Shown one piece after another: positions 1-64,000 of a stretch of DNA of 64,000 nt. Every line of letters starts with the position of its first letter. The stretch's first letter is position 1. A program made the position numbers and the translations under genes. This DNA comes from Falsiroseomonas tokyonensis (GTDB lineage: Bacteria; Pseudomonadota; Alphaproteobacteria; Acetobacterales; Acetobacteraceae): positions 434,118 through 498,117 of the forward strand of contig NZ_JAFNJS010000002.1 of the NCBI RefSeq assembly GCF_019024325.1. Reading direction: 5' to 3'. Under the pieces are notes generated by a model. It was given only the letters and a program-made list of their open reading frames with translations. It was not told where the DNA came from and did no database searches.

Positions 1-1
1 G

Positions 2-793
2 GCGGAGGCCGCGGCCCGGGATGCCCGGCAGGGGCGCCTCTTCGGCGTCTGGAACACCGATGGCTTCGGGGAGGCGCCGCTGGCCTTGGCTGATGGCGTG
101 CTGCGCGGCCGCAAGATCCTGTGCTCCGGCGCCGGCTGGGTGGAGCGTGCGCTGGTGACGGCGCGCGAGGCGGCGGAGGCTCCGCCGCAGATGCTGCTGG
201 TGGCCCTGGCGCCGGGCGAGCGCGCGGATCTCGCCCCCTGGACCGCGCAGGGCATGCGCGCCTCCGCCACCGGCGCGGTGGATTTCACCGGGCTGCCGGC
301 TTCGGCCATCGGAGTGCCGGGCGATTATCTGCGGCAGCCCGATTTCTCCGGCGGCGCCTGGCGCTTCGCCGCCGTGCAATGCGGCGGGCTAGAGGCGGTG
401 CTGGGCCTGCTGCGCGCGCATCTGCGGCGCACCGGCCGCGGCGGTGACCCGCACCAGGCGGCACGTCTCGGCCAGGCGGCCATCGCCGCGGAGACGGCGC
501 GGCTCTGGGTGGTGGCGGCGGCCGAGCGCGCCGAGGCGGCCGAGCCCGCCAGCGACGTGGTGGCGCAGGTGAACCTGGCGCGGCTGGCGGTGGAGCGGGC
601 GGCGCTGGATGTGCTGGAACTGGCGCAGCGCTCCATCGGCCTGCAGGCCTTCATGCGGCCCAACCCCATCGAGCGCGTGGCCCGCGACCTGGCCACCTAT
701 CTGCGCCAGCCGGCGCCGGATCGCGCGCTGGTGGAAGCCGCCGCGCATGTGCTGGCGGCGGAGGCCGAGCCCGGCGACCTGTGGGACCGATGA
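2..793 (+). CDS. Acyl-CoA dehydrogenase family protein (5' truncated by window edge)
   Basis: The frame is open from base 2, so the true start lies upstream; 263 residues are visible. The visible start reads GRLFGVWNTDG and then GRKILCSGAG, which fits the middle beta-domain of acyl-CoA dehydrogenase-like flavoproteins. A helical C-terminal half follows, with ARLAVERAALDVLELAQRSIG, typical of the family's last bundle, where the flavin and the second subunit contact. The stop overlaps the next start (ATGA), so it is translationally coupled to the PIG-L gene. Substrate is unknown. In this context it may act on an acyl chain of a glycolipid or be a degenerate relative with another role. The catalytic base cannot be judged from the fragment. 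Confidence 0.8.
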   Translation, partial: AEAAARDARQGRLFGVWNTDGFGEAPLALADGVLRGRKILCSGAGWVERALVTAREAAEAPPQMLLVALAPGERADLAPWTAQGMRASATGAVDFTGLPASAIGVPGDYLRQPDFSGGAWRFAAVQCGGLEAVLGLLRAHLRRTGRGGDPHQAARLGQAAIAAETARLWVVAAAERAEAAEPASDVVAQVNLARLAVERAALDVLELAQRSIGLQAFMRPNPIERVARDLATYLRQPAPDRALVEAAAHVLAAEAEPGDLWDR

Positions 794-1563
794 AGGCCGG
801 CGACTGGCTGCGCGCGGCGGAGCGCGACCTGCCCACCGGCACGGACCCGGCCGCGCTGCTCGGCCCCGATGGCGCCGCGCTGGTGCTGGCGCCGCATCCG
901 GATGACGAGAGCCTGGGCTGCGGCGGCCTGATCGCCGCCTGCGCCGCGGCGGGGCGGCGCGTGACCGTGGTGGTGGTCAGTGACGGCGCCGGGTCGCATC
1001 CGGGCTCGGAGGCCTGGCCGCCGCCGCGCCTGGCGGCGCTGCGGCAGGCGGAGACGCGCGCGGCGGTGACCGAGCTGGGGCTGGATGCGGGGCGGGACCT
1101 GCATTTCCTCGGCCTGCCGGACCGCGCCGTGCCGTGGCAGGGGCCGGCCTTCGACGCAGCCCTGGCGCGGCTGGCGCAACTCGCGCCCGCGCGCTGCACC
1201 ATCCTGGCCGCCTGGCAGCACGACCCGCATGCGGACCACGCCACCAGCTTCGTGCTGGCCCAGGCACTGCAGCGGCGCCTGGCGCCCGGCGCGCGGCTGC
1301 TGGCCTATCCGGTCTGGGGCCTGGCGCATGCCCATCCGGTGCCCGGCTTCCCGCTGCCGCCGCCGCCCGGCATGCCGGCGCCGCCGCGTGGCTACCGGCT
1401 GGATGTCCGGCCCTGGCTGCCTGCGAAGCGCCGCGCCATCGCGGCACATCGCTCGCAGCTCGGCCAGGTGGTGCGCGACGATCCGGTTGGCTTCGTGCTG
1501 CCCCAGGCGCTGCTGGACCTGGCCTGCCGGCCGCAGGAACTGTTCCTGGAGGAGGCCGTATGA
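790..1563 (+). CDS. PIG-L (LmbE-like) family deacetylase
   Basis: 257 residues. The metal-binding motif of the PIG-L family is visible as PHPDDES (H36, D38, D39), followed by a VVVVSDGAGSH strand-loop. A second histidine-containing stretch, AAWQHDPHADHATS, supplies the distal ligand and catalytic histidines. Family members remove N-acetyl groups from GlcNAc-type sugars using zinc. The start was taken as the ATG that overlaps the upstream stop (ATGA); a GTG nine bases earlier is possible. The stop overlaps the methyltransferase start, so three genes are coupled. The neighbouring methyltransferase suggests that the freed amine, or another site on the same sugar, is then methylated. Related proteins occur fused to such methyltransferases (family knowledge). 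The actual substrate is unknown. Confidence 0.9.
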   Translation: MKAGDWLRAAERDLPTGTDPAALLGPDGAALVLAPHPDDESLGCGGLIAACAAAGRRVTVVVVSDGAGSHPGSEAWPPPRLAALRQAETRAAVTELGLDAGRDLHFLGLPDRAVPWQGPAFDAALARLAQLAPARCTILAAWQHDPHADHATSFVLAQALQRRLAPGARLLAYPVWGLAHAHPVPGFPLPPPPGMPAPPRGYRLDVRPWLPAKRRAIAAHRSQLGQVVRDDPVGFVLPQALLDLACRPQELFLEEAV

Positions 1564-2138
1564 CCAAGCCCAGCCTGCCGCCGGACTATTTCGAGGCGCT
1601 GTACCAGGCCGATCCCGACCCCTGGCGCTTCGCCGAAAGCGCCTATGAGCGCGACAAGTACCGCGACACGCTGGAGGCCCTGCCGCGCCCGCGCCATGCC
1701 AGCGCGCTGGAGGCCGGCTGTTCCATCGGCGTGCTGACCGCCGCCCTGGCGCCGCGCTGCGAGGCCCTGTTGGCGGTGGATGCCGCGGCGGCGCCACTGG
1801 AAGCCGCCCGCACCCGCTGCGCCGGACTGCCGCAGGTGACGATCCGCCAGGCGGTGCTGCCGCGGGACTGGCCCGAGGGCCGCTTCGACCTGATGCTGTT
1901 CTCCGAGGTCCTGTACTACCTCGACGCCGCGGACCTCGATCGCCTCGCGACGCGGGTCGCCGAGGCCCTGGCGCCGGGCGGCGACATCCTGCTGGTGCAC
2001 TGGACCGGGGAGACCGACTATCCGCAGACCGGCGACGCGGCCGCGGAAGCCTTCTGCGCCGCGCTGGCGCCGCGGGCGGAGGTCACGCTTCGGCAGCGCA
2101 GGCCGCGCTATCGGCTGGATCTGCTGCGCGGCCGCTGA
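1560..2138 (+). CDS. NodS-like class I SAM-dependent methyltransferase
   Basis: 192 residues. The N-terminus YFEALYQADPDPWRF and AYERDKY is the signature of the nodulation-protein-S group of methyltransferases. The SAM-binding motif I is ALEAGCSIGVLTAALA, motif II LLAVDAA, and the post-motif is FDLMLFSEVLYYL. NodS N-methylates the deacetylated amine at the non-reducing end of lipochitooligosaccharides. The protein here is about NodS-sized. The start ATG overlaps the PIG-L stop (ATGA), which fixes the start. The gene ends 56 bases inside the convergent glycosyltransferase gene. Function as an N-methyltransferase of an amino sugar is inference from family and context. Confidence 0.85.
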   Translation: MTKPSLPPDYFEALYQADPDPWRFAESAYERDKYRDTLEALPRPRHASALEAGCSIGVLTAALAPRCEALLAVDAAAAPLEAARTRCAGLPQVTIRQAVLPRDWPEGRFDLMLFSEVLYYLDAADLDRLATRVAEALAPGGDILLVHWTGETDYPQTGDAAAEAFCAALAPRAEVTLRQRRPRYRLDLLRGR

Positions 2139-3240
2139 CCCAGCTGCGCCCGAAGCGCAGTAACTTCAGCAGGGCGCGCAGCCGGGCCGTTTCGCCCGGC
2201 AGCTCCGCCATCCGCAGGGGGCGCCGCTGCAGGGCGGGGGCCGCGTGCTGCAAGGCCTCCCAGGCCGGCCAGAAATGCGGCATGGCGGCAATCTTCCGCA
2301 GCTGGTCCAGGGGCAGGCCCAGCGCCAGCGCCAGCCGGCGCGGATCACCCAGTCGCGGCCGGCCCTCATGCAGGCGCCGCAGCGCGTTCCGGCAGCGCAG
2401 CCGCAGCAGCGCGGCCAGCGCCGGCTCCAGCCTTTCATCCGCTGGCGCTTCCGGCTCCGCCAGGCGCCGGCGCAGCGTATCGGCCATGCCGCCCAAGGCG
2501 CGCCCCTGCAGGCGGCAGGAGACGATGACGCGCGCCGCCGGCGAATGTCGCACCCGCAGGCCGGCGCGCTGCAGCGCCGCGAACAGCGCCCGGTCCTCGC
2601 CCACCGGAACCTCCGGCAGGCCGCCGACGGCCTCATAGGCGGAGAGGCGCAGCGCGATGGAGGCGCCGGAATGCACCGCATGGCGCGGCCAGGGGTCGTG
2701 CGGATCGGCATCCACCAGGCTGGCCATCTCCTCCAGCAGCGCGGCGTAGCCGGATTCCAGCGCTTCCCGCCGCCGCATCGGCGCGGGCAGCAGGGCCGCC
2801 TCCTCGGGGTCGGGCGCATAGGTGCCGGCCACGGCATCCGCGCCGGCGGCGAAGGCCGCCAGGTTGGCGGCGATCCAGCCGGGCGTGGCGCGGCCATCGG
2901 CATCGGTGCTGAACAGCAGCGCCCCCTGCGGCGGGTCGGCGCCGAACAGGGCGGCACCCGCCTCCATCGCCGCCCGTCGGGCGCCGCCGGCATGGGCGCG
3001 GCCGGGCGGCAGCCGGCATTCCCCGACCTCCAGCCTGAAGGGCAGGCGGGGCGCCAGGGCGCGGGCCAGGCCGGCGGTGTCGTCGGTGCAGTTGTTGGCC
3101 ATCACCAGCACCGCCACATCCGCCGCCGCCACGCCCTGCTGGACCGCCAGCGCGGCGAGGCAGGCGGGAAGCTGGGCGGCCTCATCCCTTGCCGGGATGG
3201 CGATGACGAGGCGCGGCATGGGGCGGGGCGACGATTGCAT
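2083..3240 (-). CDS. Family 2 glycosyltransferase
   Basis: 385 residues with a GT-A fold start: RLVIAIPARDEAAQLPACL binds the nucleotide sugar, and LLFSTDADGRATPGWI contains the metal-binding DxD-like acidic motif. VPVGEDRALFAAL is the later ED acceptor-site motif. No obvious transmembrane segment follows, so it is probably cytosolic or peripheral. The gene runs against the methyltransferase and its last 56 bases overlap it. The start may be seven codons later (MPRLV). The opposite strand means it is not in the same operon as the PIG-L and NodS-like genes, but the gene content suggests a shared product. Donor and acceptor are not identifiable. Confidence 0.85.
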   Translation of the reverse strand: MQSSPRPMPRLVIAIPARDEAAQLPACLAALAVQQGVAAADVAVLVMANNCTDDTAGLARALAPRLPFRLEVGECRLPPGRAHAGGARRAAMEAGAALFGADPPQGALLFSTDADGRATPGWIAANLAAFAAGADAVAGTYAPDPEEAALLPAPMRRREALESGYAALLEEMASLVDADPHDPWPRHAVHSGASIALRLSAYEAVGGLPEVPVGEDRALFAALQRAGLRVRHSPAARVIVSCRLQGRALGGMADTLRRRLAEPEAPADERLEPALAALLRLRCRNALRRLHEGRPRLGDPRRLALALGLPLDQLRKIAAMPHFWPAWEALQHAAPALQRRPLRMAELPGETARLRALLKLLRFGRSWVSGRAADPADSAACAAEA

Positions 3241-3324
3241 CGGGGTGGGGTGGCAACGCGGCCTGGCCCCCGCCGTTCCGCCCGGATCAGTCCAGCCGCC
3301 CCGGCAGGCGGCCGGCGCCCGGCC

Positions 3325-4941
3325 TCAGGCCGCCTTGCCCATGATGAAATCCGCCGCCCGCTCCGCGATCATCAGCGTGGTCGCGTAGGTATTGGCCGAG
3401 GGCATGGACGGCATGATGGAGGCATCCACCACCCGCAGCCCGGCCATGCCATGCACCAGCAGCCGGTCGGACACCACGGCGGTCGGGTCCGTATCCGGCC
3501 CCATCCGCGCCGTGCCGATCAGGTGATAGGTGGTGCTGCCGTTCTTCTTGGCGAAGTCCAGCAGCTCGTCGTCGGATTGCGCGGCGGGGCCGGGCAGGGT
3601 CTCGCGCTCCAGGAAGCGGGAGAGCTGCGGCGTGTTCAGCATGCGGCGCACCAGGCGCATGCCGGCCAGGTGCACGCGGATGTCCATCGGGTCCGAGAGG
3701 TAGTTCGGGTTGATCTCCGGATCCTCGAAGACATTCGTGCTGCGCGCGCGCACCCAGCCGGTGCTTTCCGGCCGGTGCTGCCAGGACCCGGCGGTGACGC
3801 CCGGATAGTCGTCCAGGATATAGACCTTGCCCTCGGCATAGCTGCCGGGGGTGAAGACGCATTGCAGGTCCGGCTGGTCCAGCCCCTCGAAACTCTTCCA
3901 GAAGACATGGACGTGGGAGGGGGCGGTGGCGAGGATATTGGGCTTGCCCATGGCCCAGCGCGCGAGCTGCGCGCCCAGCTTCAGGCCGCGCCCGAGCTGG
4001 TTCAGCGTCTCCACCCCCGGCTTGGCGCGCATCACGAGGCGGGAGGCGTAGTGGTCGCGGAAATTGGACCCGACACCGCGCAGCTCATGCACCACCGGCA
4101 CGCCGAGACGGCCGAGCAGATCGGCCGGTCCGACGCCCGAGACCTGCAGCAGCCGCGCGGTATTGCAGGTGCCGGCGGAGACGATGACCTCCTTCCGCGC
4201 CAGCACGCGCTTCGGCGCCTCGTTCGGGCCGTGCAGGTATTCGATGCCGGTGGCGCGCTTGCCCTCGAACAGGATGCGGCTGGCCCGCGCATCGGTGCGC
4301 ACCTCCAGGTTCTTCCGCGCCATGGCCGGGTGCAGGAAGGCGCGGGCGGCGGAGACGCGGCGGCCGTTGCGGATGGTGCGCTGGTAATAGCCGACGCCGG
4401 CCTGCTCGCCGGAATTGTAGTCCCTGGCGCGCGGGATGCCGAGGCCGAGGCAGCCCTCGATGAAGGCCTCGGAGACCGGGTGGATCCAGTCCATGTCGGT
4501 GACGGGGATGCCGCCTTCCGTGCGGCCGCGCGTTTCGTCACCCAGGCCGATGCGATTCTCGCTGCGGCGGTAGTAGGGCAGGCAATCCGCATAGCCCCAG
4601 CCGCGATTGCCGCGCTGCGCCCAGCTGTCCAGGTCCGCGGGCTGGCCGCGATTGTAGATCATGCCATTGACGGAAGACCCGCCGCCCAGCGTCCGCCCCT
4701 GGGTGGTGCTGATCCGCCGGCCGCCCGTCATCGGGATGCCCTCGGTCTTGAACTGCCAGGTGACGCCGGGGTCGGCCAGCGTCTTCACGAAGCCGGCGGG
4801 CAGGTGGATGAAGGGGTTGCGGTCGGGCGGGCCGGCTTCCAGCACGCAGACGGTCACGCCCGGGTCGGCGGTCAGCCGGTTGGCCAGCACCGAACCCGCG
4901 GCGCCGGAGCCGACGATGACATAGTCGAAGGTCTCGCTCAC
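3325..4941 (-). CDS. GMC family oxidoreductase (choline-dehydrogenase-like)
   Basis: 538 residues, the usual family length. The FAD-binding beta-alpha-beta is DYVIVGSGAAGSVLANRLT followed by VCVLEAG. The GMC signature appears as GRTLGGGSSVNGMIYNRG. The C-terminal active-site region contains TTYHLIGTARMGPD and SANTYATTLMIAERAAD. The first active-site histidine is present, while the second region reads SANT instead of the more usual GNTN. It oxidises a primary or secondary alcohol with FAD; the substrate is unknown. The GTG start overlaps the RidA stop (GTGA). It is the last gene of a monooxygenase-RidA-oxidoreductase run, suggesting an oxidative catabolic role. Confidence 0.9.
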   Translation of the reverse strand: MSETFDYVIVGSGAAGSVLANRLTADPGVTVCVLEAGPPDRNPFIHLPAGFVKTLADPGVTWQFKTEGIPMTGGRRISTTQGRTLGGGSSVNGMIYNRGQPADLDSWAQRGNRGWGYADCLPYYRRSENRIGLGDETRGRTEGGIPVTDMDWIHPVSEAFIEGCLGLGIPRARDYNSGEQAGVGYYQRTIRNGRRVSAARAFLHPAMARKNLEVRTDARASRILFEGKRATGIEYLHGPNEAPKRVLARKEVIVSAGTCNTARLLQVSGVGPADLLGRLGVPVVHELRGVGSNFRDHYASRLVMRAKPGVETLNQLGRGLKLGAQLARWAMGKPNILATAPSHVHVFWKSFEGLDQPDLQCVFTPGSYAEGKVYILDDYPGVTAGSWQHRPESTGWVRARSTNVFEDPEINPNYLSDPMDIRVHLAGMRLVRRMLNTPQLSRFLERETLPGPAAQSDDELLDFAKKNGSTTYHLIGTARMGPDTDPTAVVSDRLLVHGMAGLRVVDASIMPSMPSANTYATTLMIAERAADFIMGKAA

Positions 4942-5396
4942 TTCAGCAGCACCACGGCCTCGATCTCCACGGCGATGCCGCGCGGCAGGCTGGCCAGGCC
5001 GACGGCGGAGCGGGCCGGGCGCCCGGCCTCGCCGAAGACCTCCACGAACAGGTCGGTGCAGCCATTGATGACCTCAGGCTGATGGCCGAACTCCGGCACC
5101 GCGCGGACCATGCCGAGCACCTTCAGGATGGTGTCCACCCGGTCCAGGGAGCCCAGCGCATCCCGCATATTGGCCAGCAGGTTGAGGCCGCAGAGCCTGG
5201 CGGCCGCATAGCCCTGCTGCACATCGAGATCGGCGCCCACCAGCCCGGTGATGGAGCTGCCATCGGCCCGGCGCGGCCCGACGCCCGAAAGGAACAGCAG
5301 CCCGCCGCCGATCCGCCAGGGCACGTAGTTGCCCATGGGCTTGGGCGTGGGCGGCAGGTCCAGCCCCAATTCCTTCAGGCGCGTCTCGGCGGACAT
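4938..5396 (-). CDS. RidA family protein
   Basis: 152 residues of the longer YjgF/YER057c/UK114 (RidA) subgroup, with GGGLLFLSGVGPR near the N-terminus, GLNLLANMRDALGSLDRV in the middle, and RSAVGLASLPRGIAVEIEAV at the end. RidA proteins hydrolyse reactive enamine/imine intermediates, or serve related deaminase steps in catabolic operons. The ATG at 5396 is preceded by GGGGGAG, which favours it over an upstream in-frame start. The gene is coupled by a four-base overlap to the GMC gene and lies 68 bases after the monooxygenase. The specific imine or lactone-like substrate cannot be told. Confidence 0.88.
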   Translation of the reverse strand: MSAETRLKELGLDLPPTPKPMGNYVPWRIGGGLLFLSGVGPRRADGSSITGLVGADLDVQQGYAAARLCGLNLLANMRDALGSLDRVDTILKVLGMVRAVPEFGHQPEVINGCTDLFVEVFGEAGRPARSAVGLASLPRGIAVEIEAVVLLK

Positions 5397-5464
5397 CTTC
5401 GGTACACTCCCCCTTGGGGCGGCCATCTTGCCGCCGCCGTGGCGGCTGATCCACCCCCGGGCGA

Positions 5465-6502
5465 TCAGAGGCCCAGCGCCGCGCGCACCCGTGGCCGCAC
5501 CTCGCGGCCCAGCAGCTCGATTGAGCGCAGCATGCCGGGCTTGTCGCGCGCGGCGGAGCTCATCTGGAAGGTCAGGCGGTCGATGCCGCCCAGATCGCGG
5601 GAGGAGGCGAGCACCTTCTCCGCCACCTCCGCCGGGTCGCCCACCAGGAAGGCGCCACGCGGGCTGACCAGGGCGTCGAACTGCGCCCGCGTCGCCGGCG
5701 GCCAGCCGCGCTCGCGGCCGATCTTGGTGAACATGGCCTGCCAGCCGGGGAAGAAGCGGTCCCGCGCCTCCTCGCTGGTCTCCGCCACGAAGCCGAAGGC
5801 ATGCACGCCGACGCGCAGGCTCTCCGGCGCATGGCCCGCCTGCGCGCCGGCGCGGCGATACAGGTCGACCAGCGGGCGGAAGCGCGCGATCTCGCCGCCG
5901 ATGATCGCGATCATCAGCGGCAGGCCCAGCAGCCCGGCGCGGGCGAAGGATTCAGGGGTGCCGCCGACGCCGATCCAGATCGGCAGCTTCTCCTGCTGCG
6001 GCCGCGGGAAGACGCCCTGGCCATTCAGCGGCGGGCGGAACTGGCCGGACCAGCGGATATGGCTCGCTTCCCGCAGGCCCAGCAGCAGCTCCAGCTTCTC
6101 GATGAAGAGCGCGTCGTAATCCTTCAGGTCGAGGCCGAACAGCGGATAGGCCTCCACCGAGGAGCCGCGCCCCACCACCATCTCCGCCCGGCCGCGGGAG
6201 ATCAGGTCGAGGGTCGCGAATTCCTGGAAGACCCGCACCGGGTCGGCGGCGCTGAGCACGGTCACGGCGCTGGTCAGGCGGATGGACTGGGTGCGGGCGG
6301 CGGCGGCGGCCAGGATCACGGGTGGCGCGCTGTCGAGATAATCCTCCCGGTGATGCTCGCCGATGCCGAAGACATCGAGCCCGGCGCGATCCGCCGTCTC
6401 CACCTCCTCCAGCAGGAAGGCCATGCGGTCGGCATCGCTGCCCTCCACCTGGCCATTGGTGCCGGTGAGCTTCGCGGCGAAGCTGTCGATGCCGATGTCC
6501 AC
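5465..6502 (-). CDS. LLM class flavin-dependent oxidoreductase (luciferase-like)
   Basis: 345 residues, the usual size for bacterial luciferase-like monooxygenases. Visible family segments are GLDVFGIGEHHREDY, RLTSAVTVLSAADPVRVFQ, EMVVGRGSS and KLPIWIGVGGTPESF. These are the F420/FMN barrel elements of the group that includes alkanal monooxygenase-like proteins. It would use reduced flavin and oxygen on an unknown substrate. The start is a GTG with AAGGAGA just upstream. It is the first gene of the run leading to RidA and GMC oxidoreductase, and lies 83 bases downstream of a LysR gene on the same strand. Confidence 0.85.
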   Translation of the reverse strand: MDIGIDSFAAKLTGTNGQVEGSDADRMAFLLEEVETADRAGLDVFGIGEHHREDYLDSAPPVILAAAAARTQSIRLTSAVTVLSAADPVRVFQEFATLDLISRGRAEMVVGRGSSVEAYPLFGLDLKDYDALFIEKLELLLGLREASHIRWSGQFRPPLNGQGVFPRPQQEKLPIWIGVGGTPESFARAGLLGLPLMIAIIGGEIARFRPLVDLYRRAGAQAGHAPESLRVGVHAFGFVAETSEEARDRFFPGWQAMFTKIGRERGWPPATRAQFDALVSPRGAFLVGDPAEVAEKVLASSRDLGGIDRLTFQMSSAARDKPGMLRSIELLGREVRPRVRAALGL

Positions 6503-6585
6503 TGCACTCTCCTTCTTCGCCAGGCGCGGCCGGCCCCGATCTGGCGCGCCGCGCCCGGCTTGTCGACCGGCCCTGTCCGCAGGCC

Positions 6586-7476
6586 CTAGGCTTCGGCCGG
6601 CGTGATCGCGGGCTGCAGCAGCAGGCGGACCAGGGGGTTCGGGAAGCGGCGGGACATGGTGACGGCGTGGAAGGTCTCCACGATGCCCGGCAGTTGTTCG
6701 CCTTCCACCAGCACGCCCGCCGCGATCTCGTCCTTCACCACGATGGGCGGCAGCACGGCCAGGCCGATATCCTCCCGCGCGAGGAGGCGCATCATCGCCA
6801 TGTCCTCCACCTCCGCCACGATCTTCGGCCGCACGCCCAGCGCATCGGCCAGGGAATCGAAGCCGGTGCGCACGCTGCTGTCGAGCGTCGGCAGGATGAT
6901 GGGATGGCTGCGCAACCGGTCCGCCAGGCTGGCCGCATGGCCCAGGCGATCCGGCGTGCCGACCAGGCTCACCGTCCGCTCCGCCAGGCGATGGGTGACG
7001 AAGGGCCGCAGGGCATCGGCGGGCGGCGCCTGGTTCAGCAGGACCAGGTCGAGGTTCAGCGCCTCCAGCGCCCGCAGCAATTCGCCGGCGCTGCCGGAGC
7101 GCAGGATGAGGTCGATCTCGGTGCGGCCGAGCACCGGGCGGAGGAACTCCATCTGGAAATTGCGCGACAGCGTGGCCAGCGAGCCGAGGCGCAGCGCCTG
7201 GCGCGTGCCCCCTGTCTGCCGCAGCGTGCCGAGCATTTCCTCGCCCGTGGCGAAGATGGCGTCCGCATGGTCCAGCACGATCTGCCCGGCCTCGGTCAGG
7301 TGCAGCGCCCGGCCGCGCCGCTCGAATAACGCATGGCCCAGGCGCTCCTCCAGCTTGCGGATCTGCACCGAGAGGGCGGACTGCGTCAGGTTCAGCCGTT
7401 CCGCCGTGCGGGTCAGGTGGCCGTCATGGGCGACGGCCCGGAAGTAGCGCAGGTGGTTGTAGTTCAGCTCGGCCAT
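6586..7476 (-). CDS. LysR family transcriptional regulator next to dabBA
   Basis: 296 residues. The N-terminal winged helix (about residues 5-64) reads LNYNHLRYFRAVAHDG, LTRTAERLNLTQSALSVQI and LEERLGHALFERRGR, followed by a substrate-binding-like effector domain from about residue 90. The NYNHLRYF start resembles the NhaR-type subgroup. It is divergent from dabB, with a perfect inverted repeat directly before its start codon. LysR regulators commonly accompany DAB genes (family knowledge), so control of dabBA is the favoured inference. The same-strand monooxygenase operon 83 bases downstream is the alternative or additional target. The inducer is unknown. Confidence 0.9.
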   Translation of the reverse strand: MAELNYNHLRYFRAVAHDGHLTRTAERLNLTQSALSVQIRKLEERLGHALFERRGRALHLTEAGQIVLDHADAIFATGEEMLGTLRQTGGTRQALRLGSLATLSRNFQMEFLRPVLGRTEIDLILRSGSAGELLRALEALNLDLVLLNQAPPADALRPFVTHRLAERTVSLVGTPDRLGHAASLADRLRSHPIILPTLDSSVRTGFDSLADALGVRPKIVAEVEDMAMMRLLAREDIGLAVLPPIVVKDEIAAGVLVEGEQLPGIVETFHAVTMSRRFPNPLVRLLLQPAITPAEA

Positions 7477-7499
7477 ATCGTTCGTCTATAACGAACGAT
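7477..7499. promoter_or_regulatory. Perfect inverted repeat, candidate LysR operator for dabBA
   Basis: Arms ATCGTTCGT and ACGAACGAT (nine bases each) flank a five-base centre, CTATA. The core fits the T-N11-A pattern of LysR boxes. The repeat abuts the ATG of the LysR gene, leaving no room for a normal ribosome binding site, and lies 77 bases before dabB. Binding here would suit autoregulation plus activation of dabBA. Confidence 0.6.
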
Positions 7500-7575
7500 T
7501 CTACGCGAACAATGCATTTTTCTGGGTCGATGCGGATCGCTATCGAGGGCGCCGCCATCGATCCCGGGGATTGCC

Positions 7576-9138
7576 GTGTTGCTCACCCTGCTGCCCTTGT
7601 TCGCGCCGCTGCTGCTGATCGCCGCCGCCGTCTTTGCCTTCCGCCGCGGCGGGCCGCGGGTGCCGGCCCTGGCGGAGGCGGCGGGCTTCGGCGCGCTGCT
7701 GGTGGCCCTTGCGTCGCTCGCGCTGCTGCTCGCGCGCGGTTCCGGGACCAGCGGGCTGGTCGGTTGGGGTGGCATCGGCCTTTCCGCCCGGCTGGATGCG
7801 GTGAGTGCCGCCATGCTGCTGCTGGTGTCCTTCGTCGGCTGGGTCGTGCTGCGCTACAGCCGCACCTACCTGGATGGCGAGGCGCGGCAGGGCTGGTTCA
7901 CGGGCTGGCTCTGCGCGGCGCTGGCCGGCGTGCTGTTCCTGGTGCAGGCCGGCAACCTGGCCCAGCTTCTGGCCGCCTGGATCGCCACCAGCCTGGCGTT
8001 GCACCGCCTGCTGCTGTTCTACCCCGAGCGCGTGGCGGCGCAGCGCGCGGCGCGGAAGAAGCGCGTCTTTTCCGCCATCGGCACCGGCGCACTGCTGGGT
8101 GCGGGGCTGCTGGCCTGGATCGGCTTCGGCACCACCGATATCGCCGCCATCAATGCGCTGGCCCGGGAAGGGCAGGGGTCCTGGCTGGCCGTCGCGGCCG
8201 CCGGCCTGCTGGCCCTGGCCGCGGTGCTGAAATCCGCGCAATTCCCGACCCATGGCTGGCTGACCGAGGTGATGGAGGCGCCGACCCCGGTCTCCGCCCT
8301 GCTGCATGCCGGCGTCATCAATGCCGGCGGCTTCCTGCTGATCCGCTTCGCCGATGTGATGCTGGCTGCCCCCGGCGTGCTGGCGGTGCTCGCCATGCTG
8401 GGCGGCTTCACGGCGCTGTTCGGCGCGCTGGTGATGCTGACCCAGCCGGCGGTGAAGACCTCGCTCGCCTGGTCCACCGTGGCGCAGATGGGCTTCATGA
8501 TCCTGCAATGCGGGCTGGCGCTGTTCCCGCTGGCCCTGCTGCATATCCTGGCCCATTCGCTCTACAAGGCGCATGCCTTCCTCGCCTCCGGCGGGGCGGT
8601 GGAGCAGGTGGCGGGGCTGCGCCGGCCGGGGCCGGTGGCGGTGCCCGATGGGGCGGCGGTGGGCCGCGCCTTCCTGCTGGCGCTGGCCATCTATGCCGGG
8701 ATCGGCGCCGCTTTCGGGCTCGCCTTCGGCTTCGGCCAGAAGTCGCCCCAGGCGCTGGCGCTGGGCGGCATCCTGATCTTCGGCGTCGCCTATCTGCTGG
8801 CCCAGGGCCTGGCGGATGCCGCGCCGCGGCCGCTGACGCGCCGGACGGCCTTCTATGCCGCCGCCGCCGCGGTGGGATACTTCGCGCTGCAGAGCGCCGC
8901 CGAATTCCTGACGGCGGGGGTGCTGCCCGCCACGCCGGCGCCCGGCCGGCTGGAATGGACGCTGATGCTGCTGGCCGTGCTGAGCTTCGGCCTTGTGGCC
9001 GTGGCGCAGGCGCTGTTCCCGCTCTGGGCCACCCATCCCGCCGCGGCGGGGCTGCGCGTCCACCTCTCCAACGGGCTCTACGCCAATGCGGCGATCGACC
9101 GGATGCTGGGCGGCTGGGCCCTGCGGAAGGCCTCGTGA
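7576..9138 (+). CDS. dabB: DabB: NuoL-like proton/sodium-conducting membrane subunit of DAB carbon pump
   Basis: 520 residues with about a dozen hydrophobic segments. The antiporter-like core is recognisable as [20 protein letters not shown] followed by [18 protein letters not shown], the conserved NuoL/MrpA ion-path region with lysine and histidine residues. A further ion-path stretch follows at [19 protein letters not shown]. It is shorter than NuoL and lies directly before dabA, with a four-base gap. In characterised DAB systems DabB couples ion flow to the DabA carbonic-anhydrase-like subunit to build up cytosolic bicarbonate. The start is GTG (the annotated leader is [12 protein letters not shown]). 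No other complex I genes are nearby, which argues against a respiratory role. Confidence 0.85.
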
Positions 9139-9142
9139 CGCC

Positions 9143-11587
9143 ATGAAGACCGGGACCCTCCCCATGACCACGACCGAAGCCCCGCTGCCGACGCCCGATG
9201 CCATCCTTGCCGCGGCCGACCAGGCGGCGCGCGCCATTCCCCCGCTCTGGCCGCTGGCCTCCAGCGTCGCGGTCAATCCCTTCCTCGGCCAGGCGGGAGA
9301 GCCGCTGGCGATCGCGGCGGCCCGCCTACGGCGGGCGGCGGGCATCGCGCTGACCATGCCGCGCGCCTGGTATGCCGACAGGCTTATCTCCGGCGAGATC
9401 GCCGCGCAGGACCTGCAAGAGGCCTGGCAGGCGGCGCCGGCGGCGCTACGGCCGGCGACCCCCCAAGCCGTGACGCAGGCCTTGCGCCAGCAAGCCGCGC
9501 CGCCGCAGGCGCTGCCGACGGTGGCGGAACTGGCGCGCGAGGCCGCCGGCATCGACTGGCCCGGCCTCGTCAACGAACGCATCGGCCATTGGGCGGCCAG
9601 CCATTTCGACCAGGGCCAGGCGCTCTGGGCCAGCGCCCCCGCCGCCGGCGCCTATGCGTCCTGGCGGATGGTCGCGACGCATGACCTGACGCCGGAGATC
9701 CTCGGCCTTCCGGGCTTCGCGCAGGCCGTGGTGGATGCGCCGATCCGTGCGGAGGCGGCGATTGCAGACGCCGTCGCCCAGCTCGGCCTCTCGGAGGCTG
9801 CGCTGCCGGGCTATTTCCACCGGCTGCTGGTGACGCTGGGCGGCTGGAGCCAGGTGGCGCGCTATCGGCTCTGGCAGGCGGAGTTGGAGGGCGGCACGGA
9901 TGCGACGGTGACCGACCTGCTGGCGATCCGCCTGAGCTGGGAGGTCGCGCTGCTGCGCCGCTATGGGGCCGCGATCGCGCCCGGCTGGAAGGCCGCCATC
10001 GCCGCCTATGCCGAGCCGGTGGCGCCGACGGCGGAGGATGTGCTGGACGCCATCCTGCAGGAAGCGGCGGAGCGCGGGGCGCAGCGGCGGTTTGGCGCGC
10101 TGCTGGCGCGGGCGCCGGCGCGGCTGGCCGACTCTGCGCGGCCCGCACTGCAGGTGGCCTTCTGCATCGACGTGCGTTCCGAAGTCTTTCGGCGGGCGCT
10201 GGAAAGCCTGGATCCCGGCATCCAGACGCTGGGCTTCGCGGGCTTCTTCGGCCTCGGCCTCGGCCATCGCCGCTTCGGCTCGGATGTGGTGGAGGCGCGG
10301 CTGCCGGTGCTGCTGAAGCCGGCCGTCTTCACCTGCTCCGGCGAAGCGACGCCGGAGGTGGCGGAGGCGGACCTGGCCGCGCGGATCGGCGCGCGCGCGA
10401 AGCGCGCCTGGGGGCGCTTCAAGCTGGCGGCCATCTCCTCCTTCGCCTTCGTCGAGGCCGCGGGTCCGATCTATGTCGGCCGGCTGCTGCGCGATGCACT
10501 GGCGCTGAAGCGGGCCGCGGCGCCGAAGGATCCGGCTCCGCGCCCGGCCCAGGCGCTGGACCTGGAGACCCGCCTGGCCACGGCCAGCGCCGTGCTGAAG
10601 GCCATGTCGCTGACCAGCGGCTTCGCGCGGCTGGTCCTGCTGGCCGGGCATGGCGCCAATGTGGTCAACAACCCGCATGCCAGCGCCCTGCATTGCGGCG
10701 CCTGCGGCGGCTATACGGGCGAGGTGAATGCGCGGCTGCTGGCCGCCCTGCTCAACGACAGCGAGGTGCGCGCGGGCCTTGCCGTGCGCGGCATCGCCAT
10801 TCCGGAGGACACGCTGTTCCTCGGCGCGCTGCACGATACGACGACGGATGCGGTGACGCTCTACGCGGAGGATCATCCCTCCGCCGCGCATGCAAGGGAT
10901 CTCGACCAGGCGGCGCGCTGGCTGGACTCCGCCGGGCTGCTCGCGCGCGATGAGCGCGCGCTGCGCTTGCCGCGGGCCAGGGGGCGCGCGGACATCCTGC
11001 TGCGCGCGCGGGACTGGGCGGAGCTGCGCCCCGAATGGGCGCTGGCCGGCTGCCAGGCTTTCGTCGCGGCGCCGCGCTCGCGCACCGCGGGGGCCGACCT
11101 GGCCGGCCGGGCCTTCCTGCACGACTACGACTGGCACCGGGACGAGGATTTCCGCGTGCTGGAGCTGATCCTGACCGCGCCCGTCGTCGTCGCCAGCTGG
11201 ATCAGCCTGCAATACTACGGATCGACCGTGGCGCCCGAGGTCTTCGGCGCCGGCAACAAGTTGCTGCACAATGTCACCGGCGGGATCGGCGTGGTCGAAG
11301 GCAATGGCGGCCTGCTGCGGCCCGGCCTGCCCTGGCAATCGGTGCATGACGGGACGCGGCTGGTGCATGAGCCGCTGCGCCTTGCCGTGATGGTGGAGGC
11401 ACCGGCCGAGGCGATCACCGCCATCCTCGACCGCCACAAGCAGGTGCGCGCGCTGTTCGACAATCGCTGGCTGCACCTGTTCACCCTGGACGAGGCGGGC
11501 CGCATGGCCAGGCGCTATGTCGGGGACCTGCGCTGGGAGGCGGCGGGCGAGCGGGCCGAGGCGGAGCCAAGCCTGGTCCCGGGCTGA
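9143..11587 (+). CDS. dabA: DabA: zinc beta-carbonic-anhydrase-like subunit (DUF2309) of DAB carbon pump
   Basis: 814 residues, family-typical. All four residues expected at the DabA zinc site are present: C341 and D343 in [10 protein letters not shown]503 in [14 protein letters not shown], and C518 in LHCGACGG. The H-to-C spacing of 15 residues matches the characterised protein. The N-terminus contains [17 protein letters not shown], another family block. It hydrates CO2 unidirectionally on the cytosolic side of the membrane when energised by DabB. Start ATG at 9143; a second ATG seven codons later is possible. No RuBisCO, carboxysome or carbonic anhydrase genes are seen in the window, so an anaplerotic role in a heterotroph is plausible. 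The last 73 bases overlap the convergent LysR gene. Confidence 0.92.
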
Positions 11588-12489
11588 TCGGCCCGTTTCG
11601 TGGCAAAGTCGCGCGCCATGGCGATGAAAGCCTGGAAGGCCGCGGAGGCGTGGCGGCGGCTGGGGTAGTAGAGACACAGCGGCGGCAGCGCCGGGGTCCA
11701 GTCCTGCAGGACCTGGACCAGCCGCCCGGCCGCGAGATCCTCGCGGATATCGGGCTCCATGAAATAGCCGATCCCGACCCCATCCAGCGCCGCGAGCCGT
11801 GACAGGCTGGCCTCATCCAGCGTGATCGGGCCCTGCACGTCGATCTGCACGTCCTGCCCCGCCTTTTCGAAGCGCCAGCGATACAGCGCGCCATTCGGCA
11901 GCCGCACGCGGATGCAGGGATGCGCCAACAGGTCCTGCGGCAGCCGCGGCAGGCCATGGCGGTCGAGATGGGCGGGCGAGGCCGCGACCGCGAAGCGCCG
12001 CGGCGGGCCGAGGGGCAGGGCGATGGTATCGGCGGGCACGAGATCCGCGCCGCGCAGCCCGAGATCGAAGCCGGCGGCCACGACATCCACCAGCCGCCCC
12101 TCCGTCACCAGGTCGATATGCACCCGCGGATGGCGCCGCAGGAATGCCAGGATCAGCGGCGCCAGGATCTCGCGCGCTCCCGTGGGGAAGGCGTTGATCC
12201 GCAGCGTGCCGGAGGGGGTTTCCTGCTGCGCCCGCGCCGTGTCCATCGCGCCCTGGATGGCCCCCAGCGCCGGGCCGACCTGCTCCACGAAGCTGCGCCC
12301 GGCATCGGTGAGGGAGACGCTGCGCGTGGTGCGGTTCAGCAGCCGGACGCCCAGCTGCCGCTCCAGCTTGCCCACCGCATGGCTCAGCGCCGTGGTGGAC
12401 AGGCCGAGATCCAGCGCCGCCGCGCGGAAGGAGCCGTGCCGGACGATGGCCAGCACGGCCTCGAGCTCGATCAGGCTGGGTCGCGCCAT
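11515..12489 (-). CDS. LysR family transcriptional regulator
   Basis: 324 residues. The DNA-binding domain starts [20 protein letters not shown], continues [20 protein letters not shown] with [20 protein letters not shown], and is followed by an effector domain that includes [14 protein letters not shown]. The C-terminus has an extra arginine/serine-rich tail of about 25 residues, created where the gene reads into the dabA end, so the original stop may have been lost. It is divergent from the NTF2-like/SDR pair, which is the likely target. The spacer carries two copies of ATTATCCCGG. Inducer unknown. Confidence 0.88.
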
Positions 12490-12538
12490 TATCCCGGTTT
12501 TCGTGATGCTGCGTGCCGCTTTGTCCCGATTATCCCGG
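12488..12538. repeat. Pair of direct repeats (ATTATCCCGG) in LysR/NTF2 spacer
   Basis: The ten-base word ATTATCCCGG occurs at 12488-12497 (overlapping the LysR start codon) and again at 12529-12538, 41 bases apart, about four helical turns. Two same-face sites between divergent genes are compatible with LysR binding, but neither copy is a clear palindrome. Confidence 0.35.
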
Positions 12539-12586
12539 GCATTGTCGAGCCCCAGATTGGCACTGCCATCATCAAGGAACCAGGCC

Positions 12587-12916
12587 ATGCCCATCCCACT
12601 GCCCGAGCCCGTCGCGGCTTTCGTCGAGGCCAATGCCCGTCTCGACGTCGATTCCATGTTGCAGCCCTTCGCCCGGGACGCGGTCGTCCTCGACAATGGC
12701 AAGCGTTTTGCTGGCCAGGCCGGGCTGCGAAAGCTGTTCGAGGAGGAGGTGGTCCCGGTCCGGGCGATCTTCACGCCGGACACCGCCCGCCAGGAGAAGG
12801 ACCAGCTGGTCCTCGAAGGCCCCGCCCATGGCGACTTCAAGGGCAGCCCGATCCGCTTCACCTATCGCTTCACCCTCGGCGGCGATGCGATCCAGGCGCT
12901 GGAGATCACGCTGTGA
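12587..12916 (+). CDS. NTF2-like (SnoaL-type) domain protein
   Basis: 109 residues forming a single NTF2-like cone fold: helical [20 protein letters not shown], then [20 protein letters not shown] and the beta-sheet half ending [20 protein letters not shown]. Such proteins are small binding domains or isomerases/dehydratases. Start ATG is preceded by AAGGAACC. The stop overlaps the GTG of the broken dehydrogenase gene (GTGA), so the two were co-translated. Divergent LysR gene upstream. Ligand is not predictable. Confidence 0.8.
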
Positions 12917-13238
12917 AGGTGGATCCGGAGGAATTCGCGGGCAAGCGCGTGCTTGTCAGCGGCGGCACCAAGGGGCTGGGACGCGCCACGGTCGACCGCT
13001 TCCTGGCCGGCGGCGCGCGGGTGATCACCGCGGCGCGCGGCCTGCGGCAGCCGGTGCAGGGAATGGACTTCGTGCAGGCCGACCTGACGACGGCCGAGGG
13101 CGGCGCGGCATTCCGATCGGGCGTGGGGCGGAGCCCCATGAGGTCGCGGACCTGATCGCCTACCTGGCTTCCGACCGCGCGGCCGCCATCCACGGCGCGG
13201 AATTCGTCATCGACGGCGGCACCGTCCGGACGGTGTGA
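12913..13238 (+). pseudogene. Short-chain dehydrogenase remnant with internal deletion and frameshift
   Basis: The 5' part encodes a normal SDR N-terminus: [20 protein letters not shown] (Rossmann TGxxxGxG-type motif as SGGTKGLG) and ARVITAARG. After about 68 residues the frame shifts. The SDR C-terminus [20 protein letters not shown], then [11 protein letters not shown], is read in another frame at 13116-13238. The intervening 150-odd residues, including the catalytic Ser-Tyr-Lys, are missing. The whole is 326 bases where about 750 are expected. The junction is around 13112-13125. The 5' frame ends at a TGA at 13153-13155, giving an 80-residue product that could not be an enzyme. Confidence 0.85.
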
Positions 13239-13246
13239 GGCCGGCA

Positions 13247-13268
13247 CGGCCCGCCCTTCGGCGGGCCG
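13247..13268. terminator. GC-rich hairpin after SDR remnant
   Basis: Nine-base perfect arms CGGCCCGCC and GGCGGGCCG close a CTTC loop. It lies nine bases after the SDR remnant and 12 before the convergent LysR stop, so it can serve both strands. There is no T-run, so intrinsic termination is only plausible. Confidence 0.5.
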
Positions 13269-13279
13269 CAGATGGGGCC

Positions 13280-14188
13280 CTAGCTCGGTTCAGGCAGGCA
13301 GAGCCTTGTGCGCGCGAAGTAGCGGCGCGCCTCGCCCACGAAGGCCTGGATGTTCGGCGAAGCCCGCCGGCTCGCCTGGTAGACGAGGCTGACCGGCACG
13401 GGCTCCGGCTCGCTCTCCGCCAGGATGCGGCAGAGGCGTCCCGCCGCGACCGCTTCGCGCACCTGGTAGGACAGCAGGCGGGCGACGCCCTGGCCGCGCT
13501 CGACCGCATCGATCACCGCGTCCGCGGCATTGATCGACAGCTGCGGCGTGATCCGGACGACGGTCTGGCCCTGGGGCCCGAAGCGCCAGTCGTCGGTCGA
13601 GCCCACGCCGTCGAAGGAGATGATCCGATGCTGGCGCAGCTCCGCCGGCGCATTGGGCCGGCCGGCCCGCGCGAGATAGGCGGGGCTGGCGACGACGACG
13701 CGGTGCACCTCCGCCACCTTGACGGCGACCAGCGCGCTTTCCGCCAAGTCGCCGATGCGCACGGCGACGTCGAACCCCTCCTCGACCAGATGGGTGACGC
13801 GATCGACGAAGGTCAGCCGGATGACGAGGCCGGGATGGGCCGCGCCCAGCGCTTCGGCAACCGGCAGGACATGCAGTCGCCCGAACAGCACCGGCGCGGT
13901 GACCGACAGCGTGCCGCGCGGCGCGGCATCCTCGCCGCGTACCAGGCTGCGGACGCTTTCGATCTCGGCCAGCAGCTCGCGGCACTTGTCGGCAAGAAGC
14001 GCGCCGCGCTCGGTCAGGCGGACGGCGCGGGTGGTGCGGTTGAACAGCGCGACGCCGAACTCCGCCTCCAGCATCGCGACCGCGCGCGTCGTCGTCGCCG
14101 GCGACCAGCGCAGCTGGCGTGCGGCCTCGGCGAAGCTGGCGCGGTCGGCAACGGCGAGGAAGCCGCGCATGGCATCCAGGCGATCCAT
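13280..14188 (-). CDS. LysR family transcriptional regulator
   Basis: 302 residues of the AaeR/DmlR-like LysR type: MDRLDAMRGFLAVADRAS, FAEAARQLRWSPATTTRAVA and LFNRTTRAVRLTERG form the winged helix, and LSVTAPVLFGRLHVLPV starts the effector domain. It is divergent from the AhpD-like and flavin-binding genes, with an imperfect palindrome three bases upstream of its start, so control of that pair is likely. The inducer is unknown. Confidence 0.9.
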   Translation of the reverse strand: MDRLDAMRGFLAVADRASFAEAARQLRWSPATTTRAVAMLEAEFGVALFNRTTRAVRLTERGALLADKCRELLAEIESVRSLVRGEDAAPRGTLSVTAPVLFGRLHVLPVAEALGAAHPGLVIRLTFVDRVTHLVEEGFDVAVRIGDLAESALVAVKVAEVHRVVVASPAYLARAGRPNAPAELRQHRIISFDGVGSTDDWRFGPQGQTVVRITPQLSINAADAVIDAVERGQGVARLLSYQVREAVAAGRLCRILAESEPEPVPVSLVYQASRRASPNIQAFVGEARRYFARTRLCLPEPS

Positions 14189-14190
14189 TC

Positions 14191-14215
14191 CATTATTTCA
14201 GGATTGGAAACAATG
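14191..14215. promoter_or_regulatory. Imperfect palindrome between LysR gene and AhpD-like gene
   Basis: Arms CATTATTTC and GAAACAATG pair at eight of nine positions around a seven-base centre. This AT-rich patch stands out from the GC-rich surroundings, sits two bases from the LysR start codon and 84 bases before the AhpD-like gene. It is the best candidate operator for the divergent pair. Confidence 0.5.
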
Positions 14216-14298
14216 AACTGTCAATAGAAGGAATTATCATCGTCTCCTGATCGGCGCATCCAAGGCCTCGCAGCGGCCCCGCTGCCCGGAGCCAAGCC

Positions 14299-14838
14299 AT
14301 GAGCCGCCTGACCATCCCCGCTCGCACCGCCGCCCCTGCCGCCTCTCAGCCGCTGCTGGACGCCGTCGAGAAATCCCTGGGCGTCGTGCCCAACCTGTTC
14401 CGCCTGGTCGCCCTCAGCCCGGCGGCGCTGGAGGGCCTGCTGGGCCTCAACGGGTCGCTGTCCAAGGCGCTCGATGCCAAGACGCGCGAACGGATCGCGC
14501 TCGCCGTGGCCCAGGTAAATGGCTGCGACTATTGCCTCTCGGCGCATAGCTATCTCGCCCTGAACATGGCCAGGCTGGACGCGGCCGAGATCGCCGCCAA
14601 CCGCCAGGGTCATTCGAAGGATCCCAAGGCGGATGCCGCCGTCGCCTTCGCCGCCCGGGTCGCCACCGAGCGCGGCCGCGTCAGCGATGCGGACCTCGCC
14701 GCCGTCAAGCTGGCCGGCTTCACCGAGGCGCAGATCGTCGAGATCGTCGGCCTGGTGGCGCTGAACGTCTTCACCAACCTCATCAACAACGTGGCCGACA
14801 CCGAGATCGACTTCCCGGTCGTCCGCGCCGCAGCCTGA
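14299..14838 (+). CDS. Carboxymuconolactone decarboxylase / AhpD-like protein
   Basis: 179 residues. The AhpD-type redox centre is present: C76 and C79 in NGCDYCLSAHS with H83. The preceding helix TRERIALAVAQV is the family core. It probably acts as a peroxidase-like alkylhydroperoxide reductase partner or a related peroxide/organic-radical detoxifier rather than a decarboxylase, because the CxxC...H motif is intact. It leads a two-gene set with the flavin-binding protein 65 bases downstream, divergent from LysR. This is a common arrangement for stress-inducible AhpD genes, but the inducer is unknown. Confidence 0.88.
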   Translation: MSRLTIPARTAAPAASQPLLDAVEKSLGVVPNLFRLVALSPAALEGLLGLNGSLSKALDAKTRERIALAVAQVNGCDYCLSAHSYLALNMARLDAAEIAANRQGHSKDPKADAAVAFAARVATERGRVSDADLAAVKLAGFTEAQIVEIVGLVALNVFTNLINNVADTEIDFPVVRAAA

Positions 14839-14903
14839 CCTCCGCCCGCACGGCGGAGGCGCACCTTTCCTCCGCCGGTCACCCCTTCGCCCCGGAGCGC
14901 ATC

Positions 14904-15530
14904 ATGGGTCACCGCTTTCTCGAACTGGCCACCAGCCCCGCCGCGCGCGCCGCCCAGGCCGCCCAGGGCAGCCGGGCGGCCTATGCCCGGATGGAGGGCG
15001 GCCAGGCGCTGTTCGACCAGCTCGGGCCGCGGGAAGCCGCCTTTATCGCGGCGCGCGACAGCTTCTACATTGCCAGCGTCAATCCCGATGGCTGGCCCTA
15101 CGTGCAGCATCGCGGCGGGCCGCCGGGCTTCCTGAAGGTCCTCGATGACCGCCGCCTCGGCTTCGCCGACCTGGCGGGCAACAAGCAGTACCTCACGCTG
15201 GGGAATGTCGCGACCGAGGATCGGGTCGCGCTGTTCCTGATGGACTATCCCAATCGGCGGCGGCTGAAACTGCTGGGCCGGATGCATGCCGTCGATCTCG
15301 CGGCCGATGCGGCGCTGGCCGACCGCCTCGCTTTGCCGGAATACCCGGCGCGGATCGAGCGTGGCTTCGTGATCGTGGTCGAGGCCCTGGACTGGAACTG
15401 CCCCCAGCACATCACCCCGCGCTTCACCGAGGCGGAACTGGCCGAAGGGCTCGCCCCGATCCGCCACCGCCTGGAGGCGCTTGAGCGCGAAAACGAGGCG
15501 CTGCGGGCGCGCCTTGCCGAGGCCGGATAG
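14904..15530 (+). CDS. Pyridoxamine 5'-phosphate oxidase family flavin-binding protein
   Basis: 208 residues. The split-barrel FMN fold is seen in FIAARDSFYIASVNPDGWPY, the HRGGPPGFLKVLDD strand pair, and RVALFLMDYPNRRRLKLLGR. After RGFVIVVEALDWNCPQHITP the C-terminus becomes a short charged coiled coil (RHRLEALERENEALRARL). This longer architecture is typical of the PPOX group fused to or paired with ferredoxin reductases; no such domain is present here. A CGGAG seven bases before the ATG supports the start. Probably reduces a flavin-bound substrate with the AhpD-like partner. Exact role unknown. Confidence 0.82.
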   Translation: MGHRFLELATSPAARAAQAAQGSRAAYARMEGGQALFDQLGPREAAFIAARDSFYIASVNPDGWPYVQHRGGPPGFLKVLDDRRLGFADLAGNKQYLTLGNVATEDRVALFLMDYPNRRRLKLLGRMHAVDLAADAALADRLALPEYPARIERGFVIVVEALDWNCPQHITPRFTEAELAEGLAPIRHRLEALERENEALRARLAEAG

Positions 15531-15647
15531 GAGGTCAGACCGGAGGCTCGCCCCTGGACCGGGCACCGATCTGGAGCGCCGAGGGCCGGCGCGGCGTCTA
15601 CAGCCCTGTCCGCCAGAGCCTCCGCGTGTCGCCGTCCCGACCGCGCG

Positions 15648-17243
15648 TCATTCCCACTCGATCGTCCCGGGCGGCTTGCTCGTGATGTCGTAGGTCACGC
15701 GGTTGATGCCGCGCACCTCGTTCACGATGCGCGCCGCCACGCGGGTCAGGAATTCCATGCTGAACGGGTAGACATCCGCCGTCATGCCATCCGTGCTGGT
15801 CACGGCGCGCAGCGCGCAGGCGCTGTCATAGGTGCGGCCATCGCCCATCACGCCGACGGTCCGCACCGGCAGCAGCACGGCGAAGGCCTGCCAGATGGCG
15901 TCATACAGGCCGGCGTTGCGAATCTCCTCCAGGTAGATCGTATCCGCATGGCGCAGGATATCGGCCTTCTCCTTCGTCACCTCGCCGGGGATGCGGATGG
16001 CGAGGCCGGGCCCGGGGAAGGGGTGGCGGCCGACGATGGTCTCGGGGATGCCAAGCTCGCGGCCCAGCACGCGGACCTCGTCCTTGAACAGGTCGCGCAG
16101 CGGCTCCACCAGCTTCATGCGCATCCCCTCCGGCAGGCCGCCGACATTGTGGTGCGACTTGATGGTGACGCTGGGGCCGCCGGTGGCGGAGACGCTCTCG
16201 ATCACGTCCGGATAGAGCGTGCCCTGGGCCAGGAAATCGGCGCCGCCGATCTTCTGCTGCTCCTCCTCGAAGACCTCGATGAACAGCCGGCCGATGGTCT
16301 TGCGCTTGATCTCCGGGTCGGTGACGCCGGAGAGCTGGCCGAGGAAGAGGTCGCTGGCGTCGCGATGCACCAGCTTGATGTTGAAGCGGTCGCGGAAGGT
16401 GGAGACCACCTGTTCGGACTCATTCGCGCGCATCAGCCCGTGATCGACATAGATGCAGGTCAGCTGGTCGCCGATCGCCTCATGCAGCAGCACCGCGGCG
16501 ACCGAGGAATCGACGCCGCCCGACAGCCCGCAGACCACACGGCCGGTGCCGACCTGCGCCCGGATCTTGGCGATCATCTCCGCGCGGAAGGCCCCCATGG
16601 TCCAGTCGCCGGAGCAGCCGCAGACGATGTGGGAAAAGTTCTTCAGCAGCGCGGCGCCATGCGGCGTGTGCACCACCTCCGGGTGGAACATGGTGCCGTA
16701 GTAGCGGCGCTCGTCATTGGCGATCACGGCGAAGGGCGCGCCCTCGCTGGCCGCCACCACGCGGAACCCTTCGGGCAGGCGGGTGATGCGGTCGCCGTGG
16801 CTCATCCAGACCTGTTCGCGCGCGCCGGGGGCCCAGACGCCCTGCGTGATTGCGCAGTCGCCGGTCACGTCGATATGGGCGCGGCCGAATTCCCGCAGAT
16901 GCCCGCCCTCCACCAGCCCGCCGAGCTGATGCGCCATGACCTGCTGGCCGTAGCAGATGCCGAGGATCGGCAGCCCCATCTCGAAGATCGCCTGCGGGGC
17001 ACGGGGGCTGCCCTCATCGGTTGCGCTGGCCGGCCCGCCCGAGAGGATGATGCCCTTGGGCGCGAAGGCCCGGATGCGGTCATCGGGGGCGGCGTTGAAG
17101 GGCCAGACCTCGCAGTACACGCCGGATTCGCGCAGCCGGCGGGCGATGAGCTGCGTCACCTGGCTGCCGAAATCGAGGATCAGGATCCGGTCGTGATGCT
17201 GCGCGAGGGGGGCGGAAGCGGCATCGGGGGCGGCGTGTGTCAT
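15648..17243 (-). CDS. guaA: GMP synthase (glutamine-hydrolysing)
   Basis: 531 residues from the ATG at 17243 (a GTG five codons earlier is weaker). The N-terminal class I amidotransferase domain includes [18 protein letters not shown] and the nucleophile motif [16 protein letters not shown]. The ATP-pyrophosphatase P-loop is [17 protein letters not shown], and the C-terminal dimerisation domain ends [17 protein letters not shown], the classical GuaA end. It converts XMP to GMP in the cytosol. guaB is about 4 kb away on the same strand, so the two are near but not in one operon. Confidence 0.98.
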
Positions 17244-17319
17244 GGCGCCTAACAGCACAGGGACGCCCCGCCGACAAGCCGTTTCGCCGGGGGGCAGACC
17301 CCCGGCGATAGGCTTGGCG

Positions 17320-17928
17320 TCAACCCGGCAGAGTGATCTGCTCCATGCCGAAGAACTTCACCACCTCGCCATTGATGGTGATCTGGCCATTGGCCGGGCC
17401 GTTGAAGACGATGGCATTGCCGTTGATGGTGTAGCTGGCGCCGTCATACATCTGCAGCCCAGCCTGCAGCTGCTCCATGGTCACGCCCTGCAGCATGACG
17501 TTGTCGGTGCCGTTGCCGCCATGCAACTCGTCGGAGCCGTCGCCGGGCTGCCACCAGAAGGTGTCGCTGCCCTCGCCGCCGAAGACCTTGTCGCCGTCGC
17601 CGGCGCCGCCGCGCAGATGGTCGTGGCCATCGCCGCCATGCAGCTCGTCCGTGCCGGCGCCGCCCACCAGCACATCGTTGCCGGCCTCGCCGAAGACCTT
17701 GTCGTCGCCGGATCCGGCATCGACGATGTCGTCGCCGGCGCCGGCATGCACCTCGTCCTGGCCGCCGCCGGAGACGATCGTGTCCTGGCCGCCGGCGCCG
17801 AACACCTTGTCCATGCCGTCGCCGGTGGTGATGGCATCGGCGCCCTCGGTGCCGAAGCGGTCGGTGAAGCTGCCGCCGGCCACGCGGGCCAGGTCGGTTT
17901 CGGGGATGGTCCGGGTCTCGCTTGCCAT
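17320..17928 (-). CDS. Small RTX calcium-binding protein with double-glycine-like N-terminus
   Basis: 202 residues. The middle (about 25-135) is a run of glycine/aspartate nonapeptides such as [32 protein letters not shown] and [20 protein letters not shown], forming a calcium-binding beta-roll. The tail is non-repetitive ([19 protein letters not shown]). Export by a type I system is expected for RTX proteins, but none is in the window. The N-terminus [10 protein letters not shown] ends in Gly18-Gly19, resembling bacteriocin-type leaders cleaved by C39 peptidases. Start supported by AGGAGGC five bases before the ATG. The ligand or activity is unknown; no catalytic domain is visible. Confidence 0.85.
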
Positions 17929-18031
17929 GGGGGCCTCCTGCGCCAGGGTTTCGATGCCCGGACGTTACGGGGGCGGGTGCGACGACGGAACGGGGGCGAT
18001 TCCTCTGGCCGGGATAGGCAGGGGCTGGGGC

Positions 18032-18607
18032 TCAGCCGTCCTCGCGCATCCGCCCTTCCGGCACCGGGGCGGTGGCGGCCAGCAGGGTGTCGATCGGGTC
18101 CCAGAGCTGGGCGATCTGTTCCACCGCCTGGCCGGCGACGCGAATCGACTCCCGCATCGCCGTGCGGCCGCCCAGGTGGCGGTAGAAGAAGCGGCTGGGA
18201 TTGGCTTCCAACACCCAGGCCATGGCGGAATTGCAGCCGATGGCGCGCAGATGCGCCGCCATGGCGCGCATCAGGCGGCGGCCGCAGCCGCGTTCCCGGA
18301 AATCGTCCAGGACATAGAGCGTCTCCACCTCGCCCTCCGCCAGGCCGCGGCGCCGGGCGCGGCCGCCGGAGGCAAAGCCCACCACCTGCGGCGCGCCCGA
18401 ATCGGGCGGGGCGATGGCGACGAAGACCGCATGGCCTTCCCGCCGGTCCAGGATCGCCCGCTGGTAGAAGCTGGCGAGGCGGGTTTCGGAAAGCTCCGCC
18501 AGGTAGCCATCCCGCAGGATGCCGGCATAGGCGCTGCGCCAGGCCGCGACATGCACCGCGGCAATCCCCGCGGCATCGCCCGGCCGGGCGCGGCGGATGG
18601 AGATCAT
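18032..18607 (-). CDS. GNAT family N-acetyltransferase
   Basis: 191 residues. GNAT fold elements include IRRARPGDAAGIAAVHVAAW (N-terminal strand/helix), EVETLYVLDDFRERGCGRRL with the acetyl-CoA pyrophosphate loop RGCGRR, and a C-terminal NPSRFFYRHLGGRTA strand. The ATG overlaps the stop of the RsmB-like gene by four bases, so it follows that gene in one transcript. Substrate unknown. Confidence 0.85.
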   Translation of the reverse strand: MISIRRARPGDAAGIAAVHVAAWRSAYAGILRDGYLAELSETRLASFYQRAILDRREGHAVFVAIAPPDSGAPQVVGFASGGRARRRGLAEGEVETLYVLDDFRERGCGRRLMRAMAAHLRAIGCNSAMAWVLEANPSRFFYRHLGGRTAMRESIRVAGQAVEQIAQLWDPIDTLLAATAPVPEGRMREDG

Positions 18608-19917
18608 GAAGGCTGCCTTTGCAGCACCGCGGCGAAGAAGCCATCGGTGCCGTGGCTGCCGGGCGACAGCGCCATATAGGGCCCCGGGCCCGGCGCCTGC
18701 GTGCCGGGCAGCAGCGCTTCCCAGAGCTCGTCAAAGGGCATCGGCGCGAAATCCGCGTGGCGTTCCAGGAAGGCCGCCATCTGCATCTCATCCTCTTCCG
18801 GCAGCAGCGAGCAGGTAGCGTAGACCAGCCTTCCGCCCGGACGCACCAATTCAGATGCATCGTCGAGGATGGCGGCCTGCTTCAGCACCAGTTCGGACAG
18901 ATCCCGCCCAGTGGTGCGGATGCGGGCATCCGGGTTGCGGCGCCAGGTGCCCGTGCCGGTGCAGGGGGCATCCACCAGCACCCGGTCGAATTTGCGCGAG
19001 TTTCGCTTGCGCCACTTGTCGCCGGAGGTGAGCAGGTGGCGTTCGGCATTGTTCACATCGGCGCGGCGCAGTCGGCGGCCGGCGCCTTCCAGCCGGGCGG
19101 CCGAGGTGTCGCAAGCGACGATATGGCCCTTGTTCGCCATGGTGGCGGCCAGCGCCAGGGTCTTGCCCGCCGCGCCGGCGCAGAAATCGGCCACCCGCAT
19201 GCCGGGGCGCGCATCCGTCAGCAGCGCCACCAGCTGGCTGCCCTCGTCCTGCACCTCGATCAGCCCTTCGAGGAATGCCTTGGTGGCGGAAACCGGGCGG
19301 CGGTCGGCGATGCGCATGCCCCAGGGGGAGAGCGGGGTGGGGGTGGCGGCGATGCCCTCCGCGGCCAGCGCCGCCAGCGCCGCCTCCCGCGTCACCTTCA
19401 GCAGATTGGCGCGGAGGTCGAGCGGCGCGGCCTCCTCCATCGCCGCGGCTTCCTTGGCCAGCTTGTCGCCGAAGCGGGTGACCAGGCCCGGCATGGCCCA
19501 GTCCGGCAGGTTCAGCCGCGGCCCGTCCGGCATGCGCGGCAGCACCAGCGGCCGGCCGGCCAGCTTGCCCAGCAAGGCGCGCTCCTCCTCCACCAAGGGC
19601 GAGGCGGCGAAACGCTCGCCGGAGAAATTCTGCTCCACGCCGTCCAGCGTCCAGCCATCGGCCAGGATCAGATGCGCCCCCAGCAGCAGCCGGGCGGAGG
19701 GGGTCTGGATGCCCAGTTCGGAAAAATGCCAGGCGAGGCGCAGCCGCTGGCGGATCGCGCCCCAGGCGCGTTCGGAGACATTGCGGCGGTCGGAGCCGCC
19801 GATGTACCGGCGGGCGCGGAAGAAGTCATTGGCGATGGCATCGGCCGGGCGGCGAGGGCTGGCTTCGACCGCGGAAAGCAGGTCGATGGCGGCGGAGAGG
19901 CGGGCGGCGGGGGTCAT
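18604..19917 (-). CDS. RsmB/NOP family RNA cytosine-C5 methyltransferase
   Basis: 437 residues from the ATG at 19917; an upstream in-frame extension is low-complexity arginine/proline and rejected. An N-terminal NusB-like helical part (residues 1-130) is followed by the Rossmann methyltransferase core: VADFCAGAAGKTLALAATM (SAM), VLVDAPCTGTGTWRRNPD (DAPC motif with catalytic cysteine), and YATCSLLPEEDEMQMAAFL with the second TC cysteine and the FLERH helix. It methylates cytosine in rRNA, as RsmB does at C967 of 16S; the exact target is not certain. Coupled to the GNAT gene. Confidence 0.93.
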   Translation of the reverse strand: MTPAARLSAAIDLLSAVEASPRRPADAIANDFFRARRYIGGSDRRNVSERAWGAIRQRLRLAWHFSELGIQTPSARLLLGAHLILADGWTLDGVEQNFSGERFAASPLVEEERALLGKLAGRPLVLPRMPDGPRLNLPDWAMPGLVTRFGDKLAKEAAAMEEAAPLDLRANLLKVTREAALAALAAEGIAATPTPLSPWGMRIADRRPVSATKAFLEGLIEVQDEGSQLVALLTDARPGMRVADFCAGAAGKTLALAATMANKGHIVACDTSAARLEGAGRRLRRADVNNAERHLLTSGDKWRKRNSRKFDRVLVDAPCTGTGTWRRNPDARIRTTGRDLSELVLKQAAILDDASELVRPGGRLVYATCSLLPEEDEMQMAAFLERHADFAPMPFDELWEALLPGTQAPGPGPYMALSPGSHGTDGFFAAVLQRQPS

Positions 19918-20264
19918 GCTGGCATCCGGGCGGGCCGCGGCGGCAGGTGGCCGAGGGCAGGGGGCGCGCCGGGGTCGCCGGCGGGCAGGGCGCCGGGCGG
20001 CGAGCGCCCCCGGGTCGGACCCAGCATAGCGGGCTTTGCCGGCCACTGCGATTCCGCCGCGCGCGCCGCGAGATTTCACCCGATGGTGATAGGTAAATCT
20101 TCGCTAAGATGGCGCCATCGCGCCGATCGTGGCGGGGATGAGGCCTTGTTTCGACATGATGTTTTCGTCAGAGACGGGCCGCCGGGTGGGCCGCTGCGGT
20201 TACATGTCCTATAGACCTAGCCGCAAGCCCGCATCCAGCGGGCCGGAAGGGAGACCTGCCGACC
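19918..20264. other. Intergenic region between RsmB-like gene and secreted protein gene
   Basis: 347 bases with no convincing gene. It contains the divergent promoters of the two flanking genes. The first 120 bases are a proline/arginine-rich GC stretch, and the later part (about 20085-20210) is AT-richer, with GGTGATAGGTAAATCTTCGC and GGTTACATGTCCTATAGACC, where a promoter could lie. No strong -35/-10 pair, hairpin or repeat was identified. Confidence 0.5.
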
Positions 20265-20768
20265 ATGCTCAAATCCGTTCTCGCCGCCGGTGCCGTCGCC
20301 ATGCTGATCGGTGGCGCAGCCGTCGCGCAGCAGAAGGGCGCGCCGCAACAGGCGCAGCAGATGCCCGATTGGCGGGCTCAGCCGCGCTACGCCACCATCA
20401 ACCTGCGCGCCGGCTTCGAGCCCGACCCGCGGGAAGTCCCGGTGGAAGCCGGCGGCGACCGCGAGGCCACCGGCATCGGCCCGGATTGCGCCGGCTGGAT
20501 CGACTTCTCCAAGCCCGACGTGGACCTGAACTACACCTCCGGCCAGTTTCCGCTCTACATCTCCGTCGTCGCCAATGTGGACACGACGCTGGTGATGAAC
20601 GATTCGGCCGGCAACTGGATCTGCAATGACGACATGGACGGGGTGAACCCCGGCATCGTCATCCAGCGTCCGGCCAGCGGGAACTACAATATCTGGATCG
20701 GCACCTATGAGCGGGGCCAGCCGCAGCGCGCCACGCTCCGCATCAGCGAGATTCCGCCCAACCGCTGA
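20265..20768 (+). CDS. Secreted protein with PPC-like domain
   Basis: 167 residues. A signal peptide is evident: MLKSVLAAGAVAMLIGGAAV then AQQ, a signal peptidase I site. The mature part has paired cysteines (GPDCAGWIDFSKPDVDL and GNWICNDDMDG) and a C-terminal jelly-roll-like stretch, NPGIVIQRPASGNYNIWIGT. That resembles pre-peptidase C-terminal (PPC) domains. Probably a periplasmic or surface protein; function unknown. AAGGGAG stands upstream of the ATG. A strong hairpin follows the stop. Confidence 0.8.
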   Translation: MLKSVLAAGAVAMLIGGAAVAQQKGAPQQAQQMPDWRAQPRYATINLRAGFEPDPREVPVEAGGDREATGIGPDCAGWIDFSKPDVDLNYTSGQFPLYISVVANVDTTLVMNDSAGNWICNDDMDGVNPGIVIQRPASGNYNIWIGTYERGQPQRATLRISEIPPNR

Positions 20769-20776
20769 AGCGAAGA

Positions 20777-20803
20777 ACCCTCTCCCCCAGCGGGGGAGAG
20801 GGT
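20777..20803. terminator. Perfect 12-base stem hairpin between secreted protein and guaB
   Basis: Arms ACCCTCTCCCCC and GGGGGAGAGGGT flank an AGC loop. It lies nine bases after the secreted-protein stop and 24 bases before the convergent guaB stop. It likely blocks transcription in both directions. Related C/G-run hairpins recur at 42786 and 45936. Confidence 0.65.
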
Positions 20804-20826
20804 CGGGTGAGGGGGGGCGGGTAAGG

Positions 20827-23162
<2,336 letters not shown>

Positions 23163-23221
23163 GGCGAGGCTTTACGCCCTCCTCGCCCAATCCGGAAAGC
23201 TTTGGCGGGACAGGGCCGGTT

Positions 23222-23599
23222 TCAGGCGCCGTCGCGCCAGCGCTTGATGAAGGCGCGGCCGATCCGCAATTCCTTGGCGATGGAACTGACGGAGCGACCC
23301 TCCGCCAGCAGCGCCATCACCTGCGGTTTGCGCGCCTCCCAGCCCGCACCGGGATCGGGGGCGGCGCTGGACCGGCTCCAGTGGCTGGCATGGGCATAGA
23401 TGAGGTGCCCCGGTACCGGCTGGCCATTCAGCCGCGCGCCCCGGACAACGAAATGCCCTTTCTCCTCCATGATGGCGGGCGCCTCGATCACCGCGCCCTG
23501 GGCAATGGCCAGCTTGTCCGCATCCGCCAATGCGCTGCTATGGGACTTCGGATCGGCCTTCAGGAAGGTGGAGCACTTGGCTGTGAGAAGATCCGGCAT
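23222..23599 (-). CDS. Unknown protein: SH3-like N-terminal half plus C-terminal helix-turn-helix-like segment
   Basis: 125 residues from the ATG at 23599, preceded by GAGGAAC. Residues 1-75 read CSTFLKADPKSHSSALADAD and GAVIEAPAIMEEKGHFVVRG, resembling SH3-like folds found in some peptidoglycan hydrolase-associated proteins. Residues 88-125 read ARKPQVMALLAEGRSVSSIA and LRIGRAFIKRWRDG, a helix-turn-helix of the resolvase/transposase-like kind. The gene lies 83 bases downstream of the Ppx/GppA gene and precedes rlmE, all minus strand. I do not recognise a named family. DNA or peptidoglycan binding is not established. Confidence 0.65.
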   Translation of the reverse strand: MPDLLTAKCSTFLKADPKSHSSALADADKLAIAQGAVIEAPAIMEEKGHFVVRGARLNGQPVPGHLIYAHASHWSRSSAAPDPGAGWEARKPQVMALLAEGRSVSSIAKELRIGRAFIKRWRDGA

Positions 23600-23682
23600 G
23601 CTGTTCCTCGTCGATCCCGGGGCGGAAGCGCCGCCGCGCATCGGGCCATTTGGCCGAAGGATTGCCGCCGCGCCAGCCCCGC

Positions 23683-24801
23683 TCAGCCACAGCCGGGCCA
23701 GATTCGCGGCGGGCGGCGCTGCGCCGCGCGGTCCAGCCGCATCAGCCGCAGCAGGATCCCCTCCCGCAGCCCGCGATCGGCCACCGTCAGCCGCGGCACC
23801 GGCCAGACCTGGCGGATGGCGGCATAGACGGCGCAGCCCGGCAGCACGAAATCCACCCGGTCCGGCCCGACGCAGGGATGCGCCGCCAGACCGTCCCGGC
23901 CCAGGGCGAATAGATCCCCCAGCGCCTGGTCCGCGTCGCAGGCCTCCAGCACCTGGCCATCCACCAGCAGGCGGCGGTAGCGGGGCAGGGCCATGGCCAC
24001 GCCGGCCAGCGTGGTGACGGTGCCGGAGGTGCCCATCAGCCGCACTCCGCCGGCGCGGATTTCCTGGCCGATGCAATGCACCGAATCGAAGCCCCGCAGC
24101 CGCGCCGCCACCTCCTCCACCACCGCATGGAAGCCGGCCTCGGTGAAGCAGGAGGGGCCGCAGCGTTCGGAGAGGGTGACCACGCCCACCGGGACCGAGA
24201 TGGTGCCGATCAGCTCCGGCACCTGGCGACCGGGCAGGATGCGGATCCAGGCGATCTCGGTGGAGCCGCCGCCGATATCGAACAGCAGGGCGCGGCGGTC
24301 GCCGGCTTCCAGCAGCGGGGCGCAGCTTTCCATCGCCAGCTCCGCCTCCTCCCGCGCCGAAATGATGCGCAGGCGCAGGCCGGTCTCGGCCTCGACGCGC
24401 GCGAGGAATTCCGGGCCATTGGTGGCGCGGCGGCAGGCCTCGGTCGCCACCGCCTGCAGGGCGCGGACGGGGCGGCGGGCCAGCTTCTGCGCGCAGGCCT
24501 GCAGCGCCGTCAGCGCCCGGTCCATCGCCTGGTCGGAGAGCCGCCCGGTGGCGCCCAGCCCTTCGCCGAGTCGCACGATGCGGGAAAAGCTGTCGATCAC
24601 CCGGAAACTGCTGCTGCCATTCGGCGTGCCGAGCAGCAGGCGGCAATTGTTGGTGCCGAGGTCCAGCGCCGCATAGGCGCTGGAGGCCGGATTCGCCTGC
24701 CAGGCCGGCGCCCCTCCGGATTCCGCCAGCCGGCCGCGGGCCTCGCCCATTGGGGCGGGGCGCAAGGCCGTCGGCAGGTGGAGGGCGGCATCTTCGGACA
24801 T
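23683..24801 (-). CDS. Ppx/GppA family exopolyphosphatase/pppGpp phosphohydrolase
   Basis: 372 residues. ASKHA-fold motifs: YAALDLGTNNCRLLLG (phosphate 1), ALLFDIGGGSTEIAWI (phosphate 2) and LMGTSGTVTTLAGVAM (adenosine/third). ATEACRRATNGPEFLARVE is typical of the family. It would hydrolyse polyphosphate or pppGpp. In Acetobacteraceae, such a protein next to rlmE is a recurring pair (I recall, not verified). Start at the ATG at 24801; the N-terminal 40 residues are low complexity. A 179-base non-coding stretch separates it from the tRNA. Confidence 0.9.
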   Translation of the reverse strand: MSEDAALHLPTALRPAPMGEARGRLAESGGAPAWQANPASSAYAALDLGTNNCRLLLGTPNGSSSFRVIDSFSRIVRLGEGLGATGRLSDQAMDRALTALQACAQKLARRPVRALQAVATEACRRATNGPEFLARVEAETGLRLRIISAREEAELAMESCAPLLEAGDRRALLFDIGGGSTEIAWIRILPGRQVPELIGTISVPVGVVTLSERCGPSCFTEAGFHAVVEEVAARLRGFDSVHCIGQEIRAGGVRLMGTSGTVTTLAGVAMALPRYRRLLVDGQVLEACDADQALGDLFALGRDGLAAHPCVGPDRVDFVLPGCAVYAAIRQVWPVPRLTVADRGLREGILLRLMRLDRAAQRRPPRIWPGCG

Positions 24802-24980
24802 GGCTGAGACTAGATGGGCCTTCCGGTGGTCAATCCGAAGCCCCCAATCCGGGGGCAGGCCCATGATCCGGCGGGCGGCGGACCGGGGCAAGGCATTTTG
24901 CGCGCGGGCGTGTTGCCTGACCCCGAGACGCATGGTAGCACGCCGCTCCCGACGGTCAGGCGCAAGCCCGGCCGGCCCGG

Positions 24981-25054
24981 TGGGGGATAGTTTAACGGTA
25001 GAACTCCCGACTCTGACTCGGGCAGTCTTGGTTCGAATCCAGGTCCCCCAGCCA
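24981..25054 (+). tRNA. tRNA-Gln (anticodon CTG), CCA encoded
   Basis: The acceptor pair is TGGGGGA with TCCCCCA, the D-arm is GTTTAACGGTAGAAC, the anticodon stem is CCCGA/TCGGG around loop CTCTGAC, giving anticodon CTG (reads CAG), and the T-arm is CTTGG/CCAGG with loop TTCGAAT. The 3' end continues G then CCA, so the CCA tail is genomically encoded. It sits upstream of the Spx-like gene. Confidence 0.93.
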
Positions 25055-25125
25055 TCTGGCTCGCCGCGCCCCGCTTGCCCGCTGCGAATGCTGGGCCGTT
25101 CATCCCACAGTGGCGGAGGCATCCG

Positions 25126-25479
25126 ATGTCCGGGACGGTGGTGCTCTACGGCATCCGCAACTGCGACACGATGAAGAAGGCCTTCCACTGGCTGGACGCC
25201 CATGGCGTCGCCTATGGTTTCCACGACTACAAGAAGCTGGGCGTGCCGCCCGGCCTGCTGGAAGGCTGGGCCGAGCGCCTGGGGTGGGAGGCGCTGCTGA
25301 ACCGCGCCGGCACCACCTTCCGCAAGCTGCCCGAGGCGGAGCGGGAGGGGCTGGACGCCCCGCGCGCCCTGGCCCTGCTGCGGGCGCATCCCTCCGCCAT
25401 CAAGCGGCCAGTGCTGGAGGCGCGGGGGCGCCTGCTGCTTGGCTTTGCACCGGATGCCTACGACGCAGCCTTCGCCTGA
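25126..25479 (+). CDS. ArsC/Spx/YffB-like thioredoxin-fold protein
   Basis: 117 residues. The fold starts VVLYGIRNCDTMKKAFHWL, with a single active-site cysteine in NCDT instead of a CxxC pair, and ends with LLRAHPSAIKRPVLEARGRL, the conserved ArsC/Spx cis-proline and arginine block. YffB-type proteins are small glutathione-dependent reductases of unclear substrate. The start ATG lies 72 bases after the tRNA, in the same direction. The Spx redox switch (CxxC) is missing, which argues against RNA-polymerase binding. Confidence 0.85.
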   Translation: MSGTVVLYGIRNCDTMKKAFHWLDAHGVAYGFHDYKKLGVPPGLLEGWAERLGWEALLNRAGTTFRKLPEAEREGLDAPRALALLRAHPSAIKRPVLEARGRLLLGFAPDAYDAAFA

Positions 25480-25606
25480 CCGGAAGGCCATAAATTTCGC
25501 CGCCAGGGCGCAGGTTGCGCTTGCCCGCCCGCGGCGGGGCACCCGACACTCATGCGCCGCCGGAACAACCTCGGCGGCCTCGAATGAAACGGGGAGTCTT
25601 CCTTCC

Positions 25607-26635
25607 ATGCGTCTTGCCCAAATCGGCTCGACCCTTGGCGCCGCCCTGCTGGGCGTGGTGCTGGCGGTACCGGCCTTCGCGCAGCCGGCGGCCGATACCG
25701 TGGCCGCCATTCGCGCCCGCGGCTTCCTGAACTGCGGCGTCGCCCCCAGCACCGTCGGCTTCTCACTGCCCGACAGCCGCGGCGAATGGCGCGGCCTGGA
25801 CGTCGATACTTGCCGTGGCGTGGCCGCGGCGATCTTTGGCGATGCCAGCAAGGTGCGCTTCGTCGCCACCACCACGCAGTCGCGCTTCACCGCGCTGCAA
25901 TCCGGCGAGGTGGACATGCTGGCGCGGACCACCACCTGGACCCTGGCCCGGGAGGCCTCGCTCGGCCTCGAATTCGCCTCCATCACCTTCTATGACGGCC
26001 AGGGCTTCATGGTGCGCCGCGATTCCGGCGTGACCAGCGCCCGCGCGCTGGACGGCGCCACGGTCTGCGTGCAGCCCGGCACCACAACCGAGCTGAACAT
26101 GGCGGACTTCTTCCGCACCAACCGGCTGCGCTTCACCCCGGTGGTGATCGAGAATATCGAGGAGATCCGCGCCGCCTTCATCGCCGGCCGCTGCGATGCC
26201 TATACCAACGACGCCTCCTCGCTCGCCTCCTTCCGCTTCAGCCAGGGCGCCAATGCGGATCGCTACGTGATGCTGCCGGAGATCATCAGCAAGGAACCGC
26301 TGGGCGCGGTGGTCCGCAAGGGCGACTGGAAGTTCTTCGACATCGTCCGCTGGACGCATTTCGCGCAGGTGACGGCGGAGGAGCTCGGCATTACCTCGGC
26401 CAATCTCGACAGCTTCGCCAACAGCACCAACCCCGATGTGCAGCGCTTCATGGGTCGCACCGGCGACCTCGGCCGCATGCTCGGGCTGAACAACGACTGG
26501 GCGGTGCAGGTCGTCCGCCAGGTCGGCAATTTCGAGGAAGTGTGGGAGCGCAACATCACACCGCTCGGCGTGCCGCGCGGCATCAATGCGCTCTGGACCA
26601 AGGGCGGGCTGCAATACGCGCCGCCGATGCGCTGA
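25607..26635 (+). CDS. Periplasmic amino-acid ABC transporter substrate-binding protein
   Basis: 342 residues with a signal peptide (MRLAQIGSTLGAALLGVVLA ... AFAQ). The family 3 solute-binding fold is recognisable: IRARGFLNCGVAPSTVGFSL, GLDVDTCRGVAAAIFGDA and FYDGQGFMVRRDSGV. The closest relatives are the general amino-acid-binding AapJ/BztA proteins. There are no permease or ATPase genes next to it, so it must work with components elsewhere. The start was chosen at the signal peptide, with GGGGAG upstream. A strong hairpin follows the stop. Confidence 0.9.
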   Translation: MRLAQIGSTLGAALLGVVLAVPAFAQPAADTVAAIRARGFLNCGVAPSTVGFSLPDSRGEWRGLDVDTCRGVAAAIFGDASKVRFVATTTQSRFTALQSGEVDMLARTTTWTLAREASLGLEFASITFYDGQGFMVRRDSGVTSARALDGATVCVQPGTTTELNMADFFRTNRLRFTPVVIENIEEIRAAFIAGRCDAYTNDASSLASFRFSQGANADRYVMLPEIISKEPLGAVVRKGDWKFFDIVRWTHFAQVTAEELGITSANLDSFANSTNPDVQRFMGRTGDLGRMLGLNNDWAVQVVRQVGNFEEVWERNITPLGVPRGINALWTKGGLQYAPPMR

Positions 26636-26640
26636 CGTGA

Positions 26641-26668
26641 CCGGGCCGGCGGTGCGCCGCCGGCCCGG
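26641..26668 (+). terminator. Perfect 12-base-stem hairpin after amino-acid-binding protein
   Basis: Arms CCGGGCCGGCGG and CCGCCGGCCCGG surround a TGCG loop, immediately after the stop, with only a weak CTT after it. It is the strongest hairpin in this region and a likely transcription terminator. Confidence 0.6.
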
Positions 26669-26742
26669 CTTGACGCGACCCGGCTTGACCTGATGCGGGA
26701 CGGCGCGGAGCCTTGCGCCGCAACCCGGATGATTGGCCCCCC

Positions 26743-28056
26743 ATGCCTGACCCCCAGCGGCCTGACCCCCAGCGGCCCGAACCCCAGCTGCTCGACCGCC
26801 TGCGCGCCGCCGTCGAGGCCGGCTTCCCCGCCGAGGTCGCCTTCCTGCAGGAGCTGGTCCGCTTCCCCAGCCTGCGCGGGTGGGAGGCGCCGCTGCAGGA
26901 CTGGTTCGCCCGCCAGATGGCGTCCCGCGGCTATGCGGTGGACCGCTTTTCGCTGGCCGATGTGCCGGCGCATCCGAAGACCGCGCCGATGGTGGATGCC
27001 GACCCCGCCGCCAGCATCCAGGTGGTGGCCGCGCATCGCCCGGCGAATCCCACCGGCCGCAGCCTGATCCTGCAGGGCCATATCGACGTGGTGCCGGAGG
27101 GCCCGCATGAGATGTGGACCCACCCGCCCTATGCCGCCGTGATCCGCGACGGCTGGATGTATGGCCGCGGCGCGCATGACATGAAGGCGGGCGTCGCCGC
27201 CATGGTCGCGGCGCTGGACGCCATCCGCGCCGCGGGGCTGGAGCCGGCGGCGGATGTCTATGTGCAGACGGTGACGGAGGAGGAGAGCACGGGCAATGGC
27301 GCGCTCGCCGCCCTGCTGCGCGGCTACCGCGCCGAGGCCGCCCTGGTGCCGGAACCCACGGGGCACACCATCACCCGGGCGCAGACCGGCACCATCTGGT
27401 TCCGCCTGAAGGTGCGCGGCGTGCCGGTGCATGTGATGGTGGCGCAGGATGGGTCCAACGCCATCATGTCCGCCTATGCGCTGATCAACGCGCTCTACAC
27501 GCATACCAAAACGCTGAACGAGGCCGGGCGGAACAATGCCTGGTATGGCGGCCAGGTGCAGGACCCCATCAAGTTCAACCCCGGCATCATCCGCGGCGGC
27601 GACTGGGCTTCCTCCACCCCCGCCTGGTGCGAGGTGGATTGCCGCATCGGCCTGCTGCCCGGCACCACGCCGGAAGAGGCGATGGCGGGCGTGGAGGAAG
27701 CGGTGCGGCAGGCGGCGAAGGGCGATGCCTTCCTGGCCAACAACCCGCCCGAGATCACCTTTCATGGCTTCCAGACCGACCCCTATGTGCTCGAGCCCGG
27801 CAGTGAGGCCGAGGCGGTGCTGGCCGCGGCGCATCAGGCGGTGCATGGCGAGCCGATGCAGGCGCGGCTGTCCACCGCGGTGAACGACACGCGCTATTAC
27901 GGCCTCTATTTCGGCATGCCCGGCCTCTGCTACGGCCCGCGCGGTGAAATGGCGCACGGTTTCGACGAGCGCACCTCGCTGGCGGATCTGAAGACCTGCA
28001 CGCTGACCCTGGCGCAGTTCATCGCGGATTGGTGCGGGGTGCGGCCGCGGGCATGA
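26743..28056 (+). CDS. M20 family metallohydrolase (ArgE/DapE-like deacylase)
   Basis: 437 residues, full length for M20. Zinc ligands and catalytic residues are visible: ILQGHIDVVPEGP (H and D), YGRGAHDMKAGVAAM (bridging D), TVTEEESTGNG (catalytic E and ligand E), and a late MAHGFDERTSLADL (ligand H). A repeated proline/glutamine start (MPDPQRPDPQRPEPQ) is unusual and may be a low-complexity tail; a later methionine is not well supported. Probably hydrolyses an N-acyl amino acid or dipeptide. Its stop overlaps the next gene's start (ATGA). Confidence 0.88.
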   Translation: MPDPQRPDPQRPEPQLLDRLRAAVEAGFPAEVAFLQELVRFPSLRGWEAPLQDWFARQMASRGYAVDRFSLADVPAHPKTAPMVDADPAASIQVVAAHRPANPTGRSLILQGHIDVVPEGPHEMWTHPPYAAVIRDGWMYGRGAHDMKAGVAAMVAALDAIRAAGLEPAADVYVQTVTEEESTGNGALAALLRGYRAEAALVPEPTGHTITRAQTGTIWFRLKVRGVPVHVMVAQDGSNAIMSAYALINALYTHTKTLNEAGRNNAWYGGQVQDPIKFNPGIIRGGDWASSTPAWCEVDCRIGLLPGTTPEEAMAGVEEAVRQAAKGDAFLANNPPEITFHGFQTDPYVLEPGSEAEAVLAAAHQAVHGEPMQARLSTAVNDTRYYGLYFGMPGLCYGPRGEMAHGFDERTSLADLKTCTLTLAQFIADWCGVRPRA

Positions 28057-28613
28057 GCGCGGCGGCGCGCCTGGTCGCCGCGGCGCGCGGCAATCCGGCG
28101 ACGGCCGCGCTGCTGGACCTGCTGCCCGGCCTCGGCCTGCCGCAGGGCTTCCTCACCGCCGGCTGCCTGTTCCAGGAGGTCTGGAACCGGCAGGCCGGCC
28201 ATCCGCCGGGCTGGGGCATCCGCGACCACGACGTCTTCTATTTCGACGACACCGACCTGTCCTTCGAGGCCGAGGATGCGGTGATCCGCCGCGTGCGGGC
28301 GGCCAGCGCGCATCTCGGCCTGGAGGTGGAGGTGCGGAACCAGGCGCGGGTGCATCTGTGGTATCCGCAGCGCTTCGGCCCGGGCTATCCGCAGCTGCGC
28401 TCGGCGCGGGACGGCATCGACCGCTACCTGGTGGCCTGCACCTGCATCGGCATCGAACTGGCCAGCGGCGCGCCCTACGCGCCGAACGGTCTGGAGGAGC
28501 TGGAGGCCGGGCGCCTGCGGCGCAATCCGCGGAACGATCGGCCGGACCTGTTCCGCGCCAAGGCCGAGAGCTACCGCGCGCGCTGGCCCTTTCTGGTCAT
28601 CGAGGCGGGGTGA
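28053..28613 (+). CDS. Nucleotidyltransferase-like protein (NTP_transf_6 type)
   Basis: 186 residues. The family signature is present: LTAGCLFQEVWNRQAGHPP, GIRDHDVFYFDDTDLSFEAE, then HLGLEVEVRNQARVHLWYP and a conserved GIELA-SG-AYAPNGLEEL block. The D-x-D-like DHDVFYFDD residues are the metal site of the nucleotidyltransferase fold. The substrate is not known in any organism I recall. The start overlaps the M20 stop by four bases, so it is co-translated. Confidence 0.85.
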   Translation: MSAAARLVAAARGNPATAALLDLLPGLGLPQGFLTAGCLFQEVWNRQAGHPPGWGIRDHDVFYFDDTDLSFEAEDAVIRRVRAASAHLGLEVEVRNQARVHLWYPQRFGPGYPQLRSARDGIDRYLVACTCIGIELASGAPYAPNGLEELEAGRLRRNPRNDRPDLFRAKAESYRARWPFLVIEAG

Positions 28614-28622
28614 GGCGCCGGG

Positions 28623-29120
28623 TCACGGCGCCTTGTGGATCGGATCCACCCAGGCCACCGCCTCCGGCTTCTCCACCGGCTCAATGTCCAGGTTCACCAC
28701 CACCGCCTCGTTGTCGCTGCGCACCAGCACGCATTCCAGCGTCTCATCCGTGCTGGCATTGATCTCCTGGTGCGGCACGTAGGGGGGCACGAAGATGAAG
28801 TCGCCCGGGCCGGCCTCGGCCACGAATTCCAGCTTCTCCCCCCAGCGCATCCTGGCGCGGCCCTTCACGATGTAGATCACCGATTCCAGCGCGCCGTGGT
28901 GATGCGCGCCGGTCTTCGCATTGGCATGGATATGCACCGTGCCCGCCCAGATTTTTTGGGCGCCGACGCGGGCGAAGTTGATCGCGGCGGCGCGGTTCAT
29001 CCCCGGCGTCTGCGCCGTATTGGTGTCCAGGCTGTCGCCCGGAATCACCCGCACGCCGGTGTGCTTCCAGCCGTCATCCGGCGGCGTTTCGTGGCTGTGG
29101 TCGTGTCCGTCATGCGGCAT
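28623..29120 (-). CDS. Cupin-domain protein
   Basis: 165 residues from the ATG at 29120, which has GAGGAGA six bases upstream. The cupin metal-site histidines appear in NAKTGAHHHGALESVIYIVK and in GDFIFVPPYVPHQEIN. The N-terminus is histidine-rich (HDGHDHSHET). A single-cupin, probably metal-binding, protein. It lies 11 bases downstream of a Bug receptor, so the two share a transcript. Function is unknown; isomerase or sensor roles are common. Confidence 0.85.
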   Translation of the reverse strand: MPHDGHDHSHETPPDDGWKHTGVRVIPGDSLDTNTAQTPGMNRAAAINFARVGAQKIWAGTVHIHANAKTGAHHHGALESVIYIVKGRARMRWGEKLEFVAEAGPGDFIFVPPYVPHQEINASTDETLECVLVRSDNEAVVVNLDIEPVEKPEAVAWVDPIHKAP

Positions 29121-29131
29121 CTGCGTTCTCC

Positions 29132-30112
29132 TCAATCAGCCCGCGCGCCGGAGGCACGCACCAGCGGCAGCCACAGGTCGATCTCGGATTTGAGAAAGTC
29201 CTCGAAGCGCTGGGGGGTCCAGCCGCGCATGGCGGGCGTGCCCATCTCGTCGAAGCGCCGGCCGATGGTGGGGTCGGACAGCGCCTGCTCGATCGCGGCG
29301 GCCATCCGCGTCACGATCGGCGCCGGCGTGCCGGCCGGCGCATAGATGCCGTACCAGGAATAGGCCTTGTAGTCGCCGAGCCCCACCTCCCGCGCCGTCG
29401 GCACCTCCGGCACCACCGGGCTGCGCTCATCCGTCGCGACAAAGATCAGCCGCGCCGTGCCGGCCTGGTGAAAGGGGGCGAGGATGGAGGGGATGTCGCT
29501 GGTGAAGGCGATCTCGCCCTGCTGCAGCGCCAGGTAGGTCTGCCCCGGATTGCGATAGGGAATGTGTTCCGCCGTCGCGCCGATGCGCGACAGAAAGGCG
29601 GAGGAGGCGATATGGCCGGAGGTGCCCGCCCCCGCGCTGCCATACGAATACTTGCCCGGATTGGCCTTCAGCAGCGCGATGAATTCCTGCGCCGTGCTGA
29701 CCCCGAGCTTGGACGAGATCGCCATCCCGATCGGAATGAAGACCGTGGGGGCGATCGAAGAAAAGTCCTTCAGGGGATCGTAGGGCAGGCGGCTGTACAG
29801 GCCGATGGCCAGCGCCATGTTGGAGACGGTGGCCAGCAGGAAGGTCTCGCCATTCGGCGGCGCCTTCGCCACCACATCGGCCCCCAGCGTGCCGCCGGCA
29901 CCGGGCCGGTTCTCGATCACGACCGGCTGGCCCAGGATCTCCGAGAGTTTCGGCGCCAGGACGCGGGTGGTGATATCCGTGCCGCCGCCGGTGCCGAAGG
30001 GCACCACGATGCGGATCGGCCGGGTGGGCCAGGCTTGGCTCTGGGCGGAGGCCAGGCCGGGCAGGGCGGCGAGCGGCAAGGCCAGGGCGGTGCGGCGGCT
30101 GAGGCGGGGCAT
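29132..30112 (-). CDS. Bug family (TctC-like) tripartite tricarboxylate receptor
   Basis: 326 residues. The signal peptide (MPRLSRRTALALPLAALPGL ... ASAQ) has twin arginine-like residues. Mature landmarks are WPTRPIRIVVPFGTGGGTDI, QPVVIENRPGAGGTLGADVV, and YGIYAPAGTPAPIVTRMAAA, the Bug/TctC pattern. It binds a carboxylate or amide in the periplasm. No TctA/TctB genes are next to it, as is common in this bacterial group. AGGAGA lies before the ATG. The cupin gene follows. Confidence 0.92.
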   Translation of the reverse strand: MPRLSRRTALALPLAALPGLASAQSQAWPTRPIRIVVPFGTGGGTDITTRVLAPKLSEILGQPVVIENRPGAGGTLGADVVAKAPPNGETFLLATVSNMALAIGLYSRLPYDPLKDFSSIAPTVFIPIGMAISSKLGVSTAQEFIALLKANPGKYSYGSAGAGTSGHIASSAFLSRIGATAEHIPYRNPGQTYLALQQGEIAFTSDIPSILAPFHQAGTARLIFVATDERSPVVPEVPTAREVGLGDYKAYSWYGIYAPAGTPAPIVTRMAAAIEQALSDPTIGRRFDEMGTPAMRGWTPQRFEDFLKSEIDLWLPLVRASGARAD

Positions 30113-30182
30113 CGGGGTCTCCTGCGGATTGCCCCCGATCAAAGCGCGCCTGCGCCCGCCCCGCGACCCCCCTTCGGAAAAA

Positions 30183-30569
30183 TCAGGGCGCCTGCACGGG
30201 AATCAGGGGCGCATAGGGCCGGAGCGTCAGCGCCTCCTGCCGCGAGACGCTGATGCGGGCGGCGGGGACCAGGCGGCTGGTGCCGTCCGGCCCGCGCTGG
30301 CTGCGATAGAGCCAGCCGGAAAGCTGGCCATGCTGGGCGATGCTGCGGGCCAGGCGTTCGACATCCGGCCCCGGCCCCAGCGCGGCGAGCTCGGCCGGCG
30401 TCAGCCCCAGCAGCAGGTCGTCGCGAATCGTCACCACCTGGAACAGCCGGATTCGCCCCGCCGGCGCCGCGGCGGTGGCGCGGCCGGCGGCGGCCAGTGA
30501 TCCGCCGACCAGCAGGCCGAAGGCCATGCGCTGCAGCAACCGGGTGGCGGGATGCGGTGTGGCGGACAT
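30183..30569 (-). CDS. Unknown exported protein
   Basis: 128 residues from the ATG at 30569, supported by AGGAGG just upstream. The N-terminus (RMAFGLLVGGSLAAAGRATA) is a signal peptide. The mature part has LGLTPAELAALGPGPDVERL and a C-terminal EALTLRPYAPLIPVQAP. I do not recognise a family. It lies 70 bases downstream of the start of the Bug operon (30112 start, opposite ends), with no shared operon shown. Confidence 0.65.
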   Translation of the reverse strand: MSATPHPATRLLQRMAFGLLVGGSLAAAGRATAAAPAGRIRLFQVVTIRDDLLLGLTPAELAALGPGPDVERLARSIAQHGQLSGWLYRSQRGPDGTSRLVPAARISVSRQEALTLRPYAPLIPVQAP

Positions 30570-30990
30570 GCGCTGGCCTCCTGCAGGAAGCGCAAACCTG
30601 CCCGTGAAATATTGCACCCTGGTGTCGCGGCCGGTTTCGCGGGCTTCGCGCCGGGCCTTCACCATCGACTCCAGGGGCGACGCGGAGGGCGTTCGGGGCC
30701 TGTGGATCACGAGGATATCGGGGACGAGGCGCCTTTGGCGGCCGCGCCAGGGCGGGCGCGGCCTTGTGGCGCGGGACGGCGGGGGGCGGGACGCGCTACC
30801 CTATGAACGAAACGGAAACATGGTGCGAGAACGCAAGCCTGCGGAAATTGCAACCGCAGATGTGTCCGGTACCCGTGGTAGTGTTCGGGGTGTGGCAACA
30901 CTACATCTTGTTGGGGTGGGGCTGTCGGGGCATCCTGCATCGCATGGGGGAGTCGCACCCCGCTTTCGCAGACGGTTCGGGGGGTTGGTC
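30570..30990. other. Non-coding stretch upstream of nrdA
   Basis: 421 bases without a supportable gene. It holds the promoter of the minus-strand exported protein and the nrdA leader. Notable elements are a six-base-stem hairpin (CTGCGG/CCGCAG, 30839-30859), an AT-richer patch with GAACGAAACGGAAACAT (30805-30821), a candidate NrdR box (30898-30913), and a GGGGGG ribosome-site-like run before nrdA. Confidence 0.55.
30898..30913 (+). promoter_or_regulatory. Candidate NrdR box upstream of nrdA
   Basis: ACACTACATCTTGTTG resembles the 16-base NrdR consensus (ACAC-WA-N-AT-N-TW-GTGT) at most positions; the last GTG is GTT. It also sits in the short inverted repeat CAACA...TGTTG. A weaker right-half match, TAGTGT, ends at 30884. 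NrdR normally binds paired boxes to repress ribonucleotide reductase genes, and the weak second site is about 29 bases upstream, near the expected three helical turns. Confidence 0.5.
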
Positions 30991-32850
30991 GTGTTTGATG
31001 CAGTTCAGCTTGAAGGCCATGGCCAGGTTCGGATCGACCGGTCCCGCGATGCGCTGCTGACCGATTTCGGCAAGGCCACGCTGGATGACCGCTATCTGCT
31101 GCCGGGCGAATCCTACCAGGACCTCTTTGCCCGCGTCGCCTCGGCCTATGGCGACGATGCGGCGCATGCGCAGCGGATCTACGACTATATCTCCCGGCTC
31201 TGGTTCATGCCGGCGACGCCTGTGCTGTCGAACGGGGGTACGACGCGCGGCCTGCCGATCTCCTGCTTCCTGAACGAGGCCAGCGACAGCCTCGACGGGA
31301 TTGTGGGGCTCTGGAACGAGAATGTCTGGCTGGCGGCGAAGGGCGGGGGAATCGGGTCCTACTGGGGCAATCTGCGCGGCATCGGCGAGAAGGTGGGCCG
31401 CAACGGCAAGACCTCCGGCGTCATCCCCTTCATCCGGGTGATGGACAGCCTGACGCTGGCGATCAGCCAGGGTTCGCTGCGCCGCGGCTCAGCGGCCTGC
31501 TACCTGCCGGTGAACCATCCGGAGATCGAGGAATTTCTGGAAATGCGCCGGCCGACGGGTGGTGACCCGAATCGCAAGGCGCTGAACCTGCATCACGGCG
31601 TGCTGCTGTCCGACGCCTTCATGCGCGCGGTGGAGAATGACGAGGAGTGGGCGCTGGTCTCGCCCAAGGACGGCGCGCTGATGCGCAAGGTCTCCGCCCG
31701 CAGCATCTGGATCCGCATCCTGACGGCGCGCATCGAGACCGGCGAGCCCTACATCATCTACTCGGACCATGTGAACCGTGCGCGGCCGGAGCATCACAAG
31801 CTGTCCGGCCTCGAGGTGAAGACCTCCAACCTCTGCTCCGAGATCACCCTGCCGACCGGCATCGACCAGCACGGGATGGAGCGCACGGCGGTGTGCTGCC
31901 TGTCCTCGCTGAATTGCGAGACCTGGTTCGAGTGGAAGGACCATCCGCGGTTCATCCCGGATGTGATGCGCTTCCTGGACAATGTGCTGCAGAGCTTCAT
32001 CGATACGGCGCCGGATTCCATGGCGCGGGCGCGTTATTCCGCGATGCGGGAGCGGTCCGTCGGCTTGGGCGTGATGGGGTTCCACAGCTTCCTGCAGGCG
32101 TTGAACGTGCCCTTCGAGAGCGCGATCGCGAAGGTGTGGAACAAGCGGATGTTTAAGCACATCCGCGAGCAGGCGGACCTCGCCAGCCGCATCCTGGCGG
32201 AGGAGCGCGGGCCCTGCCCGGATGCGGCCGAATACGGCTTCATGGAGCGCTTCTCGAACAAGATGGCGATCGCGCCGACGGCCTCCATCTCCATCATCTG
32301 CGGCGGTGCCTCTCCGGGCATCGAGCCGATCGCGGCCAATGTCTACAACCACAAGACCCTTTCCGGGTCCTACATCGTCCGCAACCCGCATCTGAAGAAG
32401 GTGCTGGCCAAGCACGGGCGCGACGATGACGAGACCTGGACCAGCATCACCGTCACCAAGGGCAGCGTGCAGCACCTGGATTTCCTGACGGACCAGGAGC
32501 GGCTGACCTTCAAGACCGCCTTCGAGCTGGACCAGCGCTGGGTCATCGAACATGCGGCGGATCGCACGCCGTTCATCTGCCAGTCGCAGTCGGTGAACGT
32601 CTTCCTGCCGGCCGATGTGCACAAGCGCGACCTGCACCAGATCCACATGATGGCGTGGAAGAAGGGCGTGAAGTCGCTCTACTACTGCCGCAGCCTTTCC
32701 ATCCAGCGCGCCGACACCATTTCGGCCAAGGTTGTCGGTCAGGGCGACGTCATGACCGCGCATAAGGATGAGGTGGTGCGCAAGTTGGCGGCGGCCGCGC
32801 CGCCCTCCGAGAACGCGAACGACTACGAGGAATGCCTGGCTTGCCAGTGA
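30991..32850 (+). CDS. nrdA: Class I ribonucleotide reductase, large subunit
   Basis: 619 residues from a GTG start (TTG two codons earlier is possible). Catalytic residues are all visible: C92 in ISCFLNEAS, the N-C-E set with C282 in TSNLCSEIT, and C302/C303 in AVCCLSSLNC. The radical-path tyrosine pair is in KSLYYCRS and the C-terminal redox pair is C615/C618 in EECLACQ. The protein lacks the N-terminal ATP-cone, so the overall-activity allosteric switch may be absent or altered. It reduces ribonucleoside diphosphates in the cytosol with NrdB, encoded 228 bases downstream. Confidence 0.96.
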   Translation: MFDAVQLEGHGQVRIDRSRDALLTDFGKATLDDRYLLPGESYQDLFARVASAYGDDAAHAQRIYDYISRLWFMPATPVLSNGGTTRGLPISCFLNEASDSLDGIVGLWNENVWLAAKGGGIGSYWGNLRGIGEKVGRNGKTSGVIPFIRVMDSLTLAISQGSLRRGSAACYLPVNHPEIEEFLEMRRPTGGDPNRKALNLHHGVLLSDAFMRAVENDEEWALVSPKDGALMRKVSARSIWIRILTARIETGEPYIIYSDHVNRARPEHHKLSGLEVKTSNLCSEITLPTGIDQHGMERTAVCCLSSLNCETWFEWKDHPRFIPDVMRFLDNVLQSFIDTAPDSMARARYSAMRERSVGLGVMGFHSFLQALNVPFESAIAKVWNKRMFKHIREQADLASRILAEERGPCPDAAEYGFMERFSNKMAIAPTASISIICGGASPGIEPIAANVYNHKTLSGSYIVRNPHLKKVLAKHGRDDDETWTSITVTKGSVQHLDFLTDQERLTFKTAFELDQRWVIEHAADRTPFICQSQSVNVFLPADVHKRDLHQIHMMAWKKGVKSLYYCRSLSIQRADTISAKVVGQGDVMTAHKDEVVRKLAAAAPPSENANDYEECLACQ

Positions 32851-32861
32851 GAGGCTCTGCG

Positions 32862-33053
32862 ATGCGAAGTGCGCAAACCCCCGATCCGGCTCATGTCGCG
32901 CGCCTGAAGGCGGCGCTGGAGCGGGATCTGGACCGGCTGTTGGAATGGCGCGGCCCGGTGACGGAAGTCCGTCGCCTGGTGGCCGAGCTCGACCGTCTGG
33001 ATGCGCAGTCCCACCGTGCCGCGCCCGCCCATGCCGACCAGATGGCCCGTTGA
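32862..33053 (+). CDS. Small helical ORF between nrdA and nrdB
   Basis: 63 residues, with RLKAALERDLDRLLEWRGP and RRLVAELDRLDAQSHR, predicted to be two amphipathic helices or a coiled coil. It fills the gap between nrdA (11 bases before) and nrdB (24 bases after) and is in the same direction. A possible small accessory protein of the reductase. Conservation would have to be checked; codon use fits the surroundings. Confidence 0.55.
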   Translation: MRSAQTPDPAHVARLKAALERDLDRLLEWRGPVTEVRRLVAELDRLDAQSHRAAPAHADQMAR

Positions 33054-33077
33054 ACTTTTTGCACGGCGAGAATTTTC

Positions 33078-34133
33078 ATGCCCGATGACGCGATGCCCCG
33101 CGATGAGCTTCCCATCCGCTTCGACCTGCTGACGGCGAATCCCGTCTACAAGCCCTTCCGCTATCCCTGGGCCTATGAGGCCTGGCTGCAGCAGCAGCGC
33201 ATCCACTGGTTGCCAGAGGAAGTGCCGCTCGCGGACGATGTGAAGGACTGGCAGAAGAACCTGGCGCCGGGTGAGAAGAACCTGCTGACGCAGATTTTCC
33301 GCTTCTTCACCCAGGCGGACGTCGAGGTGAACAACTGCTACATGAAGCAGTATAGCCAGGTCTTCAAGCCGACCGAAGTGCTGATGATGATGTCGGCGTT
33401 CAGCAACACCGAGACGATCCACATCGCAGCCTATTCGCATCTCCTCGACACCATCGGGATGCCGGAAATCGAATACACGGCCTTCCTCAAGTACAAGGAG
33501 ATGAAGGACAAGTACGACTACATGCAGAACTTCTCGGTCGAGAGCAAGACCGAGATCGCGAAGACGTTGGCCGCCTTCGGCGCCTTCACCGAAGGCCTGC
33601 AGCTCTTCGCCTCCTTCGCCATCCTCATGAATTTCCCCCGCTTCAACAAGATGAAGGGGATGGGGCAGATCGTCAGCTGGTCGGTGCGCGACGAGACGCT
33701 GCACTGCCTGTCCGTCATCCGGCTGTTCCGCACCTTCGTGCAGGAGAATCCGGAGATCTGGACCGAGCAGCTGAAGCAGGATCTCTACGGCATCTGCTCC
33801 ACCATCGTGGAGCATGAGGACGCCTTCATCGACCTGGCCTTCGAGCTCGGCGGCGTCGAGGGCCTCGATGCGGCGCAGACCAAGCAGTACATCCGCTACA
33901 TCGCGGATCGCCGCTTGCAGCAGCTCGGCCTCGAATGCCTCTACAGCATCGAGAAGAACCCGCTGCCCTGGCTCGATGAGATGCTGAACGCGATCGAGCA
34001 CACCAACTTCTTCGAGAACCGCGCCACCGAATATTCCCGCGCCAGCACCGCCGGATCCTGGGAAGAAGCCTTCGGCGACGCCACCTTCACCAGTGCCCAG
34101 CCGGAAGGGGAGATCGCCCTGCCGGGTCGTTGA
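33078..34133 (+). CDS. nrdB: Class I ribonucleotide reductase, small subunit
   Basis: 351 residues. The diiron ligands are recognisable: D in FFTQADVEVNN, E and H with a nearby tyrosine in NTETIHIAAYSHLLDTIG (the tyrosine is placed as the radical site of class Ia), E in AFTEGLQLFAS, and E and H in RDETLHCLSVI. The start follows GGCGAGAATTTTC. It generates and holds the tyrosyl radical for NrdA. Together with nrdA and the small ORF it is one operon. Confidence 0.96.
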   Translation: MPDDAMPRDELPIRFDLLTANPVYKPFRYPWAYEAWLQQQRIHWLPEEVPLADDVKDWQKNLAPGEKNLLTQIFRFFTQADVEVNNCYMKQYSQVFKPTEVLMMMSAFSNTETIHIAAYSHLLDTIGMPEIEYTAFLKYKEMKDKYDYMQNFSVESKTEIAKTLAAFGAFTEGLQLFASFAILMNFPRFNKMKGMGQIVSWSVRDETLHCLSVIRLFRTFVQENPEIWTEQLKQDLYGICSTIVEHEDAFIDLAFELGGVEGLDAAQTKQYIRYIADRRLQQLGLECLYSIEKNPLPWLDEMLNAIEHTNFFENRATEYSRASTAGSWEEAFGDATFTSAQPEGEIALPGR

Positions 34134-34181
34134 CCATCGCCCGAGTGGACGGCGCGACGCGCGCCGCCTATCTCACCGGGC

Positions 34182-34856
34182 ATGTTGATCGCGATTCGCG
34201 TTGTAGCCCTGATGCTGATCCTCCTGCTCGGCGGGATCTGGACCGCGGCCTGGCTTGGCCGCGACCCGGGGGAGGGGGTGGCGGATGCCTTCCTCCGCCG
34301 GATCGGCAGCTTCGTCGGCGCCGATATGCCGGCACCGGCCGCGGGCGGCGTGCAGCTGCCACAGGGCCTGGCGCTCGGCGGACCCTTCAACCTGGTCGAC
34401 CAGACCGGCCGCGCGGTGACGCAGGCCGATTTCGCCGACCGGAGCCTGCTGGTCTATTTCGGCTTCACCTATTGCCCTGACGTCTGCCCGACCGAGCTCG
34501 GCACCATGGCGACCGCGATCGACGAGCTGGGCGAGCTGGGGGAGCAGGTGACCCCCGTCCTCATCACCATCGACCCGGAGCGTGACACGCCGGAGGCGCT
34601 GGCCGACTACGTCTCCCGCTTCCATCCACGGATGGTCGGGCTGACCGGCACGGCGGAGCAGGTGGCGGCCGCGGCGCGCGCCTATCGGGTGTTCTACGCC
34701 AAGGTGCAGCGGCCCGAGATGACGTCCTATCTGATGGACCACTCCTCCTTCATCTACCTGGTGGGTCCGGATGGCCGGGTGCGCACGCTGTTCCGGCCCG
34801 AATCGACGCCCGAAGCCATTGCGCAATCGCTTCGCGCCCATCTGCGCGGTACCTGA
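34182..34856 (+). CDS. SCO1/SenC family copper chaperone
   Basis: 224 residues. An N-terminal hydrophobic anchor (IRVVALMLILLLGGIWTAAW) precedes a thioredoxin fold with the copper-binding motif CPDVCP (C98, C102) and the distal histidine in YLMDHSSFIYLVGPDGRVRT. It helps insert copper into the Cu(A) site of cytochrome c oxidase, or protects from oxidative stress. No oxidase genes are in the window. It begins 48 bases after nrdB and could be read from the same transcript. Confidence 0.92.
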   Translation: MLIAIRVVALMLILLLGGIWTAAWLGRDPGEGVADAFLRRIGSFVGADMPAPAAGGVQLPQGLALGGPFNLVDQTGRAVTQADFADRSLLVYFGFTYCPDVCPTELGTMATAIDELGELGEQVTPVLITIDPERDTPEALADYVSRFHPRMVGLTGTAEQVAAAARAYRVFYAKVQRPEMTSYLMDHSSFIYLVGPDGRVRTLFRPESTPEAIAQSLRAHLRGT

Positions 34857-35059
34857 AATCATTCTGCGCTGGCTGCAAAAGAACGCTTTAATTGATTGTT
34901 TTTTCGCGTTTTTTGGGCGAATCCCTGCATGCGCTCCGGCCTCAAATGCGCTAAGCAGCAGGGCCCCCGCGCCACGCGGAGGGTTACGGCCGATCTGAAC
35001 ACTGGCTATTGTCACAGGGCGCCGGACCCCGGCGCCGAAGCTTTGGAGCCGCAGACTGC

Positions 35060-35344
35060 ATGTCCGACGAGGAACGGGATCCGTCCGGCCGCGATGCAGG
35101 TCGCGCGCCGTCCAATCCGCCACGCCACACGCGGCGGCTCTCCGACAAGATCCTGATCGCCTTCCACCACGCCTGTGACCAGGGCGACTTCGAGGTGGCG
35201 GAGGAATTGCTGCGGATCCTGGAGATGATGCTGACGCGGCGCCCGGTCTCGCCCGATGTGAACCGCCGCAAGAACATGGAAAGCCTGGTTGCGGCGCATG
35301 AGCGGCTGTGGCTGCTACGCCATCCGGATGCGAACGAGACCTAG
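35060..35344 (+). CDS. Conserved-looking unknown protein, helical
   Basis: 94 residues from the ATG at 35060. The core RLSDKILIAFHHACDQGDFE, VAEELLRILEMMLTRRP and ESLVAAHERLWLLRHP is strongly helical; the first 25 residues are charged and probably disordered. No signal peptide or known motif. An AT-rich stretch (34887-34915) lies 145 bases upstream and may contain its promoter. The name or role is not known to me. Confidence 0.7.
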   Translation: MSDEERDPSGRDAGRAPSNPPRHTRRLSDKILIAFHHACDQGDFEVAEELLRILEMMLTRRPVSPDVNRRKNMESLVAAHERLWLLRHPDANET

Positions 35345-35415
35345 CGAGGCGATTGGCCAAGGTCGCGTGCCGCGCGAGACCGGCCAGGCGCCCGGCAGAT
35401 GATGCGGCGCGGACC

Positions 35416-36144
35416 CTAAAGCACCAGCGCGGCGCCCTCCCGCAGCACCCGGTCCGCCGCCTCCTCCGGCCCGTGCAGCACCAGCCCCGGCAGGATGCGC
35501 GCCGGTCCCCGCCCGCCGCGGCGCCCTGCCAGCAGCACGCGCTTCGCCGGCTGGCCCGCGCGGGGCCAGAGCGGCAGCAGCGCCAGGCTGCCGCATCCCG
35601 CATCCCGCAGCGCCTCCACCGCATCGGCGAATCGGGCCGCCGGCAAAACCATTGTCAGGCTGCCGCGATGCGCCAGCCCCTGCGCCAGGAAGTCCGCCCA
35701 GTCCGCCAGCCCGACCTCCTCCGCATGGGTGGCGCCGGCGCGCAGCGCGTGTGGCGGCGGCGTGCCGGCGGGCCAGTAGGGTGGATTGGCGAAGGCATGC
35801 TGCAGCCGGGGCAGGGACCGGCGCAGGGCGGGGTCGGCCACATCGCCCTCCAGCACCGTGACCTGAGCCGCGAAGCCGTTGCGCGCCGCATTCTCCCGCG
35901 CCAGGGCCGCCAGGCCCGCATCGCGCTCCACCGCCAGCACGGAAAGCCCGGGCACCCGGGCCAGCAGGCACAGGAAGCCCGCGCCGCTGCCGCAGCCGGC
36001 CTCCAGCACCCTCTCGCCCGGCCGCGCCGGCACGGCGGCCGCCAGCAGCACTGCGTCATGCCCGGCGCGCAGCCCCTGGCGGGGCTGGAGCAGGCGAACC
36101 CGGCCGCCGAGCAGCCCGTCCTCCGTCAGCTCAGAGCAGGCCAT
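35416..36144 (-). CDS. TrmN6-like tRNA1(Val) adenine-N6 methyltransferase
   Basis: 242 residues. The SAM motif is VLEAGCGSGAGFLCLLARVP and the N6-adenine catalytic motif is HAFANPPYWPAG (NPPY). LLQPRQGLRAGHDAVLLAAA at the start is the TrmN6 signature. It probably methylates A37 of a tRNA-Val. Its ATG overlaps the end of the DUF2007 gene by 14 bases, so the pair is coupled. Confidence 0.88.
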   Translation of the reverse strand: MACSELTEDGLLGGRVRLLQPRQGLRAGHDAVLLAAAVPARPGERVLEAGCGSGAGFLCLLARVPGLSVLAVERDAGLAALARENAARNGFAAQVTVLEGDVADPALRRSLPRLQHAFANPPYWPAGTPPPHALRAGATHAEEVGLADWADFLAQGLAHRGSLTMVLPAARFADAVEALRDAGCGSLALLPLWPRAGQPAKRVLLAGRRGGRGPARILPGLVLHGPEEAADRVLREGAALVL

Positions 36145-36349
36145 CGCTTTCCCCGGCCTCGGCCAGCACGCGCCGCGCCCGGGCTTCCTCCGCCTCCGGC
36201 ACCGCCAGGCGGCGGGGGAAGATGCCGATGCCGCCCTCGATCGCGCTGACATGGCCATCCAGCACCAGCGGGTCGCATCCGGCATCACGCAGCAGGGCCA
36301 GCAGGAAGGACAGGCGGATCGGGTCCGTGGTCGCCAGCAGCACGCGCAT
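36131..36349 (-). CDS. DUF2007 (putative signal transducing) domain protein
   Basis: 72 residues: MRVLLATTDPIRLSFLLALL and DPLVLDGHVSAIEGGIGIFP match the small DUF2007 fold, and the C-terminus is VPEAEEARARRVLAEAGESD. It lies upstream of, and overlaps, the TrmN6-like gene. Its role is unknown; it is commonly found beside this methyltransferase. The start is fixed by GGGGATGTGGG upstream. Confidence 0.85.
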   Translation of the reverse strand: MRVLLATTDPIRLSFLLALLRDAGCDPLVLDGHVSAIEGGIGIFPRRLAVPEAEEARARRVLAEAGESDGLL

Positions 36350-36506
36350 CCCACATCCCCTGCAGCCGAGTGACGGGCCGGGCCTTGCCGGATCACGGCG
36401 CGACCGCACCTGTGCCCGGCATGCAACCGCCGCCAACTTGCCCCCAGCTTGCTCCAAGGGGGGGCGGTGGCTAAGTTGCGCGACACTTGAACAAGGTCAA
36501 TACCGC

Positions 36507-37541
36507 GTGGATCTGCCCGTCGCGCCAAGCGCCGAAGACGCTCCGGAGGCCCTGCGCGGCGAGGATGCCCTCGCCACGCTGACCGCCCTGGTGCAGCGCG
36601 ACCTGGAGGCCTGCAACCGGCTGATCGTCGAACGGATGCAAAGCCCGGTGGCGCTGATCCCGCAGCTCGCCGCCCATATCGTGGCCGCCGGCGGCAAGCG
36701 GCTGCGGCCGCTGCTGACGCTGGCCGCGGCCCGGCTGGCCGGATACCGGGACGGGCAGCGCCATGTCGCGCTCGCCGCCTGCGTCGAGTTCATCCATACC
36801 GCGACGCTGCTGCATGACGACGTGGTGGATGAAAGCGCGCTGCGCCGCGGCCAGGCCAGCGCCAATGCGCTGTTCGGCAACAAGCCCTCCGTCCTCGTCG
36901 GCGACTTCCTGTTCGCCCGCGCCTTCCAGGTGATGGTGCAGGACGGGTCGCTGGAGGTGCTGCGCATCCTGGCGGAGGCCTCGGCCACCATCGCGGAAGG
37001 CGAGGTGCTGCAGCTGATCACCCAGAACGACACGGCGACGACCGAGGACCAGTATCTCGCGGTGATCGAGGGCAAGACCGCAGCACTTTTCGCGGCAGCC
37101 ACCGAGGTCGGCGCCATCGTCGCGGAATGCGGCCCGGCCCGGCAGGCGGCGCTGCGCGCCTATGGCCACAACCTCGGCGTCGCCTTCCAGCTGATCGACG
37201 ACGCGCTGGACTATAGCGCGGCGCAGGAGGCGCTGGGCAAGACGGTCGGCGACGACTTCCGGGAGGGCAAGATCACCCTGCCGGTGCTGCTGGCCTTCCA
37301 GCGCGGCGATGCGGCGGAGCGCGCCTTCTGGCGTCGCACGCTGGAGGAACGCGAGCAATCCGAGGACGATCTGCCGCTGGCCATCGCCCTGATGCAGAAG
37401 CACGCCGCCTTCGCCGACACGGTCGGCCGCGCGCGGCACTACGGCCAGGCGGCGCTGGATGCGCTGGAGCTGTTCCCCGATGGGGTGGAGCGCCGGGCGC
37501 TGGCCGGCATCGTGGAATTCTGCATCAGCCGGGCGCGCTGA
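36507..37541 (+). CDS. ispB: Polyprenyl diphosphate synthase (octaprenyl/decaprenyl type)
   Basis: 344 residues. Both aspartate-rich motifs are seen: TATLLHDDVVDESALRRG (first) and AFQLIDDALDYSA (second), plus GGKRLRPLLTLAAA near the N-terminus. It elongates farnesyl diphosphate by isopentenyl units to make the ubiquinone side chain. The start is GTG at 36507 (no good ATG in frame); AAGG lies upstream. It is divergent from the DUF2007/TrmN6 pair, with 157 bases between them. Its last 17 bases overlap the convergent LysR gene. Confidence 0.93.
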   Translation: MDLPVAPSAEDAPEALRGEDALATLTALVQRDLEACNRLIVERMQSPVALIPQLAAHIVAAGGKRLRPLLTLAAARLAGYRDGQRHVALAACVEFIHTATLLHDDVVDESALRRGQASANALFGNKPSVLVGDFLFARAFQVMVQDGSLEVLRILAEASATIAEGEVLQLITQNDTATTEDQYLAVIEGKTAALFAAATEVGAIVAECGPARQAALRAYGHNLGVAFQLIDDALDYSAAQEALGKTVGDDFREGKITLPVLLAFQRGDAAERAFWRRTLEEREQSEDDLPLAIALMQKHAAFADTVGRARHYGQAALDALELFPDGVERRALAGIVEFCISRAR

Positions 37542-38400
37542 GACCGACTTCCAGCGTCTCCCGCAGGATTCTTGCGAGCAGCGCGACCGCCGGCGCTGGC
37601 TCCGCGCCCTCCACCAGGGTCAGCGGCACCGCCGTCAGAGGCGGCAGGCCGGCCTCCCCTGGTGCGAGCGCCCGGACCCCGTGGCCGAGGCCGAGCGCGC
37701 TGCGCGGCGTAACGCCCAGCCCGGCCGCCACGGCGGCGCGCAGCCCCGCCAGGCTCGGGCTGCTGAAGGCGAGGCGCCAGGACATCCCGGCGGCCTCCAG
37801 CGCCGCCACGGCCGCGTTGCGGAACTGGCAAGGCGGCTCGAAGGCGACCAGAGGCACCGGCGTGCCTGCCTGCCAGCCCAGCGCGCCCTCGGCCGGCCCC
37901 AGCCAGGCGACCGGCACCTCCGCGATCGGCGCCGTCCGGTCCTGGCCACCCCAGACCAAAGCGAGGTCCAGCAGCCCGCGATCCAGCCGCTCCAGCAGCA
38001 CGCCGCTGCCCTCCGCCCGCACCTCCACCCGCAGCCGCGGATGGGCGCGGGCGAAGCGGCCCAGCATCTCGGGCAGCCAGAGCTCGGCGAAATCCTGCGG
38101 CAGGCCAAGGCGCACCCAGCCTTCCAGATCGGCGCCGCGGATCGCCGCCACCGCCTCGTCATTCAGCTCCAGCAGCCGTTTCGCGTAGCCGAGCAGAATC
38201 TCCCCCGCCTCCGTCAGCACCAGCCCGCGGCCCTGCCGGCGCAGCAGCGGTCGGCCGAACTGTGCCTCCAGCCGCCGCAACTGGCCGCTGACGGCGGATT
38301 GGGTGCGGCCGACCTGTTCGGAGGCGCGGGCGAAGGAGCCAAGCTCCAGCCCCGTGACGAAGCTGTGCAGGATGTCGAGGTCGAGTGTGATCCGGCGCAT
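37525..38400 (-). CDS. LysR family transcriptional regulator
   Basis: 291 residues. The DNA-binding domain is LDLDILHSFVTGLELGSFA, RASEQVGRTQSAVSGQLRRL and RPLLRRQGRGLVLTEAGE; the effector domain starts around residue 95 at RLGLPQDFAELWLPEMLG. It is divergent from the tautomerase gene, with two inverted repeats in the 94-base spacer. The tautomerase is the likely target. Its stop lies 17 bases inside the ispB gene. Confidence 0.9.
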   Translation of the reverse strand: MRRITLDLDILHSFVTGLELGSFARASEQVGRTQSAVSGQLRRLEAQFGRPLLRRQGRGLVLTEAGEILLGYAKRLLELNDEAVAAIRGADLEGWVRLGLPQDFAELWLPEMLGRFARAHPRLRVEVRAEGSGVLLERLDRGLLDLALVWGGQDRTAPIAEVPVAWLGPAEGALGWQAGTPVPLVAFEPPCQFRNAAVAALEAAGMSWRLAFSSPSLAGLRAAVAAGLGVTPRSALGLGHGVRALAPGEAGLPPLTAVPLTLVEGAEPAPAVALLARILRETLEVGLSAPG

Positions 38401-38419
38401 GCTTCAGTTTCCCTGAAGC
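38401..38419. promoter_or_regulatory. Inverted repeat at LysR start, candidate LysR box
   Basis: Perfect arms GCTTCAG and CTGAAGC around TTTCC, containing a T-N11-A core, directly upstream of the LysR ATG and 76 bases before the tautomerase start. A second, ten-base palindrome CGAATATTCG lies at 38436-38445. The pair of sites suggests autoregulation plus control of the divergent gene. Confidence 0.55.
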
Positions 38420-38494
38420 TTGATGCGAATTCTATCGAATATTCGGATGGATCCCCGGACGCTACCAATCCCGCATCAGAGAGGGAGTGGGGCG

Positions 38495-38875
38495 ATGCCA
38501 TTCGTGCATATCCGGACCATGGGACGGCCGCTGGCGCCGGCGGAAATCACCGAACTTCAGCTGGGCGCGACGCGGCTGATGGCGGAGGTGCTGGGCAAGA
38601 AGGCCGTGCTGACCGCCGTGGCGATCGAGCAGCTGCCGCCCGGCGCCTGGTCCGTGAACGGGGCGCCCGTGGCGCTGGCCGCGCATCTGGAGGCGACGGT
38701 GACGGCGGGTACCAACAGCGCCCCCCAAAAGGCCGCCTTCGTGGCGGCAGGGCAGGCGCTGCTGCGGCGTGTGCTCGGCCCGGCGCTGGCCGAGGTCACC
38801 TATGTCGTGCTGCGGGAGGTCCCGGCGGAGTCCTGGGGCTGGAACGGCCTGACCCAGGCGGCGCGCGCCGCCTGA
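38495..38875 (+). CDS. 4-oxalocrotonate tautomerase family protein
   Basis: 126 residues starting MPFVHIRTMG, with the conserved Pro2 expected for catalytic proline after methionine removal. A tandem-repeat design is visible: an N-terminal half (to about residue 66) and a second half with AAGQALLRRVLGPALAEVTY. It keto-enol tautomerises small dicarbonyl substrates. GAGGGAG is upstream. Divergent from LysR; substrate unknown. Confidence 0.85.
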   Translation: MPFVHIRTMGRPLAPAEITELQLGATRLMAEVLGKKAVLTAVAIEQLPPGAWSVNGAPVALAAHLEATVTAGTNSAPQKAAFVAAGQALLRRVLGPALAEVTYVVLREVPAESWGWNGLTQAARAA

Positions 38876-38903
38876 GCAACCGGGCCGGATGGCCCGGCAG
38901 GCG

Positions 38904-40310
38904 TTACACCACCGTCAGGCTTTCCCGGCGCAGTTGCACCGTCACCGCATCCAGCGCGCGCGCCGTGCGGTCCACCATCTGCTCGATCTCATCCGTCTTC
39001 ATGATCAGCGGCGGCGAGAAGGCGATGGTGTCGTTGGCCAGGCCGCGCAGGATCACGCCCTCGGCCTCGCCGGCCTTGGCGAGGCGCGGCCCGACCTTGG
39101 CGGAGGGCTCGAAGTTCTTCTTGTTGGCCTTGTCCGCCACCAGCTCGATCGCCGCGACCATCCCGATGCCGCGCACCTCACCCACCAGCGGATGGCCTTC
39201 GAACCGCTCGCGCAGCAGCTTCTGCATATGCGCGCCAGCGGTCTTCACGTGGTCGACGATGTTCAGCTCGTCGTAGATCTTCAGCGTCTCCAGCGCGACG
39301 GCAGCGGCGACGGGGTGGCCCGAATAGGTGAAGCCATGGCCCCAGGTGCCGATGGTGGCGGAGCCATCCGCCAAGCCCTGGAAGATCTTGTCGTTGATGA
39401 TGATGGCGGAGATCGGCAGGAAGGACGCCGACAGCGCCTTGGCGCAGGTGATGATGTCCGGGGTGATGTCGTAGGTCTGGCAACCCCAGTAGTTGCCGGT
39501 GCGCCCGAAGCCGCAGATCACCTCATCCGCCACGAACAGAACGTCGTACTTGCGCAGCACGGCCTGGATCTTCTCGAAATAGGTCGCGGGCGGCAGCATC
39601 ACGCCGCCGGCGCCCATCACCGGCTCGGCGAAGAAGGCCGCGACCGTCTCCGGCCCCTCGCGCAGGATGGTCTCCTCCAGCTCGGTGGCCAGGCGCGTCG
39701 CGAAATCCTCCTCGGATTCGCCGGGCTTGGCGCCGTGGTAGTGGTGCGGCGTCGAGACATGGATGATGCCGGCGATCGGCAGGTCGAACATTTTGTGGTT
39801 CGCCGGCAGGCCGGTGAGCGAGCCGCTGGCGATGGTGATGCCGTGATAGGCCTTCAGCCGGCTGATGATCTTCTTCTTCTCGGGCCGGCCGATGGCGTTG
39901 TTGTAGTACCAGACCATCTTGATGGCCGTGTCGTTCGCCTCGGACCCGCTATTGGCGTAGAAAACCTTGCTCATCGGGCAGGGGGCGCGCTCGATCAGCA
40001 TCTCGGACAGGTCGATCAGCGGCTCGTGCGATTTCGCCGTGAAGGCGTGGTAGAAGGGCAGCTTCAGCATCTGCTTGTGCGCCGCATCGGCCAGGCGCTT
40101 GCTGTCGAAGCCCAGCGAGGCACACCACAGCCCGGCCACCGCCTCGATGTATTCCTTGCCCTGGTCGTCCCACACCCGCACGCCCTCGCCGCGCGCGATC
40201 ACCAGCGGGCCGTTCACCGCATGGGCGCGGTGGTCGGTATAGGGGTGCAGCACATTGGCGATGTCGCGGGCGGCGTTGGAATTGCGGGCCGCATTGGCGG
40301 GGGGCGTCAT
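38904..40310 (-). CDS. Class III aminotransferase (omega-amino acid:pyruvate type)
   Basis: 468 residues. The PLP-lysine block is PDIITCAKALSASFLPISAI and the aspartate is in LFVADEVICGFGRTG. N-terminal VWDDQGKEYIEAVAGLWC and FYANSGSEANDTAIKMVWYY are typical. The substrate-side region contains WGHGFTYSGHPVAAAVALET. Members transaminate omega-amino acids, beta-alanine or GABA with pyruvate, and this exact donor is not assigned. It is transcribed away from the BisC gene, with 159 bases between them. Confidence 0.93.
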   Translation of the reverse strand: MTPPANAARNSNAARDIANVLHPYTDHRAHAVNGPLVIARGEGVRVWDDQGKEYIEAVAGLWCASLGFDSKRLADAAHKQMLKLPFYHAFTAKSHEPLIDLSEMLIERAPCPMSKVFYANSGSEANDTAIKMVWYYNNAIGRPEKKKIISRLKAYHGITIASGSLTGLPANHKMFDLPIAGIIHVSTPHHYHGAKPGESEEDFATRLATELEETILREGPETVAAFFAEPVMGAGGVMLPPATYFEKIQAVLRKYDVLFVADEVICGFGRTGNYWGCQTYDITPDIITCAKALSASFLPISAIIINDKIFQGLADGSATIGTWGHGFTYSGHPVAAAVALETLKIYDELNIVDHVKTAGAHMQKLLRERFEGHPLVGEVRGIGMVAAIELVADKANKKNFEPSAKVGPRLAKAGEAEGVILRGLANDTIAFSPPLIMKTDEIEQMVDRTARALDAVTVQLRRESLTVV

Positions 40311-40469
40311 GGCGCTCGTGATCCTTGGCGAGTGAGGGTCGCCGGGAAGCCTAGACCCTTTTCCAGCGCCTGTAAGCCGGGGAAGCGCGCTCGGGGTTGG
40401 TGCCCAGGGATGATGGTTGCGGGAGGCCCCGGCGGGCGGCAGATTGGGCGGCATGAGGGACCCCCGCAC

Positions 40470-42776
40470 ATGACCGAGATCAAGCCGCATTCCTCCCATT
40501 GGGGCGCCTTCCAGGCGGTGGTGCAGGATGGCCGCCTGGTCGAGGCGCGGCCCTTCGCGCGGGACCCCTTCCCGGGCACGCTGCTCGCCTCCATGCCGGG
40601 TGCCGTGCATGGGGCGGCGCGGATCGACCGGCCCTATATCCGCGCGGGCTGGCTGCGCGGCGAAAGGCGCGGCGCGACCCGCGGCGGCGACCATTTCATC
40701 CCCGTCGGCTGGGACGAGGCGATCCGCCGGGTGGCGGAGGAAACCGCGCGCATCCGCCAGGAACATGGCGCGCCGAGCATCCTCGGCGGGTCCTATGGCT
40801 GGTCCTCGGCCGGGCGCTACCACCATGCGCGGACGCAGCTGCACCGCTACCTCGGCCTCGGCGGCGGCTTCACCAGCCAGGTGACCAACTATTCCTACGG
40901 CGCCGGCATGACGCTGATGCCGCATATCCTGGGCACCAACGAGGTGATCCAGGGCCGCGTCACGGATTGGGGCAGCATCGCCCGCAACACGAAGCTGATG
41001 CTCTGCCTCGGCGGGCTGCCGCGGAAGAACGGGCTGGTGACGGCCGGCGGCGGCGGCGCGCATGAATACCTGCCGCTGATGCGCCAGGCGGCCGAGGCCG
41101 GGGTGCGCTTCGTGAACATCTCCCCCTTCCGCGGCGACACGGAGGATTTCCTCAACGCCGAATGGGTGCCGATCCGGCCCAACACCGATGCCGCGCTGAT
41201 CTTCGGCATGGCACATGTGCTGCTGGAGCGGGGGTTGCAGGACAGCGGCTTCCTGGATCGCTGCACCGTCGGCTTCGACCGCTTCCGGGACTATGTGCTG
41301 GGCGCCACGGACGGCACGCCCAAGACCCCCGAATGGGCGGCGGCGATCACCGAGGTGCCGGTGGAGACCATCCGCCGACTGGCGCTGGAAGCCGCAGGCG
41401 CGCCCACCATGTGCACCGCCACCTGGTCCATCCAGCGCGCCGAACATGGCGAGCAGCCCTGGTGGGCGCTGGTCGCCTTCGCCGCCATGCTGGGCGGCAT
41501 CGGCAAGCCGGGGCAGGGGATCGCCTTCGGCTATGGCAGCATCAACGGCATGGGCACGCCGCGGGTCGACCTGCCCAGCGTCTCGGGTCCCTCGGTCCGC
41601 AACCCCTGCGGCGCCTATATCCCCGTCTCCCGCGTCACCGAACTGCTGGAGCGGCCGGGCGAGATCCTGCAGTACAACGGCCGCGACCTGCTGCTGCCGG
41701 ATATCCGGATGATCTGGTGGGCCGGCGGCAATCCCTTCCACCACCACCAGGACCTCGGCCGGCTGCTGCGCGGCTGGAACCGGGCGGATACGGTGGTGGT
41801 GGCGGAGCCCTGGTGGACCTCCGTCGCGCGCCACGCGGATATCGTGCTGCCGGCGACCACGACGCTGGAGCGCAACGACATCGGCAGCTCCTCCCGCGAC
41901 CGCTTCGTCACGGCGATGCACCAGGCCATCGCGCCCGTGGGCCTGGCGCGGAATGACGTGGACATCATGGCCGACCTGGCCGATGCGGCCGGCTTCCGCG
42001 CCGCCTTCACCGAGCAGCGCGACGAAAGCGCCTGGCTGCAGCACATGTACGGCCGCTGGCGCCAGGCCTGCGCCAAGCACGGCGTGCTGGTACCGGATTT
42101 CGACGAGTTCTGGGCCACCGGCCATGTCGAGATCCCGCCTCCCGAGCAGGACTATGTCCAGTTCGCCGATTTCGCCGCGGACCCGGAGGCCAACCCGCTG
42201 GATACCCCCAGCGGCAAGGTGGAGATCTTCTCCGAGACCATCGCCAGCTTCGGATATGCCGAAACGCCGGGCCACCCGGTCTGGCATGAGCCGACCGAGT
42301 ATCTCGGCAGCGCCATGGCCCAAAAATTCCCGCTGCACATGCTGTCCTTCCAGCCCTCCACCCGGTTGCACGGGCAGCTCGACAGCGGGCGGGTGGCGGC
42401 GGCGGACAAGATCCAGGGGCGGGAGAAGCTGCGCATGAACCCCGCCGATGCCGCGGCGCGGGGCCTGGCGGATGGCCAGGTGGTACGCGTCTTCAACGAT
42501 CGCGGCGCGGTCGCGGCGGGGCTGGTGGTGACGCCGGATATCCGCCCCGGCGTGGTGGCGATGGCGACCGGCGCCTGGTGGAATCCGGAGCGCCCGGGCG
42601 CCACGGACAGCGCCTGCGTCCATGGCAATCCGAACGTGCTGACGCAGGACATCGGCACGTCCCGGCTCGGCCAGGGGTCGGCCGCGCAATCCTGCCTGGT
42701 GCAGATCGAGGCCTGGGAGGGGGAACTGCCGCCCGTGACGGTGCACGCCCCGCCGGCCGGCGCCTGCGCCCCCTGA
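40470..42776 (+). CDS. Molybdopterin-dependent oxidoreductase (BisC/TorA/DMSO-reductase family)
   Basis: 768 residues. The Mo-ligand serine is S113 in SYGWSSAGRYHHART. The cofactor-binding parts LMLCLGGLPRKNG, NPFHHHQDL and VARHADIVLPATTTLERNDI are typical of the DMSO reductase superfamily. The C-terminal cap is GQVVRVFNDRGAVAAGLVVT. No Tat signal is present, so it should be cytosolic, as BisC is. It may reduce methionine sulfoxide, biotin sulfoxide or another N/S-oxide; the substrate is unassigned. The ATG was chosen because it begins the recognised domain. Confidence 0.9.
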   Translation: MTEIKPHSSHWGAFQAVVQDGRLVEARPFARDPFPGTLLASMPGAVHGAARIDRPYIRAGWLRGERRGATRGGDHFIPVGWDEAIRRVAEETARIRQEHGAPSILGGSYGWSSAGRYHHARTQLHRYLGLGGGFTSQVTNYSYGAGMTLMPHILGTNEVIQGRVTDWGSIARNTKLMLCLGGLPRKNGLVTAGGGGAHEYLPLMRQAAEAGVRFVNISPFRGDTEDFLNAEWVPIRPNTDAALIFGMAHVLLERGLQDSGFLDRCTVGFDRFRDYVLGATDGTPKTPEWAAAITEVPVETIRRLALEAAGAPTMCTATWSIQRAEHGEQPWWALVAFAAMLGGIGKPGQGIAFGYGSINGMGTPRVDLPSVSGPSVRNPCGAYIPVSRVTELLERPGEILQYNGRDLLLPDIRMIWWAGGNPFHHHQDLGRLLRGWNRADTVVVAEPWWTSVARHADIVLPATTTLERNDIGSSSRDRFVTAMHQAIAPVGLARNDVDIMADLADAAGFRAAFTEQRDESAWLQHMYGRWRQACAKHGVLVPDFDEFWATGHVEIPPPEQDYVQFADFAADPEANPLDTPSGKVEIFSETIASFGYAETPGHPVWHEPTEYLGSAMAQKFPLHMLSFQPSTRLHGQLDSGRVAAADKIQGREKLRMNPADAAARGLADGQVVRVFNDRGAVAAGLVVTPDIRPGVVAMATGAWWNPERPGATDSACVHGNPNVLTQDIGTSRLGQGSAAQSCLVQIEAWEGELPPVTVHAPPAGACAP

Positions 42777-42785
42777 CCGCCAAAG

Positions 42786-42811
42786 CCCTCCCCCGCGCTT
42801 GCGGGGGAGGG
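42786..42811. terminator. Hairpin after the BisC gene
   Basis: Arms CCCTCCCCCGC and GCGGGGGAGGG close a GCTT loop, ten bases after the molybdoenzyme stop and 28 before the convergent Bug gene. Part of the recurring C/G-run hairpin family. Confidence 0.6.
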
Positions 42812-42839
42812 TTGGCTGGGGGCCTCCGGCGGCGCGCCC

Positions 42840-43814
42840 CTACTGCACCGTGATCCCTTTCGCCCGCACCACCTCGCTCCACCGCGCCAGGTCGCTTTCC
42901 ATCACCGCGGCCAGCGCCGCGCCATCGCCGGCGACCGGCGTCGCGCCCTGCTGCACGAAGCGGTCCCGCACCTCGGGGTTCTCCAGCACCTTGTTCACCT
43001 CGGCGCGGATCTGCGCGACCAGCGCCGCGTCCATCCCGCGCGGGCCGAGGAGGCCGTACCAGAAGGAATAGGTGAAGTCGTAGCCGAGCTCCTTCGCCGT
43101 CGGCACATCCGGCAAAGCGGGGATGCGCCCGCCGGTGGTGCCGATGGCGATCGCCCGCGCCCGCCCATCCCGCACCGCGCCCAGCACGGTGGGCGGCGCC
43201 GCGATCAGCAGGCCGACGCGCCCAGCCATCAGGTCCAGGAAGGCCGGCCCCATGCCGCGATAGGGCACATGCGTCAGCCGGATATTCGTGATGTCCTGCA
43301 GGTATTCCGTATAGAGATGCGGCGAGGAGCCGGAGCCCATGGAGCCGTAGAAATTCGCATCCGCCGCCTGGCCCCGCGCCGCCTCGATATAGTCGCGCAG
43401 CGTGCGGGCCGGCGCATTGCCGGGCACCACGAAGACGGTCGGGTAGTCCACCATCAGCGAGATCGGCGTGAAGTCGGTGCGCACATCGAAGCCGAGGTTC
43501 GGGTAGAGCGGCGGCGCCGTGGCCAGCGAATTGTCGGTCAGCAGCAGCGTCGTGCCGTCATTGGCCGAGCGCACGACATTGGTCCAGCCGACGATGCCGC
43601 CGCCGCCGGAGCGGTTGTCCACCACGAATTGGCCGCCGGTCTGCTCCCCCAGCCGCTGCGCCAGCAGGCGGGCGACGAAGTCGCTGGTGCCGCCGGGCGG
43701 ATAGGTGATGAGGATGCGCACCTGTCGATTGCCCGGCCAGGCGGCGGGTTGGGCGAGCGCAGGGGCCGCGGCCAGCAGCGCGGCGGCGGCACCCAGCAGG
43801 ATTCGGCGGAACAT
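42840..43814 (-). CDS. Bug family (TctC-like) tripartite tricarboxylate receptor
   Basis: 324 residues with a signal peptide (MFRRILLGAAAALLAAAPAL ... AQ). Typical stretches are RILITYPPGGTSDFVARLLA, QFVVDNRSGGGGIVGWTNVV and IRLTHVPYRGMGPAFLDLMA. Binds an organic anion in the periplasm. AAGGAGAG precedes the start. It is the last gene of the minus-strand run that includes the ABC transporter and MetE-like gene. Confidence 0.92.
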   Translation of the reverse strand: MFRRILLGAAAALLAAAPALAQPAAWPGNRQVRILITYPPGGTSDFVARLLAQRLGEQTGGQFVVDNRSGGGGIVGWTNVVRSANDGTTLLLTDNSLATAPPLYPNLGFDVRTDFTPISLMVDYPTVFVVPGNAPARTLRDYIEAARGQAADANFYGSMGSGSSPHLYTEYLQDITNIRLTHVPYRGMGPAFLDLMAGRVGLLIAAPPTVLGAVRDGRARAIAIGTTGGRIPALPDVPTAKELGYDFTYSFWYGLLGPRGMDAALVAQIRAEVNKVLENPEVRDRFVQQGATPVAGDGAALAAVMESDLARWSEVVRAKGITVQ

Positions 43815-43912
43815 GGCGTTTCTCTCCTTGGCAGGCTGGGCCGTTTGCGGCCCTGGTTCTGGTTGGGGTTTCGGGCGCGGTTTCGGGCGCCGCATGGTGC
43901 AGAGCCAGCACA

Positions 43913-45082
43913 TCAGGGGCGCAGCCTCTCGCTCGCCAGCCGCGCGCCATCCGCCATGCTGCGCAGCTTGGCCCAGACGACGTCGGCGGAGACGCGGCCG
44001 CGGCCCGCTGCGGTGTCGAAGCCGCAATCGGTGCCGGCCAGCAGGCGCTTCGGGTCGCCGAGGCTTTCCGCGATGCGTTCCAGCCGCTCCGCCACCACCT
44101 CCGGGTGCTCGACGAAATTGGTCAGGGTGTCGATAACGCCGGCGACCAGGATCTGGTCCTCGGCCAGCGGGTGCTTGCGGAACAGCCGGTGTTCATGCGC
44201 GTGGCGCGGATTGGCGAAGGGCAGCACGAAGCCGCCCACCTTGGCGTGGAGGATGGTGGGCAGGATATAGGCCAGCGGCACATCGGCATCATGCGGGCCC
44301 TCGTAATTGCCCCAGCAGACATGCAGGCGGATGCGGTGGCGCGGCAGACCCTCGATGGCGCGATTGATGGCGGTGATGACGCGCTCGCAGAAGCCGATGA
44401 AGTCGGAGAGGGGGCGGTCCTGGTAGGAGGCGTGGCGCTCCAGCGCCAGGTCCGGGCAATCCAGCTGCAGGATGAAGCCGGCATCCAGGATGGCGCGGTA
44501 TTCGCGACCCAGCGCCGTGGCCAGCGCGGCGAGATAGGCTTCCTCGGACTCGTAGTGCTGGTTCTGCACCACGGCGGCGACGATGCCGGGGGAAGGGGCG
44601 GCGAGAAACGCCTCCCGGTACTGGCCCTTCGCGGGCGCCAGGGCGTTGGAAAATTCGGCGCATTCGGCAGCCATCGCGGCCTCGCCCACATAGGTCACCT
44701 CGCCCACCGCGGCGGGCAGGTTGGCCGTCATGCTGGCGGTTTCCTTGCCGGCATTGGCGGCCTGGAGGTCGGCCTTGAATTCCGGATAGGCGTCGATGTC
44801 CTGCCAGCCTCCTCGCCGGCTTTCGCCGCCCAACCCGGTCAGGCGGTCGCGCAGATAGAGCACGAAGGATTCGCGGCCCTGCTCGCCATTGTTCGGGATG
44901 TCGATGCCAGCGGCGATCTGTTTTGGGACGATGGCGGCCACAGCCGCCTGCGCCGCGGCCGCCAGTTCCGCGGCATCCACGGCCTCGCCCCGGGCGCGGC
45001 GGGCGTGCAGGCGGGTCAGGGCGCGGGGGCGGGGCAGGCTGCCGGTATGCGTGGTCAGGATGCGATCCGCACCGATGGACAT
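43913..45082 (-). CDS. Cobalamin-independent methionine synthase-like (MetE C-terminal type) protein
   Basis: 389 residues, the single catalytic (C-terminal) barrel of MetE. Zinc ligands are visible as H and C in RIRLHVCWGNYEGPH and a late C in LLAGTDCGFDTAAG. The N-terminus is ILTTHTGSLPRPRAL, typical of the group. It may transfer a methyl or similar group to a thiol (homocysteine or coenzyme M-like), but many members have no assigned substrate. It lies between the ABC permease and the Bug gene, with gaps of 28 and 98 bases. Confidence 0.85.
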   Translation of the reverse strand: MSIGADRILTTHTGSLPRPRALTRLHARRARGEAVDAAELAAAAQAAVAAIVPKQIAAGIDIPNNGEQGRESFVLYLRDRLTGLGGESRRGGWQDIDAYPEFKADLQAANAGKETASMTANLPAAVGEVTYVGEAAMAAECAEFSNALAPAKGQYREAFLAAPSPGIVAAVVQNQHYESEEAYLAALATALGREYRAILDAGFILQLDCPDLALERHASYQDRPLSDFIGFCERVITAINRAIEGLPRHRIRLHVCWGNYEGPHDADVPLAYILPTILHAKVGGFVLPFANPRHAHEHRLFRKHPLAEDQILVAGVIDTLTNFVEHPEVVAERLERIAESLGDPKRLLAGTDCGFDTAAGRGRVSADVVWAKLRSMADGARLASERLRP

Positions 45083-45110
45083 GGACTTTTTCCCCCGATT
45101 TGGGAAAAGC

Positions 45111-45926
45111 CTATCTCCGCAGCCCATCCGCGACCAGGGTGCAGCCGGCGACGGCCATCAGGATGGCGAGCCCCGGCCAGACCGCGACCCAGGGCGCGCT
45201 GAAGACCAGGTCCTGCGCATTGGCCAGCATATTGCCCCAGCTTGCCGCGGGCGGGGCGATGCCGAGGCCGAGGAAGCTCAGCGTGCTTTCCGCCAGGATG
45301 GCGCCGGCCACCGTCAGCGCCGCGGCGATGGCGATGGGTCCGGCGATGTTCGGCAGCACATGGCGGGCGAGCACGCGGGCTTCCCCGGCACCCAAAGCGC
45401 GCGCCGCCCGCACATAGTCCCGCGCCAGCACGGACAGCGCCGCGGCACGCGCCAGCCGCGCCACGCCCACCCAGCCGAAGACAGAGAGGATGGCGACGAT
45501 CCGAAAAATGTCGGAGGCGGGCTCGCCGCGCGGCAGGCCGATGCGCCCGGTATCGGCGGCGGCCAGCACCACCAGCACCGGCAGCGCGGGCAGGGCGAGC
45601 AGCCCATCCGCCAGTCGCATCAGCACCGCATCCACCACCCCGCCGCGCCAGGCCGCCAGCAAGCCGATGGCGGTGCCGAGCAGCGTCGCCGCCAGAGCCG
45701 TCGCCACCCCCACGGCCAGCGAGACCCGCGCGCCCTGCATCAGCCGCAGCAGCACGTCGCGCCCGAGATCGTCGGTGCCGAGGGGATTCTGGGCAGAGGC
45801 GGGGGCGAAGCGGTTGAACAGATCCGGCGCGAAGGGATCGAGGCCGAGCCAGCCGGCGGCCAGCGGCGCCGACAGCCCGGCGGCGGCCAGCAGGCCGAGT
45901 AGCAGAAGGCCCAGGCGGAGCCTCAT
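45111..45926 (-). CDS. ABC transporter permease, DppC-like
   Basis: 271 residues with five to six hydrophobic segments. The N-terminal OppC-type region reads APASAQNPLGTDDLGRDVLL, and the coupling motif EAA-loop region is LGAGEARVLARHVLPNIAGP. It pairs with the DppB-like permease 50 bases upstream. The ATPase genes are not in the window. The start was placed at MRLRLGL, because the preceding residues are hairpin-derived. Confidence 0.9.
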   Translation of the reverse strand: MRLRLGLLLLGLLAAAGLSAPLAAGWLGLDPFAPDLFNRFAPASAQNPLGTDDLGRDVLLRLMQGARVSLAVGVATALAATLLGTAIGLLAAWRGGVVDAVLMRLADGLLALPALPVLVVLAAADTGRIGLPRGEPASDIFRIVAILSVFGWVGVARLARAAALSVLARDYVRAARALGAGEARVLARHVLPNIAGPIAIAAALTVAGAILAESTLSFLGLGIAPPAASWGNMLANAQDLVFSAPWVAVWPGLAILMAVAGCTLVADGLRR

Positions 45927-45935
45927 GGCTTCTCC

Positions 45936-45956
45936 CTCCCCCCTGCAAGGGGGGAG
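45936..45956. repeat. C/G-run hairpin between dppB- and dppC-like genes
   Basis: Arms CTCCCCCCT and AGGGGGGAG around GCA, extendable with a one-base bulge. It lies in the 50-base gap between the two permease genes, in the same family as the hairpins at 20777 and 42786. It may trim or stabilise the message rather than end it. Confidence 0.5.
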
Positions 45957-45976
45957 AGGGAGACCAGTCATGCCCC

Positions 45977-46909
45977 TCATGCCAGCCGCGGGTCCAGCGC
46001 CCTTTGCCCGAGATCCGCCGCCAGCGTCGCCAGCATGGTCACCAGCGCCACCAGCAGCAGCGCCACCAACGCCAGGTTGGTGTCGTTGCCCATCACCGCG
46101 TCATAGATCAGCTTGCCCATGCCCGGCCGGGCAAACAGGGTCTCCGTGATCAGCGCGCCGCCCACCAGGCTGCCGGCATCCAGCGCCGCCACCTGCAGCA
46201 CCGGCACCGCCGCATTCGGCGCGGCATGGCGCAGCAGCAGGCGCATCTCGCCGACGCCCCGGGCGCGGGCGGCGGTGATCCAGGGCGCGCGCAGCACGTT
46301 CGTCAGCTCCGCCGCGCTGTGCCGCGCATAGGCGGCGAGATTCGCCATGGCCAGCGTCGCCACCGGCAGCAGCAGGAAGCGCAGCGCCTCCCACCCGCCG
46401 GCCTCGGCCGAGCCGCCGGCGGGCAGCCAGCCGAGCGTGACCGCGAAGACGATGATCAGGAGGATGCCGAGCCAGAAGCTCGGCGCCGACTGGCCGAGGA
46501 TGGCGATGGCATCCGCCAGGGGCGCTAAGCGCGGCCGCATCGCCGCCAGCGCGCCGAGCGAAAGGCCCAGCACCGCGGAAACCGCGATGGCCGCGCCCAG
46601 GAGCACAAGGGTCGAGAGCAGCGCCGGCCCGATGATCTGCGCCACCGGCTGGGCGAACAGCCGCGAATAGCCGAATTCGCCGCGCAGCAGCGCCGCGGCC
46701 CAGGCGAGGTAGCGGGTCAGCAGCGGCTGATCGAGCCCATGCAGCGCCCGCAGCCGCGCCGCATCCTCCGCCGTCAGCCGCGGGTCGCCGGCGAGTGCCA
46801 GGTCGATGGGGTCGCCCGGCATCAGGCCGATCAGCAGGAACATCGCCAGCGACAGCAGCGCCAGCGTGACCGCGATCTGCACGGCGCGGCCGGCCAGCAG
46901 GCGGATCAT
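45977..46909 (-). CDS. ABC transporter permease, DppB-like
   Basis: 310 residues with about six membrane segments. AVQIAVTLALLSLAMFLLIG is the first, and the Opp/Dpp inner-membrane motif is GDPIDLALAGDPRLTAEDAA and later ARARGVGEMRLLLRHAAPNA. It forms the channel with DppC for peptide or related oligomeric substrates. The start ATG overlaps the stop of the VOC gene (ATGA). Confidence 0.92.
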   Translation of the reverse strand: MIRLLAGRAVQIAVTLALLSLAMFLLIGLMPGDPIDLALAGDPRLTAEDAARLRALHGLDQPLLTRYLAWAAALLRGEFGYSRLFAQPVAQIIGPALLSTLVLLGAAIAVSAVLGLSLGALAAMRPRLAPLADAIAILGQSAPSFWLGILLIIVFAVTLGWLPAGGSAEAGGWEALRFLLLPVATLAMANLAAYARHSAAELTNVLRAPWITAARARGVGEMRLLLRHAAPNAAVPVLQVAALDAGSLVGGALITETLFARPGMGKLIYDAVMGNDTNLALVALLLVALVTMLATLAADLGQRALDPRLA

Positions 46910-47280
46910 GCCTCCGGCCGGTGGCAGACGGCCTCGATGCGGTTGCCGGCGGGGTCGCGCAGGAAAGCGGCGTAGTAGTCCGCGTGGTAGTGCGGCCGCA
47001 GCCCCGGCGCCCCGTCATCCTGCCCACCCGCCGCCAAGCCGGCCGTATGGAAAGCGCGCACCGCCGCGCGGTCCGGCGCCCGAAAGGCCCAGTGGCAGCC
47101 AGGGCCGGCCGGCGCTGCCCCCGCGCGGATGGTCAGGTAGCCGGCGGCGTCGCGCGACCCGTAGCCGATGGCCGCTACCTCCCGCCAGACGCAGGGCATG
47201 TCGAGCAGCGGCATCACCGCATCGTAGAACGGCGCGGCACGCGCCAGGTCGCCGATGGCGATCGAGACATGGTCAAGCAT
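46906..47280 (-). CDS. VOC (glyoxalase/bleomycin-resistance) family protein
   Basis: 124 residues: MLDHVSIAIGDLARAAPFYD, VWREVAAIGYGSRDAAGYLT and YYAAFLRDPAGNRIEAVCH, the single betaalphabetabetabeta metal-binding module repeated twice. The start overlaps the binding-protein stop by one base and its stop overlaps the DppB start. It thus sits inside the transporter operon. Metal and substrate unknown; it may act on the transported compound. Confidence 0.88.
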   Translation of the reverse strand: MLDHVSIAIGDLARAAPFYDAVMPLLDMPCVWREVAAIGYGSRDAAGYLTIRAGAAPAGPGCHWAFRAPDRAAVRAFHTAGLAAGGQDDGAPGLRPHYHADYYAAFLRDPAGNRIEAVCHRPEA

Positions 47281-48938
47281 CAGCGCGCCACCCGCCACTG
47301 CTCCACCCAGTTGGAGGAGGGGGTGAGATGCCCGGTCGGCCGCACGCCCTCCAGCCAGGTCGGCCAGACATGTGCATCGGAGCGGAACCAGAGCGGGATC
47401 GCGGGCAGTTCCTCGGCATAGATGGCCTGCAGCCGGTGCCACAGCGCGCGGCGGCGCTCGCGGTCCAGCTCGATCGGCAGGGCTTCGAGCAGCGCGTCCA
47501 TCTCCGCATTGCGGAAGCCGGTGTAGTTCTGGCCGGACCAGTTGCGTTCGGCGGTCGGGATTTCGCTGGAATGCAGCGTGGTGCGGGGCACGTTCTCGGG
47601 GCTGCTGATCCAGGCAAACAGGGCCGCGCCGGTGAAGCGGCGGCGGCTGACCGTCTCGCCGAAGAAGACGCGTGGCGGCTCGTTGCGGATGCGCGTCTCG
47701 ATCCCGGCCTGGCGCCACATGCCCTGGATCACCTGCTGCACCTGCTCGCGGGACCGGTTGCCGGCGGTGGTCATCAGCTCCAGCGTCAGGCGGTCGCCGG
47801 CGGCATTGCGGCGGATGCCATCCGGGCCTGGGGTCCAGCCGGCCTCGGCGAGCAGGGCCGCCGCGCGGGCGGGGTCGAAGGGCCATTGCCGCACGGCGTC
47901 GTCATGCATGCCGTCCAGCGGGTTCACCCCGGTATGCGCCACGGGCTGCCGGTTTTCATAGAGGCGCGCGACGATCTGCGCCCGGTCGGTGGCGAGGACC
48001 AGCGCCTGGCGCACGCGCCGGTCGGCCAGGATCGGGTTGTCCAGCATCAGGTCGAGATGCTCGTAGATCAGGCCCGGCTTGTATTCGAAGCGGAAGCGGC
48101 CGCGGGCGCGACGCTCCAGCGCCGTCACCTGCTCCAGCGGCAGGCCGAGCTCGCCCGCCACCATGTCGAGCTGGCCGGCCAGCAGCTGGGCCTCCAGCGC
48201 CGCGGTATTCTCGATGGTGCGGATGGCGATGCGGCGGAAGGCGGGGGCGGGGCCGGACCAATGCGCATTGCGCTCCAGCGTCACGCCCGCGCCGGGTGTG
48301 GCGGCGGTGACCCGGTAGGGGCCGCTCCACAGGCCGGGGTTGGTGGGCTCCGTCTCATAGGCGCTGCGGGTGCGGTAGGTCCGCGGCTCGGCCTCCCAGC
48401 GGGCGCGCTCGATATGGCTGGGCAGCGGGACCCAATCGCCGGAGGCGCCATATTCGAAGGTGATCTGGTCGAAGCGCAGCGTGATGCGGCGCGCGGATTC
48501 GACGATGGCTTCATAGGCCCGGCGATAGAATTCGCTGCCGCCGAAGCCGGTGGAGAAGTCGCGGCCGGCCTGCCAGGCAAACAGCAGGTCCTCCGCGGTC
48601 ACCGGCGTGCCGTCGCCCCAGGCCCAGCCCTCGCGCAGCTCCCAGGTCACGCGGATGCCGGCCTTGCCATCCGGCGTTTGCTCCCGCACGGCCAGGCCAT
48701 TCTCCAGCGTCGGCACGGTGACGCAGCCGAGGCAGGTCAGCTCCCAATCCGCATCGCGGGCGGTGAGCGGCCGGCGGGTGAAGCCGGCGATATAGGACTT
48801 CGCCGCCATCGATTCGATGTTCGGGTGGAAGGTCGCGGGGTATTGGGTGATGCCGATGGTCAGCGTCTCGCGCGCCGGCTGCGCCAAGGCGGGGCCGGCG
48901 GCGAGGAGGAGGGCGAGGGTCAGCCAGCGGGCGGCCAT
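47280..48938 (-). CDS. ABC transporter substrate-binding protein, family 5 (peptide/nickel type)
   Basis: 552 residues. The signal peptide is MAARWLTLALLLAAGPALA with cleavage near AQP. The family 5 fold is indicated by WELREGWAWGDGTPVTAEDL, RVRQALVLATDRAQIV and AHTGVNPLDG. Binds peptides or other oligomers and delivers them to DppBC. The start at 48938 has GGAG upstream and is inside the toxin gene's 3' end (19-base overlap). An ATG six codons upstream is less likely. Confidence 0.9.
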   Translation of the reverse strand: MAARWLTLALLLAAGPALAQPARETLTIGITQYPATFHPNIESMAAKSYIAGFTRRPLTARDADWELTCLGCVTVPTLENGLAVREQTPDGKAGIRVTWELREGWAWGDGTPVTAEDLLFAWQAGRDFSTGFGGSEFYRRAYEAIVESARRITLRFDQITFEYGASGDWVPLPSHIERARWEAEPRTYRTRSAYETEPTNPGLWSGPYRVTAATPGAGVTLERNAHWSGPAPAFRRIAIRTIENTAALEAQLLAGQLDMVAGELGLPLEQVTALERRARGRFRFEYKPGLIYEHLDLMLDNPILADRRVRQALVLATDRAQIVARLYENRQPVAHTGVNPLDGMHDDAVRQWPFDPARAAALLAEAGWTPGPDGIRRNAAGDRLTLELMTTAGNRSREQVQQVIQGMWRQAGIETRIRNEPPRVFFGETVSRRRFTGAALFAWISSPENVPRTTLHSSEIPTAERNWSGQNYTGFRNAEMDALLEALPIELDRERRRALWHRLQAIYAEELPAIPLWFRSDAHVWPTWLEGVRPTGHLTPSSNWVEQWRVAR

Positions 48939-49201
48939 TGGCGGGCTCCATGCCATACGGCGTGAATAGCGATCCGGTCAGGATGGACACGGTAGATCAG
49001 GCTATAGGGCGTCGGCGGCAACGCCATGATGCGGCGCGTGCCGCCATGAATACGTCCGGCCAGGGGAAAGCGGGTCAGCAGTTCCGCCCTCTGCATCAAG
49101 CCGGCGACCAGCGCATCGGCCGCCGCGGGATTGTCCTGCGCGATGTAGTCACGTGCCTCGCGCAGATGGCGCAGGGCCACCGGCATCCAGACCAGCTTCA
49201 C
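48920..49201 (-). CDS. RelE/ParE-type toxin
   Basis: 93 residues, the usual toxin size: LVWMPVALRHLREARDYIAQ, LLTRFPLAGRIHGGTRRIMA and YSLIYRVHPDRIAIHAVWHG give the RelE/ParE fold. It would cleave ribosome-bound mRNA or poison gyrase; which cannot be decided. Its start overlaps the antitoxin stop by four bases. The stop overlaps the downstream binding-protein gene. The position between pyrE and an ABC transporter operon is unusual. Confidence 0.88.
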   Translation of the reverse strand: MKLVWMPVALRHLREARDYIAQDNPAAADALVAGLMQRAELLTRFPLAGRIHGGTRRIMALPPTPYSLIYRVHPDRIAIHAVWHGARQWPPAG

Positions 49202-49455
49202 CGGCTGGCGTGGCGGGCCCGTATGTCATCGGCCCAAGCCTGCATCTCCCGCATCACCTCGTCATGCGGAACGCCGAGGCCAGCTTCGCTTTCGGCCTCA
49301 GCCTGCGCCAGCGCGGCCTCGAGGGCGGCCTGGTCGGCGACGCGGTCGCGGATGGCCGCGGCGGCCAGCATCTCGGGCGTCGATTGGCGTGCCGTGGCGG
49401 CGGCTTGAAGCGCCGCCGCCACCTCCTCCGGCAAATCGACGCTGATCCGCACCAT
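49198..49455 (-). CDS. Ribbon-helix-helix antitoxin
   Basis: 85 residues starting VRISVDLPEEVAAALQAAAT, a ribbon-helix-helix DNA-binding N-terminus, followed by a helical neutralising tail (EVMREMQAWADDIRARHA). The order antitoxin-toxin with ATGA overlap is classic. It lies 15 bases after pyrE in the same direction, so pyrE may be co-transcribed. It would autorepress the module. Confidence 0.86.
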   Translation of the reverse strand: MVRISVDLPEEVAAALQAAATARQSTPEMLAAAAIRDRVADQAALEAALAQAEAESEAGLGVPHDEVMREMQAWADDIRARHASR

Positions 49456-49470
49456 CCGCCTACCTCCCTT

Positions 49471-50193
49471 CTACTCGCTGCCGTCCTTCGGCTTCGCCTC
49501 CGCCAGCGAGGCGATGCCGCCATGCGCGCCGGACCAGCTCACCGGATCCTCCAGGAACTTGCGGACTTCCTTCAGCGCGGCCTCCGAGAAGTAGGGGCGT
49601 TCGCGGCAGACTTCCAGCACATCCCACCAGGTGCAGAGGTGGTGAAGGTTCAGCCCCATGGCCTTCATCTGCTCGAAGCTGCCGGGGAAGACGCCGTAGT
49701 AGAAGACGACGAAGGTATGGTCACAGGTGGTGCCGGCCTCCCGCAGGGCATTGGCGAAGCGGATCTTGGAGGCACCGTCGGTGGTCAGGTCCTCCACCAG
49801 CAGGGTGCGCTGGCCGACGGGCACCTCGCCCTCGATCTGCGCATTGCGGCCGAACCCCTTGGGCTTCTTCCGCACATAGGCCATCGGCGCCATCATGCGG
49901 TCGGCGATCCAGGCGCCGAAGGGAATGCCGGCGGTCTCGCCGCCGACCACCACATCGATGGACTCGTAGCCGATATGCCGGCCGATCTTCTCCACCGCCA
50001 GGTCGCAGATGCGGTTGCGGGCGCGCGGGAAGGAGATGATCTTGCGGCAATCGATATAGACCGGGCTCTTCCAGCCCGAGGTGAAGGTATAGGGCTCCTC
50101 CGGCCGGAAATTCACCGCCTTGATCTCCAGCAGGATCCGCGCGGTGGTCAGGGCGGCGTCGCGGTCCCAGTCGGAGGCGTGCGGGATGGCCAT
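49471..50193 (-). CDS. pyrE: Orotate phosphoribosyltransferase
   Basis: 240 residues. The PRPP-binding motif is RTLLVEDLTTDGASKIRFAN, and the flexible catalytic loop region is AYVRKKPKGFGRNAQIEGE. The rest matches PyrE of alphaproteobacteria in length. It makes OMP from orotate. The start ATG at 50193 has an AGAGGA site ten bases upstream; the upstream in-frame extension is compositionally junk. It heads a minus-strand run into the toxin-antitoxin pair. Confidence 0.96.
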   Translation of the reverse strand: MAIPHASDWDRDAALTTARILLEIKAVNFRPEEPYTFTSGWKSPVYIDCRKIISFPRARNRICDLAVEKIGRHIGYESIDVVVGGETAGIPFGAWIADRMMAPMAYVRKKPKGFGRNAQIEGEVPVGQRTLLVEDLTTDGASKIRFANALREAGTTCDHTFVVFYYGVFPGSFEQMKAMGLNLHHLCTWWDVLEVCRERPYFSEAALKEVRKFLEDPVSWSGAHGGIASLAEAKPKDGSE

Positions 50194-50254
50194 TGTTTCA
50201 ATATCCTCTGCGCGGGCGATGGCCCGTTGGTAGCCGCCGAAGGCCGCTGCGTCC

Positions 50255-51172
50255 ATGACGGCTGAGGTCTGGGCGCTGGCGGATCCGCGCGCCGGCACGG
50301 CGGCGCAGGCGCTGGGCATCGCGGAGCGTCTGGGGCCGCACCGGGTGATCCCCCTGGAATGGGGCATGGGGGGCCGGCTGCCCTGGCCCTTTCCGACCCT
50401 GATGGGGCTGACGCCGGCGGCGCGGGCACCGTTCGCAGCCCCCTGGCCGCGGCTGGTGGTCTCGGCCGGACGGCGGGCCGGCCCGGTGGCGCGCTGGCTC
50501 GGCGCGCGGGGCGCCCGCACCGTGCACTGCATGCGCGCCTTCGGCCGCTTCGACCTGTCCGTGATCGGCCGCCACGATGCGCCGGGCGAGGCACCCGATG
50601 TGCTGCCCATCCTCGGCGCCGCGCATCGGGTGACGGCCGAGAAGCTGGCCGCCGCCCGGGCGGAATGGGCGGCGCTGTCCGCCCTGCCGGCGCCGCGCGT
50701 CGCGCTGCTGCTGGGCGGGCCGGTGCGGGGGCAGGGGCTGGCCCCCGGCTTGGCCGCAGCGTTGGGCGCGCAGGTGGCGGGTTTCGCGGGCAGCGTGCTG
50801 GCCAGCGCCAGCCGCCGCACCGGCGCCGAGGCGACCGAGGCTCTGGCCCAGGCGCTGTCCCCCGTGCCGCACCGGCTGCATCGCTGGGGGGATACGGCCA
50901 CGAACCCGTATCTCGGCTTCCTGGCCTGGGCCGATGCGGTGGTGGTCAGCGGCGACAGCGTCTCCATGCTCTCCGAGGCGCTGATGACCGCGGCGCCCCT
51001 TTTCGTCGCGCCCCTGGGCGGGGAGGGGCGGCGCCACCTGGCGCTGCATGAAAGCCTCTACGCCGCCGGCCAGGCCCGGCCGCTCACCGAGGCGCCGGCG
51101 CCCTTCGCCCGGGCGCCGCTGGACGAGGTGGGGCGGGTGGCGGCTGAAATCCGCGCGCGCGGCTGGCTGTGA
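50255..51172 (+). CDS. Mitochondrial-fission ELM1 family protein
   Basis: 305 residues of the DUF1022/ELM1 family: VWALADPRAGTAAQALGIAE, a conserved GRLPWPFPTLMGL segment, RVALLLGGPVRG and VSGDSVSMLSEALMTAAP, where the last resembles the UDP-binding Rossmann half of GT-B glycosyltransferases. The function in bacteria is unknown; glycosyltransferase-like activity is possible. It is divergent from pyrE. Its stop overlaps the MsrQ frame (GTGA). Confidence 0.85.
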   Translation: MTAEVWALADPRAGTAAQALGIAERLGPHRVIPLEWGMGGRLPWPFPTLMGLTPAARAPFAAPWPRLVVSAGRRAGPVARWLGARGARTVHCMRAFGRFDLSVIGRHDAPGEAPDVLPILGAAHRVTAEKLAAARAEWAALSALPAPRVALLLGGPVRGQGLAPGLAAALGAQVAGFAGSVLASASRRTGAEATEALAQALSPVPHRLHRWGDTATNPYLGFLAWADAVVVSGDSVSMLSEALMTAAPLFVAPLGGEGRRHLALHESLYAAGQARPLTEAPAPFARAPLDEVGRVAAEIRARGWL

Positions 51173-51183
51173 GACGGAACCGT

Positions 51184-52050
51184 ATGCCCCCTGCCCGCGA
51201 AGTACCCTCCATGAGCAGCACCACCCTCCCTGGCCCCATCGCCTGGCCCTGGCGCGACCGTGCCGGCCGATTCTCCTGGCTGCGCGCCTGCGTGCTGGCC
51301 GCCGCCCTGTCACCCGGCCTGGTCCTGCTGGCCCTGCTCGCCGCCGGCGAGATGGGTGCCGAGCCCTGGAAGGCCGCGACGCGGGAGGCCGGGACCCATG
51401 CGATGCGCCTGCTGCTGGTCAGCCTGGCGGTGACGCCGCTGCGCTACCTGGCCGATTGGCCGAAGGTGGTGACGCTGCGGCGGATGCTGGGGCTGGTGGC
51501 GCTCGGCTACGCCCTGCTGCACCTGTTGCTCTACACCGGCCACATGGCCTGGAACCTGGCGGATGTCGCCAGCGAGATCGTGCTGCGCTTCTACCTGACG
51601 CTGGGCTTCGCGGTGCTGCTGGGGTTGAGCGTGCTGGGCTGGACCTCCACCGATGGCTGGCAGAGGCGGCTCGGCCGGCGCTGGAAGCGGCTGCACAAGG
51701 GCGTCTATGTGCTGGCGGGCCTCGGCATCTTCCACGCCTTCCTGCAGGCCAAGTCGCGCGCCGATTCGGCGGTGGTGCTGGCCGGCATCTTCCTGTGGCT
51801 GATGGGCTGGCGACTGCTGCCGGGCTGGGCGCGGGCGCATGGCGGGGCGCTGGCCGGGCTGGCGGTGTTGGCGGCCCTGGGCGCGGCGGGGCTGGAATGG
51901 GGCTGGTATGCCGCCACCACCAACCTGCCCGCCGCACGCATCCTGGCCGCCAATCTCGATCCTGGCGCCGGGCTGCGGCCCGCGCAGGGGGTGCTGGCGG
52001 CCGGGCTGGCGGTGGCGGCGCTCACCGCCCTGCGCCGTCGCTTCGCCTGA
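51184..52050 (+). CDS. MsrQ-like ferric-reductase transmembrane cytochrome
   Basis: 288 residues with six or so membrane helices. Candidate heme histidines are in GTHAMRLLLVSL, LLYTGHMAWN, and the GIFHAFLQAKS segment; KRLHKGVYVLAGLG is another. MsrQ delivers electrons to the periplasmic methionine-sulfoxide reductase MsrP, but no msrP is next to it, so the partner is unproven. The start is uncertain: ATG at 51184 has a weak GAGACGGA site; MSSTTLP (51211) is an alternative. It follows the ELM1 gene in a likely operon. Confidence 0.8.
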   Translation: MPPAREVPSMSSTTLPGPIAWPWRDRAGRFSWLRACVLAAALSPGLVLLALLAAGEMGAEPWKAATREAGTHAMRLLLVSLAVTPLRYLADWPKVVTLRRMLGLVALGYALLHLLLYTGHMAWNLADVASEIVLRFYLTLGFAVLLGLSVLGWTSTDGWQRRLGRRWKRLHKGVYVLAGLGIFHAFLQAKSRADSAVVLAGIFLWLMGWRLLPGWARAHGGALAGLAVLAALGAAGLEWGWYAATTNLPAARILAANLDPGAGLRPAQGVLAAGLAVAALTALRRRFA

Positions 52051-52113
52051 GCCGGGCTTGTCGCGCGCCGCTCGCGGCGGCAGTTTCGCCGCGAAACGCC
52101 CGGAGGCCCGCCC

Positions 52114-53187
52114 ATGTCCCGCAAGACCTACAAGCTCGCCGTGCTGCCCGGCGACGGCATCGGCAAGGAGACGGTGCCGGAGGGCCTGCGCGTGCTGGAT
52201 GCCGCCGCCCGCCGCTTCGGCTTCGACCTGGAGCTGAAGCATTACGACTGGTCCTGCGAGACCTATGCCCAGACCGGCAAGATGATGCCGGATGACGGGC
52301 TGGACCAGCTGGCGCAATCGGACAGCGTCTTCCTCGGCGCCGTCGGCTGGCCCGGCGTGCCTGACCATGTCTCGCTCTGGGGCCTGCTGATCCCGATCCG
52401 GCGCGGCTTCGACCAGTACATCTCGCTGCGCCCCTGCAAACTGATGCCCGGCGGCCGCACGCCGCTCGCCAATCGCGGCCCCGAGGACATCGATTTCTAC
52501 GTGGTCCGCGAGAATACCGAGGGCGAATACTCCTCCACCGGCGGCCGAATGTTCCCCGGCACGGACCGCGAATTCGTCACGCAGGACAGCGTCTTCACCC
52601 GCGTGGGCGTCGACCGCGTGATGAAATACGCCTTCGAGCTGGCGATGACCCGGCCGCGCCGGAAGCTGACCAGCGCCACCAAGTCGAACGGCATCACCTT
52701 CACCATGCCCTATTGGGACGAGCGATTCGCCGAGATGGCGAAGAACTACCCGGGCGTGACCACGGACCAGTTCCACATCGACATCCTGTGTGCCCATTTC
52801 GTGCAGCACCCGGACTGGTTCGACGTGGTGGTCGGCTCGAACCTGTTCGGCGATATCCTGTCCGACCTCGGCCCGGCTGTCGCAGGCTCCATCGGCATCG
52901 CCCCTTCCGCGAATATCAACCCGGAGAAGAAATTCCCGAGCATGTTCGAGCCGGTGCATGGCAGCGCGCCCGACATCGCCGGCAAGTGGATCTGCAACCC
53001 GATCGGCCAGATCTGGTCCGGCGCCATGATGCTGGAGCATCTGGGCGAGAAGGCCGCCGCCGACTGCATCGTGAAGGCGATCGAGACCCTGCTGGCCGAG
53101 GGCGGGCCGCGCACCCGCGACATGGGCGGCAATGCCGGCACGGTGGATGTCGGCAAGGCGCTGGCGGAGGCCGTGGCGCGGGGCTGA
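52114..53187 (+). CDS. Tartrate dehydrogenase/D-malate-type decarboxylating dehydrogenase
   Basis: 357 residues of the isopropylmalate/isocitrate dehydrogenase superfamily: LAVLPGDGIGKETVPEGLRV at the N-terminus, GPEDIDFYVVRENTEGEYSS as substrate/metal region, VVGSNLFGDILSDLGPAVAG with the metal aspartates, and EPVHGSAPDIAGKWICNPIG as the NAD-binding stretch. The closest match by feel is tartrate dehydrogenase (NAD+, Mn2+) rather than LeuB, because of RENTEGEYSS context. It oxidises hydroxy acids to keto acids. Start ATG follows GGAGGCCCGCCC. Confidence 0.88.
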   Translation: MSRKTYKLAVLPGDGIGKETVPEGLRVLDAAARRFGFDLELKHYDWSCETYAQTGKMMPDDGLDQLAQSDSVFLGAVGWPGVPDHVSLWGLLIPIRRGFDQYISLRPCKLMPGGRTPLANRGPEDIDFYVVRENTEGEYSSTGGRMFPGTDREFVTQDSVFTRVGVDRVMKYAFELAMTRPRRKLTSATKSNGITFTMPYWDERFAEMAKNYPGVTTDQFHIDILCAHFVQHPDWFDVVVGSNLFGDILSDLGPAVAGSIGIAPSANINPEKKFPSMFEPVHGSAPDIAGKWICNPIGQIWSGAMMLEHLGEKAAADCIVKAIETLLAEGGPRTRDMGGNAGTVDVGKALAEAVARG

Positions 53188-53255
53188 ACGCCCCGCCGGG
53201 CGGCCCTGCGGCCGCCTCATCGAATCCGCCCGGCCCGAATGATGCACCCCGTCAC

Positions 53256-53285
53256 TTGAACCGGGCGGCAAGACCGTCGTATAAC
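53256..53285 (+). promoter_or_regulatory. Candidate sigma-70 promoter before the 79-residue gene
   Basis: A -35 TTGAAC (53256-53261) and a -10 TATAAC (53280-53285) stand 18 bases apart, close to sigma-70 consensus. The start point would be about 53292, next to the palindrome at 53295-53315. No other promoter in this window is as clear. Confidence 0.55.
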
Positions 53286-53294
53286 TCGGGTACC

Positions 53295-53315
53295 AGTTGA
53301 GAACCATTCTCAACT
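53295..53315 (+). promoter_or_regulatory. Perfect 9-3-9 palindrome, Irr/Fur-like iron box
   Basis: Arms AGTTGAGAA and TTCTCAACT around CCA. The core (TTGAGAA-N3-TTCTCAA) matches the alphaproteobacterial Irr iron-control-element layout (TTTAGAA-N3-TTCTAAA) with one change per arm, and also resembles Fur boxes. It overlaps the predicted transcription start of the 79-residue gene, fitting repression by an iron regulator. Confidence 0.6.
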
Positions 53316-53353
53316 TCTTCGCATCCCCGCCGCGCGGGAAGACGGGAGTGCCC

Positions 53354-53593
53354 ATGGGTCGCGAATTCAGCCATATCGCCCGGCGCTGCGAGAGGGCCGT
53401 CGTCACTGCCTATCGCGAGCTGCGCGATGGCGGCACCGCCGACTTGGCCGCCTTCACCGCCTGCACCACGCTCTATCGCATCCATCACCCCGAATCCTCG
53501 GTGACGGAGGCGCGGCGCCTGGTCTCCGAATGGATCGACCATCACGTCGTCCAGGGCATGCAGACCGAAGCGCCTGGCTGCGATTGCGACTGA
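53354..53593 (+). CDS. Small unknown protein under a putative iron-box
   Basis: 79 residues from an ATG with GGGAG six bases before it. It is helical (FSHIARRCERAVVTAYRELR; TEARRLVSEWIDHHVVQG), has a leading histidine/cysteine pair and ends EAPGCDCD, which could bind metal. It is not a bacterioferritin-associated ferredoxin. No known family is recognised. The iron-box-like palindrome suggests an iron- or heme-linked role. Confidence 0.75.
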   Translation: MGREFSHIARRCERAVVTAYRELRDGGTADLAAFTACTTLYRIHHPESSVTEARRLVSEWIDHHVVQGMQTEAPGCDCD

Positions 53594-53655
53594 CTGCGGT
53601 TGCGAATGATTCGCAGCTGCGGAGTCGGTTGGTGGGCGCGCGCCTGAAGGCGCGC

Positions 53656-56600
53656 TCAGCCCGCCGCCTGCACCGCCGCCAGCGTTCGCTCCGCCAGCGC
53701 CGGTAGATCCGCCGCCGCATCGGCCGCCGCCGCGGCCTTGCCCTCCCGCGCAGCCAGTTCCAGCACCCCCAGCAGATCCGCCAGCGGCCGCGCACCGGCC
53801 ATGCGGGCGGCGCCCTTCAGCCGATGCGCGGCCGCGGCCATGCCCGGCAGGTCCTGCGCCGCCTGCGCCGAGCCGATCGCGTCCACATCGCGCTTCACCC
53901 CATCCCGGAAACTGGTCAGAAGCCCGGCCAGGCGCTTGGGATCCGCGCCGAACAGGCTGCGCAGCGCCTCGGGGTCGAAGAGCGGGGCGATCTCGGCCGG
54001 CGCCGCGCCGGGCGCCGTGCCGGCGGGCAGCTGGCTGGGCAGGAAGCGCGCGAGCGTCCGGGACAGCAGGTCGAGCGCCAGCGGCTTGGCCAGGAAGCCA
54101 TCCATGCCGGCGGCGTAGCAGCGCTCATCCTCGCCCTTCAGGGCATTGGCCGTCACCGCGATCAGCGCCGTGCGCGGCCCGCCGGGGGTCGCGGCTTCCT
54201 CACGCCGGATGGCGCGGGACATGTCGAGCCCATCCATCACCGGCATATGCAGGTCGACCAGCACCAGCCGGTGCCGGCCCGCCTTCCAGCGCGCCAGGCC
54301 CTGCGCGCCATCCTCCGCCATATCCGCCTGGCAGCCGAGCAGCTCCAGCTGCCGGGCGAGCACTTCCCGGTTCACCGGATGGTCGTCCACCACCAGCAGC
54401 CGCGGCGCCTCCCCATGCGTGGTGGCGGCGGGCAGCGCCACGGCCGGCTCCACCGCCAGCGCCGCATCGGCCGGCGCCACCAGGCCGAGCCGCAGCGTGA
54501 CGGAGAACCGGCTGCCGCGCCCCGCCGTGCTTTCCACCGAGACATCGCCGCCCATCAGCCGCGCCAGCCGCCGCACGATGGACAGGCCGAGCCCCGTGCC
54601 GCCGAAACGCCGGGTTGTGGAGGTATCCGCCTGGGCAAAGGGCTGGAACAGCTTCTCCAGCTGCTCCGGCGTCATGCCGACGCCGCTGTCCTCCACCATC
54701 AGGGAGACGATGACAGCGTCGTCGACGCGGTTGGCGGAGGCGCGCAGGCGCACGAAGCCGACATCGGTGAACTTGATGGCATTGCCCACCAGGTTGAACA
54801 GGATCTGCCGCACCCGCACCGGATCGCCGGCGACCAGGTCCGGCGATTGCGGCGTCACCGCGCCCATCGGATCGGCGAACAGCAGCAACCCGCGGCGCTT
54901 GGCCTCCACCGTCAGCGTATCGACCGCGCCTTCCACCAGGCCGCGCAACGAGAAGGGCAGGGATTCCAGCTCCATCCGCCCCGCCTCGATCTTCGAGAAG
55001 TCGAGCAGGTCGTCGATGATGCGCAACAGCGACCCGGCGCTTTCGCGGATGACGGCGACGCAGCGATCCTGCGCCGGGCCGGGGGGCGTGCGTTCCAGCA
55101 CCTCGATCATGCCCAGCACGCCGTTCATCGGCGTGCGGATCTCATGGCTCATCGCGGCCAGGAAGGCGGATTTGGCGCGGTTCGCCCCCTCCGCCGCATC
55201 TCGGGCGGCGGCGAGCGCCTGTTCCACTCGCTTGCGCTCGGTGATGTCCATGTAGGTGCGGACGGCGCCGCCATCCTCCATGGTCCGGGCATGCACCTCC
55301 ACCACGGTGCCGTCGCGGCGGGCGCGCTCGTAGCGCTCCTCCGCCAGCGCCTCCCCGGCCATGGCGCGGCGCGCCTCCTCCAGCCGGTGTTCGGAGCCGT
55401 CATAGTCGCCGCGCGCCAGCTGGAAGCCGACCAGCTCGGCAAAGGGCACGCCGGGCTGCGCCAGGTGGGGCGGCAGGGCCAGGATCTCCGCGGCGCGGCG
55501 GTTCATCACGCGCACCCGGCGATCGGGGCCCACCATGACCAGGCCCTGGCTCATATGCTCGATCGTGGCGCCCAGCGCCGCGCCAGTGGCTCGCGCCTCG
55601 TCCCGCGCGGCGGCCAGCGCCGCTTCCTGGCGCTTGCGTTCCGTCGCATCGGTCAGGGTGCGGACGATGCGGCCATCCGGCAGGCGGACCTGCTCCACCT
55701 CCAGCACCGATCCATCGGCCCGCTGCAGCTCGTAGCGCCCGGCGGGCAGGGGGTCGGCTTCCTCCGCCCCGGCCAGGGTGTCCGCGAATTCGCCGTGGTC
55801 GAGCTGCCAGGCGGCAATGCGTTCCAGCGGCGTGCCTTCCTCGGCCAGCTCCGCCGGCAGGCGCAGCAGTTCCACGGCGCGGCGATTGATCACCTGCACC
55901 CGGCGGTCGGGGGAGAACATCACCAGGCCCTGGCTGATATTCTCGATGGTCGCGGACAGCGCCGCCTGGGCGGCGCGCGCCAGGTCGCGCGCCTGGCGCA
56001 GCTCCACCTCCCGCGCCTGCAGGCGGGAGACGTTGCGATAGGTGGACAGCACGCTGCCATCCGCCAGCTTCTGGCGCGTGACCTCCAGCCAGATGCCGAA
56101 GGGGGAGGGGCGCAGGTCGGGCTCCCCGGTCGGGTTCAGGATGGCGTGCACGCGCTGCGCGATGGCGGCTTCCCGCGCCGCCTCATCCGCCGGCGGCGGG
56201 CCGTAGTCGCCACGGCGCTGCATCATCCGCAGGATTTCCCGGCCATCGGTGCCGGGCTGGGTCAGTGCCTCCGGGATGTCGTAGAAGCCCGCCAGCTGGC
56301 GGTTCAGCAGCCGCACATGCAGGTCGGGGCCCCAGAGCACCAGCCCATCATTCATCGCCTCCAGCACCAGCTCATGCGTGGCGCGGGCCGATTGCAGCTC
56401 CTCCTCCCGCGCCTTCAGGGCGGAGATGTCGCGATAGATCACCAGCGCGCCGCCATCCGGCGTGGGGACGGAGGAGGCCTCGATCCACTCCCCGCGGGCG
56501 CCGCGCACCAGCTGCGGCGGGCCGCCCGGCTCATGGGCCAAAGCCAGGCGGTCCTGCACCAGGGCCTCGAATTCCGCTGGATCCTGCGGCACCGGGCCGA

Positions 56601-57594
56601 AATCGCCGCGCCGCAACCGGTGGCGCATGGCGGCGACGGCGGAGGCGCCGGGCGTGCCGAGCTCCGGCGGCAGGTCGAACATGCGCATCGCCGCCGCATT
56701 GCCCAGGCGGAAGGTCAGGTCCTTGTCGATCAGCACGACGCCGTCCGTCATGCTGTCCAGGATCAGCTGGTACATGGCCCGCGCCGCGGCCAGTTCCTGC
56801 TCCCGCTGCTTCAGGCTGGTGACATCGCGATACATCAGCACCGCGCCGCCGCCGGCCACCGGCACGGTCTTCACCTCCAGCCACATGCCGCCCGGCGTCT
56901 GCCGGACATAGGAGACGCCGCCCGGGCGGCTCAGCAGGGCGGCGCGTTGGGCGACGCGGGCCTCCAGCTCCGCCTCGTCGCGCGGCGGCGGGCCGAATTC
57001 GCCGCGGCGGTCCTGGTAGCGCATCACCTCCAGCACATCGGCGCCCTTGACCGCCATATGCGCGGGGAATTCGCCGACGCGCAGCGTTTCCCGGTTCCAG
57101 AACTGCAGGCGCATCTCGGCATCCCACATCACCACGCCATCGGTCATGTGGTCGAAAACGGTCTGCAGCAGGTTCTGCGCGGCGGAAAGCTCGGCCTCCT
57201 GCCGCTTGAAGTCGGTGACCTCGGCGGCGCTCAGCACCCAGCCATGGGCCAGGCGGCGCAGATGGATGCGGAACCAGGCGCCCTCCTGCGTCAGCCAGTC
57301 CAGGCTGCGCTCGGCGGACCCGGCCTCGGGCAGCCAGCTCGCGGGGTCGGTCGCCGCCGCCAGGCCGGGATTGAGCGCCGCCGCCGCCCGGCCGATTCCG
57401 GCCAGCAACTCCTCCAGCTCCGGATCCTGCTGCGGGCGCGGCAGCAGCCGCCAGAGCGCCGCATTGGCGAAGGCCAGGGCTCCATCCTCGGTGAACAGCG
57501 CGAAGGGGCCGGCGAGATTCGCCAGCGCTTCCGCCTGGAGCGCGGCGAGCCCAGCCGCCGGCAAATCGCCGGCGGGTCGCGTGTGATGGAGCAT
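53656..57594 (-). CDS. Hybrid sensor histidine kinase with six PAS domains, receiver and Hpt
   Basis: 1312 residues, no clear membrane segment. Six PAS-like units run from about residue 15 to 790; five repeat near-identical pattern (MTDGVV/L at start, RRGDFGPVP-like loop, YRDVS/T near the end, then coiled linker). The HisKA H-box is [13 protein letters not shown] with H817, followed by an ATPase domain to about 1035 ([18 protein letters not shown]). The receiver has D1114 in [12 protein letters not shown], and the Hpt domain has H1257 in [14 protein letters not shown]. It phosphorylates itself, relays to the receiver and Hpt, and probably to the divergent response regulator. Signals unknown. 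Confidence 0.93.
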
Positions 57595-57702
57595 CAGCGC
57601 ATCATGCCCCAGATCCGGCCCGCTTGTATTTCGTCCCGGGTCGCGGTTTGTTTCAATTGTTTCGCCTAGCGCAGGCTTTGACGGACTCCCCCGAGGTTTG
57701 TA

Positions 57703-57715
57703 ACAGGGGCCCTGT
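57703..57715. promoter_or_regulatory. Short palindrome in the kinase/regulator spacer
   Basis: ACAGGGGCCCTGT is a 6-1-6 inverted repeat 43 bases before the regulator start. It sits in the 164-base spacer between the divergent kinase and regulator genes and could be a binding site of the regulator itself. Evidence is only positional. Confidence 0.35.
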
Positions 57716-57758
57716 CAACGCGCGCCTGTCGCCGCACGCAGACGAGGAGGAGCCGGGC

Positions 57759-58499
57759 ATGGCCGGTGGCACGACCAATCTGCTGGTGGTCGAGGATGAT
57801 CCCTTCCAGCGGGAGACGATCTGCGCCTATCTGGTCGGCCAGGGCTTCGTGGTGGAGGCGGTGGCCGATGGCCGCGCCTGCCGCGCCGCCGTGGCGGCTT
57901 CCATGCCGGATGCGGCGCTGCTCGATGTCGGCCTGCCGGGCGGGGAGGATGGCTTCGCGCTCGCCCGCTGGCTGCGCGGCCAGTCCGCCCTGGTCGGCAT
58001 CATCATGCTGACCGCGGCAGGCGACCTGGTGGATCGCGTGGTCGGCCTGGAATCCGGCGCCGACGACTACGTGACAAAACCCTTCGAGCCGCGCGAACTG
58101 CTGGCCCGCATCCGCGCCGTGATGCGCCGCGCGGGCGCCGAGGGCGCCGCCCAGGCCGCGGCGCGGCCGGAGGCGCTGGGCCCGGGCAAGACGCGAATCG
58201 GCGGCGCGGTGCTCGACCTGAAGCGCGGCCTGCTGGTCACCGCCGAGGGGCGGGAGGATACGCTGACCGAGGGCGAGTTCACCCTGCTCAAGCTTTTCGT
58301 CGAGAATCCGAACCGCGCCTTGCACCGGGACTGGCTGCTGGAGCGGACCTCGGGCGAGGAGGAGCCGGAGGCCTTCGACCGCGCCATCGACCTGCGCATC
58401 ATGCGGCTGCGCCGCAAGGTGGAGCGCAACCCCACCCGGCCCATGGCGATCCGCACCGTGCGCGGGGTCGGCTACCTGTTCGACCCTGAGGCCGTTTAG
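57759..58499 (+). CDS. OmpR-family response regulator
   Basis: 246 residues. Receiver: LLVVEDDPFQRETICAYLVG, phosphoacceptor D56 in AALLDVGLPGGEDGF, and KPFEPRELLARIRAV. The C-terminal winged helix is EFTLLKLFVENPNRALHRDWL, RTSGEEEPEAFDRAIDLRI and RTVRGVGYLF. GAGGAGGAG precedes the ATG. The divergent hybrid kinase is its likely partner. The target genes are unknown. Confidence 0.92.
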   Translation: MAGGTTNLLVVEDDPFQRETICAYLVGQGFVVEAVADGRACRAAVAASMPDAALLDVGLPGGEDGFALARWLRGQSALVGIIMLTAAGDLVDRVVGLESGADDYVTKPFEPRELLARIRAVMRRAGAEGAAQAAARPEALGPGKTRIGGAVLDLKRGLLVTAEGREDTLTEGEFTLLKLFVENPNRALHRDWLLERTSGEEEPEAFDRAIDLRIMRLRRKVERNPTRPMAIRTVRGVGYLFDPEAV

Positions 58500-58520
58500 C
58501 GCACGCTCAGCAACGCCCGG

Positions 58521-59639
58521 TCATGCCGCCAGGGCGCGGCGGGTGAGCTGCCGCTCCTCCGCGCTCGCCGCCACCTCGGCGCGATTGCGCGGCAGGGCGC
58601 CGGGATATTCGGCCTGCAGGAAGGCGATCATCTTCTCCCGCACCTCGCAGCGCAGGTCGAAGGTCTTGCCGGCATTGCTGGCGCTGACCAGCATGCGCAC
58701 CTCCATGGTCTCTGCGCGCAGCTCCGTGACCTGCAGGTTCACCACCCGCTTGTCCCAGAGGATGGAGGCGCTGGCGATCTCCACCAGCTTGCGCCGCATG
58801 GCATCCACCGGCGCGGTATAGTCCACATGGATCATCGCCGTGCCGATCAGGCTGGCGCTTTCGCGCGTCCAGTTCTGGAAGGGGTGCTCCAGGAAGTAGC
58901 TCAGCGGCAGCACCATGCGGCGCCAGTCCCAGAGTCGGATGACGACATAGGTGGAGGTCACCTCCTCCACATTGCCCCATTCGCCCTCGACGATCACCGC
59001 ATCCTCCAGCCGGATCGGCTGGGTCACCGCCAGTTGGATGCCGGCCACCAGGTTCTTCAGCAGCGGCTGCAGCGCAAGGCCCAGCACCAGGCCGGCGGCA
59101 CCGGCGGAAGCCAGCAGCGACACGCCGTATTGCCGCACCCCCTCGAAGGTCATCAGCGCCACGGCGATGGTGACGGTGACGATCAGCCAGCCGGCCACGC
59201 GCTGGAGGATGCGCGACTGGGTGGTGTGCTTGCGGGCGAGGAGATTGTCGTCCGAGTCCAGCTTGAAGCGCCGCAGGTAGATAGTCACCCAGATATGCAG
59301 CACCGTCCGCGCCACCCAGCCGACCAGCAGGATGAAGCAGACCAGCAGCAGGTGGCGGATGGCATTGGCCTGGCCAAAGGTGAGCGGCGCGATGGATGCG
59401 GCGAAGGCCACCGCGATCATCATCAGGGTCAGGCGGCTCGGACCCTCCGTGCGCTGGACCAGGGAACGCCAGAACAGGTCGCGCTCCGCCACGAGCCGGG
59501 TTGCGGCCCGGAAGAGGATGCGATGCGCCTGGATGGCGACCAGGATGCCGGCGGCGAGCACGATGAGGCTGAGCAGCCAGGCCGGGATGAAGGTGAGGGA
59601 GGCGAGCACCTGGCGGGCCGCCAGCATGAAGTTGTCCAA
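58521..59639 (-). CDS. MscS family mechanosensitive channel
   Basis: 372 residues. TM helices: LTFIPAWLLSLIVLAAGILV, LTLMMIAVAFAASIAPL and later ones; the pore helix is ASAGAAGLVLGLALQPLLKN, followed by the soluble beta-domain (IRLEDAVIVEGEWGNVEEVT). It gates under membrane tension and releases solutes. The start is TTG at 59639 with AGAAGGG upstream; ATG at 59627 is an alternative. It converges on the response regulator gene with a 21-base gap. Confidence 0.9.
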   Translation of the reverse strand: MDNFMLAARQVLASLTFIPAWLLSLIVLAAGILVAIQAHRILFRAATRLVAERDLFWRSLVQRTEGPSRLTLMMIAVAFAASIAPLTFGQANAIRHLLLVCFILLVGWVARTVLHIWVTIYLRRFKLDSDDNLLARKHTTQSRILQRVAGWLIVTVTIAVALMTFEGVRQYGVSLLASAGAAGLVLGLALQPLLKNLVAGIQLAVTQPIRLEDAVIVEGEWGNVEEVTSTYVVIRLWDWRRMVLPLSYFLEHPFQNWTRESASLIGTAMIHVDYTAPVDAMRRKLVEIASASILWDKRVVNLQVTELRAETMEVRMLVSASNAGKTFDLRCEVREKMIAFLQAEYPGALPRNRAEVAASAEERQLTRRALAA

Positions 59640-59816
59640 GAGGGGACCCTTCTGGCAGTTCTGCCTGACCTAATGCTGCAGCGCGTCAGAAGTTCCCTGT
59701 CATGAAATGGTCGAATCCTCCCGTAACGCCCTGATACAGAAGGAAACATACTCGTCCTGGCGCAGCGGATGGGACTCTCCCCGCCGCCGCGCCTAACGAC
59801 TCTCGCGCCCGCGGTC

Positions 59817-60989
59817 TCAGGCGATGAGGTATTCGCCGAAGACCCCGCCATTGACGAAGACGACCACCTTCTCGATGGAATTCGTGTCCAGGTTGAAGGT
59901 GTTGAAGCCGAAGCTGCCGTTGCTGTCCTCGAACTTCGCCAGCTCCTGCAGCGCCGCGGCCGTGCTGTTCAGGATCAGGTCGCCGGTGCTGATGTTCAGC
60001 CGCAGCGTATCGAAGCCGCTGCCGCCGGAGACCAGCGAACGCTCATTCGCCTGGGTGCCGAAGTCGAAGTTGAACAGGTCGTTGCCGCTTTCGCCATACA
60101 GTTCCACGCGGCGGGTGCTGTTGGTGCCATTGGTCAGGGTGTCCTGGCCGGAGCCGCCATAGGCGCGGCCGCCGGCCTCCAGCTCCATCCGGTCGTTGCC
60201 GGCATCGCCCGAGACCTTGTTCACCCAGCCGAGCGAGATGAAGTGGTCATTGCCGGCGCCAAGCTTCACATCGGTGCCGCCCATCTGCAGGCGGATATCG
60301 TCGAAGCCATCGCCGGCGTCGATGCTGCCGACATAGTCCCGGGCCAGCATCTGGTCGTTGCCGCCGCCGAGGCTGACGCTGTTGGCGCCGCGGATATCGA
60401 GGAAGTCCACGCCATTGCCGGCCGTGATCGTGCCGATGAAGCCATTGGCGAAGAGCGCATTGCCGCCGCTGCCCAGCGCCACGCTATTGGCGCCCTGGAT
60501 GCGCAGCAGGTCATCGCCCGAGCCGGCGTCGACGCTGCCGATGAAGGAGGCCGCCTCCAGCGTATCGTTGCCGGCGCCCATGCTGACGGTATTGGCGCCC
60601 TGGATCAGGGCAACGTCGTTGCCGCTGCCGGCATCGACACTGCCGATGAAGCCGCTGGCCAGCAGCACGTCGTGGCCGGTGCCGAGGATGACGCTGCCGG
60701 CGCCCTGGACCAGCACCGTGTCGTTGCCGCTGCCCGCATCGACCAGCGCGACATAGGCGCTGGCCTCGAGGAAATCATTGCCGGCGCCGAGCAGGACCGA
60801 GTTCGCGCCGCCGCGCAGCAGCACCGTGTCGTTGCCGTTGCCGGCATCCACCGCGTCCACGAACATCTGGAAGTCGGCGAAGTCGTTGCCGCCCAGAAGG
60901 CTGGCGGTGCCCACGACCTGGGTGAAAACCAGCGAGTCGTCTAGCGCCGTGCCCACGAAGGTCTTCGTGTATGTGGTGATCGTTGCCAT
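59817..60989 (-). CDS. RTX-like repeat protein with 35-residue tandem units
   Basis: 390 residues. From about residue 60 to 240 a unit of 35 residues repeats about five to six times: a strand like SVILGTGHDVLLASGFIG then SVDAGSGNDVALIQGA, so that each unit carries two calcium-type DxGxGND half-sites. At DNA level this is a near-105-base periodicity. The C-terminus is IEKVVVFVNGGVFGEYLIA, suitable for a type I secretion signal. No enzyme domain was seen. GGGAGG before the ATG supports the start. Probably an extracellular matrix-like or adhesin protein. Confidence 0.85.
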   Translation of the reverse strand: MATITTYTKTFVGTALDDSLVFTQVVGTASLLGGNDFADFQMFVDAVDAGNGNDTVLLRGGANSVLLGAGNDFLEASAYVALVDAGSGNDTVLVQGAGSVILGTGHDVLLASGFIGSVDAGSGNDVALIQGANTVSMGAGNDTLEAASFIGSVDAGSGDDLLRIQGANSVALGSGGNALFANGFIGTITAGNGVDFLDIRGANSVSLGGGNDQMLARDYVGSIDAGDGFDDIRLQMGGTDVKLGAGNDHFISLGWVNKVSGDAGNDRMELEAGGRAYGGSGQDTLTNGTNSTRRVELYGESGNDLFNFDFGTQANERSLVSGGSGFDTLRLNISTGDLILNSTAAALQELAKFEDSNGSFGFNTFNLDTNSIEKVVVFVNGGVFGEYLIA

Positions 60990-61102
60990 GCCGGATCCTC
61001 CCGCTTTCGCGGCGCAGACTGCTCGGCAGATATGTTAATTACAAGCCGAAATGATACCTCTTAGGGCAGGGACTCGTTTTTAAGACGCACCGGACGGCGC
61101 CT

Positions 61103-62656
61103 TCAGCGGAAATCCATGGCGCGCGTATACCCATCCATCCGTGGCGTGAACTGACGTTCCGTGCGGTGGGCCCAGAGATGCATCTGATGATGCAACGGAA
61201 TCAGGGCGTTGTCGCGAAATGCGATCTCCGTCGCCTGGATCAGCACCGTCTCTCGCGCACCGTCATCCAGCTCACCCAGGGCGCGGTCCAGCAGCGCATC
61301 GAAGGCGGGGTTGGAATAGCGGCCCCGATTGAACTGGCCGCGGCCCCGCGCCTCATCCACGGTGCCCAGCAGGGTCACGAGGGGCGCTGAGGGCTCGCCG
61401 GTCTCCACATTCCACAGCCCGGTCCAGAAGCTGAATTCGCGGTTGCGGCCGCGGGCCACATGGGTGGCGTGCGGCATCGCCTCCACCTCCGTCCGCACGC
61501 CGATGCGGGTCAGCATCTGCGCCACCGCCTGGCAGATCTGCGCGTCGTTGACGAAGCGGTTGTTCTGGCAGTGGATGGTCAGGCGGAAGCCGTCTGGGAA
61601 GCCGCCCTCGGCCAGCAGCGCGCGGGCGCGGGCCGGGTCGAAGGGGGCGGGGGCCAGGCCGGGGGCATGGCCATAGGCGCCGGGCGGCATGAACTGGCCG
61701 GCCACCCGCGCCTGGCCGCCCATCACCCGGTCGACGATCGCCTGGCGCTGGATGGCGAGCGAGAGCGCCTGCCGCACCCGCGGATCGGCCAGCGGGTTGT
61801 GCGCCAGCGGCTGGCCGTCATTCCCGCGGATGCCCGGCGGTGCGCGTTCCGTCACATCCAGGTGGAAGCCGGCGACGGCCGGCGCGACCAGCGAGGCGAC
61901 GCGCAGCCGCGCATCGGCGGACAGCCGCGGCAGGTCCTGCGGCGGCGCGGCGTCGATCGCATCGACATCGCCGGCCAGCAGCGCCGCGACGCGGGTGGAA
62001 GGCTGCGCCAGGTTGCGCAGCGAGGCCCGCGCCCAGGGCGTCGCCTCGCCCCAATAGGCGTCGTTGCGGGCCAGCGTGATGGACTCGCCGCGCGACCAGC
62101 CGGTCAGGCGGAAGGGGCCGGTGCCGATGGCGGCGCGGCCCGCATCGAAATCGGCCGTGGTCGCGGCGGTGGCGCGGATGATCGGCACCTGGCTGAGATA
62201 GACCGGCATCAGCGGAAAGGGCGTGGCGGTGCGCAGCACGACCGTCCGCGCATCGGGCGTCTCCACCGCCGTGATCTGGCGCAGATAGACGGCGAAGGAG
62301 GAGGGCGAGCCAGGAACGGCGGCGGCCCGCTGCAGCGTATGCGCCACATCCGCCGCGGTCAGCGGCGCGCCGTCATGAAAGCGCACGCCGTCGCGCAGCG
62401 TCAGGCGCCAGGTGGTGGGATCCGTCGCGGTCCAGGCGGTGGCCAGCGCCGCGGTCGGCCGCTGCCGCGCATCCAGCGCCACCAGCGGCTCATAGAGATG
62501 CGGCGCGAAGGCCTTGTTGCCGCCGAAATTGTGCCAGTGCGGGTCGAGGCTGTTGGGGAAGAGCTCCACCCCCAGCCGGATCTCCTGCGCCGCGGCCGGC
62601 GCGGCGAGGGCCAGCATCAAAGCGGCGAGCCAGGCGGTGCGCGGCGGGCGGGGCAT
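61103..62656 (-). CDS. Orphan ABC peptide-type substrate-binding protein, family 5
   Basis: 517 residues with a signal peptide (MPRPPRTAWLAALMLALAAP ... AAAQ). Family 5 features: LDPHWHNFGGNKAFAPHLYE, LRDGVRFHDGAPLTAADVAH and RVRQALSLAIQRQAIVDRVM. No permease or ATPase gene is close. The start at 62656 has GGAG eight bases upstream. The neighbouring racemase suggests a link to D-amino acids or peptides, but that is inference only. Confidence 0.88.
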   Translation of the reverse strand: MPRPPRTAWLAALMLALAAPAAAQEIRLGVELFPNSLDPHWHNFGGNKAFAPHLYEPLVALDARQRPTAALATAWTATDPTTWRLTLRDGVRFHDGAPLTAADVAHTLQRAAAVPGSPSSFAVYLRQITAVETPDARTVVLRTATPFPLMPVYLSQVPIIRATAATTADFDAGRAAIGTGPFRLTGWSRGESITLARNDAYWGEATPWARASLRNLAQPSTRVAALLAGDVDAIDAAPPQDLPRLSADARLRVASLVAPAVAGFHLDVTERAPPGIRGNDGQPLAHNPLADPRVRQALSLAIQRQAIVDRVMGGQARVAGQFMPPGAYGHAPGLAPAPFDPARARALLAEGGFPDGFRLTIHCQNNRFVNDAQICQAVAQMLTRIGVRTEVEAMPHATHVARGRNREFSFWTGLWNVETGEPSAPLVTLLGTVDEARGRGQFNRGRYSNPAFDALLDRALGELDDGARETVLIQATEIAFRDNALIPLHHQMHLWAHRTERQFTPRMDGYTRAMDFR

Positions 62657-62725
62657 GGCGGATCTCCGAAGGGTGATCCACGATGGCAAGGCCGTCGCTG
62701 TGCTGCAATACGGCTTGTATCCCGT

Positions 62726-63454
62726 CTATCGCTTCGCCCAGCTTATCGCCGCCCGCGCCAGCCCGTCGATCGTGTCGCAGACCGGGAAGGGCAGGGCCGG
62801 GCCGGCCGCGATGCCGAGCGGGATCTCGGTGCAGCCCAGCACCACCGCCCGCGCGCCGCGCGCGGCCAGGGCGCGGGCGGCTTCCGCCAGGGGCGCATAG
62901 GCGGCGGCGACGTCATTCGCCTTCACCCGCTCGATGCCCGGCGAGACCAGGCGCTGCATTTCCTCCTCGGTCGGCACCAGGCAGGTCCAGCCACGCGGTT
63001 CGAGGCGTTCCTGATACAGGCGCATGGCCAGCGTCCCCGCCGTGCCCATCAGCCCGATCGGTCCCGGGGTGACGCCAAGCCGCAGAAGTTCGGCCTCGGC
63101 GGCATCGACGATGTGCAGGATGGGCAGGGCGGTGGCCGACTGCATGCCCTCGAACCAGCCATGCGCGGTATTGCAGGGGATGGCGATGGCGCCGGCGCCG
63201 GCGGCCTCCAGCCCGCTTATGCCGCGCAGCAGGGCGGGCAGGGGGTCCTCGCCGCTGGCCATCCGCGCCGCGGTGCGGTCCGGCACACGCGGGTCGGACC
63301 AGAGCACGGCAGGGATATGATCCTGGTCGCGCGCGGCATCCGTCAGCAGCGTCAGGCGCAGCATGAACTGGGCCGAGGCGAGCGGCCCCATGCCGCCGAG
63401 CACGCCCAGGATCTGCGTATCGGGCTTCCCCACACCAAGACTTTTTTCCGACAT
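62726..63454 (-). CDS. Aspartate/glutamate racemase family protein
   Basis: 242 residues. Both catalytic cysteines are visible: AIAIPCNTAHGWFEGM and AVVLGCTEIPLGIAAG. N-terminal ILGVLGGMGPLASAQFMLRL is the usual start. The D/L-Asp or Glu specificity cannot be assigned; some members isomerise hydantoins or are not racemases. The start ATG at 63454. It is 69 bases upstream of the peptide-binding protein in the same direction. Confidence 0.88.
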   Translation of the reverse strand: MSEKSLGVGKPDTQILGVLGGMGPLASAQFMLRLTLLTDAARDQDHIPAVLWSDPRVPDRTAARMASGEDPLPALLRGISGLEAAGAGAIAIPCNTAHGWFEGMQSATALPILHIVDAAEAELLRLGVTPGPIGLMGTAGTLAMRLYQERLEPRGWTCLVPTEEEMQRLVSPGIERVKANDVAAAYAPLAEAARALAARGARAVVLGCTEIPLGIAAGPALPFPVCDTIDGLARAAISWAKR

Positions 63455-63500
63455 GCCGAGACCTCGTCCTATGCTTGGCGCGACTCCGGAGTCCCGAACG

Positions 63501-64000
63501 ATGCGCCGTCGTACCCTGCTCGCCCTCGGCACCAGCATGCCCTTCGCCGCCCTGTCGCAACAGGCCGGCGCCCAGCAGGCCTGGACCGCCGCGACCGAAT
63601 ACCCCGCCGGCGCCATGCCGGCCGAGGGGCTGGTGCGGCTGGCGGAGGCGGCGAAGCCGCTGGTGATCACGCCGGCCTTCGACGCGCCGGGCGGCGTGCG
63701 CTCCGCCGCCATGCCGCGCGCGGTGGCGGAGGGGAAGTTCGCCATCGGCGACGCCTTCGCGGGCGCGCTGGGCGGGCTGGACCCGGTCTTCCTGCTGTCC
63801 TCGCTGCCCTTCCTGGCGACCTCGGCGGCGGAGGCGAAGCGGCTGCTGGTGGCGGCGCGGCCGGCCTATCTGGCGGCGCTGGAGAAGCTGGATGTCACGC
63901 TGCTGCATGTTACGCCCTGGCCGCCCACCGGCATCTGGTCGCGCCGCCCGATCGCGACGCCCGCCGACCTGCGCGGGCTGAAGCTGCGCACCTATGACGC
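63501..64000 (+). CDS. TRAP transporter substrate-binding protein, DctP-like (3' truncated by window edge)
   Basis: 166 residues are visible from the ATG at 63501, in frame to the window end. A signal peptide is likely: MRRRTLLALGTSMPFAALS and QQAGA. Typical DctP landmarks are ALGGLDPVFLLSSLPFLA and the ...PADLRGLKLRTYD loop. TRAP receptors bind organic acids in the periplasm. Its DctQ/DctM partners would lie beyond the window. It is divergent from the racemase, with 46 bases between them. Confidence 0.85.
   Translation, partial: MRRRTLLALGTSMPFAALSQQAGAQQAWTAATEYPAGAMPAEGLVRLAEAAKPLVITPAFDAPGGVRSAAMPRAVAEGKFAIGDAFAGALGGLDPVFLLSSLPFLATSAAEAKRLLVAARPAYLAALEKLDVTLLHVTPWPPTGIWSRRPIATPADLRGLKLRTYD

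Follow-up and report, generated by a model that had tools for sequence, protein, structure and literature searches.

The window, 64,000 nucleotides of a Falsiroseomonas tokyonensis contig (NZ_JAFNJS010000002.1), opens with four closely packed genes (Table 1). Reading frames and Pfam matches confirm the gene set described in the initial annotation: an acyl-CoA dehydrogenase (ACAD)-like flavoprotein, a de-N-acetylase of the PIG-L type and a NodS-like methyltransferase (MT), whose genes are coupled through two ATGA overlaps, and a family-2 glycosyltransferase (GT2) encoded convergently to them. As read from the sequence, the PIG-L ATG at 790 overlaps the ACAD TGA at 791-793, and the MT ATG at 1560 overlaps the PIG-L TGA at 1561-1563; the convergent MT and GT2 genes share 56 bases at their 3′ ends. 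An alternative GTG start for PIG-L, at 781, was preferred by the ORF-listing program. The 5′ end of the ACAD-like gene lies outside the window, 350-530 bases upstream, with an uncertain start: in the coordinates of the window's own locus (L003), the longest frame begins at 9471 and the conserved part at about 9651, for a total protein length of about 380 aa. A divergent GT1-like gene is found further upstream (L003 7247-8470); we rejected it as a member of the set, given that it is present only in L003 and L041 among 82 loci (L003 and L040-L120).

Table 1. Genes at the start of the window, in window positions, with their Pfam matches
Feature	Position	Strand	Pfam match
ACAD-like flavoprotein, 3′ part	1..793	+	Acyl-CoA_dh_1 8.8e-9, Acyl-CoA_dh_N 1e-6
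PIG-L (LmbE-type) de-N-acetylase	790..1563	+	PF02585 2.1e-23
NodS-like SAM-dependent methyltransferase (MT)	1560..2138	+	PF05401 1.5e-15
GT-A family-2 glycosyltransferase (GT2)	2083..3240	-	PF13641 1.6e-6, PF00535 1.5e-5

This gene set is more than a chance neighbourhood and constitutes a real cassette. Among 137 loci examined, 95 carry an ACAD-like gene and, on the same strand and within 3.5 kb, an MT gene, and these 95, which are not all independent (L077 and L125 are 98.6% alike, L051/L052 and L101/L114 about 90-91%), span four phyla; PIG-L is present in 88 of them and GT2 in 85. GT2 is found in several positions and orientations, showing that the linkage survives rearrangement. Co-conservation, the check named by the initial annotation, was borne out both in the family stretches fetched for PIG-L, where ACAD and MT adjoin PIG-L in 47 of 73, and in a search of 349 genomes with MT only, where the ACAD-like gene adjoins MT in 16 of 17 fetched beta/gammaproteobacterial loci (17 of 18 genomes, G677 being left out). 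Proteins of the homologous sets are 29-74% identical to those of the window, and their catalytic residues are conserved. None of the titles listed in a literature search limited to titles and abstract openings, with most subscription journals outside its coverage, concerned this gene set.

The remaining 26 of the 73 stretches hold a similar PIG-L without the ACAD and MT pair. Three of these (L071, L080 and L083) have ACAD-PIGL-GT2 without MT, L058 keeps only an ACAD remnant, L113 has MT without ACAD, and the rest are either cut by contig ends, in several cases, or found in other settings. Alphaproteobacterial places of the MT search that were left out of the survey were two in G421, G429, G542, and one each in G570 and G414. 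Conversely, seven of the 95 loci have no PIG-L by profile: in L181 and L196 a PIG-L lies elsewhere nearby, L197 has a CE4 deacetylase, and L170, L179, L184 and L186 show none. Among the largest 25 neighbour clusters, no family beyond the four of the cassette, whether of acyltransferases or of another kind, occurs in more than nine of the 95 loci. Carriers include Roseomonas-like bacteria, Deinococcus, Acinetobacter, Nostoc and Kitasatospora, and the cassette has a patchy distribution among closely related bacteria and is frequently plasmid-borne, which makes its horizontal transfer likely. A single 788-aa GT2-ACAD frame on a Methylobacterium aquaticum plasmid (L121) was not counted as a fusion: its GT2 match ends at residue 302, and the stretch between the domains resembles an out-of-frame tail. 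For the alignments, 30 loci were hand-picked for spread from the 51 with all four proteins, of which L090 was then excluded throughout and L066 in A1 and A4, and five plasmid loci were added; the structure models were built from 28 rows.

The PIG-L enzyme is a member of its family with intact active-site residues. The initial annotation had named the absence of these residues in orthologues as a refutation, but all 34 aligned sequences retain the HPDDE and HxDH metal/catalytic residues, the single exception in the wider set of 51 being L114, whose gene is split over two frames. The window's protein scores 83.6 bits against a Pfam cut-off of 28.2, and its profile best matches diacetylchitobiose deacetylase in the PDB (2.4e-20). 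In Pfam it matches PIG-L alone and is not a NodB-type CE4 deacetylase. Its best NCBIfam match is BshB1 (44.5 bits, cut-off 182.5), followed by BshB2 (42.1, cut-off 195.25) and MshB (24.3, cut-off 224.35). BshB and MshB act on a GlcNAc pseudo-disaccharide and share fold and motif with the window's PIG-L, which nevertheless falls far under these equivalog cut-offs; the accompanying glycosyltransferase family differs as well.

The methyltransferase is related to NodS at some distance, scoring 73.3 bits against the NCBIfam cut-off of 300 and aligning with Rhizobium phaseoli NodS at 35% over 131 aa in BLASTP. Searched against the PDB, its profile matches 4isc (4e-43) and then NodS 3ofj (1.5e-26). 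The entry 4isc, from Pseudomonas syringae and deposited as 'Methyltransferase', belongs to the same family as the cassette MTs and is their closest solved structure (4.8e-71 to the MT of L176). In a tree rooted on two NodS sequences, the cassette MTs together with L180 and L188 separate from NodS with weak support (0.533), and the seven MTs of the trifunctional proteins (described below) and of L191 cluster together with a support of 0.968; we draw no conclusion on descent from this tree. We propose that the enzyme methylates the amine freed by PIG-L, though oxygen or some other acceptor is also conceivable as its target.

Alignment of the GT2 proteins shows D113, D115 and E215 to be invariant and D216 and R217 to be present in 90% or more. 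The structure model (pLDDT 90.4) has PcManGT, AvpGT, chondroitin polymerase and TarP/TarS as Foldseek relatives. The enzyme is probably soluble; counting against this, hydropathy over 19 residues exceeds 1.6 in 5 of 33 sequences, the window's own (1.79) among them. NodC is a processive membrane chitooligosaccharide synthase with a QxxRW motif; this motif is found in none of the 33 GT2 rows, and the best BLASTP match to NodC reaches only 24.6 bits over 24 residues, so that a backbone synthase of NodC type, implied by the earlier comparison with Nod factors, is not supported.

The ACAD-like flavoprotein, commonly annotated as acyl-CoA dehydrogenase, has lost the glutamate of these enzymes at both of the positions that we take to be catalytic. 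At the MCAD-type site (YEGT), 27 of the 33 aligned sequences have Pro and the other 6 Ala, with YEG[TSA] in none of them, and the isovaleryl-CoA-dehydrogenase-type site is Trp in 31, Leu in 1 and Val in 1. Profile searches of the PDB place DszC at the top, with TdsC, methanesulfinate monooxygenase and KijD3 also in the leading group, and nitrososynthase and DnmZ among acyl-CoA dehydrogenases. Foldseek, run with the structure model (pLDDT 93.7), gives 18 flavin monooxygenases or nitrososynthases in its first 19 rows, as judged by titles (by PDB-profile name for MAB_4123). The protein thus combines an ACAD fold with flavin monooxygenases as top relatives, as expected of class D flavin monooxygenases, although the margins over dehydrogenases are small and some dehydrogenases equal or exceed them by TM-score. 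TdsC and methanesulfinate monooxygenase also align with the C-terminal stretch after RD, where YEGT is lacking. In contrast, identity to class D monooxygenases and nitrososynthases (DszC, TdsC, KijD3, DnmZ), which have the fold in common, is 18-24% in the Foldseek rows shown, and the family-specific invariant residues R98, E101, H103, W135, R353, Q354 and D358 set the ACAD-like protein apart. We propose, on the basis of alignment and model, that it acts as a flavin-dependent oxygenase or oxidase of an amino sugar rather than as a fatty acyl-CoA dehydrogenase; the lipid-modification step suggested earlier finds no support in a family that lacks the glutamate in 33 of 33 members and whose first-ranking relatives are flavin monooxygenases. 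The Deinococcus radiodurans homolog (L192) has about 400 extra N-terminal residues, which are without a Pfam match at E <= 0.01 and look glycosidase-like by eye.

The combination of glycosyltransferase, de-N-acetylase and N-methyltransferase recurs in relatives with another deacetylase. In Rubrobacter (L197), a CE4 gene (3.6e-26) lies beside ACAD-MT, with no PIG-L by profile; CE4 domains are likewise found in L158-L161, L190 and L191. Five proteins of about 970-1210 aa, as read by Pfam (L158, L159, L160, L161 and L190), unite GT2, NodS-like MT and CE4 in one polypeptide, a combination that carries the NCBI product name trifunctional glycosyltransferase/class I SAM-dependent methyltransferase/polysaccharide deacetylase (L207). 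These proteins differ from the cassette in having CE4 in place of PIG-L, and no ACAD-like or PIG-L gene occurs in the stretches fetched around them. The L197 swap and these fusions strengthen the part of the earlier Nod-factor-like logic that concerns the three activities; the part that concerns a NodC-type backbone and a lipid step is not supported.

In beta/gammaproteobacteria, the cassette is often built into trehalose operons. It lies inside or beside otsAB in L168, L171, L177, L193 and L204, the order in Comamonas being otsA-ACAD-PIGL-MT-GT2-otsB, and beside malQ/treY in L172, L174, L176 and L182 (glgX in three), with malQ-treY-glgX followed by ACAD-PIGL-MT in L174, L176 and L182. Trehalose/alpha-glucan genes adjoin 7 of 17 loci compared with 0 of 40 other windows of these genomes (Fisher p = 7e-5), where the gene set was chosen post hoc, after the neighbourhoods had been seen, L171, L172 and L174, all among the seven positives, supplied queries, three of seven come from one genus, and the control windows were placed at round-number coordinates in 16 of the 17 genomes (all but G450). 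No trehalose genes were found near any of 62 alphaproteobacterial loci, the window's own included, and we rejected trehalose as a general partner there; the one OtsA found in the window's genome is on another contig. A large-catalase query matched near 10 of the 95 loci with the cassette, near none of 24 PIG-L loci without it and in none of 40 beta/gamma control windows. This is suggestive only, since L126, one of the ten, supplied the query, five of the ten are plasmid loci, and the 24 controls all belong to the window's class and have a shorter average length. RND efflux genes lie some kb from two cassettes, L126 and L204.

Based on these data, we consider, with a probability of about 0.5, that the four genes together make up a biosynthetic cassette whose product would be a small, soluble amino-sugar glycoside carrying an N-methyl group. 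In the pathway that we infer, GT2 would attach an N-acetylhexosamine (UDP-GlcNAc being the simplest donor) to an acceptor; PIG-L would then remove the N-acetyl group, the NodS-like enzyme would methylate the freed amine, and the ACAD-fold flavoprotein, with its lost dehydrogenase base and its likeness to class D flavin monooxygenases, would oxidise the product, perhaps at the N-methylamine. Substrate, order of steps, solubility and product are all predicted in this scheme.

A modified amino-sugar glycoside is a more likely product than a lipochitooligosaccharide. For the latter, GT2 would build a GlcNAc oligomer, PIG-L and MT would act on its terminal sugar and the ACAD-like protein would desaturate or process an acyl chain. 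The three activities do match NodC, NodB and NodS, which are likewise encoded together in Rhizobium phaseoli (L205), and, of the MT's relatives that bear a functional name, NodS is the closest. However, NodB is a CE4 enzyme non-homologous to PIG-L, NodC is unlike GT2, and the cassette has an extra flavoprotein and no acyltransferase in its conserved set. Given also the missing QxxRW motif, the lost catalytic glutamate and the lack of a fifth gene family in more than nine of the 95 loci, we regard a Nod-factor-like lipid as highly improbable. The NodA profile (PF02474) matched nothing in the window's genome, nor in 14 control genomes, so that this search had no positive control. Scarcely more credible is a low-molecular-weight thiol-like pseudo-disaccharide, for which the bacillithiol/mycothiol logic of a glycosyltransferase plus PIG-L, with N-methylation as in N-methyl-bacillithiol, and the BshB1 match would speak; that match stays at 44.5 bits against 182.5, the window's glycosyltransferase belongs to family 2 rather than the GT4 type of BshA and MshA, and here, too, no fifth family recurs in more than nine of the 95 loci.

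The genes might instead detoxify foreign amines or glycosides. PIG-L would then be a conjugate amidase, used together with a methyltransferase of small molecules and an oxygenase outside any biosynthetic pathway. The first rank of DszC, which acts on a foreign sulfur heterocycle, the plasmid carriage and the nearby efflux genes fit this explanation, but the presence of GT2 in most loci and the related proteins in which it is fused to MT and a deacetylase speak for synthesis, and we consider detoxification quite unlikely. A trehalose-derived stress-protective solute, whereby the cassette would decorate trehalose or make amino-trehalose and GT2 would use trehalose or a related sugar as acceptor, is the least doubtful of these alternatives, though still unlikely. 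Cassettes sit at two unrelated trehalose routes, otsAB and malQ/treY, and catalase occurs near some of them; on the other hand, all 62 alphaproteobacterial cassettes lack trehalose genes nearby, the one OtsA found in the window's genome lies on another contig, and shared stress regulation would yield an equal neighbourhood with no common substrate.

Returning to the amino-sugar glycoside, the trehalose-operon context suggests that osmotic, desiccation or oxidative protection is its most likely use in beta/gammaproteobacteria; for the window's own lineage, a protective role is an extrapolation. More tentatively, and with appreciable doubt, the product may represent an undescribed class of metabolites, soluble N-methylated and N-oxidised amino-sugar glycosides, possibly built on trehalose in beta/gammaproteobacteria, made by a mobile four-gene pathway in at least four phyla for protection against drying, osmotic or oxidative stress, with the flavoprotein as an amino-sugar N-oxygenase. 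Should the cassette reading be right, piecemeal annotations as 'acyl-CoA dehydrogenase', 'PIG-L deacetylase', 'nodulation' methyltransferase and 'glycosyltransferase' would describe one small-molecule pathway, and correcting the first of these labels would put an end to repeated misdirection towards lipid metabolism. The swap between PIG-L and CE4 would show how the combination of activities known from Nod factors recurs outside symbiosis, and the trehalose operons of beta/gammaproteobacteria would offer a concrete place to look for the product.

The four genes at the start of the window are confirmed in place by their reading frames and Pfam matches, as are both ATGA junctions, exact in the sequence, and the convergence of the family-2 glycosyltransferase (GT2) and methyltransferase (MT) genes, which overlap by 56 bases. 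The window occupies C12:434118-498117 in a genome of 6.16 Mb. The initial annotation saw in these genes a Nod-factor-like logic (glycosyltransfer, de-N-acetylation and N-methylation), possibly with a lipid step; its observation stands, and its interpretation proved half right. The genes form an apparently uncharacterised amino-sugar modification cassette, of which no description was found in the literature searched, which left out most subscription journals.

Coordinates of the cassette, its neighbors and compared features
Locus	Feature	Position (strand)	Remarks
Window	Acyl-CoA-dehydrogenase-like (ACAD-like) flavoprotein	1-793 (+)	Truncated by window start; frame obtained from L003
Window	PIG-L	790-1563 (+)	
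Window	NodS-like MT	1560-2138 (+)	
Window	GT2	2083-3240 (-)	
Window	GMC oxidoreductase, YjgF/RidA-like protein, luciferase-like monooxygenase	3325-6502 (-)	One strand, adjoining cassette
Window	LysR regulator together with the next two genes, from which it diverges	6586-11587	Probable operon for a DAB-type inorganic carbon transporter
Window	Proton_antipo_M protein	7576-9138	1.7e-37
Window	DabA protein	about 9143-11587	PF10070, 1.2e-263
L003 (window's locus with upstream DNA)	GT1-type glycosyltransferase	7247-8470	Divergent, upstream of window
L174; L176; L182 (three genomes, one genus)	Second PIG-L, closing the cassette	8808-9623; 6520-7287; 9333-10238	
L192 (D. radiodurans)	ACAD-like protein	11201-13540	~400 additional N-terminal residues, no Pfam match
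L121 (Methylobacterium aquaticum plasmid)	GT2 and ACAD-like in one 788-aa frame	3539-5905	Probably a broken GT2 end, not a fusion
L197 (Rubrobacter indicoceani plasmid)	CE4 variant of the cassette	5948-10599	Extra oxidoreductase, pyridine-nucleotide-disulphide-type, between MT and GT2
L158; L159; L160; L161; L190	One-chain GT2/MT/CE4 proteins	6379-9384; 7528-10707; 7447-10503; 5817-9455; 6610-9516	

A PIG-L protein search (E <= 1e-10) matched 67 of 200 family genomes and 5 of 190 genomes sampled across the class, each count including the genome of the window; the relatives bearing names are Roseomonas, Falsiroseomonas and Craurococcus records. Apart from the window, the family gave 74 places, retrieved as 73 stretches, and profiles of the four proteins found ACAD-like and MT genes on one strand within 3.5 kb in 47. 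The remaining 26 are in part truncated at contig ends and in part hold a related PIG-L in different settings; they include ACAD-PIG-L-GT2 sets without MT (L071, L080, L083), an ACAD remnant (L058) and an MT without ACAD (L113). Within the window's own genus, L054 has a related PIG-L in a non-cassette setting, and two more genomes (G339, G382) gave no match in the PIG-L search at the same threshold. The cassette is patchy even in close kin.

By profile, ACAD-like and MT genes occur together in 95 of the 137 loci examined, with PIG-L in 88 and GT2 in 85 of these; the 95, a few of them near-duplicates, comprise 54 family or class loci (including L003 and L040-L043), 24 from an MT-only search and 17 plasmid records. 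The most frequent orders are ACAD>PIG-L>MT>GT2< (n = 36) and GT2>ACAD>PIG-L>MT> (n = 24), and in beta- and gammaproteobacteria a shorter GT2, each giving two profile hits, lies mostly downstream on the same strand. The MT-only profile (E <= 1e-25), independent of PIG-L, had hits in 38 of the 349 genomes searched within the phylum; in the 17 beta/gamma loci fetched from this search, the ACAD-like gene adjoins MT in 16 (exception, L180), and an adjacent PIG-L and a GT2 were each found by profile in 13. All four genes are carried by plasmids of Deinococcus (L122), Bradyrhizobium (L123), Nostoc (L124), Komagataeibacter (L125), Sulfitobacter (L126), Limimaricola (L127), Acinetobacter (L193), Novosphingobium (L198), Sphingomonas (L199), Paracoccus (L200), Jiella (L201), Comamonas (L204) and Kitasatospora (L194, its GT2 found by profile and not annotated), while D. 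radiodurans (L192) has the other three but no GT2, with a helicase gene separating its PIG-L from MT. The cassette is probably mobile.

The HPDDE and HxDH residues of PIG-L are unchanged in all 34 aligned rows; in a wider set (n = 51), the first motif is missing from L114, since the PIG-L there is broken across two frames. Among solved structures, the PIG-L profile comes closest to diacetylchitobiose deacetylases (2.4e-20), TT1542 and N-acetyl-alpha-D-glucosaminyl L-malate deacetylase. The natural reading for the window's protein, as for its family, is that it would de-N-acetylate a GlcNAc-type sugar. For the MT, NodS is the top-scoring named family in both Pfam and NCBIfam, with 73.3 bits against an NCBIfam cut-off of 300, and its profile picks out, among solved structures, 4isc (4e-43; deposited under the name 'Methyltransferase') and NodS (1.5e-26); judged by sequence, it is a relative of NodS, not NodS itself.

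At L197, a CE4 polysaccharide deacetylase (3.6e-26), of NodB's family, precedes ACAD-MT-FAD oxidoreductase-GT2, and profiles found no PIG-L in the stretch. Moreover, in five genomes GT2, NodS-like MT and CE4 deacetylase are joined in single proteins of 968-1212 aa, a single-polypeptide counterpart of the NodC, NodS and NodB types of activity; the stretches retrieved around them gave neither an ACAD nor a PIG-L match. NCBI already has the product name 'trifunctional glycosyltransferase/class I SAM-dependent methyltransferase/polysaccharide deacetylase'. L191 joins MT and CE4 in one protein of 741 aa. The same MT type is paired with two unrelated deacetylases, PIG-L and CE4, which suggests that the MT needs the deacetylation itself. 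These variants favor the deacetylation-methylation part of the Nod-factor-like logic. A NodC-type synthase is not supported: GT2 matches NodC with 24.6 bits, over a 24-residue segment surrounding a shared GEDR, and the QxxRW motif is found in 0 of 33 GT2 rows. The GT2 model (pLDDT 90.4) resembles GT-A glycosyltransferases, and D113, D115 and E215 are invariant in the alignment. Its Foldseek neighbors are PcManGT, AvpGT, chondroitin polymerase, WrtF, TarP and TarS, with TM-scores by query length of 0.35-0.44 among the matches listed, too low to name a donor. The peak 19-residue hydropathy of the window's protein is 1.79 (residues 28-46; family median, 1.27); the protein is probably soluble.

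Catalytic sites of the ACAD-like flavoprotein were located by counting from the conserved RD motif, using what we take to be the reference positions of the MCAD and isovaleryl-CoA dehydrogenase glutamates. The MCAD site holds Pro in 27 and Ala in 6 of 33 rows, the isovaleryl-CoA dehydrogenase site Trp in 31, Leu in 1 and Val in 1, and YEG[TSA] occurs in none of the 33. The best PDB profile matches are DszC, TdsC, methanesulfinate monooxygenase and two KijD3 entries, with nitrososynthase and DnmZ ranking lower, amid acyl-CoA dehydrogenases. H103 aligns with a histidine of DszC in the printed profile alignment, and the C-terminal RDLATYLRQPAPD stretch with near-C-terminal stretches of TdsC and methanesulfinate monooxygenase. 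In Foldseek, flavin monooxygenases or nitrososynthases make up 18 of the first 19 rows for the model (pLDDT 93.7), as classed by entry titles (MAB_4123 by its name in the PDB profile list), with small margins over true dehydrogenases; the top row, 5gj7, is titled putative acyl-CoA dehydrogenase. KijD3, DnmZ and ORF36 act on nucleotide amino sugars, oxidising the amine, and by this analogy the ACAD-like flavoprotein would oxidise an amine, the least certain step of the scheme.

Among 82 loci, L040 and L041 carry a GMC-RidA pair after the cassette, GMC genes lie farther away in L062 and L088, and a GT1-type gene lies beside it in L003 and L041 only. The best NCBIfam match of the L003 gene is rifamycin-inactivating Rgt (113.6 bits; cut-off, 800).

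Beta/gamma cassettes often sit among trehalose genes: otsB-otsA-ACAD-PIG-L-MT-GT2 on one strand (L168, L171), otsA-ACAD-PIG-L-MT-GT2-otsB (L204), otsAB nearby (L177, L193), malQ-treY-glgX immediately before ACAD-PIG-L-MT (L174, L176, L182, one genus) and malQ-treY nearby (L172). OtsA was found in 13 of the 18 beta/gamma genomes carrying the cassette, and in three of these (G450, G566, G662) the only OtsA is no more than 5 kb from the cassette MT. Trehalose or alpha-glucan genes, from a list drawn up after the neighborhoods were seen, occur in 7 of 17 fetched beta/gamma loci (three of the seven gave query sequences, and three come from one genus) vs. 0 of 40 control windows placed by round coordinates in 16 of the same genomes (Fisher p = 7e-5). 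None of 62 alphaproteobacterial cassettes has such neighbors, and OtsA of the window's genome is on contig C23. Large catalases lie near 10 of the 95 cassette loci vs. 0 of 24 control PIG-L loci. That the beta/gamma cassettes serve in stress protection is a supported guess, and by extrapolation the window's cassette may do the same.
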